From positions 705,001 through 769,000 of the forward strand of contig NZ_CP118753.2 in the NCBI RefSeq assembly GCF_034480035.2: a DNA stretch of 64,000 nt, read 5' to 3'. Origin of the DNA: Methanosphaera sp. ISO3-F5. GTDB lineage: Archaea > Methanobacteriota > Methanobacteria > Methanobacteriales > Methanobacteriaceae. Below are positions 1-64,000 of this stretch, piece after piece. The notes under the pieces were generated by a model. That model saw nothing but the letters and a program-made list of their open reading frames with translations, was not told the origin of the DNA and ran no database searches. Position 1 is the first letter of the stretch; every line of letters starts with the position of its first letter. A program made the translations under genes and the position numbers.

Positions 1-87
1 GTTGTAGTAACAATAATCTTCAAAATGCAGTTAATGTATTCTTAAAAAGATTAATAAAAGTTATAAAGTAAAAATATGACTTAAATT

Positions 88-381
88 GTGGATGCATCTG
101 CTGCTGATTTAGATGTTAATTTTAGATTTAGGAAAATCACTAAAAAGTCAATTGAAAACAAAGACTATAAATGGGCGGAACATCTTTTGGTTGGTATATT
201 GGCTTTAAAATTACTCTTGTAATTTTTTGATACCAAAATTCTTGTATTGTTCTTATTAAGTAGTGGTTCATCTCATGATACTAAAATGGTACTATTAATA
301 CTAAAAGAATTAAAAAGAAGAATTAAAATTGGAGATAAAATACTATTTGATATCGCATCCATGCATAAAGCACATCATTAA
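88..381 (+). pseudogene. Transposase remnant (DDE-type)
   Basis: Translating from 88 gives VDASAADLDVNFRFRKITKK and a KWAEHLL stretch, then a stop near 220. A shifted frame continues with SSGSSHDTKMVLLILKELKR and KIGDKILFD up to 381. The order 'DA..DLD' then 'GS.HDTKM...L..LK.R..KGD..LFD' is what I know from IS4/ISH3-like DDE transposases, which are common in Methanobacteriales. There is no intact start, the frames are broken and the C-terminal catalytic region is missing, so it is dead. Exact ends and family are uncertain, and a few diverged residues may extend upstream of 88. No terminal inverted repeats were found. Confidence 0.55.
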
Positions 382-826
382 TTGTGCTATTATTTGGTCT
401 AATCATACATTAGTGTATTGATACAAAAAATGACTTCCAAATGTTTTTGAAAGTAAATATTTATAAAATCCTAAACGTATTTATTTATATTAAGGGTTTG
501 TATTTTATCTCTATTTGTGTAAATCCCTAAAAAATTCAATATGCTCTCATTAAGTTTTCATTACTTATTCCTTCAAGGATGAAAAACATAAAAATAACAC
601 AAAGCATTGATACAAGTTAATGTAAAGACTATTTTTCTAATTTTTAAACATGTCTAATCATTTAATAAAAACATAAACCATAATATAATCAAATCAATTA
701 TAAAACAACCAAATAAAACAAGATAAAAACAAATAAAACAAAAGACACAACCACACAAAAAAATATAAAAAAACATAAAACAAAAAAAGAAAAACAATAG
801 ATAAAAAAATAAAAAAGATGATAAGA
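382..826. other. Intergenic region without recognisable gene
   Basis: This stretch has stops in all frames and becomes almost purely A with some C between about 640 and 820 on the + strand. Part of it may be further decayed transposase sequence. It lies downstream of the adhesin-like gene on the minus strand, whose transcript would read into the T-rich complement and could terminate there. I see no RNA gene or repeat. Confidence 0.5.
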
Positions 827-2257
827 CTAATAATACGCATAAATATTATGCCATGAATTCGTCAAAGCATCCCACTCATAACCTGAATTCCATAAATCAG
901 TCTCACGTTGAGTCATACGACGATACTTAACAACAACCTTAAACGGTGTATAACCATTAATCAAGTCATGACCCATCCAAATACCATTACCATCATCAAA
1001 CTTCCTAGAAATAACATTACCATTACTATTCTTGAAATAAAATGTAGCACCAACAATCATATTATCTGCAGGATCACCATAATCTCCATAATAATCTAAC
1101 ACTCTAACATAAACACCAGAAGAAAACTCACCACTATAAATCTGATACCAAGAATAAAACTCATCATTACCAATATATTTAAACTGATCCATATATAATG
1201 TCATAGTTTTATAAGGAGACTTAACCTTAAATGTTTTACTCACACTCTTTCCCACATAATACTTATTACCAGAAAAAGAAACACTCACACTATTACTACC
1301 AACTTTTTCTGCCTTAAATGAATAAGAATAAACACCATTACTACTAGTTTTAACAATATGTTTAACACCATTAACTTTAACAACCACACTAGCAGATTTT
1401 AAAGGATTACCCTTAGCATCAACCAGACGACCACTAACCTTAACACCAGATCCCTTATTCACAGTATTAATATTATTACAAGTAATCTTGGTAGACTGAC
1501 GAGAAACAGTAAAATAAAGATACGAACTAGTCCAGGTATACTTACTATTACCCTTAAACAATACTTTCACAGTATTCTTGCCCATCTTATTAGCTTTAAC
1601 CTTCCTGACAAAGTATCCATTACCGTCAGTCTTAGCAGTATAATTCTTACCATTAACCCTCACAGTCAACAATGTATTTCTTAAATAATGGCCACGACCA
1701 TCACTAAAAAATCCACTTATACTAGCAACTTCACCATACTTTAAATCAGGAACACCATCCAAATAAATGTAAGTACTCTTCTTATTTGGAACATTAAAAC
1801 TAGTCACAGCACTACTAGCATAATACTTGCCATTACCCTTAAAACTTACCTTAACAGTATACTTACCACTCTTAGTAACCATATATTCACCAATATAATC
1901 ACCATAATAAGTAGTAGTTTCATAATCCTCACCATTAACATCCAAAGTCACACGAGCATTATCAATACTTTTACCATTAACATCACTCAAATGACCATAA
2001 ACAAGAATATCAGAATCCATACCAACATCAGGAATATTATTAACAGTTAATCTAGTCTTAACCTTCCCTGAAGCACTTTTAACTGATTTACTCTTATCTT
2101 TAACAACTAAATTACTATCACTAGAAGAAGAACTAACAAGACTGTCAGACTTCTTAACAATTTCTGTATTATTATCAGAAACTTCAACAGCAGACAAAAC
2201 ACCCACAAGAAGCATTAACAATACAAAAAATAAAGATATCTTAAAAAAATTCTTCAT
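827..2257 (-). CDS. Adhesin-like surface protein with Ig-like repeats
   Basis: A 476-aa secreted protein. Residues 1-23 (KNFFKISLFFVLLMLLVGVL) form a clear signal peptide. A Ser/Lys-rich linker follows. Three repeats of about 90 aa then start near residues 68, 161 and 255. Each has the pattern 'G.V.VSG...D..G..L......V.VNG......T...G.Y......K.G...V.V.F.GN..Y', typical of bacterial Ig-like/carboxypeptidase-regulatory-like sandwich domains in methanogen adhesin-like proteins. The C-terminal ~125 aa are Tyr/Asp-rich and unrecognised. I see no transmembrane anchor or sortase motif, so attachment to the wall is unexplained. The ATG is preceded by GAGTTGAT, a fair ribosome binding site, with TATA-like sequence further upstream. 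The ligand cannot be told from sequence. The coding strand is strongly T/G-rich. Confidence 0.8.
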   Translation of the reverse strand: MKNFFKISLFFVLLMLLVGVLSAVEVSDNNTEIVKKSDSLVSSSSSDSNLVVKDKSKSVKSASGKVKTRLTVNNIPDVGMDSDILVYGHLSDVNGKSIDNARVTLDVNGEDYETTTYYGDYIGEYMVTKSGKYTVKVSFKGNGKYYASSAVTSFNVPNKKSTYIYLDGVPDLKYGEVASISGFFSDGRGHYLRNTLLTVRVNGKNYTAKTDGNGYFVRKVKANKMGKNTVKVLFKGNSKYTWTSSYLYFTVSRQSTKITCNNINTVNKGSGVKVSGRLVDAKGNPLKSASVVVKVNGVKHIVKTSSNGVYSYSFKAEKVGSNSVSVSFSGNKYYVGKSVSKTFKVKSPYKTMTLYMDQFKYIGNDEFYSWYQIYSGEFSSGVYVRVLDYYGDYGDPADNMIVGATFYFKNSNGNVISRKFDDGNGIWMGHDLINGYTPFKVVVKYRRMTQRETDLWNSGYEWDALTNSWHNIYAYY

Positions 2258-2355
2258 AAAAAATCAACTCAATTACTAATAAAAATATATAACACAAAAC
2301 AACTATATTAAACTAAGCAAAATTACCAAACAACGAACAAGGAAAAAAGAAAAAT

Positions 2356-3360
2356 TTAAAAATATAAAAATTCCTCAAAACTCTCAGAAAAAACAAGCCT
2401 ATCAAAAAATAACTTATTCTCAGACCATAAACACTCAACAAAATCATCAAACAAACCATACACAGAGAAAAACTTATCCAATTTAGCCTTAGCCCTCAAA
2501 AAATACTCTTCCTTATAATCATCACCAACAAGACGATAACGATTACGCAACTTAAACAACAAACGATTCAACAAAAACTCCTTAAAGTGATTATACAAAC
2601 CATTATCAATGAACACCTTCAAAATATCCTCAACAACCAATATGGTATCAAGCTCAACATCACCCCTCAAATTAGTAATAGAACCACTTCTTACACGACG
2701 ATTATAAAAATATTCATCCAACAAGAAAATCTTATCAGCAGCACAAAACGCCCTATAAAAGAAAGGATTATCCTCATGAGTCAAACACTCAGAAAACCGG
2801 GCACCACAATCCACAATAGAAGATCTTAAATACAATTTATTAACAGGACCAACAAAAATCTCAAACAATTCATCCTCATGAATGTCATCAAAATTAAACA
2901 ATGAATTATTCAAACGATCTAAACAAGGAATACTAAAATAATCATTCTTATAAAAACGATTAGATGAATCATCAAAATTCAAACCCTTAAACATAACCAT
3001 ATCTGTATGATACTCTTCAGCACATTTAAATAGTTTATCTAAACAATTAACATCCAACCAATCATCACCATCAACGAACATAATATACTTTCCTCTAGCA
3101 TATTCTATTCCCCTATTACGAGAAATACCTGGACCAACATTATGCTCATTTTCAAATAACCTGATTCTATAATCTTTTTTCATAAAATATTCAATTAAAC
3201 ACTTAGTTGAATCACTAGAACAATCGTCAATAATAATAACTTCAAAATTAGTGAAAGATTGACTTAAAATGCTGGTTAAACATTCGGATAAATAATTCTC
3301 AATATTATAAGTAGGAATGATAATAGAAATTAATATTTTGGAGTTCTGAGATACATTCAT
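2356..3360 (-). CDS. Family 2 glycosyltransferase
   Basis: A 334-aa GT-A fold transferase of family GT2 that would move a sugar from a nucleotide donor to a surface-glycan acceptor. Visible motifs: ISIIIPTYNIENYL at residues 11-24, IIDDCSSD near 43-50, RNRGIEYARGKYIMFVDGDDW near 83-103 (DGDD is the DXD-type metal site), and a later HEDNPFFYRA segment with the acidic residues expected for the acceptor side. The C-terminal third is helical and specific to this gene. No signal peptide or membrane helix is seen, so it is cytoplasmic or peripheral. It lies 98 bp upstream of the adhesin-like gene on the same strand. Glycosylation of that protein would be a guess. The sugar is unknown. Confidence 0.85.
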   Translation of the reverse strand: MNVSQNSKILISIIIPTYNIENYLSECLTSILSQSFTNFEVIIIDDCSSDSTKCLIEYFMKKDYRIRLFENEHNVGPGISRNRGIEYARGKYIMFVDGDDWLDVNCLDKLFKCAEEYHTDMVMFKGLNFDDSSNRFYKNDYFSIPCLDRLNNSLFNFDDIHEDELFEIFVGPVNKLYLRSSIVDCGARFSECLTHEDNPFFYRAFCAADKIFLLDEYFYNRRVRSGSITNLRGDVELDTILVVEDILKVFIDNGLYNHFKEFLLNRLLFKLRNRYRLVGDDYKEEYFLRAKAKLDKFFSVYGLFDDFVECLWSENKLFFDRLVFSESFEEFLYF

Positions 3361-3449
3361 ATTTTCACTGTCATTTTTTTAGATAATGATATTATTTAGT
3401 TTGAAAAATATAAACATATATAATTTTAAAAATAAACAGACTTTATTCA

Positions 3450-3485
3450 AATAAAAAGAATTATCAAATTAAATTGATAATTCTT
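3450..3485 (-). terminator. Hairpin plus U-run downstream of glmS
   Basis: A perfect 12-bp inverted repeat (AAGAATTATCAA at 3456-3467, TTGATAATTCTT at 3474-3485) encloses a 6-nt loop. Read on the minus strand it lies 66 nt after the glmS stop codon and is followed by a short T-run (3455-3450). A second, 9-bp inverted repeat lies just before it (TAATGAATC 3501-3509, GATTCATTA 3511-3519). The hairpin with U-run looks like an intrinsic terminator. In archaea the U-run is usually the main signal, so the hairpin could instead protect the 3' end. Confidence 0.5.
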
Positions 3486-3550
3486 ATACAATATGAAATA
3501 TAATGAATCTGATTCATTAATAATATATTTATATTTCTTTCTATAAATAT

Positions 3551-5323
3551 TTATACTACTGTAACTGATTTTGCTAAATTTTTAGGTTTGTCTGGGTCTA
3601 TTTTCTTTTCTATACTAGTATAATATGATAATAACTGTAAGTCTATAATATATATGAGTGGTGCTATTATTTCATCTATTCCTGGGTTGAATAATATTTT
3701 GTTTTCTATCTGATTTATTTGTGTGTCCTCTTCTGATCCGAGAATAATCATATTTGCTCCTCTAGCTTTAATCTCCTGTAGGTTATTGTAGGTTTTAGGA
3801 TAACTTGGACCTGGCGGTAAAATTCCCACAACAGGTATTCCCTCATCAATTAATGCCAATGGACCATGTTTTAGTTCTCCTGAAGGATATCCCTCTGCAT
3901 GAATATATGTAATTTCCTTGAGTTTTAATGCACCTTCTAAAGCTGTTGGATAGTTAAACCCTCTACCAATATAGAAAAAATCACTCGCGGATTTATATTT
4001 CTTCGCAATATTTTTAATATTTTCCTCGTGTTTTAAAGAATTTAAAGAATAATCATGTAATTTACTTAACTTATCAATTAACCAGGTATCATCACTTAAA
4101 TGAGCTACTAAGAGGTAGATGCATATTAGTTGGCTTAGGTATGTTTTTGTTGCTGCTACTCCTATTTCTGGTCCTGCTCTTGTGTATATTACGTGGTCTG
4201 CTTCTCGTGTTATGCTACTTCCTACTACGTTTACTATTGCCAGGGTTTCTGATACTTTTTTGGCGGTTTTTAGTGCTTTTAGTGTGTCTGCTGTTTCTCC
4301 GCTTTGTGTTATGAATATTACTAGTGTGTGGTCGTCTAGTGTGTTTTGGAAGTATTCGAATTCGCTTGCTAGTATTACTTCTGTTGGTATGTGTAGTTGT
4401 GTTTCTATGAGGTATTCTCCTATGAGTGATGCGTGGTAGCTTGTTCCGCATGCTACGAAGCATATTCTGTTGAAGTTTTTGAATTTAGATACTATTTCTT
4501 TTATTTTTGGTGATTCTGATAGTGTGTCTTTTATTACTTGTGGTTCTTCGTTTATTTCTTTTAGCATGAAGTGTGGGTATCCTCCTTTTTCTGCCATTTC
4601 TGGGTTCCAGTCTATTGTCACTACTTCTTTTTTTATTGGTTCTAGTTGGTTGTTCATTACTGTTACGTTGTCTTTTTCTAGTTGTATGATTTCGTTGTCG
4701 TCTAGGTATATTACTTGTCTTGTTTCGTTTAGTATTGCTGGTACGTCTGATGCTAGGAAGTTTCCGTCCTCTGATACTCCTACGATTAGTGGGCTTTCTT
4801 TTCTTGCTCCTATTATTTTGTCTGGTTCGTCTATGCTTATTGCTGCTAGTGCGTATGATCCTATTAGTTTGTTTATTGTTTTTTGTGTGGCGTGTAATAG
4901 GTCGTTTCCTTGTTTTGTGTATTTTTCTATGAGGTGTGGTATTACTTCTGTGTCTGTTTCTGATTTGAATGTGTGTCCTTCTTTTTCTAGTTCTTCTCTT
5001 AGTTCTTTGTAGTTTTCTATGATTCCGTTGTGTACTACGCTTATCTTGTTGTCACAGCTGTTATGTGGGTGTGCGTTTTCTTTTGTTGGGTTTCCGTGTG
5101 TTGCCCATCTTACGTGTGCTATTCCTATGTTTCCGTCTATTTCTGTTAAGTGTATCTGGTCGTCTACTTCTTTTATTTTTCCACTACCCTTTTTAACGTT
5201 TATTTTGTCTGTTAGGGTAGCTATTCCTACTGAATCGTATCCTCTGTATTCTAATTTCTTGATTGATTCGATTATGGTTGGCGCTACTTCTTTATTAAGT
5301 ATACATCCTACAATTCCACACAT
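3551..5323 (-). CDS. glmS: Glutamine--fructose-6-phosphate aminotransferase (isomerizing)
   Basis: A 590-aa protein of normal length for GlmS, which makes glucosamine-6-phosphate from fructose-6-phosphate and glutamine, the entry to UDP-GlcNAc. It begins MCGIVGCI, so Cys1 of the class II glutamine amidotransferase domain is present after Met removal. HVRWATHG and HNGIIENY follow in the first ~100 residues. Two SIS sugar-isomerase domains follow: CGTSYHASL with [10 protein letters not shown] in the first, and [20 protein letters not shown] with [10 protein letters not shown] in the second. The end, NLAKSVTVV, matches the conserved C-terminus. The ATG is preceded by GAGTGATA. A hairpin/U-run follows the gene. 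It probably supplies amino sugars for the wall and surface polymers encoded around it. The coding strand changes to A/C-rich codons upstream of about 4110. Confidence 0.97.
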
Positions 5324-5415
5324 GTTATCACTCTTAATTGCTAAGTTTAAGTTGATAGTTCTTTTTCATTATTTTTTTTACATATTAAATATTACTATGT
5401 TTAAAAAGGTTTGTT

Positions 5416-7152
5416 CTATTGTTCAAAGTATAATCTTTTAATAATGGTTGAAAATTTTTTATATAACATTATGTTTCCTGTGTCATTAATGTAATTATTA
5501 CTTGAAGTACATATATCTCTATTATTAACATTGTAAATGTCTGAAAAATCAAAATATTTAATTTCTTTATATTTTTTTGTTGTTTTTTTGATGTTGGTGA
5601 TTTTTTGTTTTTTTGTGTTGTTGATTGTTGACCAGCAGATTATATTTTGTGTTTTTAGAGTTAGTTGTTGTAGTATTTCGTTTAAATTTTCTTGTACTAT
5701 TGAATCATCTTGGTTATAATAATCTATTTCGAATATTATTAAGTCATATTTTTTTATGTTATTGTTTTTTAGGTAGTAATTTATTTTGTCTAAGTAATTT
5801 CTATTGTTGAATGTTATTGTGTCGATTTTGTGTTTTGTTTTTCTTTTTAATATGTTGGGGAACATTGTTCCGGTTGTTGTGCATCCAATTCCATAGCTGT
5901 GAATTCCGCCTAGTATTAGTATGTTTTTTTCGTAGTTTGGTTGGTTGTTTTTTATTTCTTTTTGGTTATCTATTTCTATTGATATGTTGGTTAGGTTGCT
6001 TAGTATTGGTCCGTAAATTATGTATTCATGTTCTTTGTTGTCATTTATCATTTGTGTTAAGTCGATTGTTTTTTCATTATATCTGGCGTATGTTTCGATG
6101 TTGTACCATTGGTTATTTTTTTTATATAGTATTGTTAGTCCTTCTCTTGCGGTTATTCCAACATGGGGGTAGTTTCCTGTATTTTTATTTTTGACGTTGT
6201 ATTTTATTGTTATTTTGTTTGCGTTTGTTTTGAAGTTGAATGGTTCGTTTTTTTGTATTATGTTTTGGTTTGGGTGAATTTCGTATTTTAATATTTTTTT
6301 ATCTTTTGTTTCTATTATTTTGTTTGTTGTGTTTGTGTTTTTATTCCATTCTTTTAGTTTGTTGTTTATTTCTTGGTTTTTTAGTTTTTTCATTTTGATT
6401 ATTTGTTTCATATCGTTATATACTAAGTTGTAATGTTTTTTTGTGTAATGTACGGGATATTTTCCCCATATATGTTTTTCATCCCATAACATGTTTTGAG
6501 TTTGATTTATAACGATTACATCATAGTTTTTTTCTATATAATCCTCGAATCTTTTTATCATAGGATTATGAATACTTTGAATTTGATGATAATTTTTATC
6601 TAATACTATATTTCTGTTTTTATTTAAACCATATTCGGCTATTTTTACTTTATTTAATATTATCGTTATGTTTGGGTGGTCTTTTTTCATTTTGTTGAAA
6701 AATTGGTCGCAACTTTTTGTCCATAGTTTATAATATTCTTCGGGGTTTGTTTCTACTGTAATTACTTCTTTATTTTTCATATTTTTGAAAAAGGTGGTAT
6801 GTGGATAATCCCAGAAATTATTTGTAAAAATGTAATCATTGTATTTAATGATTCCAAATATTGATTCAAAGAACATATCCATAATTAAATAATCAATATT
6901 ATCATTTAATTTGTTGAAATAGGACTTGTTTAAATCCTCTTTAATTATGCTGGTACTATATTTATAATCGGGCACATTATCTGGTATTTCAATTGATTTT
7001 TCATTAAATGGAACTGGTTTTGACATTAAACTAATCAAAGATGTTCTTACACCATGTACGCAGCGTTTAAAATATTCTTTATAATTGGAATTATGTGCAC
7101 TTCTAAAATTATCTGCTGAAATACATGATCCGAAAAAAGCTAAGTTGATCAT
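5416..7152 (-). CDS. DUF6270 domain fused to inactive-looking SGNH-like domain
   Basis: About 578 aa. Residues 1-~270 form a DUF6270-type domain: MINLAFFGSC at the start, DYLIMDMFFE and GIIKYNDY near 90-110, and HIWGKYPVHYTKKHY near 230. After a Lys/Asn-rich linker comes a beta-rich part (NYPHVGITAREG near 320), then an SGNH-like part (LILGGIHSYGIGCTTTG near 405, NDTGNIMLYKKF near the end). The catalytic Ser of the usual GDS motif and the DxxH pair are not at their expected places, so this half may be non-catalytic. I chose ATG 7152 over TTG 7164. It follows GAGTGAT by 4 nt and matches the paralogue's start (MINLAFFGSC). It follows the SGNH gene directly. About 795 bp are identical to the copy at 8352-9146. 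The role is inferred to be surface-glycan modification. Confidence 0.7.
   Translation of the reverse strand: MINLAFFGSCISADNFRSAHNSNYKEYFKRCVHGVRTSLISLMSKPVPFNEKSIEIPDNVPDYKYSTSIIKEDLNKSYFNKLNDNIDYLIMDMFFESIFGIIKYNDYIFTNNFWDYPHTTFFKNMKNKEVITVETNPEEYYKLWTKSCDQFFNKMKKDHPNITIILNKVKIAEYGLNKNRNIVLDKNYHQIQSIHNPMIKRFEDYIEKNYDVIVINQTQNMLWDEKHIWGKYPVHYTKKHYNLVYNDMKQIIKMKKLKNQEINNKLKEWNKNTNTTNKIIETKDKKILKYEIHPNQNIIQKNEPFNFKTNANKITIKYNVKNKNTGNYPHVGITAREGLTILYKKNNQWYNIETYARYNEKTIDLTQMINDNKEHEYIIYGPILSNLTNISIEIDNQKEIKNNQPNYEKNILILGGIHSYGIGCTTTGTMFPNILKRKTKHKIDTITFNNRNYLDKINYYLKNNNIKKYDLIIFEIDYYNQDDSIVQENLNEILQQLTLKTQNIICWSTINNTKKQKITNIKKTTKKYKEIKYFDFSDIYNVNNRDICTSSNNYINDTGNIMLYKKFSTIIKRLYFEQ
5552..6346. 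repeat. Direct repeat copy 1 (~795 bp, identical to 8352-9146)
   Basis: This block encodes most of the SGNH-like half of the gene at 5416-7152. It matches 8352-9146 at a constant offset of 2800 bp, with no difference that I could find by eye. Sequence on both sides diverges quickly, for example 5521-5551 versus 8321-8351. A second, shorter near-identical block follows (about 6662-6900 versus 9337-9575, offset 2675). Such sharp borders between identical and diverged segments indicate recent gene conversion rather than an old duplication. Confidence 0.85.
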
Positions 7153-7164
7153 AAAATCACTCAA

Positions 7165-8226
7165 TTATATTTTTAGTAATCTAATTATTTCATCTGCAAT
7201 TTTATTCATTCCATAATCTGTGTAATGGCATCCATCTATACACACATAATCATACTCATCTTCTTCAAAAATATTTTTTTGATTTAGAAGTACTGTATTC
7301 TCATTATTTGTGATAGCATTTTTATAAGTATTTTTAACTATCTCATCATATGGATCGAGTCCTTTCCAATTATTAAAATTTGATGATGTCATTAAAATAA
7401 TTCTTATTCTTGGATGATATTCTCTTATTTTTTTATAAAATTTTTCATATCTACTTTCGAATTCATATTTATTAAATGCATTTCTTGTATAATCAATAAC
7501 TATTCCTGAACAATTAAATTTACCAATTAAATCTGCCATTTCTTCAGAGCCTCTACAACATAAAGAAATTGATAAATTTAATATATTTTTATCTAATTTT
7601 TTACTTATCATATTTGGAAAAGTATTACTACTTCTTGAAGCTGCAGCACCTTGGGTAATTGAATTTCCATAAAATATTATTGGGATATTTTTCTTTCCAT
7701 CATATTCTATCGGAAAAATATTAGATTTTTTTTCAATACCTATATACATTTCTTCGATTACATTATAACTTGGTAAAAATATGCATAAAAATCCATTTAA
7801 TGAATTATTTATAATTTCTGCAAACAAATTTTCTCCGTCTTTTGGTGAAAAAACAGTTCTATGAATATATTCATTGTTTATAACATTATAAACATCAAAA
7901 CCCATAGAATTCCAATTAACCATCTTATGATAGCCCCATTTTCGTTTTAATCTAATTTTAAATATTATTTTCGATGAATCCGTTTTAAAACGAATTCTAA
8001 CACCACAAGGAGATTTATTTAAATTATTCATTTCTTGAACAGCAACTTCTCCAAATTGTTTCATTTCTTTTTGAACAACCGGAGGAAATTTATTAAAATC
8101 TACTATATTATTACAAGTATTCACTAATCCAAAAAAATATTCTGGATGTTCCATAAAATTAATGAATACATATTCATCTTCATTAATGTTTAATATTTTA
8201 TCATTTATATTTTCAAGGTATTGCAT
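7165..8226 (-). CDS. SGNH/GDSL-family esterase or acyltransferase
   Basis: A 353-aa protein. The first ~175 aa are beta-rich, with 'F.TDSSKIIFKIRLKRKWGY' and 'NWNSMGFDVYNV', like the sandwich domain before SsfX3/CE2-type SGNH hydrolases. The SGNH domain follows. Block I is FYGNSITQGAAASRSSNTFP near residues 186-205, with nucleophile Ser in GNS. The middle has CCRGSEEMADLIG and GIVIDYTRNA. Block V is IDGCHYTDYGM near 332-342 and supplies Asp and His. The catalytic set therefore looks complete. Likely activity is removal or transfer of an O-acyl group on a glycan. There is no signal peptide, so it acts in the cytoplasm. AAAGGAGAT precedes the ATG, and the gene starts 1 nt after the upstream stop. 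Paralogues lie at 37837 and 46175. Confidence 0.8.
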   Translation of the reverse strand: MQYLENINDKILNINEDEYVFINFMEHPEYFFGLVNTCNNIVDFNKFPPVVQKEMKQFGEVAVQEMNNLNKSPCGVRIRFKTDSSKIIFKIRLKRKWGYHKMVNWNSMGFDVYNVINNEYIHRTVFSPKDGENLFAEIINNSLNGFLCIFLPSYNVIEEMYIGIEKKSNIFPIEYDGKKNIPIIFYGNSITQGAAASRSSNTFPNMISKKLDKNILNLSISLCCRGSEEMADLIGKFNCSGIVIDYTRNAFNKYEFESRYEKFYKKIREYHPRIRIILMTSSNFNNWKGLDPYDEIVKNTYKNAITNNENTVLLNQKNIFEEDEYDYVCIDGCHYTDYGMNKIADEIIRLLKI

Positions 8227-8227
8227 T

Positions 8228-9157
8228 TTAAATCTCCTTTATTATATTTGAAAATTTTTTATATAACATTATGTTTCCTGTGTCATTAATGTAATAATTA
8301 CTTGAAGTACATATATCTTTATTATTTGAATCATATAGTTCTGAAAAGTTGAAATATTTAATTTCTTTATATTTTTTTGTTGTTTTTTTGATGTTGGTGA
8401 TTTTTTGTTTTTTTGTGTTGTTGATTGTTGACCAGCAGATTATATTTTGTGTTTTTAGAGTTAGTTGTTGTAGTATTTCGTTTAAATTTTCTTGTACTAT
8501 TGAATCATCTTGGTTATAATAATCTATTTCGAATATTATTAAGTCATATTTTTTTATGTTATTGTTTTTTAGGTAGTAATTTATTTTGTCTAAGTAATTT
8601 CTATTGTTGAATGTTATTGTGTCGATTTTGTGTTTTGTTTTTCTTTTTAATATGTTGGGGAACATTGTTCCGGTTGTTGTGCATCCAATTCCATAGCTGT
8701 GAATTCCGCCTAGTATTAGTATGTTTTTTTCGTAGTTTGGTTGGTTGTTTTTTATTTCTTTTTGGTTATCTATTTCTATTGATATGTTGGTTAGGTTGCT
8801 TAGTATTGGTCCGTAAATTATGTATTCATGTTCTTTGTTGTCATTTATCATTTGTGTTAAGTCGATTGTTTTTTCATTATATCTGGCGTATGTTTCGATG
8901 TTGTACCATTGGTTATTTTTTTTATATAGTATTGTTAGTCCTTCTCTTGCGGTTATTCCAACATGGGGGTAGTTTCCTGTATTTTTATTTTTGACGTTGT
9001 ATTTTATTGTTATTTTGTTTGCGTTTGTTTTGAAGTTGAATGGTTCGTTTTTTTGTATTATGTTTTGGTTTGGGTGAATTTCGTATTTTAATATTTTTTT
9101 ATCTTTTGTTTCTATTATTTTGTTTGTTGTGTTTGTGTTTTTATTCATGTTTTTCAT
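8228..9157 (-). CDS. Inactive-looking SGNH-like protein (3' part of a split DUF6270 fusion gene)
   Basis: A 309-aa protein almost identical to the C-terminal half of the product of 5416-7152 (GGIHSYGIGCTTTG, NDTGNIMLYKKF), differing only near the C-terminus. It starts inside the preceding reading frame (17-nt overlap with 9141-9827), because 125 bp present in the other copy (6347-6471) are missing here at 9146/9147. The loss shifts the frame and separates the DUF6270 half. The ATG at 9157 has no clear ribosome binding site, so translation may depend on re-initiation. It resembles the stand-alone genes at 36953 and 45261, which also precede an SGNH gene directly, so it may still work as a separate subunit. 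The canonical nucleophile and the Asp-His pair are absent. Confidence 0.65.
   Translation of the reverse strand: MKNMNKNTNTTNKIIETKDKKILKYEIHPNQNIIQKNEPFNFKTNANKITIKYNVKNKNTGNYPHVGITAREGLTILYKKNNQWYNIETYARYNEKTIDLTQMINDNKEHEYIIYGPILSNLTNISIEIDNQKEIKNNQPNYEKNILILGGIHSYGIGCTTTGTMFPNILKRKTKHKIDTITFNNRNYLDKINYYLKNNNIKKYDLIIFEIDYYNQDDSIVQENLNEILQQLTLKTQNIICWSTINNTKKQKITNIKKTTKKYKEIKYFNFSELYDSNNKDICTSSNYYINDTGNIMLYKKFSNIIKEI
8352..9146. repeat. Direct repeat copy 2 (~795 bp, identical to 5552-6346)
   Basis: Partner of the block at 5552-6346, same orientation, offset 2800 bp. Its right end coincides exactly with the 125-bp deletion that splits the DUF6270 fusion gene, so the deletion may have arisen during the same recombination event. 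Confidence 0.85.
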
Positions 9158-9827
9158 CCCATAACATGTTTTGAGTTTGATTTATAACGATTACATCATA
9201 GTTTTTTTCTATATAATCCTCGAATCTTTTTATCATAGGATTATGAATTTCATTTAATTTATTAAATGGTTCATCAAATATAATATTTTTATTTGAATTT
9301 AAACCCCAAGGAGTTAATTTTACTTTATTTAGTATTATTGTTATGTTTGGGTGGTCTTTTTTCATTTTTTTGAAAAATTGGTCGCAACTTTTTGTCCATA
9401 GTTTATAATATTCTTCGGGGTTTGTTTCTACTGTAATTACTTCTTTATTTTTCATATTTTTGAAAAAGGTGGTATGTGGATAATCCCAGAAATTATTTGT
9501 AAAAATGTAATCATTGTATTTAATGATTCCAAAAAAGGATTCAAAGAACATATCTATAATTAAATAATCAATATTATCATTTAATTTATCAAAGAATGTT
9601 TTGTTCAAATCATCATAAATATAACTTTTACGTGATAAATAATCTGTAATAGACTCAGGTATATCTATATATTTTTTGTCAAATGGGACAGCTTTTGATG
9701 TTAAACTAATCATAGACATTCTTACTCCATGTAGTTCACGATTAAAATATTCTTTATAGTTTGGATTAAAGATACTTCTGAAAGTATCGATAGAAGCACA
9801 TGATCCGAAAAAAGCTAAGTTAATCAT
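9141..9827 (-). CDS. Truncated DUF6270 protein (5' part of a split gene)
   Basis: A 228-aa protein starting MINLAFFGSCASIDTFRS, with DYLIIDMFFE and GIIKYNDYIF, like the N-terminal domain of the product of 5416-7152. It stops at NMLWDEKHE, exactly where the other copy continues with the conserved HIWGKYPVHY segment. The cause is the 125-bp deletion at 9146/9147. Losing this conserved His/Tyr segment probably inactivates the domain. The start is well supported by AGGTGAATAT before the ATG. It lies 8 bp after the large glycosyltransferase gene at 9836-14551, so 14551-5416 reads as one operon on the minus strand. Confidence 0.7.
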   Translation of the reverse strand: MINLAFFGSCASIDTFRSIFNPNYKEYFNRELHGVRMSMISLTSKAVPFDKKYIDIPESITDYLSRKSYIYDDLNKTFFDKLNDNIDYLIIDMFFESFFGIIKYNDYIFTNNFWDYPHTTFFKNMKNKEVITVETNPEEYYKLWTKSCDQFFKKMKKDHPNITIILNKVKLTPWGLNSNKNIIFDEPFNKLNEIHNPMIKRFEDYIEKNYDVIVINQTQNMLWDEKHE

Positions 9828-9835
9828 ATATTCAC

Positions 9836-12800
9836 CTAATTATTTTTTATCCAAGCATAATTTCTTTGACAATTATTATTATCTGAAAATTTGTAGAATT
9901 TTTCTACTCTTTCTTTATATTTTGACTTCATTAAACAATTATTTTCTAAATATTTTCTTATAGTCTCGATTAGCAAGTCCTCTGTTTTAATAATCTCTCC
10001 AAAGCCCATATTTTCATAATTAAAATAACTTTTTTTAGTATCAAAATTAAACTGTTCATAATATTGATAATATATTATAGGTTTCTTTAAATATGCAAAA
10101 TCAAAAGATACTGATGAATAATCAGTAATTAATAAAGATGATTCTCGGAATAATTTATCGTATGGAATGGAAGTTCCATTAATAACCTCTTTAGGAATTT
10201 CTAATAAATGGATATATTTCTGAAGATTTGGATGTGGTTTAAACACTAATTTATATCCATTGTTATGCAATATTTCAAATAATTTTTTATTATTTAATAA
10301 TTTTTTTAAATTTTTAAAATATGTTGAAGATAACAATTCCTCTTTATTATCATCATTATTTCGCCAAGTTGGAACTAATAATATTTGCTTTTTAATATCT
10401 TTTTTGTTTGTTTTCAATAAATCGTGTCTAGGAAATCCTAATATTTTTATAATATTTTCATTATACCCATATCCTGAATTTATAAATGAATCATGTTCAT
10501 ATTTTGAAACAGTTGAAATTAAAGATAAATTTTTTTCATATCTTTTTAACCAAGTTGAAACATTGTTTACTGTAACTCCATGTTGAATAAAGTATTTTTT
10601 TGCAGTAGTTAACCCACAATAATATGAATAATAAGGATAAAATGGATTATGTACTTCTTCATCAGGATGTGAAACTATTATTTTATCAGCAAATAAATAT
10701 AATAATTTATGTTTTAAACTATTATATTTGATGATGTGTTTCTTATGTTTTAATTTTGAATAATCTTCACTATTTTCACTAATTACATAAAATTTCATTA
10801 TGTTATCCTTTTGATTAATAGCATAATTAAATAATGCTTCAGAATTATCTCCAGCTAGATTTATTCTATCCATAAAAATCCATATATTTTTCAAATATTT
10901 AAAATATTTAATTATAGGGAACAATAGTAAATAGATAAGTCTTAGTTTATAAGTATGTTTAAATACAGGATTATCATTATTTTTAAATTGTTTTAATGTA
11001 TCTTTTTCTAATTTTACTAATTTTTTATATGAATAAGGATATATTTTGAAAGAATTATTTTCATATGTTAATATAGTATCTTGATAAATTGAATACTTAT
11101 TATATTTTGATATATTACAAAATTTATTAAAGTTAATACCTACATTTACAGTTTTTAAATTATCTTTTGAAAAATCTTTTTTATTCTTATTTTTATGATA
11201 ATTCAATTCTAGATTTACACTATTAATTTCAGCAGAGTCTAAAGGTATTTCTATTTCAAAACTTGAGTTATATTTCCATATTTTTGATAAAAATTTTTTA
11301 TCTTTACGTAATGTATAAAAAATAGGTTTTGATATATACCTTTCTTGATTATTTTTTATAGCAGATATTGAAAGATGTTCCCGATTAAAATATGAATTAA
11401 ATAATCCTGAAATTAGTAATTTTGATTCCTTGATTTCTATTATATCTAACCAAATTTGATGAGTTTTTAATTGATCTAAAACAATTTTGTTTGTTTTAAG
11501 TTTAACATTATTATTTTCGATAATAATTTTTTGTCCATTTTTTAGAGTATAAAAAAATTTTTTTAAATCTTTGTTTTTAATATTAAAATTATTTAGAATA
11601 ACTTCATTTTCTATATAATTTAAGATTATATTTAAATAATATAAAAATTCTTCATGTTCCATATCATCTTTAAATACATTTATGTCTGATATATTTAAAA
11701 TCCATTGAATATCATACGCCATCATGTATTGAATGAAATATGGTATATGTAACTCATAGTCTAAACAATATTTAATTAAATCTAAAAAATGATATTTTAG
11801 TCTAGGAGTATAATGTAAAAAATTGTTTCCCATAGTATCCAATGTTGATTTTTCATTTTCTCTTCTTCTATAGAAATATTTTGATGAATTAATGACACCC
11901 AATGTTTTTTTATTTAATAATATTTTGTTTATTACATTTGCATCTTCAGAACCCATAAATCCTGTCTTAAATCTAATATTTTCAAACATTTCCGATTTAA
12001 TAAATGTTGAAGATATAGTTAATTGGGGATTGTTTGGTTCTTTTAAAAGATCAATTACTCTTTCTTTCTTAAATTTATAATTTAATATGTGAGGAGAGTT
12101 GGTTCTTCCAAATTGATATAAGGGGAGTGCGACAACATCTGTTTCATCAGAATGCTTTTCAAAGAAATTATAAACATCTTTGAAACAATTATAACTTAAA
12201 TAATCATCACTATCTAAAAAATTAACATATTTTCCTTTAACATGGTTTAATCCATAATTTCTTGCACTTGATTGCCCTTGGTTTTCTTGTTTTAATGATA
12301 ATATATTATCTGGATATAACTGTTGATATTTATCAATAATTTCTTGGGATGAATCAGTACTTCCATCGTTTACTAAAATTAATTGTACATTATGTACAAA
12401 ACCAATTGATTGTGTTATTATGGATTGAATCGCATCATCTAAATATTTTTCAGTATTATAAATGGGCATAACTACTGTGAACTCTTTAAATGAATCTTTT
12501 TCTTTAAATGTTTCATAAGTATTGGATAATAATAATTTTTTTGTTCTATTTCTAATTTTAATATCTAATTCATTTATATTTAGTTTATATTCATCTTCAT
12601 CTGTTTTGTTGAAGGATATAATGCTACTAAAATCTTCTTTAAGAAGTTCCCAAAATTCTGATTTATATTTGGGTGCAGTCTGTGAATATCTTGTTAAACA
12701 ACCATTAATCATTTTATTATATAATTGTTTTTTATATATTTTTAAACGATCTTTTTTAATGAAAATGTCTCTAATATGTTTAAAAACTTTTACAATGTCT

Positions 12801-14551
12801 TTATAATTATTGTCTGAATTAGATGTTACAGTAGATCCATATCGATTAATTCGATATGTATATAATGGTTCTTCAATTACTGACATTCTAATAGCATTTA
12901 AATATATATTATAGAAAAATACTTCATCTTCAAATATTATATTTTCTGGAAATTTAATATTCTTGTTTAATAAAAAATTTTTATTATATAATTTATTAAT
13001 AGGGGTAACTGATATTTCATTAGTAAATTCTAAGGTGTGCCAATGATTAAAAACTGGTTTTTTAAAGTTATCAAAACATTTTAAAGAATAATACCAATCA
13101 TTTGTATTTTCCTTTTTAGTAATATCATCATATGTCTTAACAGCACACATTACAATATCTAAATCTTTTTGTATAGCTTTTTCATATAACTTTTTAAACA
13201 TATCTTTATCAATGAAATCATCACTGTCTACAAAACCTATATATTTTCCAATTGCATGATCAATACCTAAATTTCGAGCAATTGCTTGACCTTCATTTTT
13301 CTTTGAAATAATTTTTATTCTAGAATCTTCTTTAGCATATTTCTCAATAATTTTTAAAGAATTGTCTGTTGATCCGTCATCAATACAAATTATTTCTATT
13401 TCTTTTAATGTTTGATTTATAACACTTTTTAAGCATTCGTCTAAGTATTTTTCAACATTATATACTGGGATAATTATGGAGACTTTGATATTTTCGTTAT
13501 ACTTTTGATTATTATTAATTATTTTCTTTAAATGAGTATTGTCAATAGAATTATATTCATTAAATTTGATATTTTTAAACAGATTTATGAAATCTTCATT
13601 TATATATTCTGTTTTTATTAAATTTTTTTCATCGATATGTTCTAGAATTTTTTTAATGTTATTATATATTTGTGGAAAATTGTTTAATAAATAATTTAAA
13701 TTTGCATTTAAAATGAATTCCTTTAAATCATATAAAATGTTTTCTTGAATGAATGTTGGAACATTTTTAAATTCATTTAAACATTTATCTAATAATTTTA
13801 AATGACATTCATCAAATCTTTTAGAATAATACTTTTTATCAAATATTATGCTATCAGAAATTCCTAAAAAGTCCATATGTTTTCTGTAATAATACTTTGC
13901 TTGATTTATAAAACAAACATTGCTATTATACAATAAATAAGTATTTACGAATAAAAAATCTTCTGAAAAATTTAAATTTTCGTTAAATGTAATGTTATTT
14001 TTTTCTATTTTTGCTGAGTTGAAAAATGTATTTGTTACAGAAGTAACTGGATAAGGATACTCCTCTTTTAAATTGAATACTTTGTTTAAATATTTTTTAT
14101 TTACAATATTTTCTCTGTTTTCTTGTTCAAAATAAATTTTTTTGATTGAAACTAAATCCACATTTGTACTATTAAAAGTATTATACACTTCTTCTAGACA
14201 GTTTTCAGACAAGTAATCATCACTATCTAAAAAATTTATATATTCTCCCTTAATGTATTTTAGGCCCTGATTTCTTGCATTTGATTGTCCTTGATTTTCT
14301 TGTTTTATTGTTACAATATTGTCTGGGTATAATTTTTTATAGTAATCTATTATATTTTGTGAAGAATCTGTACTTCCATCGTTCACTATAATTAATTGGA
14401 CATTGTTTACAAAACCAATGGTCTGATTTAAAATAGAATCAATTGATTTATCTAAATAGTTTTCAGAATTATAAACACTCATTATAATTGAAAATTTAAA
14501 TGGAATACTGTTATTTGAAGGTATATCCTCAAAATTAATGAAAATCACCAC
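9836..14551 (-). CDS. Triple GT2 plus CDP-glycerol glycerophosphotransferase-type protein
   Basis: A 1571-aa multidomain protein. Three GT2 domains start near residues 19, 357 and 692 (FSIIMSVYN, VSIIIPVYN, FTVVMPIYN). Each has NDGSTD or DDGSTD and a DSDD metal site, so all three look active. A beta-rich linker (~1020-1200) precedes a TagB/TagF-like domain (~1220-1571) with YFIQHGVT, FKPHP and LLITDYSSVSFDFAYLKKP. Known members of that family transfer glycerol- or ribitol-phosphate from a CDP donor onto wall teichoic acids. The protein likely makes a sugar and polyol-phosphate backbone on the cytoplasmic side. Start: GTG 14551 lies inside a GGTGAT ribosome binding site. The site is better spaced for ATT 14539, so AUU initiation is possible. 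No ATG occurs before residue 24. Confidence 0.85.
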   Translation of the reverse strand: MVIFINFEDIPSNNSIPFKFSIIMSVYNSENYLDKSIDSILNQTIGFVNNVQLIIVNDGSTDSSQNIIDYYKKLYPDNIVTIKQENQGQSNARNQGLKYIKGEYINFLDSDDYLSENCLEEVYNTFNSTNVDLVSIKKIYFEQENRENIVNKKYLNKVFNLKEEYPYPVTSVTNTFFNSAKIEKNNITFNENLNFSEDFLFVNTYLLYNSNVCFINQAKYYYRKHMDFLGISDSIIFDKKYYSKRFDECHLKLLDKCLNEFKNVPTFIQENILYDLKEFILNANLNYLLNNFPQIYNNIKKILEHIDEKNLIKTEYINEDFINLFKNIKFNEYNSIDNTHLKKIINNNQKYNENIKVSIIIPVYNVEKYLDECLKSVINQTLKEIEIICIDDGSTDNSLKIIEKYAKEDSRIKIISKKNEGQAIARNLGIDHAIGKYIGFVDSDDFIDKDMFKKLYEKAIQKDLDIVMCAVKTYDDITKKENTNDWYYSLKCFDNFKKPVFNHWHTLEFTNEISVTPINKLYNKNFLLNKNIKFPENIIFEDEVFFYNIYLNAIRMSVIEEPLYTYRINRYGSTVTSNSDNNYKDIVKVFKHIRDIFIKKDRLKIYKKQLYNKMINGCLTRYSQTAPKYKSEFWELLKEDFSSIISFNKTDEDEYKLNINELDIKIRNRTKKLLLSNTYETFKEKDSFKEFTVVMPIYNTEKYLDDAIQSIITQSIGFVHNVQLILVNDGSTDSSQEIIDKYQQLYPDNILSLKQENQGQSSARNYGLNHVKGKYVNFLDSDDYLSYNCFKDVYNFFEKHSDETDVVALPLYQFGRTNSPHILNYKFKKERVIDLLKEPNNPQLTISSTFIKSEMFENIRFKTGFMGSEDANVINKILLNKKTLGVINSSKYFYRRRENEKSTLDTMGNNFLHYTPRLKYHFLDLIKYCLDYELHIPYFIQYMMAYDIQWILNISDINVFKDDMEHEEFLYYLNIILNYIENEVILNNFNIKNKDLKKFFYTLKNGQKIIIENNNVKLKTNKIVLDQLKTHQIWLDIIEIKESKLLISGLFNSYFNREHLSISAIKNNQERYISKPIFYTLRKDKKFLSKIWKYNSSFEIEIPLDSAEINSVNLELNYHKNKNKKDFSKDNLKTVNVGINFNKFCNISKYNKYSIYQDTILTYENNSFKIYPYSYKKLVKLEKDTLKQFKNNDNPVFKHTYKLRLIYLLLFPIIKYFKYLKNIWIFMDRINLAGDNSEALFNYAINQKDNIMKFYVISENSEDYSKLKHKKHIIKYNSLKHKLLYLFADKIIVSHPDEEVHNPFYPYYSYYCGLTTAKKYFIQHGVTVNNVSTWLKRYEKNLSLISTVSKYEHDSFINSGYGYNENIIKILGFPRHDLLKTNKKDIKKQILLVPTWRNNDDNKEELLSSTYFKNLKKLLNNKKLFEILHNNGYKLVFKPHPNLQKYIHLLEIPKEVINGTSIPYDKLFRESSLLITDYSSVSFDFAYLKKPIIYYQYYEQFNFDTKKSYFNYENMGFGEIIKTEDLLIETIRKYLENNCLMKSKYKERVEKFYKFSDNNNCQRNYAWIKNN

Positions 14552-14578
14552 GATTAATAATTAAAATGTTTTTAGAAG

Positions 14579-14601
14579 TTAGTTATATATACTATAACAA
14601 A
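14579..14601. promoter_or_regulatory. Palindromic operator candidate, site 1
   Basis: TTAGTTATA - 5 nt (TATAC) - TATAACAAA. The arms are complementary apart from one mismatch, and the element matches sites 2 and 3. It ends 28 bp before the start codon of the 1571-aa glycosyltransferase gene, so a bound protein could block initiation or RNA polymerase escape. Confidence 0.5.
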
Positions 14602-14689
14602 TGCATCGTTTTTTTATAATTTTAATATAATATAGAAAAATTTCATACTAAAATAAACTATTGATTAAATCTCTTTGTTCAGTATATAA

Positions 14690-14713
14690 TTTGTTATATT
14701 AAGCTATAACGAA
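14690..14713. promoter_or_regulatory. Palindromic operator candidate, site 2
   Basis: TTTGTTATA - TTAAGC - TATAACGAA, arms complementary apart from one mismatch. Positions 14693-14713 are an exact inverted copy of 15098-15118 in site 3 (21 bp). It lies 139 bp upstream of the minus-strand start codon. Confidence 0.6.
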
Positions 14714-15097
14714 ATAAATAAATACGAAACATTGTTAAATTTCATTAAATTAAATAATTTTAATTAATTTCAAAAAAAAAATTGATATAACATATTAATT
14801 TAATTAAAAAATTAAAAGATATTTATCCTTCAAAAACAGTTCATACAATCTTTTAATATTTATCTTAAAGTATAAGTTTAAATAGGGAATAAAATATTTT
14901 TTAAATAACATTTCGATGAGATATAAATAGACAAATAATATTTAATTATTACCACATAAAATTAAGATTACATAATTTGTTTGTTAGTAATAACATGAAA
15001 AATAGCTAAAATATTATCAAAAGAAGTTATTTAAAATACATAATATTATATATTTATTTTGATAAATGATATATTAGTAAATATTTTAAAGAAATTG

Positions 15098-15121
15098 TTC
15101 GTTATAGCTTAATATAACGAA
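15098..15121. promoter_or_regulatory. Palindromic operator candidate, site 3
   Basis: TTCGTTATA - GCTTAA - TATAACGAA, with perfect 9-bp arms. The spacer is the reverse complement of the site 2 spacer. It lies 149 bp upstream of the + strand TTG start, almost mirror-symmetric to site 2 on the other operon. Confidence 0.6.
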
Positions 15122-15270
15122 ATGAAATAAAAACTAATAATTTTATAATATATTATTAATTTAAAGGAAAATAATTTATTTTTTAAAAGAATGTTTTTTC
15201 TGTAATTATTTAATATTTTTTTTTATTTGGTTTGATTATTTTAAAATTAATTAAATAAGAGGTTATTTAA

Positions 15271-18200
15271 TTGTATGATTTATCTATAATATTAATGGGA
15301 AATGATGATGAAAAAATTAAAAATATTATTGAATCAATCCTAGAAAATAATGATAAAAATGATTTAGAAAAAATAGAATTCATTATTAATAATGATTTAG
15401 CATATGCTAATCTTAATAAAAGGGACTTATTTTATTTAAATATTAACTTAATTAATTCTAAAGATTCTTTTAATGGTTATAATCAAGCATTAAATAATGC
15501 AAAAGGATCTTATTTATTTTTTCATGATTTAAATGATACTCTATTTAATTATTCTATTAATTTAATGATTTCTAGTATAAAAAATAAGGGTAATGATATT
15601 TTAGTGTATGATTATATAAACGTAAATAAAAATGAATATATTCCAAATAAAATATTCTCCTCATCAAATAAAAATTCTGAATTAAATATAAATAATATGG
15701 ATTTGATATCAAATCATACAATTTTAGGATCCTATCTTTTCAAACGAAAGTTATTAATAGATAATAATATCCAATTTAGGTCATTATTGGATTATAACTT
15801 CGTATTCATTATAGAAACTTTATTACACAGTGACAATATTAGTTATTTAAATAAAATTCTTCTTAAACATGGCTTAAAAAATAGATCCAATGATTTTTCT
15901 TATTATTTGAGTAAAATTGATACATTTAATTATTTATCTGACTTAATTAATAATGAAGATCCAAATTTTTTAGATTGTTTAACTTATGAATTAATTAATT
16001 ATATTGAGAACTTTATTAAAAGTGATTTAAGTAAAAGAGAAAGATTTGATATAATTATTTATGGAAGTACTTTTTTTGAAAATTTTGTGGATAAATTGGA
16101 TAAGAGGTATGATAAATATAATTTATTTTTAAGATTAATCAAACAAAGATTAATAAATGAATCAGTTGAAGTATCCCTTTTATTAAAAAATATAATTACT
16201 GAAGATACTGTTGAGTTAATTAATTTAGATAATAGGGAAATAATATTTGTTTTTTATGGATTAGAGTATGAAATAGGTGGAATGGCTAAAGCAATTTTCA
16301 ATAGAGCGAATATATTAGTTAATCAAAACCTTAACATTACACTAATTAATTTAGAACCGTATGTGAACCATAATATATTAGAAAAATTTCATGATTATAA
16401 TTTTATTGAAAAAAACTTTCGTAAGTTGGGTTATTTAGATGAAAATCTAAAGTTATTTAATATTTTTGATTATTTATATAAAAAAAATTCTACAGATAAA
16501 AATGATACATACCAATCAGATGAGTATAACTTAATCAATAAAAGTAAAAAAGTCAATTTCATTAACGATTACATAATTGAATCTATTGATACACAAGATG
16601 ATTCAGAAATATACTATTATTATGACTTAAATGACTTTGAAGATAATGAAATAACTGTAATTAAAAAACTTAATACAGCACCAATTCCAACAAACCTGGA
16701 AGAATTAAGTATTTCAAAAGATTTTAATAAAAAAATTCTTAAATCCGAATTATATATAGGGGATACATTAAGAATTAGGAACGAGTATCATAAATCAAAT
16801 TATATACTTTTTGAACGTTTTTATGGTAATGATGGATTTAACTTTTTAACTATTCATCATCATAAAGGTCCTAATTTCATTTTGAAAAACAAGAATAATA
16901 AATCAGAAATTTACTTCAAAAGTATACAAGAATTATTTGGTTATTTATTAGAATATTACTGTTTAAGTTCTTCAAATAAACCATTTTTAGTAAATGATTG
17001 TTCTGGTCCGATACCTAGTATTGAAAATGTATCTGGTGAAGTAGCATATACTATTGGAAATCTGCATTCTAATCCTTATTTAGAATCTCATTGTTATGGA
17101 AGTAAGATGAGGGAAATTTCAATATTAAAAAATATTAAAAAATTAGATTCATTAATAACTCTTACTAATTCAGAACAAAAAGATTTAATTAAAGAATTTA
17201 AAACAGATAACATATTCGTTATTCCGAATACATTAGATTTTAAGGAAATAATAGAATTAGACCAGATGAATATTCCTAAAAATAATAAAAAATTTTCAAT
17301 TTTTGCAAGAATTGCGAGTGAAAAAAATTTATCTGATCTAATTCAAGCATTTGCACAAGTTACTCAAGTAGATCCTGATGTTTTTTTATGTATTTATGGA
17401 AGATCTTTAACAGATGATGAAATTAAAGAATATGAAAAACTTAAAAAATTAATTAAAGAATTACATTTAGAAAATAATGTTTTCTTTAAGGGACATATTG
17501 AAAATGTATCCGAAGAAATAAGAACATCCATAGCTACATTGCTAGTTTCGGATATTGAAGGTATGCCAATGGTTATCATTGAATCTATGATGAATAAAGT
17601 ACCTGTAATTAGTTATGATATAAATTTTGGGCCAAGGGATGTAATTACTAATAATGTTGATGGATTTATTGTAAAACAATATGATATAGATGAATTATCT
17701 GAAAAGATATTGTATCTATCTAAACATCCGGAATTATCAGAGACTATGGGTATCAAGGCAAGGGAAAATATAATGGAAAATTATTCCTCAGATAAAATTT
17801 ATACTAAATGGGCAAATGTTTTTCAGAAAACTTATGCAATCAATACACTAAAAAAATATAAGCTATTAACGGATTTAAATGAAAACAGGACTAGAATAAA
17901 CGAATTAGAAAATAATTTAAACGAATCTAAATTAAAAATAAAACGGGATAATATTCAATTAAATAAAAATATTAATTTATTAAAACATGAAATTGAACAA
18001 GAAAATCATAATATAAATATTATTCATCAAGATACGGAACATATAAACACTACTATAAAATATTATCAAGTAAACAGTAAGTTTAAAAGAAAAATTTTAT
18101 TCTTCCTTCCATTTTTATATATTCTGTACTGTCATAAGGATATAATTTCAACATTTAAATTATATTATAAATTACAAGATAATCCTTGGTTTAATATAGG

Positions 18201-18378
18201 ATATTATTTAGATAAAAATCAAGATATTTCCCGTAAGAAATGGTGTGAATATTTAACGATTGAATTACATTATGTTTGTCATGGATTTTATGAAAAACGA
18301 TTACCAAATCATGATTATAAAAATAATTTAACTAAAGAACAATTAATTAACATTTTAAAAGAGGATAATAATGTATAA
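15271..18378 (+). CDS. GT2-like plus GT4 (TarM/GtfA-like) glycosyltransferase
   Basis: A 1035-aa protein. The first ~260 aa resemble GT2 but lack the DDGSTD and DSDD signatures (FFHDLNDTLF stands in), so they are probably inactive. Residues ~315-850 form a GT-B fold enzyme. IFVFYGLEYEIGGMAKAI opens it, SIFARIASEKNLSDLI starts the donor half, and SDIEGMPMVIIESM near 760 carries the EX7E motif of family GT4. The nearest known type is the TarM/GtfA group, which glycosylates teichoic acids or Ser-rich proteins. A coiled coil follows, then a C-terminal module (FLPFLYILY...WFNIGYYLDKNQDISR...HYVCHG) shared with the next protein. Start TTG 15271, with GAGGT 7 nt upstream; an ATG at 15275 is out of frame. 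It overlaps the next gene by 8 nt. Confidence 0.8.
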   Translation: MYDLSIILMGNDDEKIKNIIESILENNDKNDLEKIEFIINNDLAYANLNKRDLFYLNINLINSKDSFNGYNQALNNAKGSYLFFHDLNDTLFNYSINLMISSIKNKGNDILVYDYINVNKNEYIPNKIFSSSNKNSELNINNMDLISNHTILGSYLFKRKLLIDNNIQFRSLLDYNFVFIIETLLHSDNISYLNKILLKHGLKNRSNDFSYYLSKIDTFNYLSDLINNEDPNFLDCLTYELINYIENFIKSDLSKRERFDIIIYGSTFFENFVDKLDKRYDKYNLFLRLIKQRLINESVEVSLLLKNIITEDTVELINLDNREIIFVFYGLEYEIGGMAKAIFNRANILVNQNLNITLINLEPYVNHNILEKFHDYNFIEKNFRKLGYLDENLKLFNIFDYLYKKNSTDKNDTYQSDEYNLINKSKKVNFINDYIIESIDTQDDSEIYYYYDLNDFEDNEITVIKKLNTAPIPTNLEELSISKDFNKKILKSELYIGDTLRIRNEYHKSNYILFERFYGNDGFNFLTIHHHKGPNFILKNKNNKSEIYFKSIQELFGYLLEYYCLSSSNKPFLVNDCSGPIPSIENVSGEVAYTIGNLHSNPYLESHCYGSKMREISILKNIKKLDSLITLTNSEQKDLIKEFKTDNIFVIPNTLDFKEIIELDQMNIPKNNKKFSIFARIASEKNLSDLIQAFAQVTQVDPDVFLCIYGRSLTDDEIKEYEKLKKLIKELHLENNVFFKGHIENVSEEIRTSIATLLVSDIEGMPMVIIESMMNKVPVISYDINFGPRDVITNNVDGFIVKQYDIDELSEKILYLSKHPELSETMGIKARENIMENYSSDKIYTKWANVFQKTYAINTLKKYKLLTDLNENRTRINELENNLNESKLKIKRDNIQLNKNINLLKHEIEQENHNINIIHQDTEHINTTIKYYQVNSKFKRKILFFLPFLYILYCHKDIISTFKLYYKLQDNPWFNIGYYLDKNQDISRKKWCEYLTIELHYVCHGFYEKRLPNHDYKNNLTKEQLINILKEDNNV

Positions 18379-20410
18379 GATTTCAGTAATTTTACCAGTA
18401 TATAATGTTGAAAAAACTATTAATTCAGCATTTGATTCCTTGTTAAATCAAACAATAGGTTTTTCAAATCTTGAAATAATATTTGTTGATGATTGTTCAA
18501 CAGATAATAGTGCTAATATTATAAAAAATTTAATGAAAAAATATTCAAACATTAAATATTACAAACTAGATGAAAATAGTGGAGTTGGAGGAAAACCACG
18601 TAACCTAGGAATAACATATGCAACATCTAAATATGTCATGTTTTTAGATCCTGATGACACGTATTACGAAGATGCATGTGAATTATTATATGTGAATATG
18701 ATTAGTAATAATGTGGATATGGTTTCAGGTAATTTTACTATTAAAAAAAATAATACACGAATAAAAGCCGAAAACTTTGAAAATTATATGAATATACATT
18801 ATGGAACTTATAAAATTCAAAATATTAGAGAAAATACAAGTTTATTAAAATTATCACCTGCGGTTTGGACAAAAATATTTAAGAGATCATTTTTAATTAA
18901 TAATAAAATAGAATTTTTAGAATATGTGCCAGCTGAAGATTTATATTTTGTTTATAAAGCATTAATAAATGCTAATGGGATAATGTACATTGATGAAAAC
19001 ATAGTATATTATGATACTCGAACAGATGAAAATGAATCCATGTCTGTAACATCAATCCGTAATAATAAAATGTTAATCGGTTATATTTATGCATATAGGA
19101 AATTATTCCATTTATTAAACAATTTTGATAATAAGTTAGGTTGGATTGCTTCAATGCATTTATATTTCGGATCTATTCAATTTGTACATAGTACTCTATC
19201 CAAATCAGATAAATTAGAATTTCTATCAAATGCCCGAAATTTATATAAAGTATTTATGAATAATGGAAAATTAAAACCATTTAAAAATTATGAGAATTTA
19301 TTTAAATTAATTTTAAATAACAAACTAATTAACGCTATAAATGTTTCAGAACAAATGAAATATTACTTAGATGAAAATAAAAAGTTAGAAACTGATTTAA
19401 TATATTATTTATTAATTAATAAAAAAGAGAAAAAAACAAAGTTAGACAATGTCATGAAAAAATATGAATTGTTAAGAAAAAATAATTATGACATTATTTT
19501 AGTTGAAATTGATATTAACTCTAAAATTAATAGAAAAAATATCCAAATAAATTATTCTGATCTTGAAATTTCTAATAAACAACTTAATCTAAAAAATAAA
19601 AGAATTAGTATTTCAGATAATTCATATATTAACTCTTCTAAAAATACTGCAAATAATCTAATTAATAAACTGTGGAAAAATAAAATATTAAAAGATGAAT
19701 CTGATCTAGTGTCTTATATAATAAACAGAGAAAATATTGAAACAAACAGAGATTATGGAATAATCAATGAATATAATGACAACATCACTAATTCATTTAA
19801 TCTAAATTCATATGAAATAACTTTACCAAAGTATGATAAGTCCAATAATTTTTTTAAACAATGGAAAGAATCTCATAAAAATTATTATTGGAATAAGATA
19901 AATGATGAATCAAAAATAATTTTATTAAATGAAACAGAAAATAAAAAAAATAATTTACTAAAAGAACTAAATAAATTAGAAAATAATCAATATAAATCCA
20001 ATTATACGGTTTTAAATAAACTTAAAACGAATAAACATAACACACATAAAATTTTCACGGATATTGATGAAAGATATGCTCATAAAAAAACAACATTAGA
20101 ATATTATAAATTAAAAAGCAAAATTAAAAAGAAATTACTTTTGTTTTTACCTTACTTATACATTATTTATAAACATGAAAATATACTAACAAATTTTAAA
20201 TTATACTCATTATTACAGGATAATAATTGGTTCAATACAGGATATTACTTAAATAAAAATTCAGACATTTCCAGAAATAAATGGTGTAAACTATTTACTC
20301 CCGAAACACATTATGTATGCCATGGACATAACGAAAAAAGAAAACCTAATCCTAATTATGATATTAATTTAACAAAAAAAGAAATTATTAAACAATTGGA
20401 AATAAAGTGA
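18371..20410 (+). CDS. Family 2 glycosyltransferase with shared C-terminal module
   Basis: A 679-aa protein. The GT2 domain covers residues 1-~230: ISVILPVYNVEKTI, FVDDCSTDNSA, and KYVMFLDPDDTYY with the DPDD metal site. It looks active. The next ~300 aa are Lys/Asn-rich and unrecognised. The last ~90 aa (LFLPYLYIIYKHENILTNFK, WFNTGYYLNKNSDIS, HYVCHGHNEKRKPN) are closely related to the C-terminus of the preceding protein. This suggests a common docking or acceptor-binding module. The start is an ATG preceded by GAGGATAAT, inside the 3' end of the upstream gene, so the two are translationally coupled. The sugar and acceptor are unknown. Confidence 0.85.
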   Translation: MYKISVILPVYNVEKTINSAFDSLLNQTIGFSNLEIIFVDDCSTDNSANIIKNLMKKYSNIKYYKLDENSGVGGKPRNLGITYATSKYVMFLDPDDTYYEDACELLYVNMISNNVDMVSGNFTIKKNNTRIKAENFENYMNIHYGTYKIQNIRENTSLLKLSPAVWTKIFKRSFLINNKIEFLEYVPAEDLYFVYKALINANGIMYIDENIVYYDTRTDENESMSVTSIRNNKMLIGYIYAYRKLFHLLNNFDNKLGWIASMHLYFGSIQFVHSTLSKSDKLEFLSNARNLYKVFMNNGKLKPFKNYENLFKLILNNKLINAINVSEQMKYYLDENKKLETDLIYYLLINKKEKKTKLDNVMKKYELLRKNNYDIILVEIDINSKINRKNIQINYSDLEISNKQLNLKNKRISISDNSYINSSKNTANNLINKLWKNKILKDESDLVSYIINRENIETNRDYGIINEYNDNITNSFNLNSYEITLPKYDKSNNFFKQWKESHKNYYWNKINDESKIILLNETENKKNNLLKELNKLENNQYKSNYTVLNKLKTNKHNTHKIFTDIDERYAHKKTTLEYYKLKSKIKKKLLLFLPYLYIIYKHENILTNFKLYSLLQDNNWFNTGYYLNKNSDISRNKWCKLFTPETHYVCHGHNEKRKPNPNYDINLTKKEIIKQLEIK

Positions 20411-20414
20411 TATT

Positions 20415-22400
20415 ATGATAATTATTAAATTAAAAGGTGGTTTAGGAAATCAATTATTTCAATATGCTTTTGCATGTTCATTAGCTCATTCATTACATGT
20501 TGAATTATTTTTAGACATTTCCTATTTTTCACATAATGAACCAAGAAAACATGTTATTTATGGTTTAAATGCATATAATATTAAAGGAATAGTTGGTTAT
20601 TATCCATTTGCAGAAAAAACTTCAGTAAGTATGAATTATCTACCACAATCAAATATAGTAAAATATGAAGAAGGCATAAAAGATTTGTTTCCAGAAACTT
20701 TTTATGACTATGAAATTATTGAAAAAATTAAAGATTTAGAATTACCTGCTTTTTTTGACGGATATTTCCAACAACAAATAAAGAATAATAAAAGCAGCAT
20801 AATAACAGAAAACTTTTTTAAAAAAAATAATAAGATTATTCATGAGAATTTAAAGTATAACCTTCCTATTTCAGATAAATATCAAAAAATCATAAAAGAT
20901 ATGCAAAAATATGATTCAGTAGCAATTCATATTAGACATGGAGATTATGAAAATATAATAAATTTTGGACTTTGTAGTTCAGAATATTATGAAAAAGCAA
21001 TAAAATTTTTTGAAAAAAAATTAGATAATCCAAAATTTTTCATTTTTACAGAAGATCATGAATGGGTAAAATCAAACTTAAGCTTTAATTCACCTATAAA
21101 ACACATTTATTTTAATGAAAAAATAGACTCATATAGCAGAGGATATGCTGAACTTCTTAAATTAATGTCTTCTTGTAAACATTTCATTATCGCAAATAGT
21201 ACCTATAGTTGGTGGGGATCATTTTTAAGCGAAAATAAGAATAAAATAATTGTCACACCAAAACCATGGTTCCAAGATAGGAGTATAATAGAAACAGATA
21301 CCATTGATAACATTAATACCATTAAATTCAAAAACAATTATGAAAAAGTATTCAATGACTCTGAAATCACATTATATGACCTAAAAAATGACACACCCCA
21401 TTTAGAAGAAATGTGTATTAAAAAAAGAAATAATTATCTAATACTAAAAAATTTATCTAAAGAATCAAAAATATACCTAGAAAATATTGAAGAAAAAGAA
21501 GAACAAAATCAAGCAATAATAAATATTTCACTAAAAACCAACAATATGAATTGTTTAAAAATATATTACAAAACATTAACAGAAGATTATTGTGAAAAAA
21601 ATACATTATCATTATACTATTATAAAAATGAAAATATTAACCATTATCTAATAATACCCAAAGAAGCACTAATAGACTCATTACTCATAAAACCAGTAAC
21701 ATTAAACACAGATTATACCTGCGAAATAGAAATTAAACAATTAAAAATCAAAGAAAAAACTTCAGATAAAGATTTAAATATAAATCAAATTTTCTCAGAA
21801 AATAAAAAATTAAAAAAAGAACTAAATATTAAAAATAAAATTCTTAACACAAACAAAAACATAATTTCATCAAATGAAAAAAATATCAAAGAATTGAAGG
21901 AGGATTTGAAGAATAGGGATGAGGTTATTTCGTCTAATCGTAGTGATATTTTGTCTTTGAAGGAGGATTTGAAGAATAGGGATGAGGTTATTTCGTCTAA
22001 TCGTAGTGATATTTTGTCTTTGAAGGAGGATTTGAAAAGTAGGGATGAGGTTATTTCGTCTAATCGTAGTGATATTTTGTCTTTGAAGGAGGATTTGAAG
22101 AATAGGGATGAGGTTATTTCGTCTAATCGTAGTGATATTTTGTCTTTGAAGGAGGATTTGAAAAGTAGGGATGAGGTTATTTCGTCTAATCGTAGTGATA
22201 TTTTGTCTTTGAAGGAGGATTTGAAGAATAGGGATGAGGTTATTTCGTCTAATCGTAGTGATATTTTGTCTTTGAAGGAGGATTTGAAAAGTAGGGATGA
22301 GGTAATTTTGTCTTTGAAGGAAGACATTAAGAAAAAAGACGATGAAATTATATTACTAAAAAACGAGTTTATTAATGCTTTAAAAGAAAATAAAAATTAA
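20415..22400 (+). CDS. GT11 (alpha-1,2-fucosyltransferase-like) with coiled-coil repeat tail
   Basis: A 661-aa protein. Residues 1-~300 are a GT11-type transferase: KLKGGLGNQLFQYAFACSLA at 5-24, HIRHGDY near 171-177 (the HxRxGDY GDP-binding motif) and NSTYSWWGSFLS near 260. Family members transfer L-fucose from GDP-fucose, but this donor is not proven. A beta-rich segment to ~470 is unrecognised. From residue 494 the protein has six copies and a partial seventh of a 21-residue unit LKEDLKNRDEVISSNRSDIL(S), a length of three heptads that fits a long coiled coil. Fucosyltransferases with C-terminal heptad repeats are known, where the repeats set dimerisation or acceptor size. The ATG is 4 nt after the upstream stop; last gene of this operon. 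Confidence 0.85.
   Translation: MIIIKLKGGLGNQLFQYAFACSLAHSLHVELFLDISYFSHNEPRKHVIYGLNAYNIKGIVGYYPFAEKTSVSMNYLPQSNIVKYEEGIKDLFPETFYDYEIIEKIKDLELPAFFDGYFQQQIKNNKSSIITENFFKKNNKIIHENLKYNLPISDKYQKIIKDMQKYDSVAIHIRHGDYENIINFGLCSSEYYEKAIKFFEKKLDNPKFFIFTEDHEWVKSNLSFNSPIKHIYFNEKIDSYSRGYAELLKLMSSCKHFIIANSTYSWWGSFLSENKNKIIVTPKPWFQDRSIIETDTIDNINTIKFKNNYEKVFNDSEITLYDLKNDTPHLEEMCIKKRNNYLILKNLSKESKIYLENIEEKEEQNQAIINISLKTNNMNCLKIYYKTLTEDYCEKNTLSLYYYKNENINHYLIIPKEALIDSLLIKPVTLNTDYTCEIEIKQLKIKEKTSDKDLNINQIFSENKKLKKELNIKNKILNTNKNIISSNEKNIKELKEDLKNRDEVISSNRSDILSLKEDLKNRDEVISSNRSDILSLKEDLKSRDEVISSNRSDILSLKEDLKNRDEVISSNRSDILSLKEDLKSRDEVISSNRSDILSLKEDLKNRDEVISSNRSDILSLKEDLKSRDEVILSLKEDIKKKDDEIILLKNEFINALKENKN
21894..22307 (+). 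repeat. 63-bp tandem repeat (6.6 copies) in coding sequence
   Basis: Units start at 21894, 21957, 22020, 22083, 22146, 22209 and 22272 (the last is partial). Copies are nearly identical in DNA. They differ mainly at one codon (Asn or Ser after LKEDLK) in the order N, N, S, N, S, N, S. This points to expansion by a 126-bp double unit. The repeat uses G/T-rich codons (TTG, GAG, TCG, CGT) while the flanking coding sequence is A-rich. Each unit is a multiple of three, so copy-number change keeps the frame. Confidence 0.95.
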
Positions 22401-22454
22401 AATATCATTGAATTTAAAGTAAACTAATTAATGTACAGTTAACTGATTAATTAT

Positions 22455-23492
22455 TTATTTATTCCAAATTTTATTTAAAAGATTTCCTTTTTTTGTTTTA
22501 TTTCCCTTTTCTTCTACATCATTACATATTTTAGAACTATTAAACAATTTTAATTTGCTAATTTGCTCTTCATAACATTCAGATATGTGTTCTATCAATC
22601 TAGAATTAGAAAGTGCATTATGATGATGGATGATTTTTGGAACTTTCATAAAACTTTTTCCGTACATTTTCTCAAGATATTCTTTAGTATTATTAGGACA
22701 ATAATACTTTCTGTTATTAAATGAAATAGTTTTCAATGGAAATATATCTTCTGTTTTATATTTAATTAAATTATAATCACAATTTAATCCATGTACTCCG
22801 TCAAAACCAGGAATTATTATATTTGTTTCATTTAAAGATAAATCTAATTTGTCATAGTATTCATTGATTAATTCTGTTTTTGGTATTCCTTTAATAGACT
22901 TTACATAAAATTCATCTCGAAAATCAGTATATATTTGATCATTAATTTTTTCAGAATTAACAGCATAATCAAACGGAAAAATATCAATAAAACCTAAATT
23001 ATATACATTAAACTTCAATGCGTTTTCCTTAATTGAAGATGGTAGACGGCAAATTAAAGAAGGGAATGATATAATAAAATCTTTTTCAACAAGATATCCG
23101 TTTAATAAATATAAACAATCATCTAAATTATTTTCATTGATTTCATCATTAATTATTTTAAGAAATTTATTAAAATCTTTACGAGTCATACTTATATCAA
23201 CATCATCATCCCATGGGATGAAAGAACTGTGTCTATATGCACCTAGTAATGTACCATAGTTTAACCACCATTTGATGTCATGTTTTTTACAAATTTTATC
23301 TATAAATGTTAACATTTCTGTTAGTAAATCTAACCTACATTTTAATAACCCCTTAGGTTTTAATTCATAATCTATGAAAATAGAATTAAATAAATCATTG
23401 TATGAATTTAATATTCTATTATTATTTTTTTCCATTTTATTCAAGCGTGAATTCAACTCAACATACTTTTTTTCTAATTCTTCGAACTCCAT
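22455..23492 (-). CDS. LicD-family phosphotransferase
   Basis: A 345-aa protein with a short N-terminal coiled coil (1-30) and a LicD domain. The domain has KCRLDLLTEMLTFIDKICKK, WWLNYGTLLGAYRHSSFI and PWDDDVDISMTRKDF. The WDDDVD acidic motif is the nucleotidyltransferase-like active site. LicD proteins transfer phosphocholine from CDP-choline, or similar phospho-groups, onto surface glycans. It differs from the LicD proteins at 29607 and 35062 in lacking their N-terminal beta domain. It is convergent with the GT11 gene (54 bp between) and has its own upstream region. No ribosome binding site precedes the ATG. A TATA-like ACTATAAG about 25-30 nt upstream would give a nearly leaderless transcript. 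Confidence 0.85.
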   Translation of the reverse strand: MEFEELEKKYVELNSRLNKMEKNNNRILNSYNDLFNSIFIDYELKPKGLLKCRLDLLTEMLTFIDKICKKHDIKWWLNYGTLLGAYRHSSFIPWDDDVDISMTRKDFNKFLKIINDEINENNLDDCLYLLNGYLVEKDFIISFPSLICRLPSSIKENALKFNVYNLGFIDIFPFDYAVNSEKINDQIYTDFRDEFYVKSIKGIPKTELINEYYDKLDLSLNETNIIIPGFDGVHGLNCDYNLIKYKTEDIFPLKTISFNNRKYYCPNNTKEYLEKMYGKSFMKVPKIIHHHNALSNSRLIEHISECYEEQISKLKLFNSSKICNDVEEKGNKTKKGNLLNKIWNK

Positions 23493-23734
23493 AATAATTA
23501 TTATGTATTGACAAGTTAAATACTTATAGTTTTTAATTTATATGGAATTGTTACTTAGTTTTCTTTATATTTTCAATTATTTTTTTTCTTAAAATAAGTT
23601 ATTGATTTTTTTTTAAATGATTGATGTTGATAAAATAGTTCTACACTTGTTAAAGTCTGGTTTGAATATTTTTTTTTTAAAAATTTGATATGAGTATAAT
23701 TCTAAAAAGAGAGGAAATTGTTTGAAGGGGGTTA

Positions 23735-25633
23735 TTATTGTTTTTCTAGTTTTTTTACTTCTTCTATGAATAGTGTCAGTACTTCTTCTTGTAGTCCTTC
23801 TACGAATTTTAGTGATCCTGCTACTTCGTGTCCTCCTCCGTCTGCTCCTGCTTGGGGTATTTCTTCTTGTATTTTTGTTATTATGTTGTTGAGGTTGAAT
23901 TCGTAGTCGTTTTTGATTGTTTCTGTTGCTCTTAGTACTGCGAAGTCTGGTCCGTTTGCTAGTGTCATTATTGGTTCTTCTTCGCTTTTTTCTTGTACTA
24001 GTTTGTCGTGTACGTATCCTGTTGTTTTTCCTGGTGCTGGGTATGTGAATTTGTGTGCGTATTTTTCTACGTCTAGTCTGTTTAGTTGTATTCCGTTGTC
24101 GAAGTATGTTGTTTCTACGTTTGGTAGTGCGGCTTTTAGTTGTGTTTCTACTCTTTTGTCTGATTCGCTCATTAGTACGTCGAGTAGTTCTTCTTGTCTT
24201 TCTTTGTCTTCTAGTCCTAGTATTGTGTTCATGACTCCTCTTCCGTTCATGAATCTTAGGAAGTATGCTTCGAAGTCTACGCATGTTGCTACTTTATCTA
24301 GGTCTTCTCTTGTGTATCCTTCTTCTTCTGCTATTTTTAGGTATTGGTCTACTTCACTGCATTCTGCATGGTCTCCTACTGCTGCTATTCCTGGGAAGTG
24401 TCTTATTGTTGGTCTTATGTCTGGGTTTATCATTCCTGCTAGTTCTACTGCTAGTGCTCCTGCGGTTAGTTGTGAGTCTCCTCCGACTAAGTATGGGTTT
24501 ACATGTATGTCTACGTAGTTGTCAATTAGTGCTTTTCCGTTTTCTACTTCTCCTGGATAGTGGTGGTCTACTACTATGGATTCTATTCCATATACTTTTG
24601 AGTGTCTTAGTGCTGCTACGTCTTCTTCTGTTGATCCGTTGTCTAGTAGTACTAGTAGTGGTAGTTTTTGTCCATGTCTTTCAGCATCTTCTAGTGCATA
24701 TGATAGGTCTTTCACTACGTCTTCTAGTTCGTAGAATGGTGCTTTACTTGGTGATCTTTTGAAGAAGTGCCATTCTGCGTCTGCGTCGTTGCTTTCTTCT
24801 CGTAGTAATGGTATTACTGCTTGTTCTACTGCTACTCCTGCGCATATTCCGTCTGCGTCTGCATGGTGTCTTACTAGTATTGATCTTCCGTCTAATACTG
24901 CTCTTCTTATTGCTTTTGCGGCTAATGCTAGTTTTGGTCTTAGTAGGTCTAGTATTTCACTTTCGACCATTACGCTTGTGTCTTCTGGTTCTGCTTTTTT
25001 GTCCATTGCTTCGAAGACTAGTTGTTTGAATTTTTCTTCTTCTTGTCCTTCTAGTTTTTCTATGTTTTCGGATTCTATTTGTATTTTTCCTCCGTGTAAT
25101 GAGACTTCTCCCAGTATTTCTACTGTGTCTTCTACTTCTAGTTCTGGGTACATTCGTACTCCTGGTTCGTTGAATGCTGCTGCCCATGTGATGTCTGTTT
25201 CGTCTCGTACTGTGAATATTGTTGGTCCACTTGTTTGTTGTATTTGTATTATTTCTCCTTGTATTGCTACGTTTCGTCCTAGGTTGTCTTCGGATAGGTC
25301 GGCTATTCTTGTTCTTTTCACGTTTCTTTTGACTTTTATTTTTTCGTAGTTGTCACCGTATTTTGTTTTTGAGTATGTTAGGTCTACGTCCATTTTTCCT
25401 TTGTGTGGTTTGATTTCGCTTATTTTGACTACTATTTTGTTTCCTACTTTTTCTTTTGGGTTTCGTGTTCTTAGTAGTCCATATACGCTTTTACTTAGGC
25501 TGACGAAGAATCCGTATTTTTCTACTCTGGTGATTACTCCTTCATAGTCACTTCCTATTTCTAGGTCTTCTATTTGACATGATGGATTTAATACATACAC
25601 GATTGGTTGTGATGTATTGATTTCTTTTGCCAT
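23735..25633 (-). CDS. Archaeal RecJ-like DHH phosphoesterase with S1 and OB domains
   Basis: A 632-aa protein. An S1 RNA-binding domain comes first (EIGSDYEGVITRVEKYGFFV near 22-42), then an OB-fold segment (NVAIQGEIIQIQQTSGPTIF near 125-145), then a DHH catalytic domain with LVRHHADADGICAG near 257 (HxDxDG), LLDNGSTEED, VDHHYPGE near 350, and GADGGGHEVAGS in the C-terminal DHHA1 part. This order matches the archaeal RecJ-like nuclease group (COG1107 type), but without the Zn finger that many carry. It would degrade single-stranded DNA or RNA in the cytoplasm. AGGAGAC precedes the ATG. It is a conserved housekeeping gene and unrelated in function to the glycan genes. Its coding strand is strongly A/C-rich. 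Confidence 0.88.
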   Translation of the reverse strand: MAKEINTSQPIVYVLNPSCQIEDLEIGSDYEGVITRVEKYGFFVSLSKSVYGLLRTRNPKEKVGNKIVVKISEIKPHKGKMDVDLTYSKTKYGDNYEKIKVKRNVKRTRIADLSEDNLGRNVAIQGEIIQIQQTSGPTIFTVRDETDITWAAAFNEPGVRMYPELEVEDTVEILGEVSLHGGKIQIESENIEKLEGQEEEKFKQLVFEAMDKKAEPEDTSVMVESEILDLLRPKLALAAKAIRRAVLDGRSILVRHHADADGICAGVAVEQAVIPLLREESNDADAEWHFFKRSPSKAPFYELEDVVKDLSYALEDAERHGQKLPLLVLLDNGSTEEDVAALRHSKVYGIESIVVDHHYPGEVENGKALIDNYVDIHVNPYLVGGDSQLTAGALAVELAGMINPDIRPTIRHFPGIAAVGDHAECSEVDQYLKIAEEEGYTREDLDKVATCVDFEAYFLRFMNGRGVMNTILGLEDKERQEELLDVLMSESDKRVETQLKAALPNVETTYFDNGIQLNRLDVEKYAHKFTYPAPGKTTGYVHDKLVQEKSEEEPIMTLANGPDFAVLRATETIKNDYEFNLNNIITKIQEEIPQAGADGGGHEVAGSLKFVEGLQEEVLTLFIEEVKKLEKQ

Positions 25634-25679
25634 TGTATTATGTCTCCTTTATCTTCCATTGGAAGATTTCTTTTTCCAT

Positions 25680-26174
25680 TCATTTTGTAAATTTGTCTGG
25701 ATATTGTTCTTCTAATAGTTTACGTTTATCTGAATATTCTGTGGCATTTACCATGTTTTTATGGGAGTTTGTAAAGTATTGTGTTGCTTGTGATGGACTG
25801 TTGTTAACTGTCGTCAGTCCGTTGTAGAGGTCTAGTGTTGCATTTATTTTGTATTCTATTTCTGTAAGTGTGAGGTTGAAGTATTGTATTTGTATGCTTT
25901 GGTTGTTTCGTGTTGCTTTTTTTAGTGCATTTTGTGCTCTGGTTTGTGCTTGCACATATTCTGTGTATGATGTGTTTATGTGTTCTGTTGCTTGTGAATA
26001 ATTTTTTGAGTTAAGGTATGTTACAGCGTTGTTGTATTCTGTGTTTGCTGTTTGTAAATGGGTATTAATACTTGGAACTTCAGCATCTGCCTTGTTCATA
26101 TCGACTATTATGACAAAGCCTATGATTAGTAGTATTAAAAAGATTAATATTCCAATTATTAATTTTTTATTCAT
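25680..26174 (-). CDS. Small membrane-anchored protein of unknown function
   Basis: A 164-aa protein. Residues 5-25 (LIIGILIFLILLIIGFVIIV) are one strong hydrophobic helix. The rest is hydrophilic, Asn/Thr/Gln-rich and predicted helical, with repeated 'Y.NA..YL.SKNYSQA' style segments that resemble TPR-like helices. It is most likely anchored at the N-terminus with the remainder outside. I recognise no family. It lies 46 bp upstream of the RecJ-like gene on the same strand and may share its transcript. Confidence 0.6.
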   Translation of the reverse strand: MNKKLIIGILIFLILLIIGFVIIVDMNKADAEVPSINTHLQTANTEYNNAVTYLNSKNYSQATEHINTSYTEYVQAQTRAQNALKKATRNNQSIQIQYFNLTLTEIEYKINATLDLYNGLTTVNNSPSQATQYFTNSHKNMVNATEYSDKRKLLEEQYPDKFTK

Positions 26175-26615
26175 ATAAAGTATTCCATTATAATTTTTAT
26201 ATACATTATTTATGTATGTCTTTTTTAGTTTAAATATTTGAAGTTTTTATACATTACTTTTTATCTTTCTTTTCATCTTTAAATAAAATAAATTTGGTTT
26301 CTCAGCGTTTTGAAATAATAAAACATTCTGTATGTCAGTAATCAATTTTATTAATAAGTACTAACATTATTTATTATATTAAAATATTTTTATTTTTTTG
26401 AAACTTATTAAATTAATGAATTGAAAAAATATGCTAGGCAAATTTTAAGTAAATAAGTTTAGGGATAATGATAATTAAAATTTAATTATTGAAATTTAAA
26501 TTGAGTTTAAATAGATATTGTTTTCTTTTAATAAGATTAATAAAAAGATATTGTAAATGTATGTTTTAATTCATAAAATACTGAAAATAGATCCATAATA
26601 ATTTTAGGTGATGGA
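26175..26615. other. Intergenic region without recognisable gene
   Basis: 441 bp of AT-rich sequence between the membrane-protein gene (-) and the DUF6270 pseudogene (+). AGGTGAT at 26606-26612 is an intact ribosome binding site for the pseudogene. It probably holds the promoters of both neighbours. No ORF or RNA gene is seen. Confidence 0.5.
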
Positions 26616-27760
26616 ATGGTAATAAAAATTGGTGTAATGGGTTGTTGTGTCTGATGATATTTTTAGTTCACTTCATAATTAGAAATATTGGGAAGATTTT
26701 GAAATATTATTTATTATTGCAAGAACATCTTTAATTAGTTTATCACAAAAACCAATTGATGTAAATCGTGAAGATTTGATTATTTCTAAAGAAACAGAAT
26801 ATAGTGAACATAATATTAATTGTATGTATGGTGATATAACTCAAAAATTTATGATCTCCTGAATAAGGATATACAATATATGGTTATGGACTTTTTTTAG
26901 ATGCATTTTTTTGAGGTATTAATTACTGAAAAAGGTATTATAAGAAATAATTATTGGCATTTACAATGTACTAATTTTTATAATAATCTTCATGAAAAAA
27001 GGGTTGTAACACCATCCGATAACATAGCAGAGTATATGAGTTTATTAAAAAGTTTTCTCCATTTTTTTTTAATTATATGAAAGAAAATTATCCAGAAACT
27101 AAGATTATTTTAGTCAGTGTTCGTCTTATGGAGTATCGAACTTTGGATGATGGTTCTGTTGAGGGTTTTGTGAATAGAGATAATCCTATCAATAAGTCTT
27201 TGGATATTTTAGAGGATTATGTTGTGGAAATTTTGATGTGAGTTTTGTTGATTTTGAAGAGACCAGTCTTGATAAAAATCATATTTGGTGTCCAGGTAAA
27301 GTTCATTATTCAAAAGAATATTACCAATATTCTTATAGGAAAATATTAAATATTGTTAAATATGATGAAATTAACAAAAAAATTAATCAATTAAACCTCA
27401 TAGATAATGATTTAAATAAGGAAGACTTGATTCATGAAATATCTTTAATAGAAGATTCAAATTCAGTTAATGGAAGTGTTCAAAAAAGATATAAGAGTAT
27501 AATAGATACTTTAAAAAATGAAAATATTAAACTTAAATTAAAAAAAAGATTCCATTAGTTCTGAAAATAACAATCTGAAAATGCAATTGTATCAAAAAGA
27601 AAAATTAATTTAAGAAATTAGTTATGATAAAAAAGAAATATCGCTTGAATTTGATTAAATTAAAAAGGAAAATGTCAAATTAAAGAATGAAAATAAGTTA
27701 ATGGCTAATTCAATAAGTTGGACTATCACTAAACCTTTAAGATTACTTTCAAACATTTAA
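26616..27760 (+). pseudogene. Decayed DUF6270 gene
   Basis: The frame starts MVIKIGVMGCCV after an AGGTGAT ribosome binding site but hits two stops at once. Scattered frames then give ARTSLISLSQKPIDVNRED, a degenerate 'MDFF.DAFF' and KGIIRNNYWH, NYMKENYPETKIILVSVRLM, NHIWCPGKVHYSKEYY (27270-27330), a coiled coil, and a C-terminal SWTITKPLRLLS ending at 27760. The order matches the intact DUF6270 protein at 31194-32069. At least five frame disruptions are visible. The longest open piece (27238-27558) is only the C-terminal part. The tail S.SW..TKPLR is one often seen at the end of glycosyltransferases, and it recurs in the next gene. Confidence 0.8.
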
Positions 27761-27914
27761 AAAATTATTGCATAAATAATCATAATAATTAAATTTAGAA
27801 ATTCTTTTTTATTTATAAACTATGCGATTAATTATATAACCAATTTTAATAATTAGTAAAAACATATATATAACCAATATTTTTTTAACACAAACTTGTG
27901 TATTATGTGATTTT

Positions 27915-29588
27915 ATGGTTTATGAAGAATTTGAAACAGAAAAACAGAAAACGCATGACAAGGTTAAAATACGACAATTAATTAACTTTGATAAGAATAA
28001 TGAAGATATAAAAGTATCTGTAGTTATACCTATTTTTAATGTAGAAACATACTTACCCCAATGTTTAGATAGTGTTATCAGCCAATCATTAAAAGAAATT
28101 GAAATAATATGTGTTAATGATGGATCAACAGATAACTCCTTAAATATATTATTAGATTATGCAGCACGTGATGACAGAGTAAAAATAATTGATAAGGATA
28201 ATGCAGGTTATGGACATACAATGAACATCGGTATGGACATGGCAAGTGGAGAATACATAGTTATCGTAGAAAGTGATGACTGGATACTACAAGATATGTT
28301 CAAAACATTATACAAAACAGCAACTGAAAACAAATTAGATTTTGTAAAAAGTGATTTTTACCGTTTCTTTGGAGAAGGACAAAATATCATTAAAAAACTT
28401 TTTAAATTAGATCCAAACGAAGAATTGTATGATAAAATTATTTCGACAAGCAAATCACATGATGCTTATACCATGCAAATGAACACATGGACCGGATTAT
28501 ATAACACTAATTTTCTTAGAAAAAATTGTATAAGACACTCCGAAACCCCTGGAGCATCATACCAAGACAATGGGTTCTGGTTTAAAACATTTTATTATGG
28601 ACAAAGAGTAATGTTCATTCCAGAAGCATTCTATATGTACCGACGTGACAACCCAAATTCTTCAGTAAAAAATAAAGAAAAAGTATATGCGATGGATACA
28701 GAATACGAACTTATATACAAGTTTCTGGAAGATAAGGGTAATTCTTCAGAATTTATGGATGCATTCACTTATGCTAAATACCATAACTTCCACTTCACAA
28801 TGGATAGAATAGACATCCAGTTCAAAAAAGAATTTCTTGAAAATACAGCTAATAATTTCAGGGAAATGATACAAAACAACGAATTTGATCCATCACTCTT
28901 AGCTGAAAATGACCAATACATATTAAATTGGATAATAAACGACACTGAGAACTATTATAAATACAATTACACAATAAACGAAGAAAACTATGATTACCTA
29001 AGTAAATATGTGGAATGTAGAATAGATATAAAAAATTATGGTACAATAGGAAACGATGTATTACTCCTAAAAAATAATGAAATTTTAACTAAAATAACAC
29101 AACCTGGCTGGTTTAATGATAAAAAAGGAAGAGGAACTGTAATTCAAAGTATCACAGGTAGTCTTGATTTAACATTTAAATGTATCAAACAAGGAATATT
29201 GGAATTTAACTTCAGAAGCATAGATTATAGGGATAACTTAGGAAACACTATGCCATTATTAATAGATTATACTGAGATAATAATTGATGATGAAACAATA
29301 ATTTCGGGCAGTATGGTAGCATGGCATGACAGTCCTTATACATATTCAAAAAAAGTTGAAGATGGTCAAAAAGTACATTTACATGTTACATGGAAACCAA
29401 TAAACAGGGATAGTAACTCATTATATGATAATAAGCAAATCAGTTTAGGAACTGTAGATGTAATTAATCTCATAAATGAAATTAATTATTTACAATATGA
29501 AAATTTAAAATTAAAAAAATTTAAGAAAGATCTTCTTAACTCAAAATCATGGAAGCTAACAGAACCATTAAGAAGTACAAAAAACTAA
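27915..29588 (+). CDS. GT2 glycosyltransferase with C-terminal beta domain
   Basis: A 557-aa protein. The GT2 domain covers ~30-260: VSVVIPIFNVETYLPQCLDS, CVNDGSTDNS, and GEYIVIVESDDWI with ESDD as metal site. A helical region follows. Residues ~366-495 carry the beta domain shared with four neighbours (CRIDIKNYG, QPGWFNDKKGRG, FKCIKQGILEFNFRSIDYRD, MVAWHDSPY). The C-terminus KSWKLTEPLRSTKN is a tail widespread in glycosyltransferases. Two direct repeats of TATATAACCAAT (about 27832 and 27868) precede the gene. It opens a co-directional cluster through 34828, with only 18 nt between it and the next start. The sugar is unknown. The beta domain is probably a glycan- or partner-binding module (inference). 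Confidence 0.82.
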   Translation: MVYEEFETEKQKTHDKVKIRQLINFDKNNEDIKVSVVIPIFNVETYLPQCLDSVISQSLKEIEIICVNDGSTDNSLNILLDYAARDDRVKIIDKDNAGYGHTMNIGMDMASGEYIVIVESDDWILQDMFKTLYKTATENKLDFVKSDFYRFFGEGQNIIKKLFKLDPNEELYDKIISTSKSHDAYTMQMNTWTGLYNTNFLRKNCIRHSETPGASYQDNGFWFKTFYYGQRVMFIPEAFYMYRRDNPNSSVKNKEKVYAMDTEYELIYKFLEDKGNSSEFMDAFTYAKYHNFHFTMDRIDIQFKKEFLENTANNFREMIQNNEFDPSLLAENDQYILNWIINDTENYYKYNYTINEENYDYLSKYVECRIDIKNYGTIGNDVLLLKNNEILTKITQPGWFNDKKGRGTVIQSITGSLDLTFKCIKQGILEFNFRSIDYRDNLGNTMPLLIDYTEIIIDDETIISGSMVAWHDSPYTYSKKVEDGQKVHLHVTWKPINRDSNSLYDNKQISLGTVDVINLINEINYLQYENLKLKKFKKDLLNSKSWKLTEPLRSTKN

Positions 29589-29606
29589 TATTTGGAGGAA
29601 AATCTT

Positions 29607-31178
29607 TTGTCAATACAGGAAAATGGCACTGCCAAAAAGATGATTGCCGAGTTTGAAAGACAATTTAATGAGATTATTAATGATTATCGTCAAAATAAAA
29701 TTTCAACAACACATTGTATACATTCATTAAATTGGTTAAGAACATCATGGGGCGTATTACGTGTAGATATAAAAAACTCTGGAAAACATAATAAATTAGC
29801 ATCATTCAGTTATACTGAAGGAACTGAGGTGCAATTTCCAGGATGGTTTAATGATGAACAGGGACAAGGAGCTTTAATCAGATTAACAGAATTAGACAAC
29901 AAAATACAATTTCATTGTGTAAATGAAGGTAATGTTAAATTCAGTTTTAGAGGAGGAGACTATAAAAATAATAAAAATGAAAGACAACCAATACTATTCA
30001 ATTACACAAAAATAACAATTAACAATAATAACATACTAAAAGATAACAAAATTGCATGGCACGACAAACCTATAATGTATAATATGAAATGCAAAGATGA
30101 TGAAAAAATAAATCTAGAAATTAATTGGGAGAATATATACAATTATTTTCCAGCATTAAAAGCGCACTTGCTAAACATTAACAACAAAAACCTAGATACT
30201 ACTATAAATGATGTTTTGAATTATTTTGATAATCAAAAACAGTTAAATGAGATAAAATCATTAGAAACAACTGTACAATTATTAAATAAGCGTAATGAAG
30301 AATTATTCCTAAAATTAGCTGAACAACAAAATGAAACGAACCAAATAATAGATTCATATAACTTTTTATTTAATACATTATTTAAGTATAATAAAATTGA
30401 ACCTAAAAAACTAGTTAAACAATCAAGAGAGTTGAACATGCAACTATTAGATTTTATTGAAAATGTATGTAAAAAATATAACCTGCAATGGTGGCTTTAT
30501 GGTGGAACATTACTCGGTGCTATAAGACACAAAGGATTCATACCATGGGATGATGACTGTGATATTAAAATGATGCGCGAAGACTATGAAAAATTCCTTC
30601 AGATAATTGGACATGAAATAGAAGAACACAACCTCACAGGAGTCATGGAAGCAAACACAACGACAAAAACCATCGACGATGTCTTCCTTCCATTTATAAA
30701 ACTGAACTACTGGGTTGACAAACATCTCTACGCATTCATCGACATATTCCCAACAGAATACTTGAAAACAGAAGTACATGACCTGAAAACAGTATTCAGA
30801 GTAGAAACCAATAGGATGGTCGGAAGACTCCGAGCAGGAGAGGATAGAAAAACAGTAATAAACGAAGCATCAGAAAGACTGGGCGTTTCAAAAACAAAAA
30901 CAAACAGGATAATCTGTGGAATTGAAGATTCAATACTCGCCGTACATGATTATGACACAGTATTTCCATTAACAAAAATCCAGTTTGAAAACAGAGAATA
31001 CCCATGCCCGAATCATTACATCAGATACATTTCAGAATTATACGGTGACGACTACCTGCAGATACCAAAAGTAATCTATGCACACGGATTCTATGATTAC
31101 CTTTCACGCCATAACAACGTATATGACAGAATGGATGAACATATAAGGAAACTTGACGAAATAAACAGAAACTTCTAA
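29607..31178 (+). CDS. LicD-family phosphotransferase with N-terminal beta domain
   Basis: About 523 aa. Residues 1-48 are helical and end in a 'W....RVDIKN' junction. Residues ~50-185 are the shared beta domain (PGWFNDEQGQGA, HCVNEGNVKFSFRGGDY, IAWHDKP). A coiled coil lies near 210-245. The LicD domain (~275-523) contains FIENVCKKYNLQWWLYGGTL, LGAIRHKGFIPWDDDCDIKM and a later FPLTKIQFENREYPCPN. The acidic WDDDCD motif suggests an active phospho-group transferase. Start: TTG 29607 sits 8 nt after GGAGG (29594-29598). The upstream in-frame TTG 29592 overlaps that ribosome binding site and is less likely. It likely adds phosphocholine or a similar group to the glycan. Confidence 0.82.
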   Translation: MSIQENGTAKKMIAEFERQFNEIINDYRQNKISTTHCIHSLNWLRTSWGVLRVDIKNSGKHNKLASFSYTEGTEVQFPGWFNDEQGQGALIRLTELDNKIQFHCVNEGNVKFSFRGGDYKNNKNERQPILFNYTKITINNNNILKDNKIAWHDKPIMYNMKCKDDEKINLEINWENIYNYFPALKAHLLNINNKNLDTTINDVLNYFDNQKQLNEIKSLETTVQLLNKRNEELFLKLAEQQNETNQIIDSYNFLFNTLFKYNKIEPKKLVKQSRELNMQLLDFIENVCKKYNLQWWLYGGTLLGAIRHKGFIPWDDDCDIKMMREDYEKFLQIIGHEIEEHNLTGVMEANTTTKTIDDVFLPFIKLNYWVDKHLYAFIDIFPTEYLKTEVHDLKTVFRVETNRMVGRLRAGEDRKTVINEASERLGVSKTKTNRIICGIEDSILAVHDYDTVFPLTKIQFENREYPCPNHYIRYISELYGDDYLQIPKVIYAHGFYDYLSRHNNVYDRMDEHIRKLDEINRNF

Positions 31179-31193
31179 CGTGGGATATATAAT

Positions 31194-32069
31194 ATGAACC
31201 GGAAAATAAACATAGCAGTATACGGATCATGCATAACAAAAGACCCGTTTACAACAGTATTCAACAGCGATTATAAGCAGCGTTATAACTGTCTGATAAA
31301 TGATCAGAAACATTCCTTAATCTCCACAATGCAGAAAAAGGAGAATGTTGATGAATCACTTCTCCAGATTCTCCCTGACAATCCGGATAACCGCTTTCTT
31401 ACACGGTGTATAAAGGAAGACTTGGAAAAAACATTCATAACACTTCTCAATGAATACGATATTGATTACCTTGTTTTCGACATTTATTTTGATGTGGAAC
31501 GTGGAATAATAAAATATAATGACAACAAAATACTGACCAGAATAACAGGATTTGAACAGACAGACTACTATAAAACACTAAAAAACATCGAAACATTATC
31601 CATGACTGAAAACCCTGTTAAATATTTTGAATTATGGAAAGAATACTGTAAAAAATTCTTCGAATACCTGCGGGAGCATTCACCAAAAACAAAAATCATC
31701 CTAGCCGAGGTTAGGTCATTAAACACGGTAAGAAGAGCTGATGGATCAACATACACGGAACCTAATTACAATATAAAAACCAAGATAAACAACCGCTACT
31801 ACAAACAGCTTGAAGACTACATAAAAGCAAATTATGATGTAAAAACAATAAAATTCGACAAGGACATCATCCTTGAAGGAAACCATAAATGGGGAAAATA
31901 CCATGTACACTACACTGATGAATACTATACAAACTTCCTCAAAAAGGTAGATGACATAATAGAACAGGACAGACTCGAAGAGGAAGTGCAAAAATTAAGA
32001 AAAGAAAACAAAGAATTAAAACAGCAGATTAAAGAATTAGAGAAACAATCAAACAACCACACCCTATAG
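31194..32069 (+). CDS. DUF6270 protein
   Basis: A 291-aa protein covering a complete DUF6270 domain: INIAVYGSCITKDPFTTVFN at 4-23, DYLVFDIYFDVERGIIKYND near 91-110, TKIILAEVRSL near 165, and HKWGKYHVHYTDEYY near 231, then a C-terminal coiled coil. The GSC near the N-terminus and the HY near the C-terminus resemble the first and last blocks of SGNH folds, so an esterase-like fold is possible (inference). It is the intact relative of the pseudogene at 26616 and of the N-terminal half at 5416-7152. It sits between a LicD gene and an asparagine-synthase-like gene with gaps of 15 and 21 nt, so it is clearly in the operon. Exact function unknown. Confidence 0.75.
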   Translation: MNRKINIAVYGSCITKDPFTTVFNSDYKQRYNCLINDQKHSLISTMQKKENVDESLLQILPDNPDNRFLTRCIKEDLEKTFITLLNEYDIDYLVFDIYFDVERGIIKYNDNKILTRITGFEQTDYYKTLKNIETLSMTENPVKYFELWKEYCKKFFEYLREHSPKTKIILAEVRSLNTVRRADGSTYTEPNYNIKTKINNRYYKQLEDYIKANYDVKTIKFDKDIILEGNHKWGKYHVHYTDEYYTNFLKKVDDIIEQDRLEEEVQKLRKENKELKQQIKELEKQSNNHTL

Positions 32070-32090
32070 AAGAGTAAAAGTGATTTTTTT

Positions 32091-34142
32091 ATGCAAGATG
32101 ATGAATTTTTTATAATAGAATCGGATAGACTAGATGAAATAAAAAACAGGCTCTACGGTTACATAATAACTGAAAACACTATACACACGGGAGAAATCCC
32201 CGAAAACAGATTAACCGGTAACGGTGCATACGTAAATATTGTATGTGATGACAACACTATAACAATTACACAGGACAACATGGGAAGCTACGGATTATAC
32301 ATATACAGGGAAAATGACAGATATGCAATATCCAACTCATTTGCACGGTTAATTAATCATGTTAAGGAAAAACACACCTTAACACTAAACACGGAATATC
32401 TGGCAAACTTCCTGACAACAAAACAGCATTGCTCTTTTGATGAAATGGCAGTAAATGAAATAACACTCATACCAAAGGACACCCTCATCAGAATCAACAA
32501 GAATAACAGAGAAATAGCATACCATATTGAATATACTAAAAAGACACTTGACATACACTCTCCGGAACTGGTACAGTGCATAGACCAGTGGTATGATCGG
32601 TGGATAAACATTATACGAAACATAATAAAAGAGGACAGCACCATCACAGTAAACATTGATGAAACACTCTCATCACGCATAATACTGTCATTAATAAGAA
32701 ATTCAAACATAAACTCAGAAAACATAAAAATAACAGCAGATAATAATGAATCTCTGATAATAAGGGAATTATCTGAAATAACAGGTTATAAAATTCAGAA
32801 TATACATAAAGAAAGTATAAAAAACATCCCACTGAGCATAGAAAAATCATACAACACAAAACTAGGAACAAACAACAGGATAAACTTACACAACCCATCA
32901 CAAAAAACACAGTACCATATAAACAGCACAAACCCATACGGCAAAAGTTGTGAAACAGTAGAAGAAGAGATTGAAGCATACACTGATGAAGCACAGTACT
33001 ATTCAAAGCATTTGGCTGGGACAATACAGAAATTTGTTATGAGAAACATGCACAAACTCCAGAAACACTTAAAAGAATACAATATATATTCACAAGAATT
33101 CAGGCAGTCACTATATGAACACACAATACTGAGAAACACTTTAAAAGACAATGTTGAGGGATACCTGTCAAACATAATTACATTAAATCCACTTCTTGAT
33201 ACGGATTTGGAGAAAATCAGTGCGGATAAACAGGAATTATATACCCTGATCCTGCAGAGATACAGTCCTGAACTGTTAAATATAACCTGCAGTGATATAA
33301 AAATAAATAATGAAATAATCAGAAAAGTAGGAAACATCAGTGACAGTGTACCACTAAAAAGACAGGAATGCCCTATTATCCGATCTTCACAGATATTTGC
33401 GCAGGAAAAAGATGACACGAACGAAGATAATGAATATGATAATCTCATAAGAAAAATATTCTTCTCAAACACATTCAAACACACGTTTCTCAAACACTAC
33501 TCAAATCATCTGTACAATCAGATAATAAAAAAATACACGGAATTCAACAGATACGATACAATCGAATTGAATCCTTCAATAGCAGTAATGAAAATAATTG
33601 AAGATGTGGAATACAGTCAGAAAAACAGTATAAAAACAGAATTTGGATGGCTTGAAAAATTCATCACACATAAAACACCTGAAGAGGTACCTGTACAAAG
33701 AAATTACTTACTCAACAAGTACAATACTGTAAGAATAGATATGAAAAATGAGGGATCACAGTCCAACCAGATAAAGATATATGATAACAGTGACGAATCA
33801 TCCAAACTTTCAGTACCTAACTGGTTTACCAATGAAAAAGGAGTTGGTGTATGTCTTTCAAGTGACAAATCCGAAATATCCTTCAAAATAAAATGTATCA
33901 GTGAAGGAAAACTGAAAATAGACCTCAGAACACTGGACATAAGAGACAGAAACAACAAACGTTTCCCGATATATATAGACTACCTCAGCTTCAAAGTAGA
34001 CGGACAGGAAATACTGAAGGAAAACAGATTAATATGGCACGATAAACCGATACACTACTCAAAAAAAGTATATAACAAGGAAATAATAAGTATATCCATT
34101 AAATGGAGACCATTCAGCAAGATAAGTAAATATGAATTATAA
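32091..34142 (+). CDS. Degenerate asparagine-synthase-like protein with C-terminal beta domain
   Basis: A 683-aa protein. Residues ~1-135 recall the class II glutamine amidotransferase part of AsnB (DNMGSYGLYIYRENDRYAIS, NSFARLI), but there is no N-terminal Cys nucleophile after Met. The middle has STITVNIDETLSSRIILSLI near 182, where AsnB proteins have the ATP-binding SGGxDS loop; the signature is lost. Residues ~546-682 are the shared beta domain (VRIDMKNEG, VPNWFTNEKGVG, IKCISEGKLKIDLRTLDIRD, LIWHDKP). Asparagine-synthase-like proteins often occur in polysaccharide clusters, where they amidate or modify glycan precursors. This one is probably not a working synthetase. It is in the operon, with AGTGAT before the ATG. 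The assignment rests on weak motifs. Confidence 0.55.
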   Translation: MQDDEFFIIESDRLDEIKNRLYGYIITENTIHTGEIPENRLTGNGAYVNIVCDDNTITITQDNMGSYGLYIYRENDRYAISNSFARLINHVKEKHTLTLNTEYLANFLTTKQHCSFDEMAVNEITLIPKDTLIRINKNNREIAYHIEYTKKTLDIHSPELVQCIDQWYDRWINIIRNIIKEDSTITVNIDETLSSRIILSLIRNSNINSENIKITADNNESLIIRELSEITGYKIQNIHKESIKNIPLSIEKSYNTKLGTNNRINLHNPSQKTQYHINSTNPYGKSCETVEEEIEAYTDEAQYYSKHLAGTIQKFVMRNMHKLQKHLKEYNIYSQEFRQSLYEHTILRNTLKDNVEGYLSNIITLNPLLDTDLEKISADKQELYTLILQRYSPELLNITCSDIKINNEIIRKVGNISDSVPLKRQECPIIRSSQIFAQEKDDTNEDNEYDNLIRKIFFSNTFKHTFLKHYSNHLYNQIIKKYTEFNRYDTIELNPSIAVMKIIEDVEYSQKNSIKTEFGWLEKFITHKTPEEVPVQRNYLLNKYNTVRIDMKNEGSQSNQIKIYDNSDESSKLSVPNWFTNEKGVGVCLSSDKSEISFKIKCISEGKLKIDLRTLDIRDRNNKRFPIYIDYLSFKVDGQEILKENRLIWHDKPIHYSKKVYNKEIISISIKWRPFSKISKYEL

Positions 34143-34189
34143 AAATTATTATCGGTAATACGGGATAAAACGGAGAGAGGAGTGATATA

Positions 34190-34828
34190 TTGAATAGACG
34201 GTCACATGAAAACAGGAAAATTATGCTGACAGAATTTGAAAAACAGTTAGATTACCTGTTCAAACAACATGATAATAAAAATCTGAACGATGAAGAATGT
34301 TTAACACATATAAACAAACTGTATAAAGCATGGGGATTAAAAAGGCTTGACTTTAAAAATAACGGAACATCACAGGAAAATTCAATAAAATATCTGGAAT
34401 ACGAAAGATTTGCATTGACATCCTTTCCGAAATGGTTCGTTGATGAACGGGGTAAGGGGTCAATAATAACCTACAGACAGGCCAGCACATCCTTACTTAT
34501 AAAATGTGTCCATGATGGAATCCTTGAAATAATATGCAGGGGAATAGATTTCAACAATTATGACCAGAAGAGAGTACCAGTATACACAAATTACACAAAA
34601 ATAACACTGAATGACGAAGTACTTCTTGAAGAAAACAGGCTCACATGGCATAATAGTCCCCTAAAATTCAACACAAAATGTTTTGATGCGCAGATAATGT
34701 ACCTGCAGGTAGAATCAGGAACAATATTTGATTACTACCCTGAATTAAACGTTTACATGCAGGAATTTAAAAACAACCTCCAAAAAACATACAAAAAGTT
34801 AAAAAAATTCATCAAAAACAACAGATAA
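34190..34828 (+). CDS. Stand-alone beta-domain protein
   Basis: A 212-aa protein. Residues 1-48 are helical (LTEFEKQLDYLFKQH, AWGLKRLDFKNNG) and ~50-185 are the shared beta domain (FPKWFVDERGKGS, IKCVHDGILEIICRGIDF, LTWHNSP). It matches the N-terminal half of the LicD proteins at 29607 and 35062 but ends before a LicD domain. No LicD remnant is visible in the 233 bp that follow, so it may be a functional separate module rather than a broken gene. Start TTG 34190, with GGAGTGAT just upstream. Last gene of the 27915-34828 run. Function unknown; a binding subunit for the neighbouring transferases is a guess. Confidence 0.65.
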   Translation: MNRRSHENRKIMLTEFEKQLDYLFKQHDNKNLNDEECLTHINKLYKAWGLKRLDFKNNGTSQENSIKYLEYERFALTSFPKWFVDERGKGSIITYRQASTSLLIKCVHDGILEIICRGIDFNNYDQKRVPVYTNYTKITLNDEVLLEENRLTWHNSPLKFNTKCFDAQIMYLQVESGTIFDYYPELNVYMQEFKNNLQKTYKKLKKFIKNNR

Positions 34829-35061
34829 AAACTTCATATAGACTCAACCAAAGTATAACTTTCATATATTATCTCCCCTTTCTTTTGCTGGCCGATGCTG
34901 CAATATTTCATAACTTATAAAATTAATACTTTGCCTGTTTTAAACAATTAATGACAGCTTAATCTCTTTTTAAAACATTTAAAAGAATAAATTCATTAAT
35001 TATTTATACTATTTCCTATAAAAATATAATTCAGATATAACAATAAAATACGGAAGGTGTT

Positions 35062-36837
35062 ATGTTGTCAGAAGAATTAGAAAATATCAGATTAACAATG
35101 CTGAACACATTCAAAAATCAGGTAAACACCCTGTTTGACTTATACATAAAAAATATTATAAACTTCAGCACACTCCAATCCAGACTCAAAATATTACTCA
35201 TAGCATGGGGACAGAACAGACTGGACATAAAAAACTACGGAACAGAAACAAACAAAATAGAATTCCTCGAATACAACCAGGGTATCAGAATCAAACAGGC
35301 ACCCTGGATGAAAAACAATGAAGGGGAAGGATACACCATATCAAGCAACCACGGAACAGATAATTATCTGATTAAGTGCATAAACAGTGGAAAACTGAAA
35401 CTCATGTTTAGGGCAATGGATTACAGGGACATAAACAACAAAAGAATTCCCATATACGTGGACTACATAAAAATACAGATAAACGGGGAAGACCAGCTGA
35501 ACACACATAAACTCTCATGGCACAACGAACCGGTCAATATAGTCAAGGAATGCGACAACGAACAGAAATTTCATATAATACTGCAGTTCCGCACAATATT
35601 TGACTATTACCCTAAACTCAAAAGCATATTCGACAACATAAAAGTAAAAAACACACTTGAAGAACATGAATTCATCAACAAATTCCTTGACTGCGAAATA
35701 ATGCTCCTCAAATACAACAACCAGAAAGACTCCTCAATGGAACTTTTCAATTACATGAACGAAAACAGGGAACTCTTTGATGACAACCAAGAAATACTCG
35801 AATCATACGAAGTATTTTCAAACTTCCTCAACAACTACGAAAAATACCAGAAAATGTATAACCAGACAGAATACTTGACACAAAAAATAGAATACCTTGA
35901 AATGACAATAAACAGATACGAAAGACAACTGGATGCAATATCATCATCAAACAACGACCTTTTCAACACAATATTCCTCGACTACCAGCTGACACCGAAC
36001 AGATTATACGCCAACATAAAAGAACTCTGCACACAGCTGTTGAAATTCATGGACAACATATGTCGCAAACATGATATAAACTGGTGGATAGACTTCGGAA
36101 ACCTACTCGGAGCAGTACGGCACGAAAACTTCATACCATGGGATGATGATCTGGACATAGGAATGATGAGACAGGACTACCATCACCTCATAAGTGTAAT
36201 GTATGATGAAATAAACGAACATGGCCTGGATGACTGTATAAACGTTTACTACAGATACCGAAAACTGAATGCAAAACAGCTCAACTCATTCGCACAACTG
36301 TTTGTAATGGATAGGGAACGTGCTGGCGGAAACGTAATGGCAGGACTCGATGTCTTCCCATATGACTACATGAAAGAACAGGACACACAGAACATCGGAA
36401 CAAGATACAACACAGCACAGAGAAACTTCTACAGCAACCTGACACGCGGAGATGATAGGTCAACAGTATACATGGGACTGGACTATGATAAAGTAATAGG
36501 AACATACTATGAGGAACTGGGATTATCATATGAAAAACAGCCGTATATCATACCTGGAGTAGAAGGAGCATATGGATACAAACAGAACCTCTATGAATTC
36601 AAAATATTTGAAACAGACAAAATATTCCCGTTAAGTGAGGTTCAATTTGGAAAATACAGATTCCCTGCACCAAATGATGTGGATTACTATCTTACAAATA
36701 CTTATGGGGAATACATGACCATACCGAAAACAATCAGATGTCACGGAAGGGTATCAAACTTCAGAAAAATACCTGAAATAAACGAAACATTTGAAATGTA
36801 CGTGGACAGATTCCGGGAAGTAAACAGTAACTTCTGA
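35062..36837 (+). CDS. LicD-family phosphotransferase with N-terminal beta domain
   Basis: A 591-aa protein with the same plan as the one at 29607. It has a helical start, a beta domain ~51-190 (NRLDIKNYG, APWMKNNEGEG, IKCINSGKLKLMFRAMDYRD, LSWHNEP), a helical/coiled-coil stretch ~200-310, and a LicD domain ~330-591 (FMDNICRKHDINWWIDFGNL, LGAVRHENFIPWDDDLDIGM, AGLDVFPYDYM). The WDDDLD acidic motif is intact. It likely transfers a phospho-linked group such as phosphocholine. The GGTG ribosome binding site fits either ATG 35062 or TTG 35065. A TATA-like TATTTATACT about 55 bp upstream suggests its own promoter. Confidence 0.82.
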   Translation: MLSEELENIRLTMLNTFKNQVNTLFDLYIKNIINFSTLQSRLKILLIAWGQNRLDIKNYGTETNKIEFLEYNQGIRIKQAPWMKNNEGEGYTISSNHGTDNYLIKCINSGKLKLMFRAMDYRDINNKRIPIYVDYIKIQINGEDQLNTHKLSWHNEPVNIVKECDNEQKFHIILQFRTIFDYYPKLKSIFDNIKVKNTLEEHEFINKFLDCEIMLLKYNNQKDSSMELFNYMNENRELFDDNQEILESYEVFSNFLNNYEKYQKMYNQTEYLTQKIEYLEMTINRYERQLDAISSSNNDLFNTIFLDYQLTPNRLYANIKELCTQLLKFMDNICRKHDINWWIDFGNLLGAVRHENFIPWDDDLDIGMMRQDYHHLISVMYDEINEHGLDDCINVYYRYRKLNAKQLNSFAQLFVMDRERAGGNVMAGLDVFPYDYMKEQDTQNIGTRYNTAQRNFYSNLTRGDDRSTVYMGLDYDKVIGTYYEELGLSYEKQPYIIPGVEGAYGYKQNLYEFKIFETDKIFPLSEVQFGKYRFPAPNDVDYYLTNTYGEYMTIPKTIRCHGRVSNFRKIPEINETFEMYVDRFREVNSNF

Positions 36838-36938
36838 CAAACTGAACTCCCATATCTTATTCAGACAGACATATTGTAAATACCCGAGTAAACTTTTAAC
36901 AATCATATTAAAATAAAAGTTAACACAAAACTTTAACC

Positions 36939-36945
36939 AGAGGTG
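36939..36945 (+). promoter_or_regulatory. Ribosome binding site pointing to an AUU start
   Basis: AGAGGTG matches the archaeal consensus GGAGGTGAT. It lies 7 nt before ATT 36953 and 4 nt before ATT 36950, both in frame with the downstream gene. There is no comparable site before the first in-frame ATG (37001), which is 55 nt away. Confidence 0.6.
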
Positions 36946-36952
36946 TATAATT

Positions 36953-37849
36953 ATTATATTAGATTTATTAGATGGAAAAAATCCGGGATCCGAAGATTCA
37001 ATGGCATATAAATTCGAGACCAACGCCACGGAATTTGACATTATCTTCAAAATAACAGATATCAAGAAAAGATTTTTTCCACATGTGGGTATAACAGCAC
37101 GTGAAGGTATATCAGTAATGTACAGGTTAACAGGAACACAAAACTGGTGTAATATTGATTTTTTCTTCAAAAAACCAAGGGAAACAATAGACATGTCCTG
37201 CTATGTGGATGAAGGCGAAAACTATGAAATACTGATTTATGTACCGATTATTGCTAGAATCAGCCAGCTGGAAATAGAAGTACCTGAAGGTTCACATATA
37301 AGCAAAATAACAACACCCCCAAACAAGACAATGGTGGTTGTGGGGGGACCAACAAGTTACGGCATAGGATGTACAAGTGTTAAAAACATGTTCTCCAATA
37401 TACTGGAAAGAAAATATGATGCAGAGGTAAGCCACGTAACATACAATGAAAAAAACTACCTTGAATCAGTACTTGACTACTATAATAATGATTATCCTCT
37501 TATAGCAGATGTCGGAATAATCGAACTTGACCAGTTCAGACAGAACGAATCAGCAGTAGAGGAAATACTTCCCCAGCTGATATCAATAATGAAACAGAGA
37601 TGCAAATACCTGATAGGATGGTATGCAATACCCGAGTCAAAGGTATTCAAGAAAATCATAGCAAACAACACAATAAAGGATTATGTCTACAACAATGAAA
37701 TCCAGATTATAGACTTGTCATACATATATGATGAGGAACACAGGGACATGTGTGCATACAATGATTATTTCATTAATGACACTGGAAACATAATAATATA
37801 CAAGCAGCTGGACAAAACATTAAGGAGATTACCTCAATGGAATATTTAA
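36953..37849 (+). CDS. Inactive-looking SGNH-like protein, partner of the next gene
   Basis: About 298 aa if translation starts at ATT 36953, or 282 aa from ATG 37001. The longer form begins ILDLLDGKN, which aligns with MLLDLLKNKN at the start of the homologue at 45261 and is preceded by AGAGGTG, so I prefer it. A beta-rich half (FPHVGITAREGISVMYR) precedes an SGNH-like half with VVGGPTSYGIGCTSV, where the family would have GDS or GNS. Near the end stands YFINDTGNIIIYKQL, where the family would have DxxH. Pro replaces the nucleophile Ser in the alignment and the His is gone, so it is probably a pseudoenzyme. It overlaps the SGNH gene by 13 nt, exactly as in the pair at 45261/46175. A complex with that protein is inferred. 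Confidence 0.72.
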   Translation: MILDLLDGKNPGSEDSMAYKFETNATEFDIIFKITDIKKRFFPHVGITAREGISVMYRLTGTQNWCNIDFFFKKPRETIDMSCYVDEGENYEILIYVPIIARISQLEIEVPEGSHISKITTPPNKTMVVVGGPTSYGIGCTSVKNMFSNILERKYDAEVSHVTYNEKNYLESVLDYYNNDYPLIADVGIIELDQFRQNESAVEEILPQLISIMKQRCKYLIGWYAIPESKVFKKIIANNTIKDYVYNNEIQIIDLSYIYDEEHRDMCAYNDYFINDTGNIIIYKQLDKTLRRLPQWNI

Positions 37850-38895
37850 AATCAGTAAAAGATCCGTTAAAAAAGATTAATGACAAAAATTTCAAATATC
37901 TGAATCTCTTTAAATACCCGCCACTGGTATTCGGAACAAACAGATCCGATAAGGTAGATTTCTGCAAATACCCTAAAGAAGTACGGACTGAGATAATGAA
38001 ATTACATCCGAAAACAAAGTACCTGATGGAGTACCATAAGGCATCAACATGTGGGTGCCGTATTAGATTCAAGACAACATCAAGAAAACTGATATTCAGA
38101 ATAAAACTCAGAAGAGGATACAACTATAAGAACATGGTAATGTGGAACTCATCAGCATTAAGCATATACACAGTTGACAAAAAAGGAAAATATCACTATA
38201 AAACATTACTGACACCAAGTGCTGGAAAAAACTGCTTTGCAGAGGCAATAAGATTACCAGCGGACAGTTCGGTATGCATATTCCTGCCAAGCTATGATAC
38301 AATAGAGGAAATGTATATAGGTTTTGAAGAAAAGGCACGCATATTCCGGTTCAACTATCCTAAAGACAACAGATTACCTGTAATATTCTATGGGGGCAGT
38401 GCGGCACAGGGAGCATCAGCAACAAAAAGTTCAAACAGTTATCCCAATATTGTCAGCAGAAAATTAAACCGGGACATAATAAACTACTCAATTACAAGAT
38501 GTTGCAAGGCAACACCATCCATGGCAAAGATTATAGGTCAGACAGACTGTGACAGCATAGTAATCGATTACTCTAGGGATGCAAAAGATAAGAAGGAACT
38601 CATGGAAAGACATGAAAAATTCTATAAACAGATACGGCAGGCACACCCTGACAGGAAGATAATACTCCTCACAACAGCTTCATTCAACGGAAGCAAAAAA
38701 TATGAAGGATATGATGAAATCATACAGAAAACATACGAAAACGCATTGTCACGGGGAGAAAAAACACACCTAATAAACCAGAGAGAACTGTTTAAAAAAG
38801 AAGATTATGACATAATATCATTCAACAACGGATATTATACAGACTATGCAATGTTTAAACTTGCAGATAAGATTTGTGAAATAATAAATTCATAA
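37837..38895 (+). CDS. SGNH-family protein with altered catalytic block V
   Basis: A 352-aa homologue of the SGNH proteins at 7165 and 46175. The beta-rich first half (RIRFKTTSRKLIFRIKLRRG, MVMWNSSALSIYTV) is kept. Block I is FYGGSAAQGASATKSSNSYP near 185-204, so the nucleophile Ser is kept. Block V reads FNNGYYTDYAM instead of IDGCHYTDYGM, so both the Asp and the His of the catalytic set are replaced (Asn and Tyr). It may be inactive, or use another residue. AGGAGAT precedes the ATG. It overlaps the upstream gene by 13 nt and probably forms a complex with its product. No signal peptide is seen. Confidence 0.75.
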   Translation: MEYLKSVKDPLKKINDKNFKYLNLFKYPPLVFGTNRSDKVDFCKYPKEVRTEIMKLHPKTKYLMEYHKASTCGCRIRFKTTSRKLIFRIKLRRGYNYKNMVMWNSSALSIYTVDKKGKYHYKTLLTPSAGKNCFAEAIRLPADSSVCIFLPSYDTIEEMYIGFEEKARIFRFNYPKDNRLPVIFYGGSAAQGASATKSSNSYPNIVSRKLNRDIINYSITRCCKATPSMAKIIGQTDCDSIVIDYSRDAKDKKELMERHEKFYKQIRQAHPDRKIILLTTASFNGSKKYEGYDEIIQKTYENALSRGEKTHLINQRELFKKEDYDIISFNNGYYTDYAMFKLADKICEIINS

Positions 38896-38972
38896 ATCAA
38901 CACTATTTTTCAGATAATTTAATTAATAAATTATTTTAATAAGAATAAAAATTTTACAGGAATGATGATAAC

Positions 38973-40982
38973 TTGGATTTTGAAATAAGATATAAAGATG
39001 CAATGGCAAGAATAGGAACATTCGAAACACCACACGGTACTGTAACAACACCAAATCTCATGCCCGTGGTTCATCCAGGAAAACAAACTCTTGATGTAAA
39101 ACAATTCGGTGCAGAAATAGTAATAACAAACTCATATATAATATACAAAAATGAACACCTAAAAGAAAAAGCACTAAAAGATGGAGTACATTCTCTAATA
39201 GACTTTCCAGGAACAATAGAAACAGATTCAGGTTCATTCCAACTATCAGTATATGGTGACATAGACATAAACAATGAAGAAGTAATAAAATTCCAAGAAG
39301 CAATAGGAACAGATATAGGGACAAGCCTAGACATACCAACAGCACCATATGTTAAACGAGAAGAAGCAGAAGAAGACCTTAAAATCACAATAGAAAGAGC
39401 AGAAGAAGCATCAAAGGTACGGAAAAAATTACTATTAAACAGTGTAGTACAAGGATCAACATACCCTGACCTAAGAGAATACTGTGCAAAAGAAATATCA
39501 AAATACGATGCAGACATATATCCAATAGGAGCAGTAGTACCATTAATGGAAATGTACCGATATGCAGACTTAGTGGATGCAGTAATGTACTCTATGAGAG
39601 GACTACCAGAAAACAAGCCAAGACACCTGATGGGAGCAGGACATCCAATGGTATTTGCCCTAGCAGTAGCAATGGGATGTGACCTATTTGACAGTGCAGC
39701 ATACATACTATACGCAAACAAAGACAGGTTCATGATGCCCGATGGAACATTAAAACTTGAAAACCTCATAGAAATGCCATGCAGTTGCAGAGTATGCACA
39801 GAACACACACCAGACCAACTAAGACAAATGCCACAAGAACAAAGAGCAAAACTCATAGCAGAACACAACCTCCACATAAGCTTTGCAGAAATAAGAAGAA
39901 TCAGACAAGCAATTGTTGACGGCGAACTGATGAAACTAGTAGAAACAAGGTGCAGGTCCCATCCATTCCTATTAGACGGACTAAGAAGACTACAAGAATA
40001 TACAGATGATATGGAAAAACTAAACCCAAGCAGCAAAAAATCAGCATTCTTCTACACAGGATACGAATCACTATCAAGATCAGAAGTGCAAAGACACAAA
40101 GAAAAACTAGAAAATATAACCCCAAAAAACAAAAACCTCATCATACTACCAAGCACAAGCAAACCCTACTCAAAACATGCAAACAAGGAATACATCAAAA
40201 AATACACACCAAAAATACCAACATTCTACTCAAAAACAACAAACACAGACTACACAGAAAGTGACATAGTTATAGCTGATATACCATTCGGAATAATACC
40301 ATTAGGACTTGATGAATTCTATCCATTAGCACAAAACGAATCACCAACAAATACTGATGAAAACTCAAAAAAATACATACAACAAGCCATCAATGAATAC
40401 TCCCAAAAATATGAAAACATTCTCATACACAGAAAAGTAGTAGGAAAATATGACCTGACAGATTATAAATTAATCGAAGAAGAACTAAAACTGCCAGAAG
40501 CAAAAGTAACAGACTTTGACAGACTTAAAACAATCGCAGATTATCAATTTGGAAAAGGATCAGGAGATGCATTATTCGGGGACAATCCAGAAAAAATTAA
40601 AATAGAAAAAAGTAAAAAAACAGGTAAAATCAGGCATGTATACCAAGATGATGATATAATAGTGAATATGAGAGCAAATGATGGTTTCCTAATATTATCA
40701 GATCTTGGAGCAATCAGATTACATAAACATTTACCAAGTCCAAACTTAAGGGTAGTGGTATCAGAGGACTCTGAACCATATGCACTTAAAGGAAAATCAG
40801 TATTCAATAAATTCGTCATAGATTGTGATGAAAAAATAAGAAGAAATGATGAAGTACTAATAGTAAATAAGGATGATAAACTATTAGCATGTGGAAAATC
40901 ATTATTATCCAGTTATGAGATAAAAGACTTTAACACAGGTCAAGCAATAAAAACAAGAAAAATAAAAAAATTAACAGGGTAG
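38973..40982 (+). CDS. tgtA: Archaeosine tRNA-guanine(15) transglycosylase
   Basis: A 669-aa protein, the normal size for archaeal TGT. The enzyme exchanges guanine-15 in the D-loop of archaeal tRNAs for preQ0, the first step to archaeosine. The TIM-barrel catalytic domain carries FGAEIVITNSYIIYK, GTIETDSGSFQLS (Asp nucleophile region), and the zinc site CSCRVCTEH plus His near 270-300. Middle domains follow, and a C-terminal PUA domain (~595-669) with LRVVVSEDSEPYALKGKSVF. The start is TTG 38973, after GGAATGATGATAAC. First of a three-gene housekeeping operon (gaps of 6 and 7 nt). This gene is the firmest sign of an archaeal host. Confidence 0.96.
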   Translation: MDFEIRYKDAMARIGTFETPHGTVTTPNLMPVVHPGKQTLDVKQFGAEIVITNSYIIYKNEHLKEKALKDGVHSLIDFPGTIETDSGSFQLSVYGDIDINNEEVIKFQEAIGTDIGTSLDIPTAPYVKREEAEEDLKITIERAEEASKVRKKLLLNSVVQGSTYPDLREYCAKEISKYDADIYPIGAVVPLMEMYRYADLVDAVMYSMRGLPENKPRHLMGAGHPMVFALAVAMGCDLFDSAAYILYANKDRFMMPDGTLKLENLIEMPCSCRVCTEHTPDQLRQMPQEQRAKLIAEHNLHISFAEIRRIRQAIVDGELMKLVETRCRSHPFLLDGLRRLQEYTDDMEKLNPSSKKSAFFYTGYESLSRSEVQRHKEKLENITPKNKNLIILPSTSKPYSKHANKEYIKKYTPKIPTFYSKTTNTDYTESDIVIADIPFGIIPLGLDEFYPLAQNESPTNTDENSKKYIQQAINEYSQKYENILIHRKVVGKYDLTDYKLIEEELKLPEAKVTDFDRLKTIADYQFGKGSGDALFGDNPEKIKIEKSKKTGKIRHVYQDDDIIVNMRANDGFLILSDLGAIRLHKHLPSPNLRVVVSEDSEPYALKGKSVFNKFVIDCDEKIRRNDEVLIVNKDDKLLACGKSLLSSYEIKDFNTGQAIKTRKIKKLTG

Positions 40983-40988
40983 ATTATA

Positions 40989-41453
40989 ATGTCAGAAAAG
41001 AAAGAATTAAAAGTAAAATCAATCAAAAATGGAACAGTAATTGATCATATAAAACAGAACCGAGCATCAAACATACTAAGTATGCTTAACTTACCCGATG
41101 ATGAAACACCAGTTATGGTAGCAATAAATGTTGAATCATCAAATATGGGGAAAAAAGACATCATAAAAATTGAGGGCAGAGAACTCTCCGAAGAAGAAGT
41201 GGATAAACTAGTACTATTAGCACCAAAAGCATCAATAAACATCATAAGGAACTATGAAATAGTAAACAAGTTTAATCTACATTTATCCGATGAAATTGTA
41301 GATGTCGTCAAATGCTCAAACCCTAATTGTATTAGTAATTCAAATGAACCAATACAAGACAAGTTCTATGTACAATCAAAGGAACCTGTTATACTAAGAT
41401 GTCATTATTGTGAAAGAACAATGGACTATGAAGACATAGAATCACAATTCTAG
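40989..41453 (+). CDS. pyrI: Aspartate carbamoyltransferase regulatory chain
   Basis: A 154-aa protein of the expected length for PyrI, the regulatory subunit that binds nucleotides and joins PyrB trimers in pyrimidine synthesis. The N-terminal part has LKVKSIKNGTVIDHI and IKIEGRELSEEEVDKL. The C-terminal zinc domain has CSNPNC and CHYCERTM, giving the four Cys ligands (CxxxxC and CxxC). It begins 6 nt after tgtA. The catalytic subunit gene is not in the window. Confidence 0.95.
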   Translation: MSEKKELKVKSIKNGTVIDHIKQNRASNILSMLNLPDDETPVMVAINVESSNMGKKDIIKIEGRELSEEEVDKLVLLAPKASINIIRNYEIVNKFNLHLSDEIVDVVKCSNPNCISNSNEPIQDKFYVQSKEPVILRCHYCERTMDYEDIESQF

Positions 41454-41460
41454 GTGCAAC

Positions 41461-41868
41461 ATGAATATTATCAAAGAAGAAATAGTTATCAACACAAAAA
41501 AAGAAGTTGAATTAATTAACATAACATCAAAAATAAATGAAATAATATCTGAAAAAGATATACAAGATGGATTAGTAAATATTTCAACAAAACACACAAC
41601 AAGTGCTATAATAATTAATGAAGATGAATCAGGACTTAAAAAAGACATAATTAACTTGTATGAACAGATAATACCATTTGATGATTATTTTCATGATAAA
41701 ATTGATAATAATGCAAAAAGTCATCTAAAAGCATCCTTATCAACACCTAATCAAACATTACCCATAATCAATGGAAAAATAAGTCTAGGAGTATGGCAAA
41801 GTATTTTCTTTGTTGAATTTGATGGGCCAAGAAAAAGAAGAAAAATACTTATCACGATTATTGATTAA
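41461..41868 (+). CDS. YjbQ/UPF0047 family protein
   Basis: A 135-aa protein matching the small YjbQ (secondary thiamine-phosphate synthase) family in length and motifs: NISTKHTTSAIIINEDESGL near 41-60, KSHLKASL near 89, and GVWQSIFFVEFDGPRKRR near 112-129. Conserved His and Asp/Glu residues form the presumed active site. Bacterial relatives can replace thiamine-phosphate synthase weakly; the true archaeal role is not settled. AGGTG precedes the ATG, 7 nt after pyrI. Confidence 0.9.
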   Translation: MNIIKEEIVINTKKEVELINITSKINEIISEKDIQDGLVNISTKHTTSAIIINEDESGLKKDIINLYEQIIPFDDYFHDKIDNNAKSHLKASLSTPNQTLPIINGKISLGVWQSIFFVEFDGPRKRRKILITIID

Positions 41869-41899
41869 AATAGAAATAGTTAAGGAATAAAAAGTTTAA

Positions 41900-42559
41900 T
41901 TATTCCTTTTTAGCAACTATTCTTATTAATGTTGGGTCATCATCCTTATAAACAGATAGTCCATTACTTTCTAAAGCATAAACTATTGTTAATCCATGTT
42001 TTTTAAGCTTCTTTTTAGTATCTTCAAAATTAAGATATCTTCTATAATGTGTAGTAACATTTTCATTTTCACTAAGTTTTTCACCTTTTTTAAACATTGG
42101 ATCATTAATACTTCTAACTTCTAATAAAAACAATCCCTTCTTATTTAATTGACTTTCAATCCAATCAAAAACTTTCGCTTCACGTTCCTCTGTAATTGAA
42201 TGTAAAGTAAATCTTGAATAAACATAATCATAATTATTATCTTTTTTAAGGTTTGTAAAATCTCTAGTTTTAAATACTAAATTATCTGACCCATATTTCT
42301 GGTTAAGATAATTAATTTCGTCATCAATTTGATCAATAGCAGTAACATTAATATTTTTTTCTGCAAAAAATACACTATCCCTTCCATTTCCACAACCTAA
42401 CTCAATTAAACTTTTACCTTCTTTTAAAAAACCAATACTAAATTGAGCAAATGTTGATGCTTCTACAGGATTTGGATTATTTTTATAATATTCTTTCCAA
42501 AATGATTTAGTTTCCATAATATTAATATTTTTCAAGTACTTAATTATATATTTTTCCAT
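41900..42559 (-). CDS. Class I SAM-dependent methyltransferase
   Basis: About 219 aa. After a short leader comes SFWKEYYKNNPNP, then motif I LIELGCGNGRDSVFFAEKNI, the acidic end of strand 2 (VTAIDQID), and YVYSRFTLHSITEEREAKVF in the position of motifs II/III. This is a small Rossmann-fold methyltransferase of the Methyltransf_11/25 type. The substrate is unknown. Start: ATG 42559 lies about 25 nt after a TATA-like TTTTTAAATA, which suggests a leaderless mRNA. TTG 42577 and ATG 42516 are alternatives. It is divergent from the LicC-LicA gene, and its link to glycan work is unproven. Confidence 0.8.
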   Translation of the reverse strand: MEKYIIKYLKNINIMETKSFWKEYYKNNPNPVEASTFAQFSIGFLKEGKSLIELGCGNGRDSVFFAEKNINVTAIDQIDDEINYLNQKYGSDNLVFKTRDFTNLKKDNNYDYVYSRFTLHSITEEREAKVFDWIESQLNKKGLFLLEVRSINDPMFKKGEKLSENENVTTHYRRYLNFEDTKKKLKKHGLTIVYALESNGLSVYKDDDPTLIRIVAKKE

Positions 42560-42743
42560 GAATATTTGTTTTAACAACTATTTAAAAAATTAGGGGTAAG
42601 TAATTTAATAATCACACTTTTTCTATATTATTTTTATAATATTCTAATAAACTATTTTTATTAATTCTAATAAAATATTATTATAATAGATTATTATGGT
42701 AATTGTTTTAATCATAAAAAATAATATTTTATAGGGAGATATC

Positions 42744-44342
42744 ATGGAAAAAAATGCTATAATTATGGCTGCAGGTAAATCAGATAAATTTGCACCATTT
42801 AGTTACGAAAAACCAAAAGGACTGTTCATAGTTCGTGAAGAAATACTAATTGAAAGACAAATAGAACAACTACTGGAAGCAGGAGTTAATGAGATAATAG
42901 TAGTGATGGGATATATGAAAGAAAAGTTCTTCTACTTAGAACAGAAATATCCACAAGTAAAACTAATAGTAAACAACACTTATGGAAAGTATGGAAATAT
43001 TTACTCATTATATGTTGCACGTGAATATCTTAAAAACACTTATATATGTTATGCAGATCATTACTTTTTAAAAAATCCATTTTTAGAAGAAAATCCTGAC
43101 AATAAATCATACAGGTCCTGTGCTTTTTACAAAGGAAAATTCAAACAATTTTCCATATACTATTCTGATGCAGATATTATCACAGGTTGCTATCTTGGTG
43201 GTCATGATACAATGGCAATGGTAGGACCCGCATATGTAAATGAAAAATTTTCAAAATTATTTAGACAGTATTTGGAAGAGGAGATAAATAATTTTGGAAT
43301 AGCAAATATGTATTGGGAAGAATACTATTCTACCCATATTAAGGACTTGACATTATATATGAAAAAGTTTAATGTAGATGAACTTGTAGAATTCGATGAT
43401 ATTGATGATCTTAGACAATTTGATTCAGACTTTCTGTTAAATGTGGATTCAGAGATTATTGGAAATATTTGTAACACACTTGAATGTCATCCAAATGATA
43501 TAAAAGATATTGAAGTTATACAAGCTGGTTTAACAAATGTATCATTCAAATTTTCTATCAAAGGACATGAATATGTATATAGACATCCTGGAGGAACAGC
43601 AGATAATCTGATTGATAGAAGAACAGAGTATTATACTCAGTACAAGGCAAAAGAGTATGGTCTTGATAAATCATTAATATATATGGATAGAAGTGGATGG
43701 AAAATTTCTCATTTTATACAGAATATAGTACCATGTGACATATTGTCAAACAAAAAACAATTACAACAGGTTATGGATGCACTTCATAAAACACATGAAA
43801 TGCCATTATCTGAGGAAGCAAAGATATTTGATAATGTAGCAGAATCTAAAAGACTAATAACACAAGCATGTAAAACAAAAGGAAATTTATTCAAAGAATT
43901 TGAGGAATTATTTGCAAAAATTGACATGGTTGATAACTTTGTTAAACAAGAACGAGAAAAATATGGCATAGATTTAGTTGTAAGTCATCATGATGTTTAC
44001 GAACCAAATTTTATCTCAACAAAAGAAGGAGATTTCTATCTTATTGACTGGGAATATGCTGGAATAAACGATCCGATAAATGATGTGTGCAGTATATTCA
44101 CACGTTATGACTACTCTGATGAAACACGATTATACTTACTTGAAGCATATTATGGAAGAAAATTAACAAAACTAGAATATAGACATGCATTAGGTCAATC
44201 CATATTAAACGCATTATATTGGATTAGCTGGGGATTATTCAAGGGAAGTGTAGGTGAAGAAGATGGATTTTTCTTCTTAACCTCATATAGGTATATAGTT
44301 AACAATATTGATGAAGTAATAGCAAGTTACGAGGAGATTTAA
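42744..44342 (+). CDS. LicC-LicA fusion: phosphocholine-type cytidylyltransferase and choline-kinase-like protein
   Basis: A 532-aa fusion. Residues 1-~235 are a LicC-like nucleotidyltransferase: NAIIMAAGKSDKFAPFSYEK at 4-23, VVMGYMKEKF, and CYADHYFLKNPF with the metal-binding Asp. Residues ~245-532 are a LicA/choline-kinase domain: QAGLTNVSFKFSIKGHEYVY, VSHHDVYEPNF (catalytic Asp) and YLIDWEYAGINDP (metal site). In bacteria LicA phosphorylates choline and LicC makes CDP-choline for LicD. Here both activities are in one polypeptide, and three LicD-like genes lie in the window. Ethanolamine or another amino alcohol is possible. GGGAGATAT precedes the ATG. It overlaps the next gene by 1 nt. Confidence 0.88.
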   Translation: MEKNAIIMAAGKSDKFAPFSYEKPKGLFIVREEILIERQIEQLLEAGVNEIIVVMGYMKEKFFYLEQKYPQVKLIVNNTYGKYGNIYSLYVAREYLKNTYICYADHYFLKNPFLEENPDNKSYRSCAFYKGKFKQFSIYYSDADIITGCYLGGHDTMAMVGPAYVNEKFSKLFRQYLEEEINNFGIANMYWEEYYSTHIKDLTLYMKKFNVDELVEFDDIDDLRQFDSDFLLNVDSEIIGNICNTLECHPNDIKDIEVIQAGLTNVSFKFSIKGHEYVYRHPGGTADNLIDRRTEYYTQYKAKEYGLDKSLIYMDRSGWKISHFIQNIVPCDILSNKKQLQQVMDALHKTHEMPLSEEAKIFDNVAESKRLITQACKTKGNLFKEFEELFAKIDMVDNFVKQEREKYGIDLVVSHHDVYEPNFISTKEGDFYLIDWEYAGINDPINDVCSIFTRYDYSDETRLYLLEAYYGRKLTKLEYRHALGQSILNALYWISWGLFKGSVGEEDGFFFLTSYRYIVNNIDEVIASYEEI

Positions 44343-45055
44343 TGAATATTCCAATAATTTTAGCAGGGGGAGTAGGTTCAAGGGTAGGAGCAGATAGGCC
44401 AAAACAATTCATAGAAATACAAGGAAAGCCTGTTCTAGTATATACTATTGAAGCATTTCAAAATCATCCTGAAATAGATGCTATAGAAGTAGTATGTATC
44501 GAAAGCCATATTGAATACCTTAAAGAATTAGTGGAAAAATATGAACTTACTAAGGTAAAATGGATTACAAAAGGTGGAGAAGACTTTCAACACTCAGTAA
44601 TGAACGGAATTAATAATCTTAGGGATAAAATTGATGATGATGATATTGTAATGGTTCATTATGGTGCATCTCCCTTTGTAACAAGTGATGTGATAAGTGA
44701 TGCAATAAGAGTATGTGAAGAAAAAGGAAATTCATCACCAGCTATGTCATCAGTATTACTGCTTGGAAGTAATGATGGAGAAAAATCCACACAGTGGATT
44801 GACCGAGATAAAGTTGTAATATTCAATTCCCCTCAATGTTTCAAGTATTCCTATGTAAAAAGTTTATATGAAGAAGCAATAGAAACAGGGGCAATAGATA
44901 AGGTTGAACCACATACCACTACTTTGATGTTCTATTTGGGTCATGAGATATACTTATCAAAATCCAATCAATTAAATATTAAAATTACAACAAAAGAAGA
45001 TTTAGATTTATTTGATGCTTACGTTATGATGAAAAATTCATGTAAAAACTCATAA
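44342..45055 (+). CDS. TarI/IspD-like cytidylyltransferase
   Basis: A 237-aa protein of the IspD/TarI fold: IPIILAGGVGSRVGADRPKQ at 3-22 (CTP-binding loop), FIEIQGKPVLVYTIEAFQNH, and VMVHYGASPFVT near 101. Archaea make isoprenoids by mevalonate and do not need IspD, so a TarI-like role is more likely: making CDP-ribitol or another CDP-polyol for a teichoic-acid-like polymer. GAGGAGAT precedes the ATG, and its first base overlaps the LicC-LicA stop, so the two are coupled. It would supply the glycerophosphotransferase-type proteins nearby. The conserved His-Tyr-Gly (VHYGA) differs from the HDAARP of classical IspD, so the substrate may be unusual. Confidence 0.82.
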   Translation: MNIPIILAGGVGSRVGADRPKQFIEIQGKPVLVYTIEAFQNHPEIDAIEVVCIESHIEYLKELVEKYELTKVKWITKGGEDFQHSVMNGINNLRDKIDDDDIVMVHYGASPFVTSDVISDAIRVCEEKGNSSPAMSSVLLLGSNDGEKSTQWIDRDKVVIFNSPQCFKYSYVKSLYEEAIETGAIDKVEPHTTTLMFYLGHEIYLSKSNQLNIKITTKEDLDLFDAYVMMKNSCKNS

Positions 45056-45260
45056 TTTCTTTTTTTTAAAACAATTATCAAAATATATTAATAAAATAAG
45101 ATAAATTACGATTAATCTTATCGTATGGTTAAATTAATCTTTAATGAATGAAAAAAAAATTAAATATTTGAATAAAAAAATATTAATTATAATCTATAAT
45201 AATCATAAAAATAGTTTACTCCATTTAAGATAATGATAAATACATTGGACCAAGATAAAA

Positions 45261-46187
45261 ATGTTACTTGATTTACTAAAAAATAAAAATTCAGAAAAAA
45301 ATCATGAATATGATCAATCCATCTACAAAATCAAACTAAATTCCCCTGAATTCAGGATATCCTATGAAATAACAAAAATACAAAAAGGATACTATCCCCA
45401 AGTAGGAATAACAGCTAGACAAGGGATATTAATATTATACAAGTATCCTGATAATAACACATGGCATAACCTGGACAGTTACAGCAGAAGAAAGAACATA
45501 AACATCAATATGAAAACATATAACATTGACAAACATGTAAAAGACAATGAAACCTATGAACTAATGATAATAAGTCCAATACTCAGTCAACTAAAAACAT
45601 TAACAATAGAAGTACCCGAGGACAAAACAGTTCAACTAGACACAACTATATCAGATAAAAAAATAGTAGTAGCTGGTGGAATACACTCCTATGGGATAGG
45701 ATGCACAACAGTAGGACTAAAATTCTCAAACATTTTGTCACGAAACATGAATTTATCCATAATGGACTTAACATATAACAATAGGACAAGCTACCTTGAA
45801 AACATAAACAATTACTATGAAGAAAATCCATTAGCCTCAGATGCAAATGTTGGAATACTGGAATTAGACTATGCCTTACAAGACGATGAAATAGTAAATG
45901 AATACCTTAAAAATGTAGTAAATCATATGTTGAGACAATGTGACCATTTAATATGCTGGTACTGCCTACCAAAACAGAAATTATACAAACGAGCATTAAT
46001 ATTCGACAATTTAATGGAAGAGATTACAGAAAAGAAAATAACAATTCTTGACCTTTCATACATATATGATGAAGACCACGAAGACATGTGCACTGCCAGT
46101 ATGAACTTTATTAATGATGCAGCAAACGTATTAATATACAAAAAGCTTAAAGAGACAATAATGGAGGTAACAAAATGGAATATCTGA
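45261..46187 (+). CDS. Inactive-looking SGNH-like protein, partner of the next gene
   Basis: A 308-aa homologue of the proteins at 8228 and 36953. It begins MLLDLLKNKNSEK. The beta-rich half has YYPQVGITARQGILILYK. The SGNH-like half has VVAGGIHSYGIGCTTVGLKF, with Ile at the place of the nucleophile Ser. The end has FINDAANVLIYKKL, with no DxxH. The catalytic set therefore looks absent. It ends KWNI and overlaps the start of the SGNH gene by 13 nt in the same way as at 37837. The overlap TGGAATATCTGA is read in two frames. The ribosome binding site is weak. A 205-bp AT-rich gap separates it from the TarI-like gene, so it may have its own promoter. Confidence 0.75.
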   Translation: MLLDLLKNKNSEKNHEYDQSIYKIKLNSPEFRISYEITKIQKGYYPQVGITARQGILILYKYPDNNTWHNLDSYSRRKNININMKTYNIDKHVKDNETYELMIISPILSQLKTLTIEVPEDKTVQLDTTISDKKIVVAGGIHSYGIGCTTVGLKFSNILSRNMNLSIMDLTYNNRTSYLENINNYYEENPLASDANVGILELDYALQDDEIVNEYLKNVVNHMLRQCDHLICWYCLPKQKLYKRALIFDNLMEEITEKKITILDLSYIYDEDHEDMCTASMNFINDAANVLIYKKLKETIMEVTKWNI

Positions 46188-47236
46188 AATCCATTAACAA
46201 TAAATTAAATAAAATATCAGAAAACAACATAGAATATTTTGATTTATTTGACCGACCAGACCTTGTCTATGGAAACATTAACGCATTCCAGGAAAGAGTA
46301 AACTTCTGTAAAATACCAATTGAATCACAGGAAGAAATAAGAAACAATTGGAAAACATGTACTCATTCACTTGATTTGTTTAAAAATGCTAGTTGTGGAA
46401 ACGTTATAAGATTACATACCAACTCAAAAAAACTAATACTCAAAGCCAATATCCAGAGAGATGAAAGTTTTGAAAAAGCATTAAACTGGAATTCCATGGG
46501 ATTTGACATATACAATATAGAAAATGACGGAAAATACAAGCATAACAATATATTTGCACCAATGGATGGTCATAATATATTTGCCAACACAATAAGAGTA
46601 CCTGAACATGGAAACATATGTATATACCTACCAAACTTCACAGAAATAAAAGAAATGCAGATAGGTGTTCTTAAAGGAAAAACAGTGGAAGCATACAAGT
46701 ACCCAGAAAACAAGTTACCTATAATCTTTTATGGAAACTCAGTAACACAGGGAGCAGCAGCATCACGAAGTGGAAACACTTTTCCTAACATTATAAGCAG
46801 AAAACTGAACAATGAAATAATAAATTTATCTAGTTCCTCCTGTTGTAAGGGAATAAAAAGTATGGCTGATATGATAGGTAGAATCAACTGTCAATGCATA
46901 GTAATAGACTATACTAGAAGTGCAACAAGTGCAAAAATGCTTCAAGATACACACGAAACTTTTTATAAAACTATACGAAAATATCATCCAGACAAGAAAA
47001 TAATTCTTTTAACCACAGAAGGATTTAATGACTGGAGATTATCTAACTCATTTGATAAAATAGTATCAAGAACATACAAAAATGCTAAATTAAATGGTGA
47101 AAATACTGAGATAATAAACCAAAGAAAATTATTCTCCGAAGAAGAATATAGTTATGTGGGTATAGATTCAGCACACTATACAGATTATGGTATGTACAAA
47201 ATAGCAGATGCAATATGTGATAAAATAGTAGAATAA
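46175..47236 (+). CDS. SGNH/GDSL-family esterase or acyltransferase
   Basis: A 353-aa protein, the closest relative of the one at 7165. The beta-rich half (RLHTNSKKLILKANIQRDES, NWNSMGFDIYNI) precedes an SGNH domain with an intact set: FYGNSVTQGAAASRSGNTFP near 186-205 (Ser in GNS), CCKGIKSMADMIG, and IDSAHYTDYGM near 330-341 (Asp and His). It is probably an active O-acyl esterase or transferase for a glycan. GGAGGTAAC precedes the ATG. It is followed at 18 nt by a GT2 gene. No signal peptide, so cytoplasmic. Confidence 0.8.
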   Translation: MEYLKSINNKLNKISENNIEYFDLFDRPDLVYGNINAFQERVNFCKIPIESQEEIRNNWKTCTHSLDLFKNASCGNVIRLHTNSKKLILKANIQRDESFEKALNWNSMGFDIYNIENDGKYKHNNIFAPMDGHNIFANTIRVPEHGNICIYLPNFTEIKEMQIGVLKGKTVEAYKYPENKLPIIFYGNSVTQGAAASRSGNTFPNIISRKLNNEIINLSSSSCCKGIKSMADMIGRINCQCIVIDYTRSATSAKMLQDTHETFYKTIRKYHPDKKIILLTTEGFNDWRLSNSFDKIVSRTYKNAKLNGENTEIINQRKLFSEEEYSYVGIDSAHYTDYGMYKIADAICDKIVE

Positions 47237-47254
47237 AACATTTGTTGAATAAAA

Positions 47255-48307
47255 ATGTCTAACATTGAAATATCTATAATTATACCAGTATTTAATTCTG
47301 AAAAATACTTGGATGAGTGTTTAAAATCAGTAATTCATCAGACATTCACTAGATATGAAATAATATGTGTAAATGATGGATCAACTGATAGCTCACTTAG
47401 TATTATTGAAAAATACTTGCAAAAATATGATAATCTAAAAGTACACAATAAAGAAAATGAAGGCCCAGGTTCTGCAAGAAATTATGGACTAAAACATGCA
47501 AAAGGAAAATATGTGCTATTTCTTGATTCTGATGACTGGATAGAAGAAAACACTTTGGAAACTTTATATGAAACAGCAATGGAAAACGATTCCGAACTTG
47601 TAATGTTCAATGCCATGGAACATTATAAAAACAACAAAACCAAGAACAGGACATATCATGTCATAAAAGAAGATAATAATTTTAGACAATTCTCTTTTGA
47701 TTATAACAATAATATAAACCTAGTGATGAATGGATATCATATTGTATGCACAAAATTACATAAAATGGATTTTATAAAAAAATATTCGTTATCTTTTGCC
47801 GAAAAGGATCAATTCGAGGATGTTTTATTTCATATAAAAAGCATGATATATGCTAAAAGAATATCATACACTCCGAAGGTATTATATCATTATCGAAGAA
47901 CTGAGGATAATAGTAGGCAAAACAATGCATTAAGTGGTAAGAAAAGTTTACAATTCTTTGAAATATTTGGGGAAGTTAAAGAATTCTTATATGATGAATG
48001 TCTGTATGAGAAGTTTAAAATAAATTATTATAAATTTGTTATTAATGAAACAAGAAATATTGAACAAAATATTGATAATAAATATTATGATGACTTTTTC
48101 ACAAAAGCAAAAAAAACATTCAATAAATTAAGTATAAGTACAAATGATATGATGAGATTACCTTTGGATTATCAGTACTTTTATAAAGCACTTATTGAAT
48201 CAGATAACTCTTTAATGTTTAGAAAGAATCTGAAAAAAAGTAATAAGAAGTTATTAATAACAAAAAAAGTATTAAAAGTTAAGCAATGGATTAAACAAAT
48301 CATTTAA
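47255..48307 (+). CDS. Family 2 glycosyltransferase
   Basis: A 350-aa protein. The GT2 domain has ISIIIPVFNSEKYLDECLKS at 6-25, CVNDGSTDSS near 37, SARNYGLKHAKGKYVLFLDS near 76-95 and then DDWIEENTL, so the nucleotide-binding and DSDD metal motifs are intact. A helical C-terminal part ends in a Lys-rich tail. There is no membrane helix. It is the third gene of the 45261-48307 unit, so it may act on the same acceptor as the SGNH pair. Its last 4 bases overlap the end of the convergent gene at 48304-50931. Confidence 0.87.
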   Translation: MSNIEISIIIPVFNSEKYLDECLKSVIHQTFTRYEIICVNDGSTDSSLSIIEKYLQKYDNLKVHNKENEGPGSARNYGLKHAKGKYVLFLDSDDWIEENTLETLYETAMENDSELVMFNAMEHYKNNKTKNRTYHVIKEDNNFRQFSFDYNNNINLVMNGYHIVCTKLHKMDFIKKYSLSFAEKDQFEDVLFHIKSMIYAKRISYTPKVLYHYRRTEDNSRQNNALSGKKSLQFFEIFGEVKEFLYDECLYEKFKINYYKFVINETRNIEQNIDNKYYDDFFTKAKKTFNKLSISTNDMMRLPLDYQYFYKALIESDNSLMFRKNLKKSNKKLLITKKVLKVKQWIKQII

Positions 48308-50931
48308 TTATCATCATTTAATATCCATTCATAAACTCTTTTTGAATTGTTTCTGTCATTGTATTTGAAGAAATCATTTATTCGTTCCACATATTTATCT
48401 TCTATCATACAATCATTTTCAATGTATTGCTTAATTAAATTGATTAATTCATTTTCATCATGGACAATTTGTCCAAAACCCATACTTTTATAGTTAAAAT
48501 AGCCCTCTTTGTAATGATAATCATTATTCTGATAATATATTACAGGCTTCTTAATATAAGCAAAATCAAAGAATACTGAAGAATAATCAGTTATCAGTAA
48601 TGATGACTTTTTAAACAATTCCTGGTATGATTCGCTTTCTGAAATTTCAATGTAATCCGGTATGTCTAGTAAATGAATATATTTAACTATTTCAGGGTGT
48701 GGCTTAAAAACAAACTTAAAATTGTTTTCTTTTAAGATCTTATGTAATTTATTATTATTTAGGAAAGAATTTAATCTTTTATAATAATCGGAAGTTACAA
48801 ATAGAGTTTCATTTTCTAATTCTATACGCCATGTTGGAACAAATAATATCTGTTTTATTCTTTCATCTTCCAGTTTATCAAATCTTGGAAATCCTAATGT
48901 TTGAATAATATTCTCATCATAATTGTATCCTGGTTCTAGGAACGAATCATGTTCATGGTCTGATACAGTAACTATTAATGACAAGTTTTTATCATATTTT
49001 TTAATGAATTCGGATATGTTGTCTTTGGTTACACCATGTTGTAGGAAGTATCGTTTTGCTGTTTTCAGTCCATTGTATAAGGAGGGTGTTTTATAGTAAT
49101 AAGGGTTTATAAAGTTTTCATTAACATATGATGATATTATTTTTTCTGATAATAGGTAGTAGATTTTATGTTTGTATAATCCAAATTTAAGAATATTTTT
49201 ACTAATCTTTTTCATTTCATTAAAATCATTACTTGATTCATTTAAAACATAGTATTTACTAACACCATCATTTTTATTAATCGAATATTCAAATAGATGT
49301 CTTGCATTGTCATCTGCAAATTCTGGTCTGTCCTGATATAGCCAAATCCGCCTATTTCTATAAAAAGGGTAAATTATAAAATAAAGAAAACTAATCAAAA
49401 CAGCTTCTTTATATCCTGTCGGCTTATCATGAACTATCTGCTTAATATTACTAACCTCAAAACGTAGCATTGACAAATAAGAATAAGGTAATACTACAAA
49501 CTTATTAAACTTAAACAAAACAATCAAATCATCAGCAACAAAAAATGCACTATGAGTAGACAAACCACAATTATCCCTAAAACTCACATGAGGAATCATT
49601 GAATAATCACATGAACTACCATTATATTCAATTTTAAAATAAAATTCATCATCTACAGAAACTCTGGATTTTACATCAAAACTGAAACGATACTTCCATT
49701 CAACATCAATAAAAGTTAAAGTTCCACGATTCACATCATTATAAAAAATAGGAACACTATCAATACAAACAGTTGAATCACCACTCTTCCTAACAAGAAC
49801 AATCCTCAGGTTCTCACTTCTAAAGGAAGACTCAATGTTACCAGAAAAATATATAAAACCATTACTTAACTCAACAATATCCAACCATAATCGGATAGAA
49901 TTAAAATCGTCAACAACATAACCCTCAGAAACAACCCTTAACTCAGAATCTTCAACTAATTCTAATTGCCCCTTATTTTTCAAATAAACAAAAAACGATT
50001 CAATATTGGAATTAACAAATTCATTACCTATAATACAATCCAAATCAATAAAATCTAAAACCTGGTTTAGTTTCTTCCAAAAGTCAACCTTCTCCTGTGC
50101 ATCTTCAAAAATGTCTAACTTATTAACGGATAACATCCACTGAAGATCATAAACAAACAAATATTGAATAAACTTAGGAATAAAACCTTCATATTTCAAA
50201 CAAATATCACATAATTTAAGATAAAAACGTTCTAGACGATTAGTATAATATTCTTTCTTTCTTTGCATCAAATCAACAGTACTGCTATTATCACTTCTTT
50301 GACGATAATAATATTCAACACCATTAACTAAACCATAAACCTTTTTATCCAATAAAATTTCATTAATAACCAGTGCATCTTCAAGATTAGCTAATTTGGT
50401 GTCAAAAGAATAATTTTTCATAACATTTAACTTAATAAAGCTAGATGAAGCAGATAACTGGGGAGTATTTGGTTCAACATTCAAGTCAACTATTCTAGTT
50501 TCCTTAAACTTGGAATTTAAACGATGTGGCTTATTCACACGTTCAAATAATATCATAGGAATAGCAACAATATCAACTTCATCAAAGTGTTTTTCAAAAA
50601 AAGTATAAACAACATCTAACGTGTTTTTGGAAAAATAATCATCACTATCTAAAAAATTAACATATTTGCCAGTAGCATACTTTAAACCATAATTACGGGC
50701 ACTGGATTGTCCACCATTACTCTTAGATAATGCAACAACATTCTCAGGATACTTCTCATAAAATTCTGATATAATTTCACCTGATTTATCCGTACTTCCA
50801 TCATCAACCAGAATCAATTGAACATTATCTCTAAATCCAATGCTCTGATTAATAACACTATTAATAGTTTCTCTAAGATACTTGTCCACATTATAGACTG
50901 CAATGATGATAGAAAACTTAAATGAACTCAT
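48304..50931 (-). CDS. GT2 plus CDP-glycerol glycerophosphotransferase-type protein
   Basis: An 875-aa protein. The GT2 domain (~1-230) has FKFSIIIAVYNVDKYLRETI, LVDDGSTDKSG, and KYVNFLDSDDYFS, so it looks active. A beta-rich middle (~340-520; SGNIESSFRSENLRIVLVRK) is shared with the other large proteins here. The TagB/TagF-like domain (~545-875) has RIWLYQDRPEFADDNARHLF, YFLQHGVTKDN, FKPHPE and LLITDYSSVFFDFAYIKKP. It likely joins a sugar and a polyol-phosphate during synthesis of a teichoic-acid-like chain. The ATG follows AGGAG by 11 nt. It is downstream of the gene at 50962 (30 bp) and probably shares its transcript. The N-terminal two thirds of the coding strand are T/G-rich, the last third is not. 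Confidence 0.87.
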   Translation of the reverse strand: MSSFKFSIIIAVYNVDKYLRETINSVINQSIGFRDNVQLILVDDGSTDKSGEIISEFYEKYPENVVALSKSNGGQSSARNYGLKYATGKYVNFLDSDDYFSKNTLDVVYTFFEKHFDEVDIVAIPMILFERVNKPHRLNSKFKETRIVDLNVEPNTPQLSASSSFIKLNVMKNYSFDTKLANLEDALVINEILLDKKVYGLVNGVEYYYRQRSDNSSTVDLMQRKKEYYTNRLERFYLKLCDICLKYEGFIPKFIQYLFVYDLQWMLSVNKLDIFEDAQEKVDFWKKLNQVLDFIDLDCIIGNEFVNSNIESFFVYLKNKGQLELVEDSELRVVSEGYVVDDFNSIRLWLDIVELSNGFIYFSGNIESSFRSENLRIVLVRKSGDSTVCIDSVPIFYNDVNRGTLTFIDVEWKYRFSFDVKSRVSVDDEFYFKIEYNGSSCDYSMIPHVSFRDNCGLSTHSAFFVADDLIVLFKFNKFVVLPYSYLSMLRFEVSNIKQIVHDKPTGYKEAVLISFLYFIIYPFYRNRRIWLYQDRPEFADDNARHLFEYSINKNDGVSKYYVLNESSNDFNEMKKISKNILKFGLYKHKIYYLLSEKIISSYVNENFINPYYYKTPSLYNGLKTAKRYFLQHGVTKDNISEFIKKYDKNLSLIVTVSDHEHDSFLEPGYNYDENIIQTLGFPRFDKLEDERIKQILFVPTWRIELENETLFVTSDYYKRLNSFLNNNKLHKILKENNFKFVFKPHPEIVKYIHLLDIPDYIEISESESYQELFKKSSLLITDYSSVFFDFAYIKKPVIYYQNNDYHYKEGYFNYKSMGFGQIVHDENELINLIKQYIENDCMIEDKYVERINDFFKYNDRNNSKRVYEWILNDDN

Positions 50932-50961
50932 AGCAAATATGCTCCTAATCCTAAACTATAA

Positions 50962-52425
50962 CTATTTTTCTAAGTCATCATGTATAATCTTTAATATTTC
51001 AGGATATTTCTTAATAACATCCCGTATATGCTTATCATTAATACCCTTTCTATTAGTTAACCATAAAGTTGTTTCATTCAATAAATTTAATTCACGGGCA
51101 GGATTAATATAAATCAAGTCATGATAACAATCATAAGCAATTTTAAATTTGCTTCCATTAAGCACAGCCATGGCCCAAAACCAAATATCATCACCATACT
51201 TACATAATTTTAAAAACTTATCCTCATCAAAAACATCCTTATACAATGCATGTGGTGGATATAATATGCCACCAGCACCAGTCATGAAAGTTAAGAAAGA
51301 TGCTTCCCGATTATCTGTAATTAATTCCCATGAATTGTATTCTTTAAATTTTTCTTCGGACTCTAAAATCATCTTACGTGCCCTATGGACAATAATATTG
51401 TTTGGAAAATCAATGTAAGTTGAATACAATTTAAATAGCCAATCTTTTGGATAGAATATATCATCATCAGCCGTTACAATAATTTCCTCGGAATACTCTT
51501 TAAGTACGGGTATTAACTTTTTATAGGAATAAATATTATGGTACCATCTAATATCCAATCCATAACGGGTAAGGTTTAACAAGTCCTTAGGAATATCTTT
51601 CTCACGATTTGGAAATTCTTCTTTAGCTAACCATAAAATCAGTTTATCTGGCTTGAACTCTTGATTCAGTAAGGAATAAACAGCATATTTCGCATCATTT
51701 ATCCTTAAAGGATAAGATGTTAAAGACACAACCACCTTTTTATCACGTGGCTTATTATTTAAACCATAACTGCTAAGAGTACTAAGTTTGTCTTTAAAAT
51801 ATAATCTGTTAATGGCTTTTGGCTGATAAAAAGAGGGATTAAGCTTAACCATACCTTCATCCATACCTTTTAAAACAAGGTATACTAAAGGATTAACTTC
51901 TGATTTTCTTGCATTAACATTATACTCTTTGTAAAACGATGCATCAAAATATGAACTAGGATTCTTTCCTTCATAATATCCATGATATAAGTAATGAAAA
52001 ATAGGTGGAACACTTAAATTATAATCATATTCCTGCTCATAATATTTTTTATCAAAAAAATTCAGTAATAAAATCTTCTTAAAACCATTGAAATAAACTT
52101 CATTAGAGAATAAATCAATAATAATCTCTTTATATAAATTATTTTCAAATTCTAATTTTTTAAGACCATAACTAAAATGAGCACTATCTTGTTTGGTTTT
52201 ATCATTAATATATTTAAGCTTATAATCTTCAGATAATTCCAAATCTAATAAAGGGTCTTCTTCAATTTTAATAATACTATGAGTCTTAAATGTCTCATGG
52301 TCCATGTTTTTATTGTAAACATTTGTTAATAATTTCTTAAATTCCTTATTTGAATAAATTAACTTATTCAATAAGCGAACTTTAGAAAAAACCTTATTTT
52401 TATCATATAAATTACTAAAAAACAT
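50962..52425 (-). CDS. Glycosyltransferase-like protein with N-terminal WFD-type repeats
   Basis: A 487-aa protein. The N-terminal part has repeats of the type FDKKYYEQEYD, PPIFHYLYHGYYEGKNPSSY, FDASFYKEYN and NPLVYLVLKGMDEG. Such segments are known from rhamnan-synthesis and other surface glycosyltransferases, and resemble the C-terminal modules at 15271 and 18371. The second half is GT-like: VVVSLTSYPLRINDAKYAVY near 230-249, EIIVTADDDIFYPKDWLFKL near 318 with a DDD metal motif, and GAGGILYPPHAL near 375. It likely transfers a sugar with retention of a GT-A fold. AGGATTATTCT precedes the ATG. First gene of the 52425-48304 unit, divergent from the 1980-aa gene. Confidence 0.75.
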   Translation of the reverse strand: MFFSNLYDKNKVFSKVRLLNKLIYSNKEFKKLLTNVYNKNMDHETFKTHSIIKIEEDPLLDLELSEDYKLKYINDKTKQDSAHFSYGLKKLEFENNLYKEIIIDLFSNEVYFNGFKKILLLNFFDKKYYEQEYDYNLSVPPIFHYLYHGYYEGKNPSSYFDASFYKEYNVNARKSEVNPLVYLVLKGMDEGMVKLNPSFYQPKAINRLYFKDKLSTLSSYGLNNKPRDKKVVVSLTSYPLRINDAKYAVYSLLNQEFKPDKLILWLAKEEFPNREKDIPKDLLNLTRYGLDIRWYHNIYSYKKLIPVLKEYSEEIIVTADDDIFYPKDWLFKLYSTYIDFPNNIIVHRARKMILESEEKFKEYNSWELITDNREASFLTFMTGAGGILYPPHALYKDVFDEDKFLKLCKYGDDIWFWAMAVLNGSKFKIAYDCYHDLIYINPARELNLLNETTLWLTNRKGINDKHIRDVIKKYPEILKIIHDDLEK

Positions 52426-52622
52426 AGAATAATCCTTAATATTACTTACTATGATATATGTTATAGTTTAAATAAATACTTTAGTACTTATCATAATTAC
52501 TTGTATAATTCAATTACAATTAATATTTATAAGATATTTTAAAGTAGTTAAATCAACATAAATATAAATTAATATTTTAATGTAAAAAAAATTATACCAA
52601 TATAAAACATGAGGGGAAAGCA

Positions 52623-55600
52623 TTGAACAATACATGTAACTTTACAATAATAATACCATACAAAAACTCAGAAATGCACATAGAAGAAACATTATTATCA
52701 ATAACCGAACAAAAACTATCATTCAAAGCAAACGTTCAATTAATATTATTAAACAACAATTCAAAGGACAACTCAACACTAATAGTCAGACACTTCCAAA
52801 GAACATACCCTAAAAACATAAGCATAATCAACGAGTCAAACATAAACAAATCCAAAAACATTGCACTAAAACAAGCTAAAGGAAAATACATAGCATTCAT
52901 AAACAGTAACGACTATTTATCCAAAGAAGTACTAGCAAATGTGTTAACACAATTTAAACAAAACCCCGAATGTAACATAGTTAAAGTACCCTTCAACGAA
53001 ATAGGTGTAAATCAGGAAATAAAAGAACAACTCGGACAAACAATAATAAACCTAGAAAAAACAAACAACATCCCCACAACATTAGAATCTTTATTTATAA
53101 AAAAAGAAATACTTCAAAACCAACAATATGACGAAACACTAACCGACTCCGAAAACCTACAATTAATAAACAATATTTTCACCAGTAACAAAACAATCAA
53201 CATCGCAGAAGGAACATATAACAAAAGATTAACAAATCAAACAATTAAAACAAAACAACACTACGAAAACAAGATAACAACATATAAACAACTACTAAAA
53301 ACAGAAAACAACAATCCAAATTATGTTCAAAACCTAATTTTAAAAGATTTAAACAAAATAATAACAGTACCCCACATACATCTATTCAAAACAACAGAAG
53401 AAAAAGAAAGCTATGTCAACTCAATACAGGAAATACTACAACAAATAGACACACAAAAAATATTAAAACAAAAATTCACAAAAAACATAAAAAAACTATT
53501 AATACACTTAAAAGAAAACAAAGAACAAAAAACCACACAAAATAACTTACAATTATATGAAATATTTAACAATTACTACCTGGAAGGAAATGAAATAAAA
53601 TTCACAATAATACTAGAAACAATAGGAACACCAAAATACTTGGAAGAAAGCATCAAATCAATAATAAACCAGACACTACTCTTCAAAGAAAACATCCAAA
53701 TAATAATTATCAACAATAACACCAACATTGAAACAACATGTATATCAGAACACTATCAGAAAATATACCCTCAAAACATAAGAATAATAACAGAAGATTC
53801 ACAAAATGCTAAAAAAATTGCAATACAACAAGCAAAAGGAACATACATAAGTTTCCTGAATGAATCAGACTACTACTCCTGGAATGTAATGGAAAATGTA
53901 TACAACGCATTTAAGGAAAATCCACAAACAAACATAATAAAAATAGGATATAAAGAAGTAGGAATCAAAGAACAATATACTGAACAAGAAAATACAAGCA
54001 TAAACCTCAATAACATAATAAACAAAGATTACTCATACAAAACATTATTCATAAAAAAAGACAAACTCACACAATACAATTTCAATCATGACAAACATGA
54101 CACAGAAAATCTGCACATACTAACAGATCTAATACAAAACAATCCAGAAATATTTCTAACTAAAGGATGGTATAATCATAGAACAATCAACACATTACAA
54201 ACAGAACACCACTTCCAAAAAATAAAAGTATGCCAAGAATTACTAAACAAGACCAATAATAATTACACACAAAACCTAGTAATATCAGTCATAGATGAAT
54301 TATTCACAACAGAATATATAGAAAATTTAGATGATAACAACGAGAAAAAAGATTACATTACCACGATACAAGAAATAACAAAGCAGTTAACTAAAGAACA
54401 AATAATTAATCACCAATACACTAACAACAAGACAAAAAGATTATTAATATACCTAAAAGAACAAATATCAGAAAATACAACAAATCTAGAAGTTTATAAT
54501 ATAATAAACACCATATTTCTCAAGGAAAACGAGATAGACTATTATCAATCAGGATCATTCAATTTCTCAATAATAATACAATACTCAAACTCAGAAAGGC
54601 TAATAGAAAAAACAATAACCTCCATAACAGAAGACCAAACACTACCTTTCAAACAAAACACTCAACTAATATTTATCAATAACCAAAGCACAGACAATTC
54701 AACAACAATAATCAAACACTACCAAAACCAATACCCCGAAAACATATCCATAATCAATGAATCAAACATAAATAAAGCCAAAAACAGAGCACTCAAATAT
54801 GCAACAGGAAAATATGTAGCAATAATCAACGGAACAGATTACATATCACCCCATACACTAGAAAACGTACTTGAAATGTTCCCAGAAAACAATGAAATAA
54901 ACATAATCAAAATGCCAATAAAACATATAGGACTACACAATATCAAAGACCCCATACTACAAGAAGATTCAATAGTAGACCTAAGGGAACATCCAAGCAA
55001 AACTCAAACATACGAATCCCTATTTATAAAAAACAAAATAATTAAACAAGAACAATTCGATGAAACACAAACAGATATAGATAACATAGAATTACTAAAC
55101 AAAATCATACTAGAAAACCCAGTATTAGGAATAGCAAAAGGACAATACTATCAAAGAGTAACATATGATAATCTAAGAATACAAAACCAAAATCAAAGCA
55201 CAAAAGAACATTATCAAAACAAAATAAAAACCTACCAAAAAATAATAAAAGAATCCACCAATAACGAAAATAAAATCAATGATTACACACAATACATGAT
55301 ATCCGATGATTTAGAACAACTAATCAGCAAAGCACATTTACATCTTTTCGAAACAGAACAAGAAAAAACAGAATACCTTAACAATCTAGAAAATATAATA
55401 CAACAATTAGATGAAAACAAGATAATTAACCAAAAACACACATATACAAATATTAAACGTTTACAAAAATCATATAACAAGAAAAAAAACTATGAAGAAG
55501 ATAATTTAACAATAAACAACATCACAGAAAAAGATAACAACATATACATTAAAGGAAACTACACATCAATACGAAACAACAAACACATACCAATCAACAT

Positions 55601-58565
55601 AATACTAAACGAAAAAACAGAAATTCCATGCAACATCATCAAAACAGAAAACACAAACTATGATCCAGTAACACTAGCCGATGAAATAGAATTCACAGAC
55701 CACTTCGAAACAACAATACCTAAAAACAATACCACAAAATTCGAATTTCAAATAACAGAAAACAACACACAATACACCCCACAAATAAAACTACAAGAAA
55801 ATAAAAAAACAAAAAACTCAGTAAACATAAACAAAGAACTAATAGCATACAACAATACCAGAGACATAATACTTCAGGAAACAAAAAAAGACAAACATTA
55901 CACATTCTCAATAATAATGGCAGTATACAACACAGAAAGATTCATAGAAGAATCAATAAATTCAGTCATCAACCAGACACTAAGTTTCAAAGAAAACACA
56001 GAACTAATCATAGTAGATGATGGAAGCACAGACAATTCAATAAACATAATAAAAGGATACAAAGAACAATACCCTGAAAACATAACAATCATAGAAAAAA
56101 CACATAGTGGACAAGCAAGTGCAAGAGACTTGGGACTAAAAATAGCAACAGGACAATATGTTAACTTCCTAGACAGTGATGACTACCTTGAAAAAGACAC
56201 ACTAGAAAAAGTAAAAGATTATATTGATACAATAAACAATAAAACAGATGTTATAACAATCCCAATGAATTATGTGGATCGACTGGAAAAAGAACACCCA
56301 CTAAATTACAAATATGATCAAACAAGGATAATAAACCTCGAAGAAGAATATGAAAACCCACAGTTGTCCATATCATCAGCTTTCATAAACACAGAAACCA
56401 TACAAAAATATGAATTTGACACATCATTAATAAGCTCAGAAGATACATTAATACTAAACAAAGTTCTACTCGAAAAAAGGACAATGGGCGTACTAAATAA
56501 CACACATTATAATTACCGGTTACGATTTAGTGAAGACAACCTCACAGAAAGTCTAACAACAGATAAACAGTATTACACACACAGATTAGAACACTTCCAC
56601 AAACACCTATTAAACTACTGCCTGGAAGAATATGATGAAATACCATTATTCATACAATACATGATAGCAACAGACCTAAACAAATTGTTCAGCATACGAA
56701 AATTAGATGTATTTGAAGACAAAGACGAAATAGACGAGTTCTGGGAATACATTAAAAGTAATGATGGAAAATATGACATATTAACACACATATCCGATGA
56801 ATGCATAAAAAATAATAATAACATTAAACAACCACTAAAATCCCTAATGTTATACCATAAAAACAGAGAATACAAAGTGTCAGTATCAAAAAATGGTATA
56901 GTAAAATTATCAACAAAGAATCATACAATAGACACACTAAATAATCATGGATTATGGTTTGACATAATAGAAGTCCGCTTTAACAAATTAAACCTATCCG
57001 GACACTTCGTATCCAACTTCTACCCAGAAACAATCACACTAAAAATTATCAAAACAAACGAAAACGGACGAGAACAAGCATATCCATGTGAATACTTCGA
57101 ATATGCTACAGAAGACCGCAGTCACCTAGAATCATTATCATTCCCATGGAGGTATGATTACAACTTCAATGTACAAGTACCATTAGATAATGTTAGTATA
57201 GCAGACTTCAGATTCGAATTAAGATATGAGGAAAACGGAAAAACCATAACAATAACACCAACAATAGGATTCAGAGTACCATCCGGATTAACAGAATTCA
57301 ACAAATACTTCGTACAAGAATCCAGAATAGTATTCTACCAAGACAAAAAAATATACATCTACCCATACTCCTATAAAATGATGTTAAAACGAGAATTCAG
57401 AACATTACAACTAATAACACAAGACAAACAAGACGGATACAAGAAAATAATATTCTACAGAATACTCTACATGATATTATACCCATTCATGAAAAACAAG
57501 AGAATATGGTTTATAAATGATAGATTAGACAGTGCAGACGAAAACGGAATACATTTATTCAAATACGCAAAACAACAAAAAGATGGAATAAAAAAATATT
57601 ACATACTAGACAAACACTGTGATGACTACAAAAAACTTAAAAAAAGATATGGTAGAAGCATACTCGCACATAACTCATTCAAACATAAACTATTATACTT
57701 CTTCACAGAAAAAAGAATAGCCTCATTTTTAAATGAATCATTCTTCAACCCATTCTGGATTGACGGAAACTATGATATAAGAAAAATATACTGTAACCTG
57801 GTAACATCACCATGGTATTTCCTTCAACATGGAGTAATATATAGGGACTTAACCAGTCACATCAAACGATACAAATACAACCTAGCACTAATAGTAACAT
57901 CAGCAGAACGTGAAAGACAATCATTCTTTGACCTAAAATATGGATTCCCTGAAGAAGTTGTTCAAATACTAGGACTACCAAGATATGATAACCTCATCAA
58001 AAACAATGAAGTCAAAAAACAGATTCTATTCACACCTACATGGAGATTACAACTAGAAAAAGACGAATCGTTGTTCTTAAATTCGGATTATTATCATATG
58101 TTGAATAGTTTTTTAAGTAATGGTGAGCTTTTTGAATTGTTGGATGAGTATGGTTATAAGTTTATATTTAAGCCTCATCCTCAGTTGATTAAGCATTTGG
58201 ATTCTTTTGAGATGAATGAGGCTGTTGTTGTTTCTACGGGGGAGTCTTATCAGGAGTTGATAAGGGATTCTGCGTTGATGATTAGTGATGTTTCTTCGGT
58301 GATTTCGGATTTTGCTTATCTTAAGAAACCGATTATTTATTATCAGAAGAATGAGGATCATCATTTTGAGCCTTTCTTTGATTATGTGAGTGAAGGTTTT
58401 GGTGATGTGCTTAAGAGTGAGGATGATGTTATCTGTAAGTTGAGGTTTTATCTTGAAAATGGTTGTGTGATGGAAGATAAATATAAAGAGAGGGTTTCAA
58501 ACTTTTTCAAGTATAATGATAAGAATAATTGTAAACGTGTGTATGAGTGGATTTTAAAGCATTAA
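52623..58565 (+). CDS. Giant four-GT2-like plus glycerophosphotransferase-type protein
   Basis: A 1980-aa protein. GT2-like domains start near residues 4, 326, 643 and 1088. In the first three the signatures are degraded: LLNNNSKDNS with INSNDY, IINNNTNIET with LNESDY, and FINNQSTDNS with INGTDY. The fourth is intact: FSIIMAVYNTERFIEESINS, IVDDGSTDNS, NFLDSDDYLE. A beta-rich region (~1440-1600) precedes a TagB/TagF-like domain (~1620-1980) with YFLQHGVIYRD, FKPHPQ and ISDVSSVISDFAYLKKPIIY. Only one GT2 and the terminal domain are likely active. Start TTG 52623, with GAGGGG 6 nt before. The last ~165 codons switch abruptly at about 58070 from A/C-rich to T/G-rich usage and are duplicated at 60720-61215. 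Confidence 0.87.
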   Translation: MNNTCNFTIIIPYKNSEMHIEETLLSITEQKLSFKANVQLILLNNNSKDNSTLIVRHFQRTYPKNISIINESNINKSKNIALKQAKGKYIAFINSNDYLSKEVLANVLTQFKQNPECNIVKVPFNEIGVNQEIKEQLGQTIINLEKTNNIPTTLESLFIKKEILQNQQYDETLTDSENLQLINNIFTSNKTINIAEGTYNKRLTNQTIKTKQHYENKITTYKQLLKTENNNPNYVQNLILKDLNKIITVPHIHLFKTTEEKESYVNSIQEILQQIDTQKILKQKFTKNIKKLLIHLKENKEQKTTQNNLQLYEIFNNYYLEGNEIKFTIILETIGTPKYLEESIKSIINQTLLFKENIQIIIINNNTNIETTCISEHYQKIYPQNIRIITEDSQNAKKIAIQQAKGTYISFLNESDYYSWNVMENVYNAFKENPQTNIIKIGYKEVGIKEQYTEQENTSINLNNIINKDYSYKTLFIKKDKLTQYNFNHDKHDTENLHILTDLIQNNPEIFLTKGWYNHRTINTLQTEHHFQKIKVCQELLNKTNNNYTQNLVISVIDELFTTEYIENLDDNNEKKDYITTIQEITKQLTKEQIINHQYTNNKTKRLLIYLKEQISENTTNLEVYNIINTIFLKENEIDYYQSGSFNFSIIIQYSNSERLIEKTITSITEDQTLPFKQNTQLIFINNQSTDNSTTIIKHYQNQYPENISIINESNINKAKNRALKYATGKYVAIINGTDYISPHTLENVLEMFPENNEINIIKMPIKHIGLHNIKDPILQEDSIVDLREHPSKTQTYESLFIKNKIIKQEQFDETQTDIDNIELLNKIILENPVLGIAKGQYYQRVTYDNLRIQNQNQSTKEHYQNKIKTYQKIIKESTNNENKINDYTQYMISDDLEQLISKAHLHLFETEQEKTEYLNNLENIIQQLDENKIINQKHTYTNIKRLQKSYNKKKNYEEDNLTINNITEKDNNIYIKGNYTSIRNNKHIPINIILNEKTEIPCNIIKTENTNYDPVTLADEIEFTDHFETTIPKNNTTKFEFQITENNTQYTPQIKLQENKKTKNSVNINKELIAYNNTRDIILQETKKDKHYTFSIIMAVYNTERFIEESINSVINQTLSFKENTELIIVDDGSTDNSINIIKGYKEQYPENITIIEKTHSGQASARDLGLKIATGQYVNFLDSDDYLEKDTLEKVKDYIDTINNKTDVITIPMNYVDRLEKEHPLNYKYDQTRIINLEEEYENPQLSISSAFINTETIQKYEFDTSLISSEDTLILNKVLLEKRTMGVLNNTHYNYRLRFSEDNLTESLTTDKQYYTHRLEHFHKHLLNYCLEEYDEIPLFIQYMIATDLNKLFSIRKLDVFEDKDEIDEFWEYIKSNDGKYDILTHISDECIKNNNNIKQPLKSLMLYHKNREYKVSVSKNGIVKLSTKNHTIDTLNNHGLWFDIIEVRFNKLNLSGHFVSNFYPETITLKIIKTNENGREQAYPCEYFEYATEDRSHLESLSFPWRYDYNFNVQVPLDNVSIADFRFELRYEENGKTITITPTIGFRVPSGLTEFNKYFVQESRIVFYQDKKIYIYPYSYKMMLKREFRTLQLITQDKQDGYKKIIFYRILYMILYPFMKNKRIWFINDRLDSADENGIHLFKYAKQQKDGIKKYYILDKHCDDYKKLKKRYGRSILAHNSFKHKLLYFFTEKRIASFLNESFFNPFWIDGNYDIRKIYCNLVTSPWYFLQHGVIYRDLTSHIKRYKYNLALIVTSAERERQSFFDLKYGFPEEVVQILGLPRYDNLIKNNEVKKQILFTPTWRLQLEKDESLFLNSDYYHMLNSFLSNGELFELLDEYGYKFIFKPHPQLIKHLDSFEMNEAVVVSTGESYQELIRDSALMISDVSSVISDFAYLKKPIIYYQKNEDHHFEPFFDYVSEGFGDVLKSEDDVICKLRFYLENGCVMEDKYKERVSNFFKYNDKNNCKRVYEWILKH

Positions 58566-60714
58566 GTTGATTATTATGAGTGATAAGAAAGGTTTTATGT
58601 TTTCTGTGGTATTGACTGTGTCTGATAATCCGGGTTATTTGGAGCAATCGATTAGTTCTGTGTTGGATCAGACATTGGATTTTAAGGATAATGTTCAGAT
58701 AATTTTTATAGATTATGGGGGATGTGTTGAGTCAACAGAGCTTATTAGGCGTGTTGGTCGTGTGTATCCGGATAATGTTGTTATTTTGTCAAAGGATTAT
58801 CTTGGTCAGCCTTATGCTGAAAATAATGTTTATAAAGTTCCTGGTGGTGAATATGTTACATTCCTTGAAGGAACTGATTACTTCTCAAAAAACACATTCG
58901 AACAAGTAAAAAACTTCTATGATAAACATTCTGAAGAGAGTAATATAGTATCAATTCCAGTAATTAATGGAAATACCGAAGATAGATTAAACTACAAATT
59001 CGAACAAACAAGAATAATAAATCTTGAAGAAGAGGCTAATAATCCACAACTACACCTAAAATCATGTTTTATCAAAAAATCAGCACTACACAACTACAAA
59101 TACAATAGAAAAACATTATTTGAAGAAGAAACCATACTAATAAACCAATTACTCTTAGATCTTCCACGAATAGGTGTGATAAAAAATGTTAAATATTATA
59201 TTAGACAAATATTCGACCCTAAACTCTTTAAAAACAAAACAATCCAAGAAAAAAAATATATTCAAAGAATAATTTTTATTAAAAAATTATTATCCACATC
59301 AATCACAAAAAAGAGTATTGTACCTGATTTTATCAAATATACAATCACATACTACATACAAAACATACTTAAACTACCTGATTTAAGTTTTCTAGATAAA
59401 GAAGGAAAAAACCAGTTACTTGGCGAAGTACAGAGTATTATCAGTATTCTTGATGATGATATGATTTATGATAATGAGAATATTGATTATGCTTTGAAGG
59501 GTTTCTTCATTTATCTTAAAAAGGGCGTATATTCTATTGTTGGTGAAGATGATAATGTTGTGATGCGGTCTGGTGATTATTATATTGATGATCTTAAGAA
59601 ACATAGGATATGGTTGGATATAGTTGATATTAATGACAATCAGTTGATAATTTCTGGGGTATATACTACAAACTTTGATAATGATTCACTTAGAATAAAC
59701 CTGATTAAAGAAGATGCAGGAAATAATAGGGAAACTTTTTCATGTGATTATTTTACTTATCCTCAAAGGGATAGAAGTAATGTTGAATATTTGGGCATTC
59801 CATGGAAGTTTGTTTATAATTTCGAAGTGTCATTAAAATTAAAAGATGTAATTCATAACAAATATACTTTCGAAGTAACATTTGAAGAAAATAATATTCA
59901 AATGAAATATACTCCTCGGATAGAGTTCAGGATATCCTCTTATTTTTCTAGTGTATCTATTTATGCGGTTATTGGGGAGTATATTTTATTTAAGGATAGT
60001 TCTTCTATTTCGGTTATTCCTTATTCTTTTAGGAAACTTTTTAACTTTGAAGTTAAGAATATTTTTAAAATCATTAAAAGTTCTGAAAAAGGTAAGGTGG
60101 GAGCTGCATTTATGCATTTCTTATATCTTTTATTGTATAAGTTAATGGATAATAAGAAGATTTGGTTATTGAATGATAGACTGGACATGGTCGATGATAA
60201 TGCAAAACATTTATTTGAGTATGCACTTAAACAAGATGATGGTATAAATAAGTATCTTATCGTAGACAAAAATTCTGAAGATTATAAAAAACTTAAAAAG
60301 AATTATAAGAACATCATAACTTATGGATCATTCAAACATAAAATATTATACCTATTCAGTGAAAAAAGAATATCATCTCTCCTAAATGAAAAATTTTTCA
60401 ATCCCTTCTATAATGACGAAGAAGATAAACGCAAACTCTACTGTAATTTAGTAACAGCACCAAGATACTTCATACAACACGGAGTAATCTACAGAAACTT
60501 AACAGAACACATAAAACGATATAATCATAATCTAAGATTAATAGTTACCTCAGCAGAACGTGAAAAACAATCATTCTTTGACCTAAACTATAGATTCCCA
60601 GAAGAAGTTGTTCAAATACTAGGACTTCCACGTTTTGACAACCTTATAAGAGATAACAAAATAAAAAAACAAATATTATTCACGCCAACATGGAGATTAC
60701 AACTAGACAAAAAT
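58065..60714. repeat. 2.65-kb tandem duplication, unit A
   Basis: From about 58070 the sequence recurs at an offset of 2650 bp (for example 58072-58565 and 60722-61215, with only a few substitutions). The offset becomes 2649 after the G-run at 58717. The unit contains the 3' end of the gene at 52623, the whole junction to the next gene and most of that gene. The borders are approximate. Confidence 0.85.
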
Positions 60715-61215
60715 GAATCGTTGTTCTTAAATTCGGATTATTATCATATGTTGAATAGTTTTTTAAGTAATGGTGAGCTTTTTGAATTGTTGGATGAGTA
60801 TGGTTATAAGTTTATATTTAAGCCTCATCCTCAGTTGATTAAGCATTTGGATTCTTTTGAGATGAATGAGGCTGTTGTTGTTTCTACGGGGGAGTCTTAT
60901 CAGGAGTTGATAAGGGGTTCTGCGTTGATGATTAGTGATGTTTCTTCGGTGATTTCGGATTTTGCTTATCTTAAGAAGCCGATTATTTATTATCAGAAGA
61001 ATGAGGATCATCATTTTGAGCCTTTCTTTGATTATGTGAGTGAAGGTTTTGGTGATGTGCTTAAGAGTGAGGATGATGTTATCTGTAAGTTGAGGTTTTA
61101 TCTTGAAAATGGTTGTGTGATGGAGGATAAGTATAAAGAGAGGGTTTCAAACTTTTTCAAGTATAATGATAAGGATAATTGTAAACGTGTGTATGAGTGG
61201 ATTTTAAAGCATTAA
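58576..61215 (+). CDS. Degenerate GT2 plus glycerophosphotransferase-type protein
   Basis: About 879 aa. The N-terminal GT2-like domain keeps the fold pattern (FSVVLTVSDNPGYLEQSISS, LDQTLDFKDNVQIIF) but has IDYGGCVE and FLEGTDYF instead of DDGSTD and DSDD, so it is probably inactive. The middle is beta-rich (~340-500). The TagB/TagF-like domain (~530-879) has KIWLLNDRLDMVDDNAKHLF, YFIQHGVIYRN, FKPHPQ and ISDVSSVISDFAYLKKP. Start: ATG 58576 lies 10 nt after the upstream stop with GTTGAT in front. TTG 58567 is an alternative. The gene seems to have arisen by tandem duplication, since its last ~165 codons nearly equal those of the gene before it. Confidence 0.8.
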   Translation: MSDKKGFMFSVVLTVSDNPGYLEQSISSVLDQTLDFKDNVQIIFIDYGGCVESTELIRRVGRVYPDNVVILSKDYLGQPYAENNVYKVPGGEYVTFLEGTDYFSKNTFEQVKNFYDKHSEESNIVSIPVINGNTEDRLNYKFEQTRIINLEEEANNPQLHLKSCFIKKSALHNYKYNRKTLFEEETILINQLLLDLPRIGVIKNVKYYIRQIFDPKLFKNKTIQEKKYIQRIIFIKKLLSTSITKKSIVPDFIKYTITYYIQNILKLPDLSFLDKEGKNQLLGEVQSIISILDDDMIYDNENIDYALKGFFIYLKKGVYSIVGEDDNVVMRSGDYYIDDLKKHRIWLDIVDINDNQLIISGVYTTNFDNDSLRINLIKEDAGNNRETFSCDYFTYPQRDRSNVEYLGIPWKFVYNFEVSLKLKDVIHNKYTFEVTFEENNIQMKYTPRIEFRISSYFSSVSIYAVIGEYILFKDSSSISVIPYSFRKLFNFEVKNIFKIIKSSEKGKVGAAFMHFLYLLLYKLMDNKKIWLLNDRLDMVDDNAKHLFEYALKQDDGINKYLIVDKNSEDYKKLKKNYKNIITYGSFKHKILYLFSEKRISSLLNEKFFNPFYNDEEDKRKLYCNLVTAPRYFIQHGVIYRNLTEHIKRYNHNLRLIVTSAEREKQSFFDLNYRFPEEVVQILGLPRFDNLIRDNKIKKQILFTPTWRLQLDKNESLFLNSDYYHMLNSFLSNGELFELLDEYGYKFIFKPHPQLIKHLDSFEMNEAVVVSTGESYQELIRGSALMISDVSSVISDFAYLKKPIIYYQKNEDHHFEPFFDYVSEGFGDVLKSEDDVICKLRFYLENGCVMEDKYKERVSNFFKYNDKDNCKRVYEWILKH

Positions 61216-63150
61216 GTTGATTATTATGAGTGATAAGAAAGGTTTTATGTTTTCTGTGGTATTGACTGTGTCTGATAATCCGGGTTATTTGGAGCAATCG
61301 ATTAGTTCTGTGTTGGATCAGACATTGGATTTTAAGGATAATGTTCAGATAATTTTTATAGATTATGGGGATGTGTTGAGTCAACAGAGCTTATTAGGCG
61401 TGTTGGTCGTGTGTATCCGGATAATGTTGTTATTTTGTCAAAGGATTATCTTGGTCAGCCTTATGCTGAAAATAATGTTTATAAAGTTCCTGGTGGTGAA
61501 TATGTTACATTCCTTGAAGGAACTGATTACTTCTCAAAAAACACATTCGAACAAGTAAAAAACTTCTATGATAAACATTCTGAAGAGAGTAATATAGTAT
61601 CAATTCCAGTAATTAATGGAAATACCGAAGATAGATTAAACTACAAATTTGAACAAACAAGAATAATAAATCTTGAAGAAGAGGCTAATAATCCACAACT
61701 ACACCTAAAATCATGTTTTATCAAAAAATCAGCACTACGCAACTACAAATACAATAGAAAAACATTATTTGAAGAAGAAACCATACTAATAAACCAATTA
61801 CTCTTAGATCTTCCACGAATAGGTGTGATAAAAAATGTTAAATATTATATTAGACAAATATTCGACCCTAAACTCTTTAAAAACAAAACAATCCAAGAAA
61901 AAAAATATATTCAAAGAATAATTTTTATTAAAAAATTATTATCCACATCAATCACAAAAAAGAGTATTGTACCTGATTTTATCAAATATACAATCACATA
62001 CTACATACAAGACATACTTAAAATACCTGATTTAGATTTTCTGGATAAAGAAGAAAAAAATAGTTTGTTTGAAGAAATTAGGAGTATTATTGGTATTCTT
62101 GATGATGATATGATTTATGATAATGAGAATATTGATTATGCTTTGAGGGGTTTCTTTATTTATCTTAAAAAGGGTGTATATTCTATTGTTGGTGAGGATG
62201 ATAATGTTGTGATGCGGTCTGGTGATTATTATATTGATGATCTTAAGAAACATAGGATATGGTTGGATATTGTTGATATTAAGGATGATTGCTTGGTAAT
62301 CTCTGGGGTATATACTACAAACTTTGATAATGATTCACTTAGAATAAATCTGATTAAAGAAGATGCAGGAAATAATGGGGAAACTTTTTCATGTGATTAT
62401 TTTACTTATCCTCAAAGGGATAGAAGCAATGTTGAATATTTGGGCATTCCATGGAAGTTTGTTTATAATTTTGAAGTGTCATTAGAATTAAAAGATGTAA
62501 TTCATAATAGATATACTTTTGAAGTATTATTTGAAGAAAATAATATTCAAATGGACTATACTCCTCGGATAGAGTTCAGGATATCTTCCTATTTTTCTAG
62601 TGTATCAATTTATGCGGTTATTGGGGAGTATATTTTATTTAAGGATAGTTCTTCTATTTCGGTTATTCCTTATTCGTTTAGGAAACTTTTTAACTTTGAA
62701 GTTAAGAATATTTTTAAAATCATTAAAAGTTCTGAAAAAGGTAAGGTGGGAGCTGCATTTATGCATTTGCTCTACCTCATATTATATAGGTATATGGATA
62801 ATAAGAGGATTTGGTTATTGAATGATAGACTGGACATGGTTGATGATAATGCAAAACATTTATTTGAGTATGCACTTAAACAAGATGATGGTATAAATAA
62901 GTATCTTATCGTAGACAAAAATTCTGAAGATTATAAGGAACTTAAAAAGAATTATAAGAACATCATAACTTATGGATCATTCAAACATAAAATATTATAC
63001 CTATTCTGTGAGAAAAGAATATCTTCATTTTTGAATGAAAATTTTTTCAATCCCTTCTATAATGACGAAGAAGATAAACGTAAATTCTATTGTAATTTAG
63101 TAACAGCACCAAGATATTTCCTCCAACATGGAGTAATATCCTGTGATTTA
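60715..63150. repeat. 2.65-kb tandem duplication, unit B
   Basis: Second copy of the unit at 58065-60714. It starts inside the 3' end of the gene at 58576 and runs through the frameshifted next gene. Identity is very high to about 62030, then moderate, and homology fades near 63150. There the last gene carries a different version of the glycerophosphotransferase C-terminus. Confidence 0.75.
61226..61558 (+). pseudogene. 5' fragment of frameshifted GT2/glycerophosphotransferase gene
   Basis: Begins exactly like the gene at 58576 (MSDKKGFMFSVVLTVSD) but leaves the correct frame at a G-run. 61367-61370 has four G where the duplicate has five (58717-58721). The correct frame would read IDYGGC; here it reads IDYGDVLSQQ and stops at 61558. 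The remainder continues in another frame (61411-63864). Either this copy is broken, or the G-run slips and switches the gene. A sequencing error cannot be excluded. Confidence 0.75.
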
Positions 63151-63864
63151 ACAGAACAAATCAGACGATATGATCATAATTTATCTTTAATACTCACATC
63201 ATCAGATCTTGAATGCCAATCATTCTTTGACTTGGACTATAATTTTCCGAGGCAATCTATTCAGGTATTAGGACTTCCAAGATATGATAAATTAACAAAT
63301 AAGGAAAAAAGGAAACAAATATTATTTATACCTTCCTGGAGATCATACCTTGATAATGATGGGGAACTTTTAAAACAATCTGATTATTATAAGTCAATTG
63401 AAAGCTTAATTAATAATAATAAACTAGCAAAATTATTAGATTCTGCTGGTTATCAATTAATATTTAAGCCACATCCTGAACTAATTAAACATACCGAAAA
63501 GTTCAACATAGGTAGTAATGTAAAGTTATCAATTAATAATTCATTCCAGGAATTATTTAACAATTCTTCATTATTAATCACAGATTTCTCATCAGTAATA
63601 TTTGATTTTTCTTATCTGAAAAAGCCTGTAATATACTATCAACCAAATGATGATTACCATTACAAAGAAGGCTACTTTAACTATGAAGATATGGGATTTG
63701 GTGAAGTAATTAGGAATGAAGAAGATTTAATACTGAAAATAAGGGAATACATCGAAAACAATTGTATTATGGAAGAAAAATACCAAGAAAGAGTAACTTC
63801 CTTTTTTAAGTATCATGATAAAAATAATTCAAAAAGAGTTTATGATTGGATTAAAAAAAATTAG
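61411..63864 (+). CDS. Glycerophosphotransferase-type protein, 3' part of a frameshifted gene
   Basis: An 817-aa open frame from GTG 61411 (VYPDNVVILSKDYLGQPYAE), lacking only the first ~65 residues of the duplicate at 58576. Those residues belong to a GT2-like domain that already lacks its signatures, so the rest could still work if translated. No ribosome binding site is visible before the GTG. The TagB/TagF-like domain (~470-817) has YFLQHGVISCD, FKPHPE and LLITDFSSVIFDFSYLKKPV. This last part differs from the duplicate and is closer to the proteins at 48304 and 9836. The gene is therefore a chimera of a duplicated 5' part and another 3' part. It is the last gene in the window; 63865-64000 is empty AT-rich DNA. 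Confidence 0.75.
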   Translation: MYPDNVVILSKDYLGQPYAENNVYKVPGGEYVTFLEGTDYFSKNTFEQVKNFYDKHSEESNIVSIPVINGNTEDRLNYKFEQTRIINLEEEANNPQLHLKSCFIKKSALRNYKYNRKTLFEEETILINQLLLDLPRIGVIKNVKYYIRQIFDPKLFKNKTIQEKKYIQRIIFIKKLLSTSITKKSIVPDFIKYTITYYIQDILKIPDLDFLDKEEKNSLFEEIRSIIGILDDDMIYDNENIDYALRGFFIYLKKGVYSIVGEDDNVVMRSGDYYIDDLKKHRIWLDIVDIKDDCLVISGVYTTNFDNDSLRINLIKEDAGNNGETFSCDYFTYPQRDRSNVEYLGIPWKFVYNFEVSLELKDVIHNRYTFEVLFEENNIQMDYTPRIEFRISSYFSSVSIYAVIGEYILFKDSSSISVIPYSFRKLFNFEVKNIFKIIKSSEKGKVGAAFMHLLYLILYRYMDNKRIWLLNDRLDMVDDNAKHLFEYALKQDDGINKYLIVDKNSEDYKELKKNYKNIITYGSFKHKILYLFCEKRISSFLNENFFNPFYNDEEDKRKFYCNLVTAPRYFLQHGVISCDLTEQIRRYDHNLSLILTSSDLECQSFFDLDYNFPRQSIQVLGLPRYDKLTNKEKRKQILFIPSWRSYLDNDGELLKQSDYYKSIESLINNNKLAKLLDSAGYQLIFKPHPELIKHTEKFNIGSNVKLSINNSFQELFNNSSLLITDFSSVIFDFSYLKKPVIYYQPNDDYHYKEGYFNYEDMGFGEVIRNEEDLILKIREYIENNCIMEEKYQERVTSFFKYHDKNNSKRVYDWIKKN

Positions 63865-64000
63865 TAACACATTACTTCCATAAAAAATCTATTTAATGTC
63901 TTTATCATATAATTTAAGCATTAATCAATAAAATATAACTAAAAACTATATACTAAGTTAATCAAATAATTATTTAATTAAAACTGGGATAAAATATCAG

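Follow-up and report, generated by a model that had tools for sequence, protein, structure and literature searches.

An open reading frame in the window (the whole stretch of 64,000 nucleotides analysed, from a 2.68 Mb Methanosphaera genome in two contigs) begins without any canonical start codon at the place where its protein appears to begin. A codon-by-codon reading of the frame finds no ATG, GTG or TTG from its opening at 36917 to the ATG at 37001, which raises the question of where its translation starts. The answer proposed here, based on comparison of sequences, is that translation very probably starts at the AUU codon at 36953, with the ordinary initiator Met-tRNAi and a strong Shine-Dalgarno (SD) sequence, and that the gene exemplifies a small, conserved class of AUU, AUA and AUC (AUN) starts in Methanobacteriales. 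The gene is archaeal and not bacterial, since position 38973 holds the gene for TgtA, the archaeal tRNA-guanosine(15) transglycosylase, and the nearest named relative is a Methanosphaera sp. (RGIG2546, 78% identical at the locus). The features of the locus are collected in Table 1.

Table 1. Features of the AUU-gene locus and of its paralogous gene pair (window coordinates)
Feature	Position	Strand	Remarks
Upstream gene, LicD family	35062-36837	+	
Frame holding ATG 37001	opens after TAA 36914-36916	+	
SD, AGAGGTG	36939-36945	+	GAGGTG pairs with the 16S tail (anti-SD) at -8.0 kcal/mol
Run of 42 bases identical to L018	36939-36980	+	SD, ATT and first nine codons
ATT, alternative start codon	36950-36952	+	same SD, spacing 4 nt
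ATT, proposed start codon (AUU)	36953-36955	+	based on orthologue/paralogue column and SD spacing
AUU gene, GxDLY / SGNH-esterase-associated protein	36953-37849	+	298 aa; PF14607, E 9e-8
First canonical ATG	37001-37003	+	probably internal Met17; SD at normal spacing absent
Second gene of the pair, GDSL-like lipase and GxDLY	37837-38895	+	own SD AGGAG, 37823-37827
Paralogue of the AUU gene	45261-46187	+	normal ATG start
Paralogue of the second gene	46175-47236	+	same 13-nt overlap with its partner

The in-frame codons that precede 37001 include ATA 36947, ATT 36950, ATT 36953, ATA 36956 and TTA 36959. The original prediction chose ATT 36953 on the grounds that no canonical codon precedes ATG 37001 in frame and that a good ribosome binding site lies 7 nt before it. 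The first point is borne out by the frame read from 36917 and the second by the pairing energy of the site. When the 84 nt upstream were dinucleotide-shuffled 2000 times, an equally strong SD preceded some in-frame ATT, ATA or ATC in 24 cases. The GTG inside this SD is out of frame and opens a short frame only. The match that had been seen with the N-terminus of the homologue at 45261 stands, its MLLDLLKNKN aligning without gaps to the sequence translated from 36953, with the correction that the latter reads IILDLLDGKN and not ILDLLDGKN.

One SD is common to ATT 36950, ATT 36953 and ATA 36956, so the choice of the exact start codon rests on spacing and alignment. Initiation at one of the two neighbours is unlikely: both are in frame, ATA 36956 with a spacing of 10 nt, and other genes do show ATA starts, but the spacing of 36953 is mid-range and the alignment with orthologues and with ATG-started paralogues points to that codon.

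Homologues of the AUU gene were found in 7 of 60 relatives' genomes, a tally that includes the window's own genome, all in the same genus; a later search within the genus matched 8 of 20 genomes. Four loci that are too divergent, fused or damaged (L003, L004, L010 and L014) were left out of the alignment of the start column, and L018 has the same sequence as L124 at the start of the gene. The column of ATT 36953 holds ATT in three further orthologues (L018, L006 and L008), ATA in one (L007) and ATG in none, which gives ATT in 4/5 and ATA in 1/5 with the window included. The ATG in related genomes that would have counted against the original prediction did not appear in these orthologues. Paralogue L011 also has ATT, while seven others (L002, L009, L012, L013, L015, L016 and L017) have ATG and a common N-terminus, M-x-[LI]-[DNE]-[LF]-[LF]. 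A TTG lies two codons past the column in L007 and L011. The chance that the AUU reflects a sequencing error, a pseudogene or a frameshift is negligible, as the same state is found in independently assembled genomes and the frame is open and conserved: compared with L018, from a sister lineage, the 282 codons from Met17 onward comprise 127 identical ones, 92 with synonymous and 63 with nonsynonymous changes.

The 16 codons before Met17 behave differently in the same comparison, 12 being identical and four changed nonsynonymously, none synonymously. The run of 42 identical bases that covers the SD and the ATT is the longest in 2.2 kb, the next longest measuring 26 nt. This run and the pattern of codon changes indicate that constraint lies on the initiation region rather than on the linker; the four nonsynonymous changes with no synonymous one leave the distal half of the extension without clear protein-level constraint. 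These data bear on translation from ATG 37001, in which case the upstream in-frame codons would be an untranslated leader. This ATG is kept in orthologues (as S-M-A/S-Y/F), a shorter product is possible and the N-terminal extension from 36953 adds nothing to the Pfam GxDLY match. Such a start is nevertheless very improbable: ATG 37001 has upstream only GATCC, at a spacing of 13, and the bases directly 5' of it differ between the window and L018, while conservation at the locus peaks in the strong SD, ATT 36953 and the first codons, and the seven paralogues with their shared N-terminus start with ATG at the 36953 column.

A regulatory RNA structure over the AUU start was considered and rejected, as folding of the start region is no better than that of shuffles (z 0.60) and an Rfam search of 36500-37400 gave no match.

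The AUU start is placed in a wider frame by five other families that have, behind an SD, ATT, ATA or ATC in the start column where relatives have ATG or TTG. From sequence motifs we take them to be an AksA-like synthase, a radical SAM protein, CbiD, RNase P p30 and RibL. This interchange of ATN with ATG and TTG at unrelated genes of the same archaeal order upholds the predicted AUU start, together with the same-column ATT in relatives and the conserved DNA of SD and ATT.

The AksA-like set comprises 30 loci (40 of 41 genomes matched; L158 lacks the N-terminus). Twelve of the 18 Methanosphaera loci with an N-terminus carry an AUN codon at the column (ATT 10, ATA 1, ATC 1), behind SDs of -6.1 to -8.6 kcal/mol; the others have ATG one codon later (5/18) or TTG (1/18), and all 11 outgroup loci have TTG one codon past the column. 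In the host genome the next in-frame canonical codon of this gene lies 73 codons downstream. For the radical SAM protein, the 18 Methanosphaera loci split into ATT (4), ATA (10), ATG (2) and TTG (2), and the 12 outgroup loci all have GTG or TTG. A canonical codon is also nearby in 5 of the 14 ATT/ATA loci (L180-L183 and L186), and in L176 and L177 the ATA is three codons past the aligned column. The 20 CbiD loci divide into 11 with ATA and nine with ATG. The seven nearest to the host genome, six of which have ATA, show a weak SD and five others a strong one; in L302 and L303 an ATG precedes the query start by eleven codons.

RNase P p30 extends the pattern to another genus, g18, probably Methanothermobacter. 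All eight species of g18 (L260-L267) have ATT (5) or ATC (3) with GGAGG-type sites upstream; an upstream canonical codon is absent in 7/8 and the next one downstream is 28-85 codons away, while in the other 22 of the 30 loci a canonical codon lies no more than two codons from the column. A search for a solved RNase P p30 structure, in which the N-terminus could be read, gave no match. RibL (FAD synthetase) was matched in 19 of 20 Methanosphaera genomes, and 18 of these 19 (L310-L327) have ATT at the start column, each with an SD. In these 18 loci an ATG follows three codons later, and several also have GTG or TTG 3-5 codons upstream. In 24 loci from other genera, ATG occupies the column or the codon preceding it in 21; the remaining three, all from g18, combine ATT at the column with an ATG ten codons upstream.

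The five families give no frequency, because they were picked for one AUN-looking member. In an 864 kb sample of the host genome, window included, 48 genes have a strong SD without a canonical SD-led start. ATT is in frame at SD spacing in nine of them; among 1433 internal SD-like sites it is so in 39 (p=1.2e-5). With three Methanosphaera samples pooled, ATT, ATA or ATC occurs in 19/80 cases in frame and 19/208 out of frame (p=0.0015), the out-of-frame controls being counted behind the same SDs. G042, from another family, gives 10/46 against 4/126 (p=0.0003), and G014 taken by itself shows no significant excess (3/15 against 5/40, p=0.38). A stricter screen, which asked for a coding signal 15 or more codons ahead of the first canonical codon, flags 22/434 genes in G000, 10/178 in G003, 10/270 in G014 and 8/289 in G042. 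Those flagged in G000 include three clear ATT starts behind a strong SD (the AksA-like gene, the radical SAM gene and the AUU gene) and CbiD as a fourth AUN case, whose SD is weak; the majority of the others have no SD. Neighbour genes in the fetched loci provide an unselected set (45 clusters with five or more Methanosphaera loci). Almost all of them have canonical starts, and about eleven real-looking families have canonical starts only. Clusters 10 and 21 of this set were tried as AUN starts and turned out to be an internal site and an antisense frame. A reciprocal-pair screen flagged at least 124 rows and is too noisy to serve as more than a lead. AUN starts are estimated at ~1% of genes.

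Initiation at AUU 36953 could proceed with ordinary components. The strong SD GAGGTG would hold the mRNA and position the 30S subunit at the AUU, where Met-tRNAi (anticodon CAU) would pair in the P site with the A and the U of the codon, the mismatch at the third base of AUN being tolerated. The product would be a Met-started protein of 298 residues, and the same tolerance of AUU, AUA and AUC would operate at the other Methanosphaera genes and at RNase P p30 in another genus. We infer the use of Met-tRNAi, the Met N-terminus and an initiation efficiency below that of AUG. An altered initiator tRNA was rejected as the cause: Methanosphaera shares an identical anticodon arm with the f2/f3 outgroups examined, and the rest of the molecule differs by single bases. 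An altered aIF1 was likewise rejected, as each of four genomes has one copy and the proteins are nearly identical. Without an explanatory mutation in either component, such tolerance may be the normal condition in archaea whose SDs are strong.

Whether AUN starts have a role is a separate matter. They might result from neutral drift of ATG to ATA, ATT or ATC in AT-rich genomes, with no regulatory role, the mutation being tolerated because the SD is strong. The columns of the AksA-like, radical SAM and CbiD genes, which shift among ATT, ATA, ATC, ATG and TTG, favour drift, as does the lack of a common function among AUN-started genes. RibL speaks against it: in its 18 loci, which comprise 17 distinct sequences, ATT, ATA and ATC alternate freely at four internal Ile columns, while the start column is ATT in 18/18 non-ATG cases. 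The window gene, with ATT in 4/5 orthologues and ATA in the fifth, leans the same way, but the pattern is clear for RibL only. The chances of drift appear evenly balanced.

RibL is thus a candidate for selected AUU initiation, and a weak, adjustable initiation is a plausible use of AUN starts, for which RibL, with its fixed AUU, makes the best case. At the window gene regulation through the AUU is only a possibility. The original prediction implied control of the bacterial IF3 type, which is not to be assumed in an archaeon such as Methanosphaera, and regulation at this gene has no direct support. A broader proposal would make AUU, AUA and AUC regular minor starts across Methanobacteriales, with third-base discrimination relaxed or overridden by a strong SD, and the AUU of RibL and of the wall-locus gene a selected translational throttle read by aIF1-dependent proofreading of the start codon, an archaeal counterpart of infC control. 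It is offered tentatively, with a probability that we put somewhat under one half.

ATN start usage is general in animal mitochondria, whose decoding apparatus is altered. The likeness is that AUU, AUA and AUC are found at the same positions as AUG; the difference is that here a small minority of genes is concerned and the anticodon arm of the initiator tRNA is as in outgroups. In bacteria rare AUU and AUC starts are documented for a handful of genes. Archaea, to our knowledge, have no IF3. According to PMC4611024, AUU, AUC and AUA starts occur in bacteria and are discriminated by IF3. PMC5472188 gives ATT as the start of infC, ATC being used in Streptomyces, and GTC as that of sigR, and notes that such starts escape gene callers; both papers describe how IF3 discriminates against the AUU of Escherichia coli infC and so closes a feedback loop. 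The AUU gene resembles infC in its AUU start behind an SD, and RibL does so in the conservation of the start codon. infC is, however, bacterial and autoregulated through IF3, whereas the AUU-gene product is of the GxDLY/SGNH type and not an initiation factor. The GTC start of Streptomyces sigR, repressed by IF3, is likewise a conserved rare start missed by gene callers, but codon and domain of life differ and regulation was shown experimentally for sigR, not for the AUU gene. The nearest archaeal fidelity factor to IF3 is aIF1, which proofreads the start codon (PMC6237735); that of Sulfolobus solfataricus is reported to favour discrimination against non-canonical starts (work cited in PMC6237735 and PMC8211752). 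An AUU start would have to pass this archaeal fidelity step, although the Sulfolobus data concern discrimination in vitro and not natural genes with AUN starts.

Searches of open-licence PMC papers, which take in little of the older methanogen biochemistry, yielded no account of natural AUN starts in any archaeon, Methanosphaera included. Orthologous archaeal start columns that switch among AUU, AUA, AUC, AUG and UUG show start-codon choice visibly evolving, in a form open to tests in cultured methanogens, and AUN starts make the third-base policing of the start codon in archaea directly testable. Because gene callers accept only ATG, GTG and TTG, AUN-started genes are probably annotated with truncated N-termini; this would concern the AksA-like synthase, CbiD, the radical SAM protein, RibL and RNase P p30.

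The protein of the AUU gene scores 32.5 bits for Pfam GxDLY (PF14607), above the gathering cut-off of 27; the L018 orthologue, at 23.2 bits, falls under it. Pfam finds no GDSL family match in the AUU-gene protein, while the protein of the next gene has one. The two genes overlap by 13 nt, and 115 nt separate the stop of the LicD gene from ATT 36953. The pairing of a GxDLY protein with a GDSL-lipase/GxDLY protein downstream of LicD suggests a role in surface-polymer modification. The second protein of the pair has NGYYTDY near its C-terminus where its paralogue has DSAHYTDY, the motif that presumably holds the Asp and His of the SGNH catalytic site; both residues thus seem lost in the former, which suggests a degenerate esterase.

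Several further frames were noticed in passing. L107:17449 (-), a frame of 188 aa whose N-terminus is hydrophobic and which lacks a canonical start, has TGGATAA just upstream, which speaks more for a frameshift or a sequencing indel than for an AUN start. A glycosyltransferase-like gene at window position 14539 (-), with GGTGATTTTC ATT AAT and two GTG codons in the SD region, is an AUU candidate, as is a UppP-like gene at L019:16166 (-), with GAGGTGATTATT ATT TTA GAT and a GTG inside the SD. The signal-peptide gene at L027:11076 looks like an AUU start. Signal-peptide surface proteins of two Methanosphaera species, at L058:17944 (-) and L072:13825 (+), have in common GGAGGTTTTATA ATT AAG GGT TAT, apparently a conserved AUU start.
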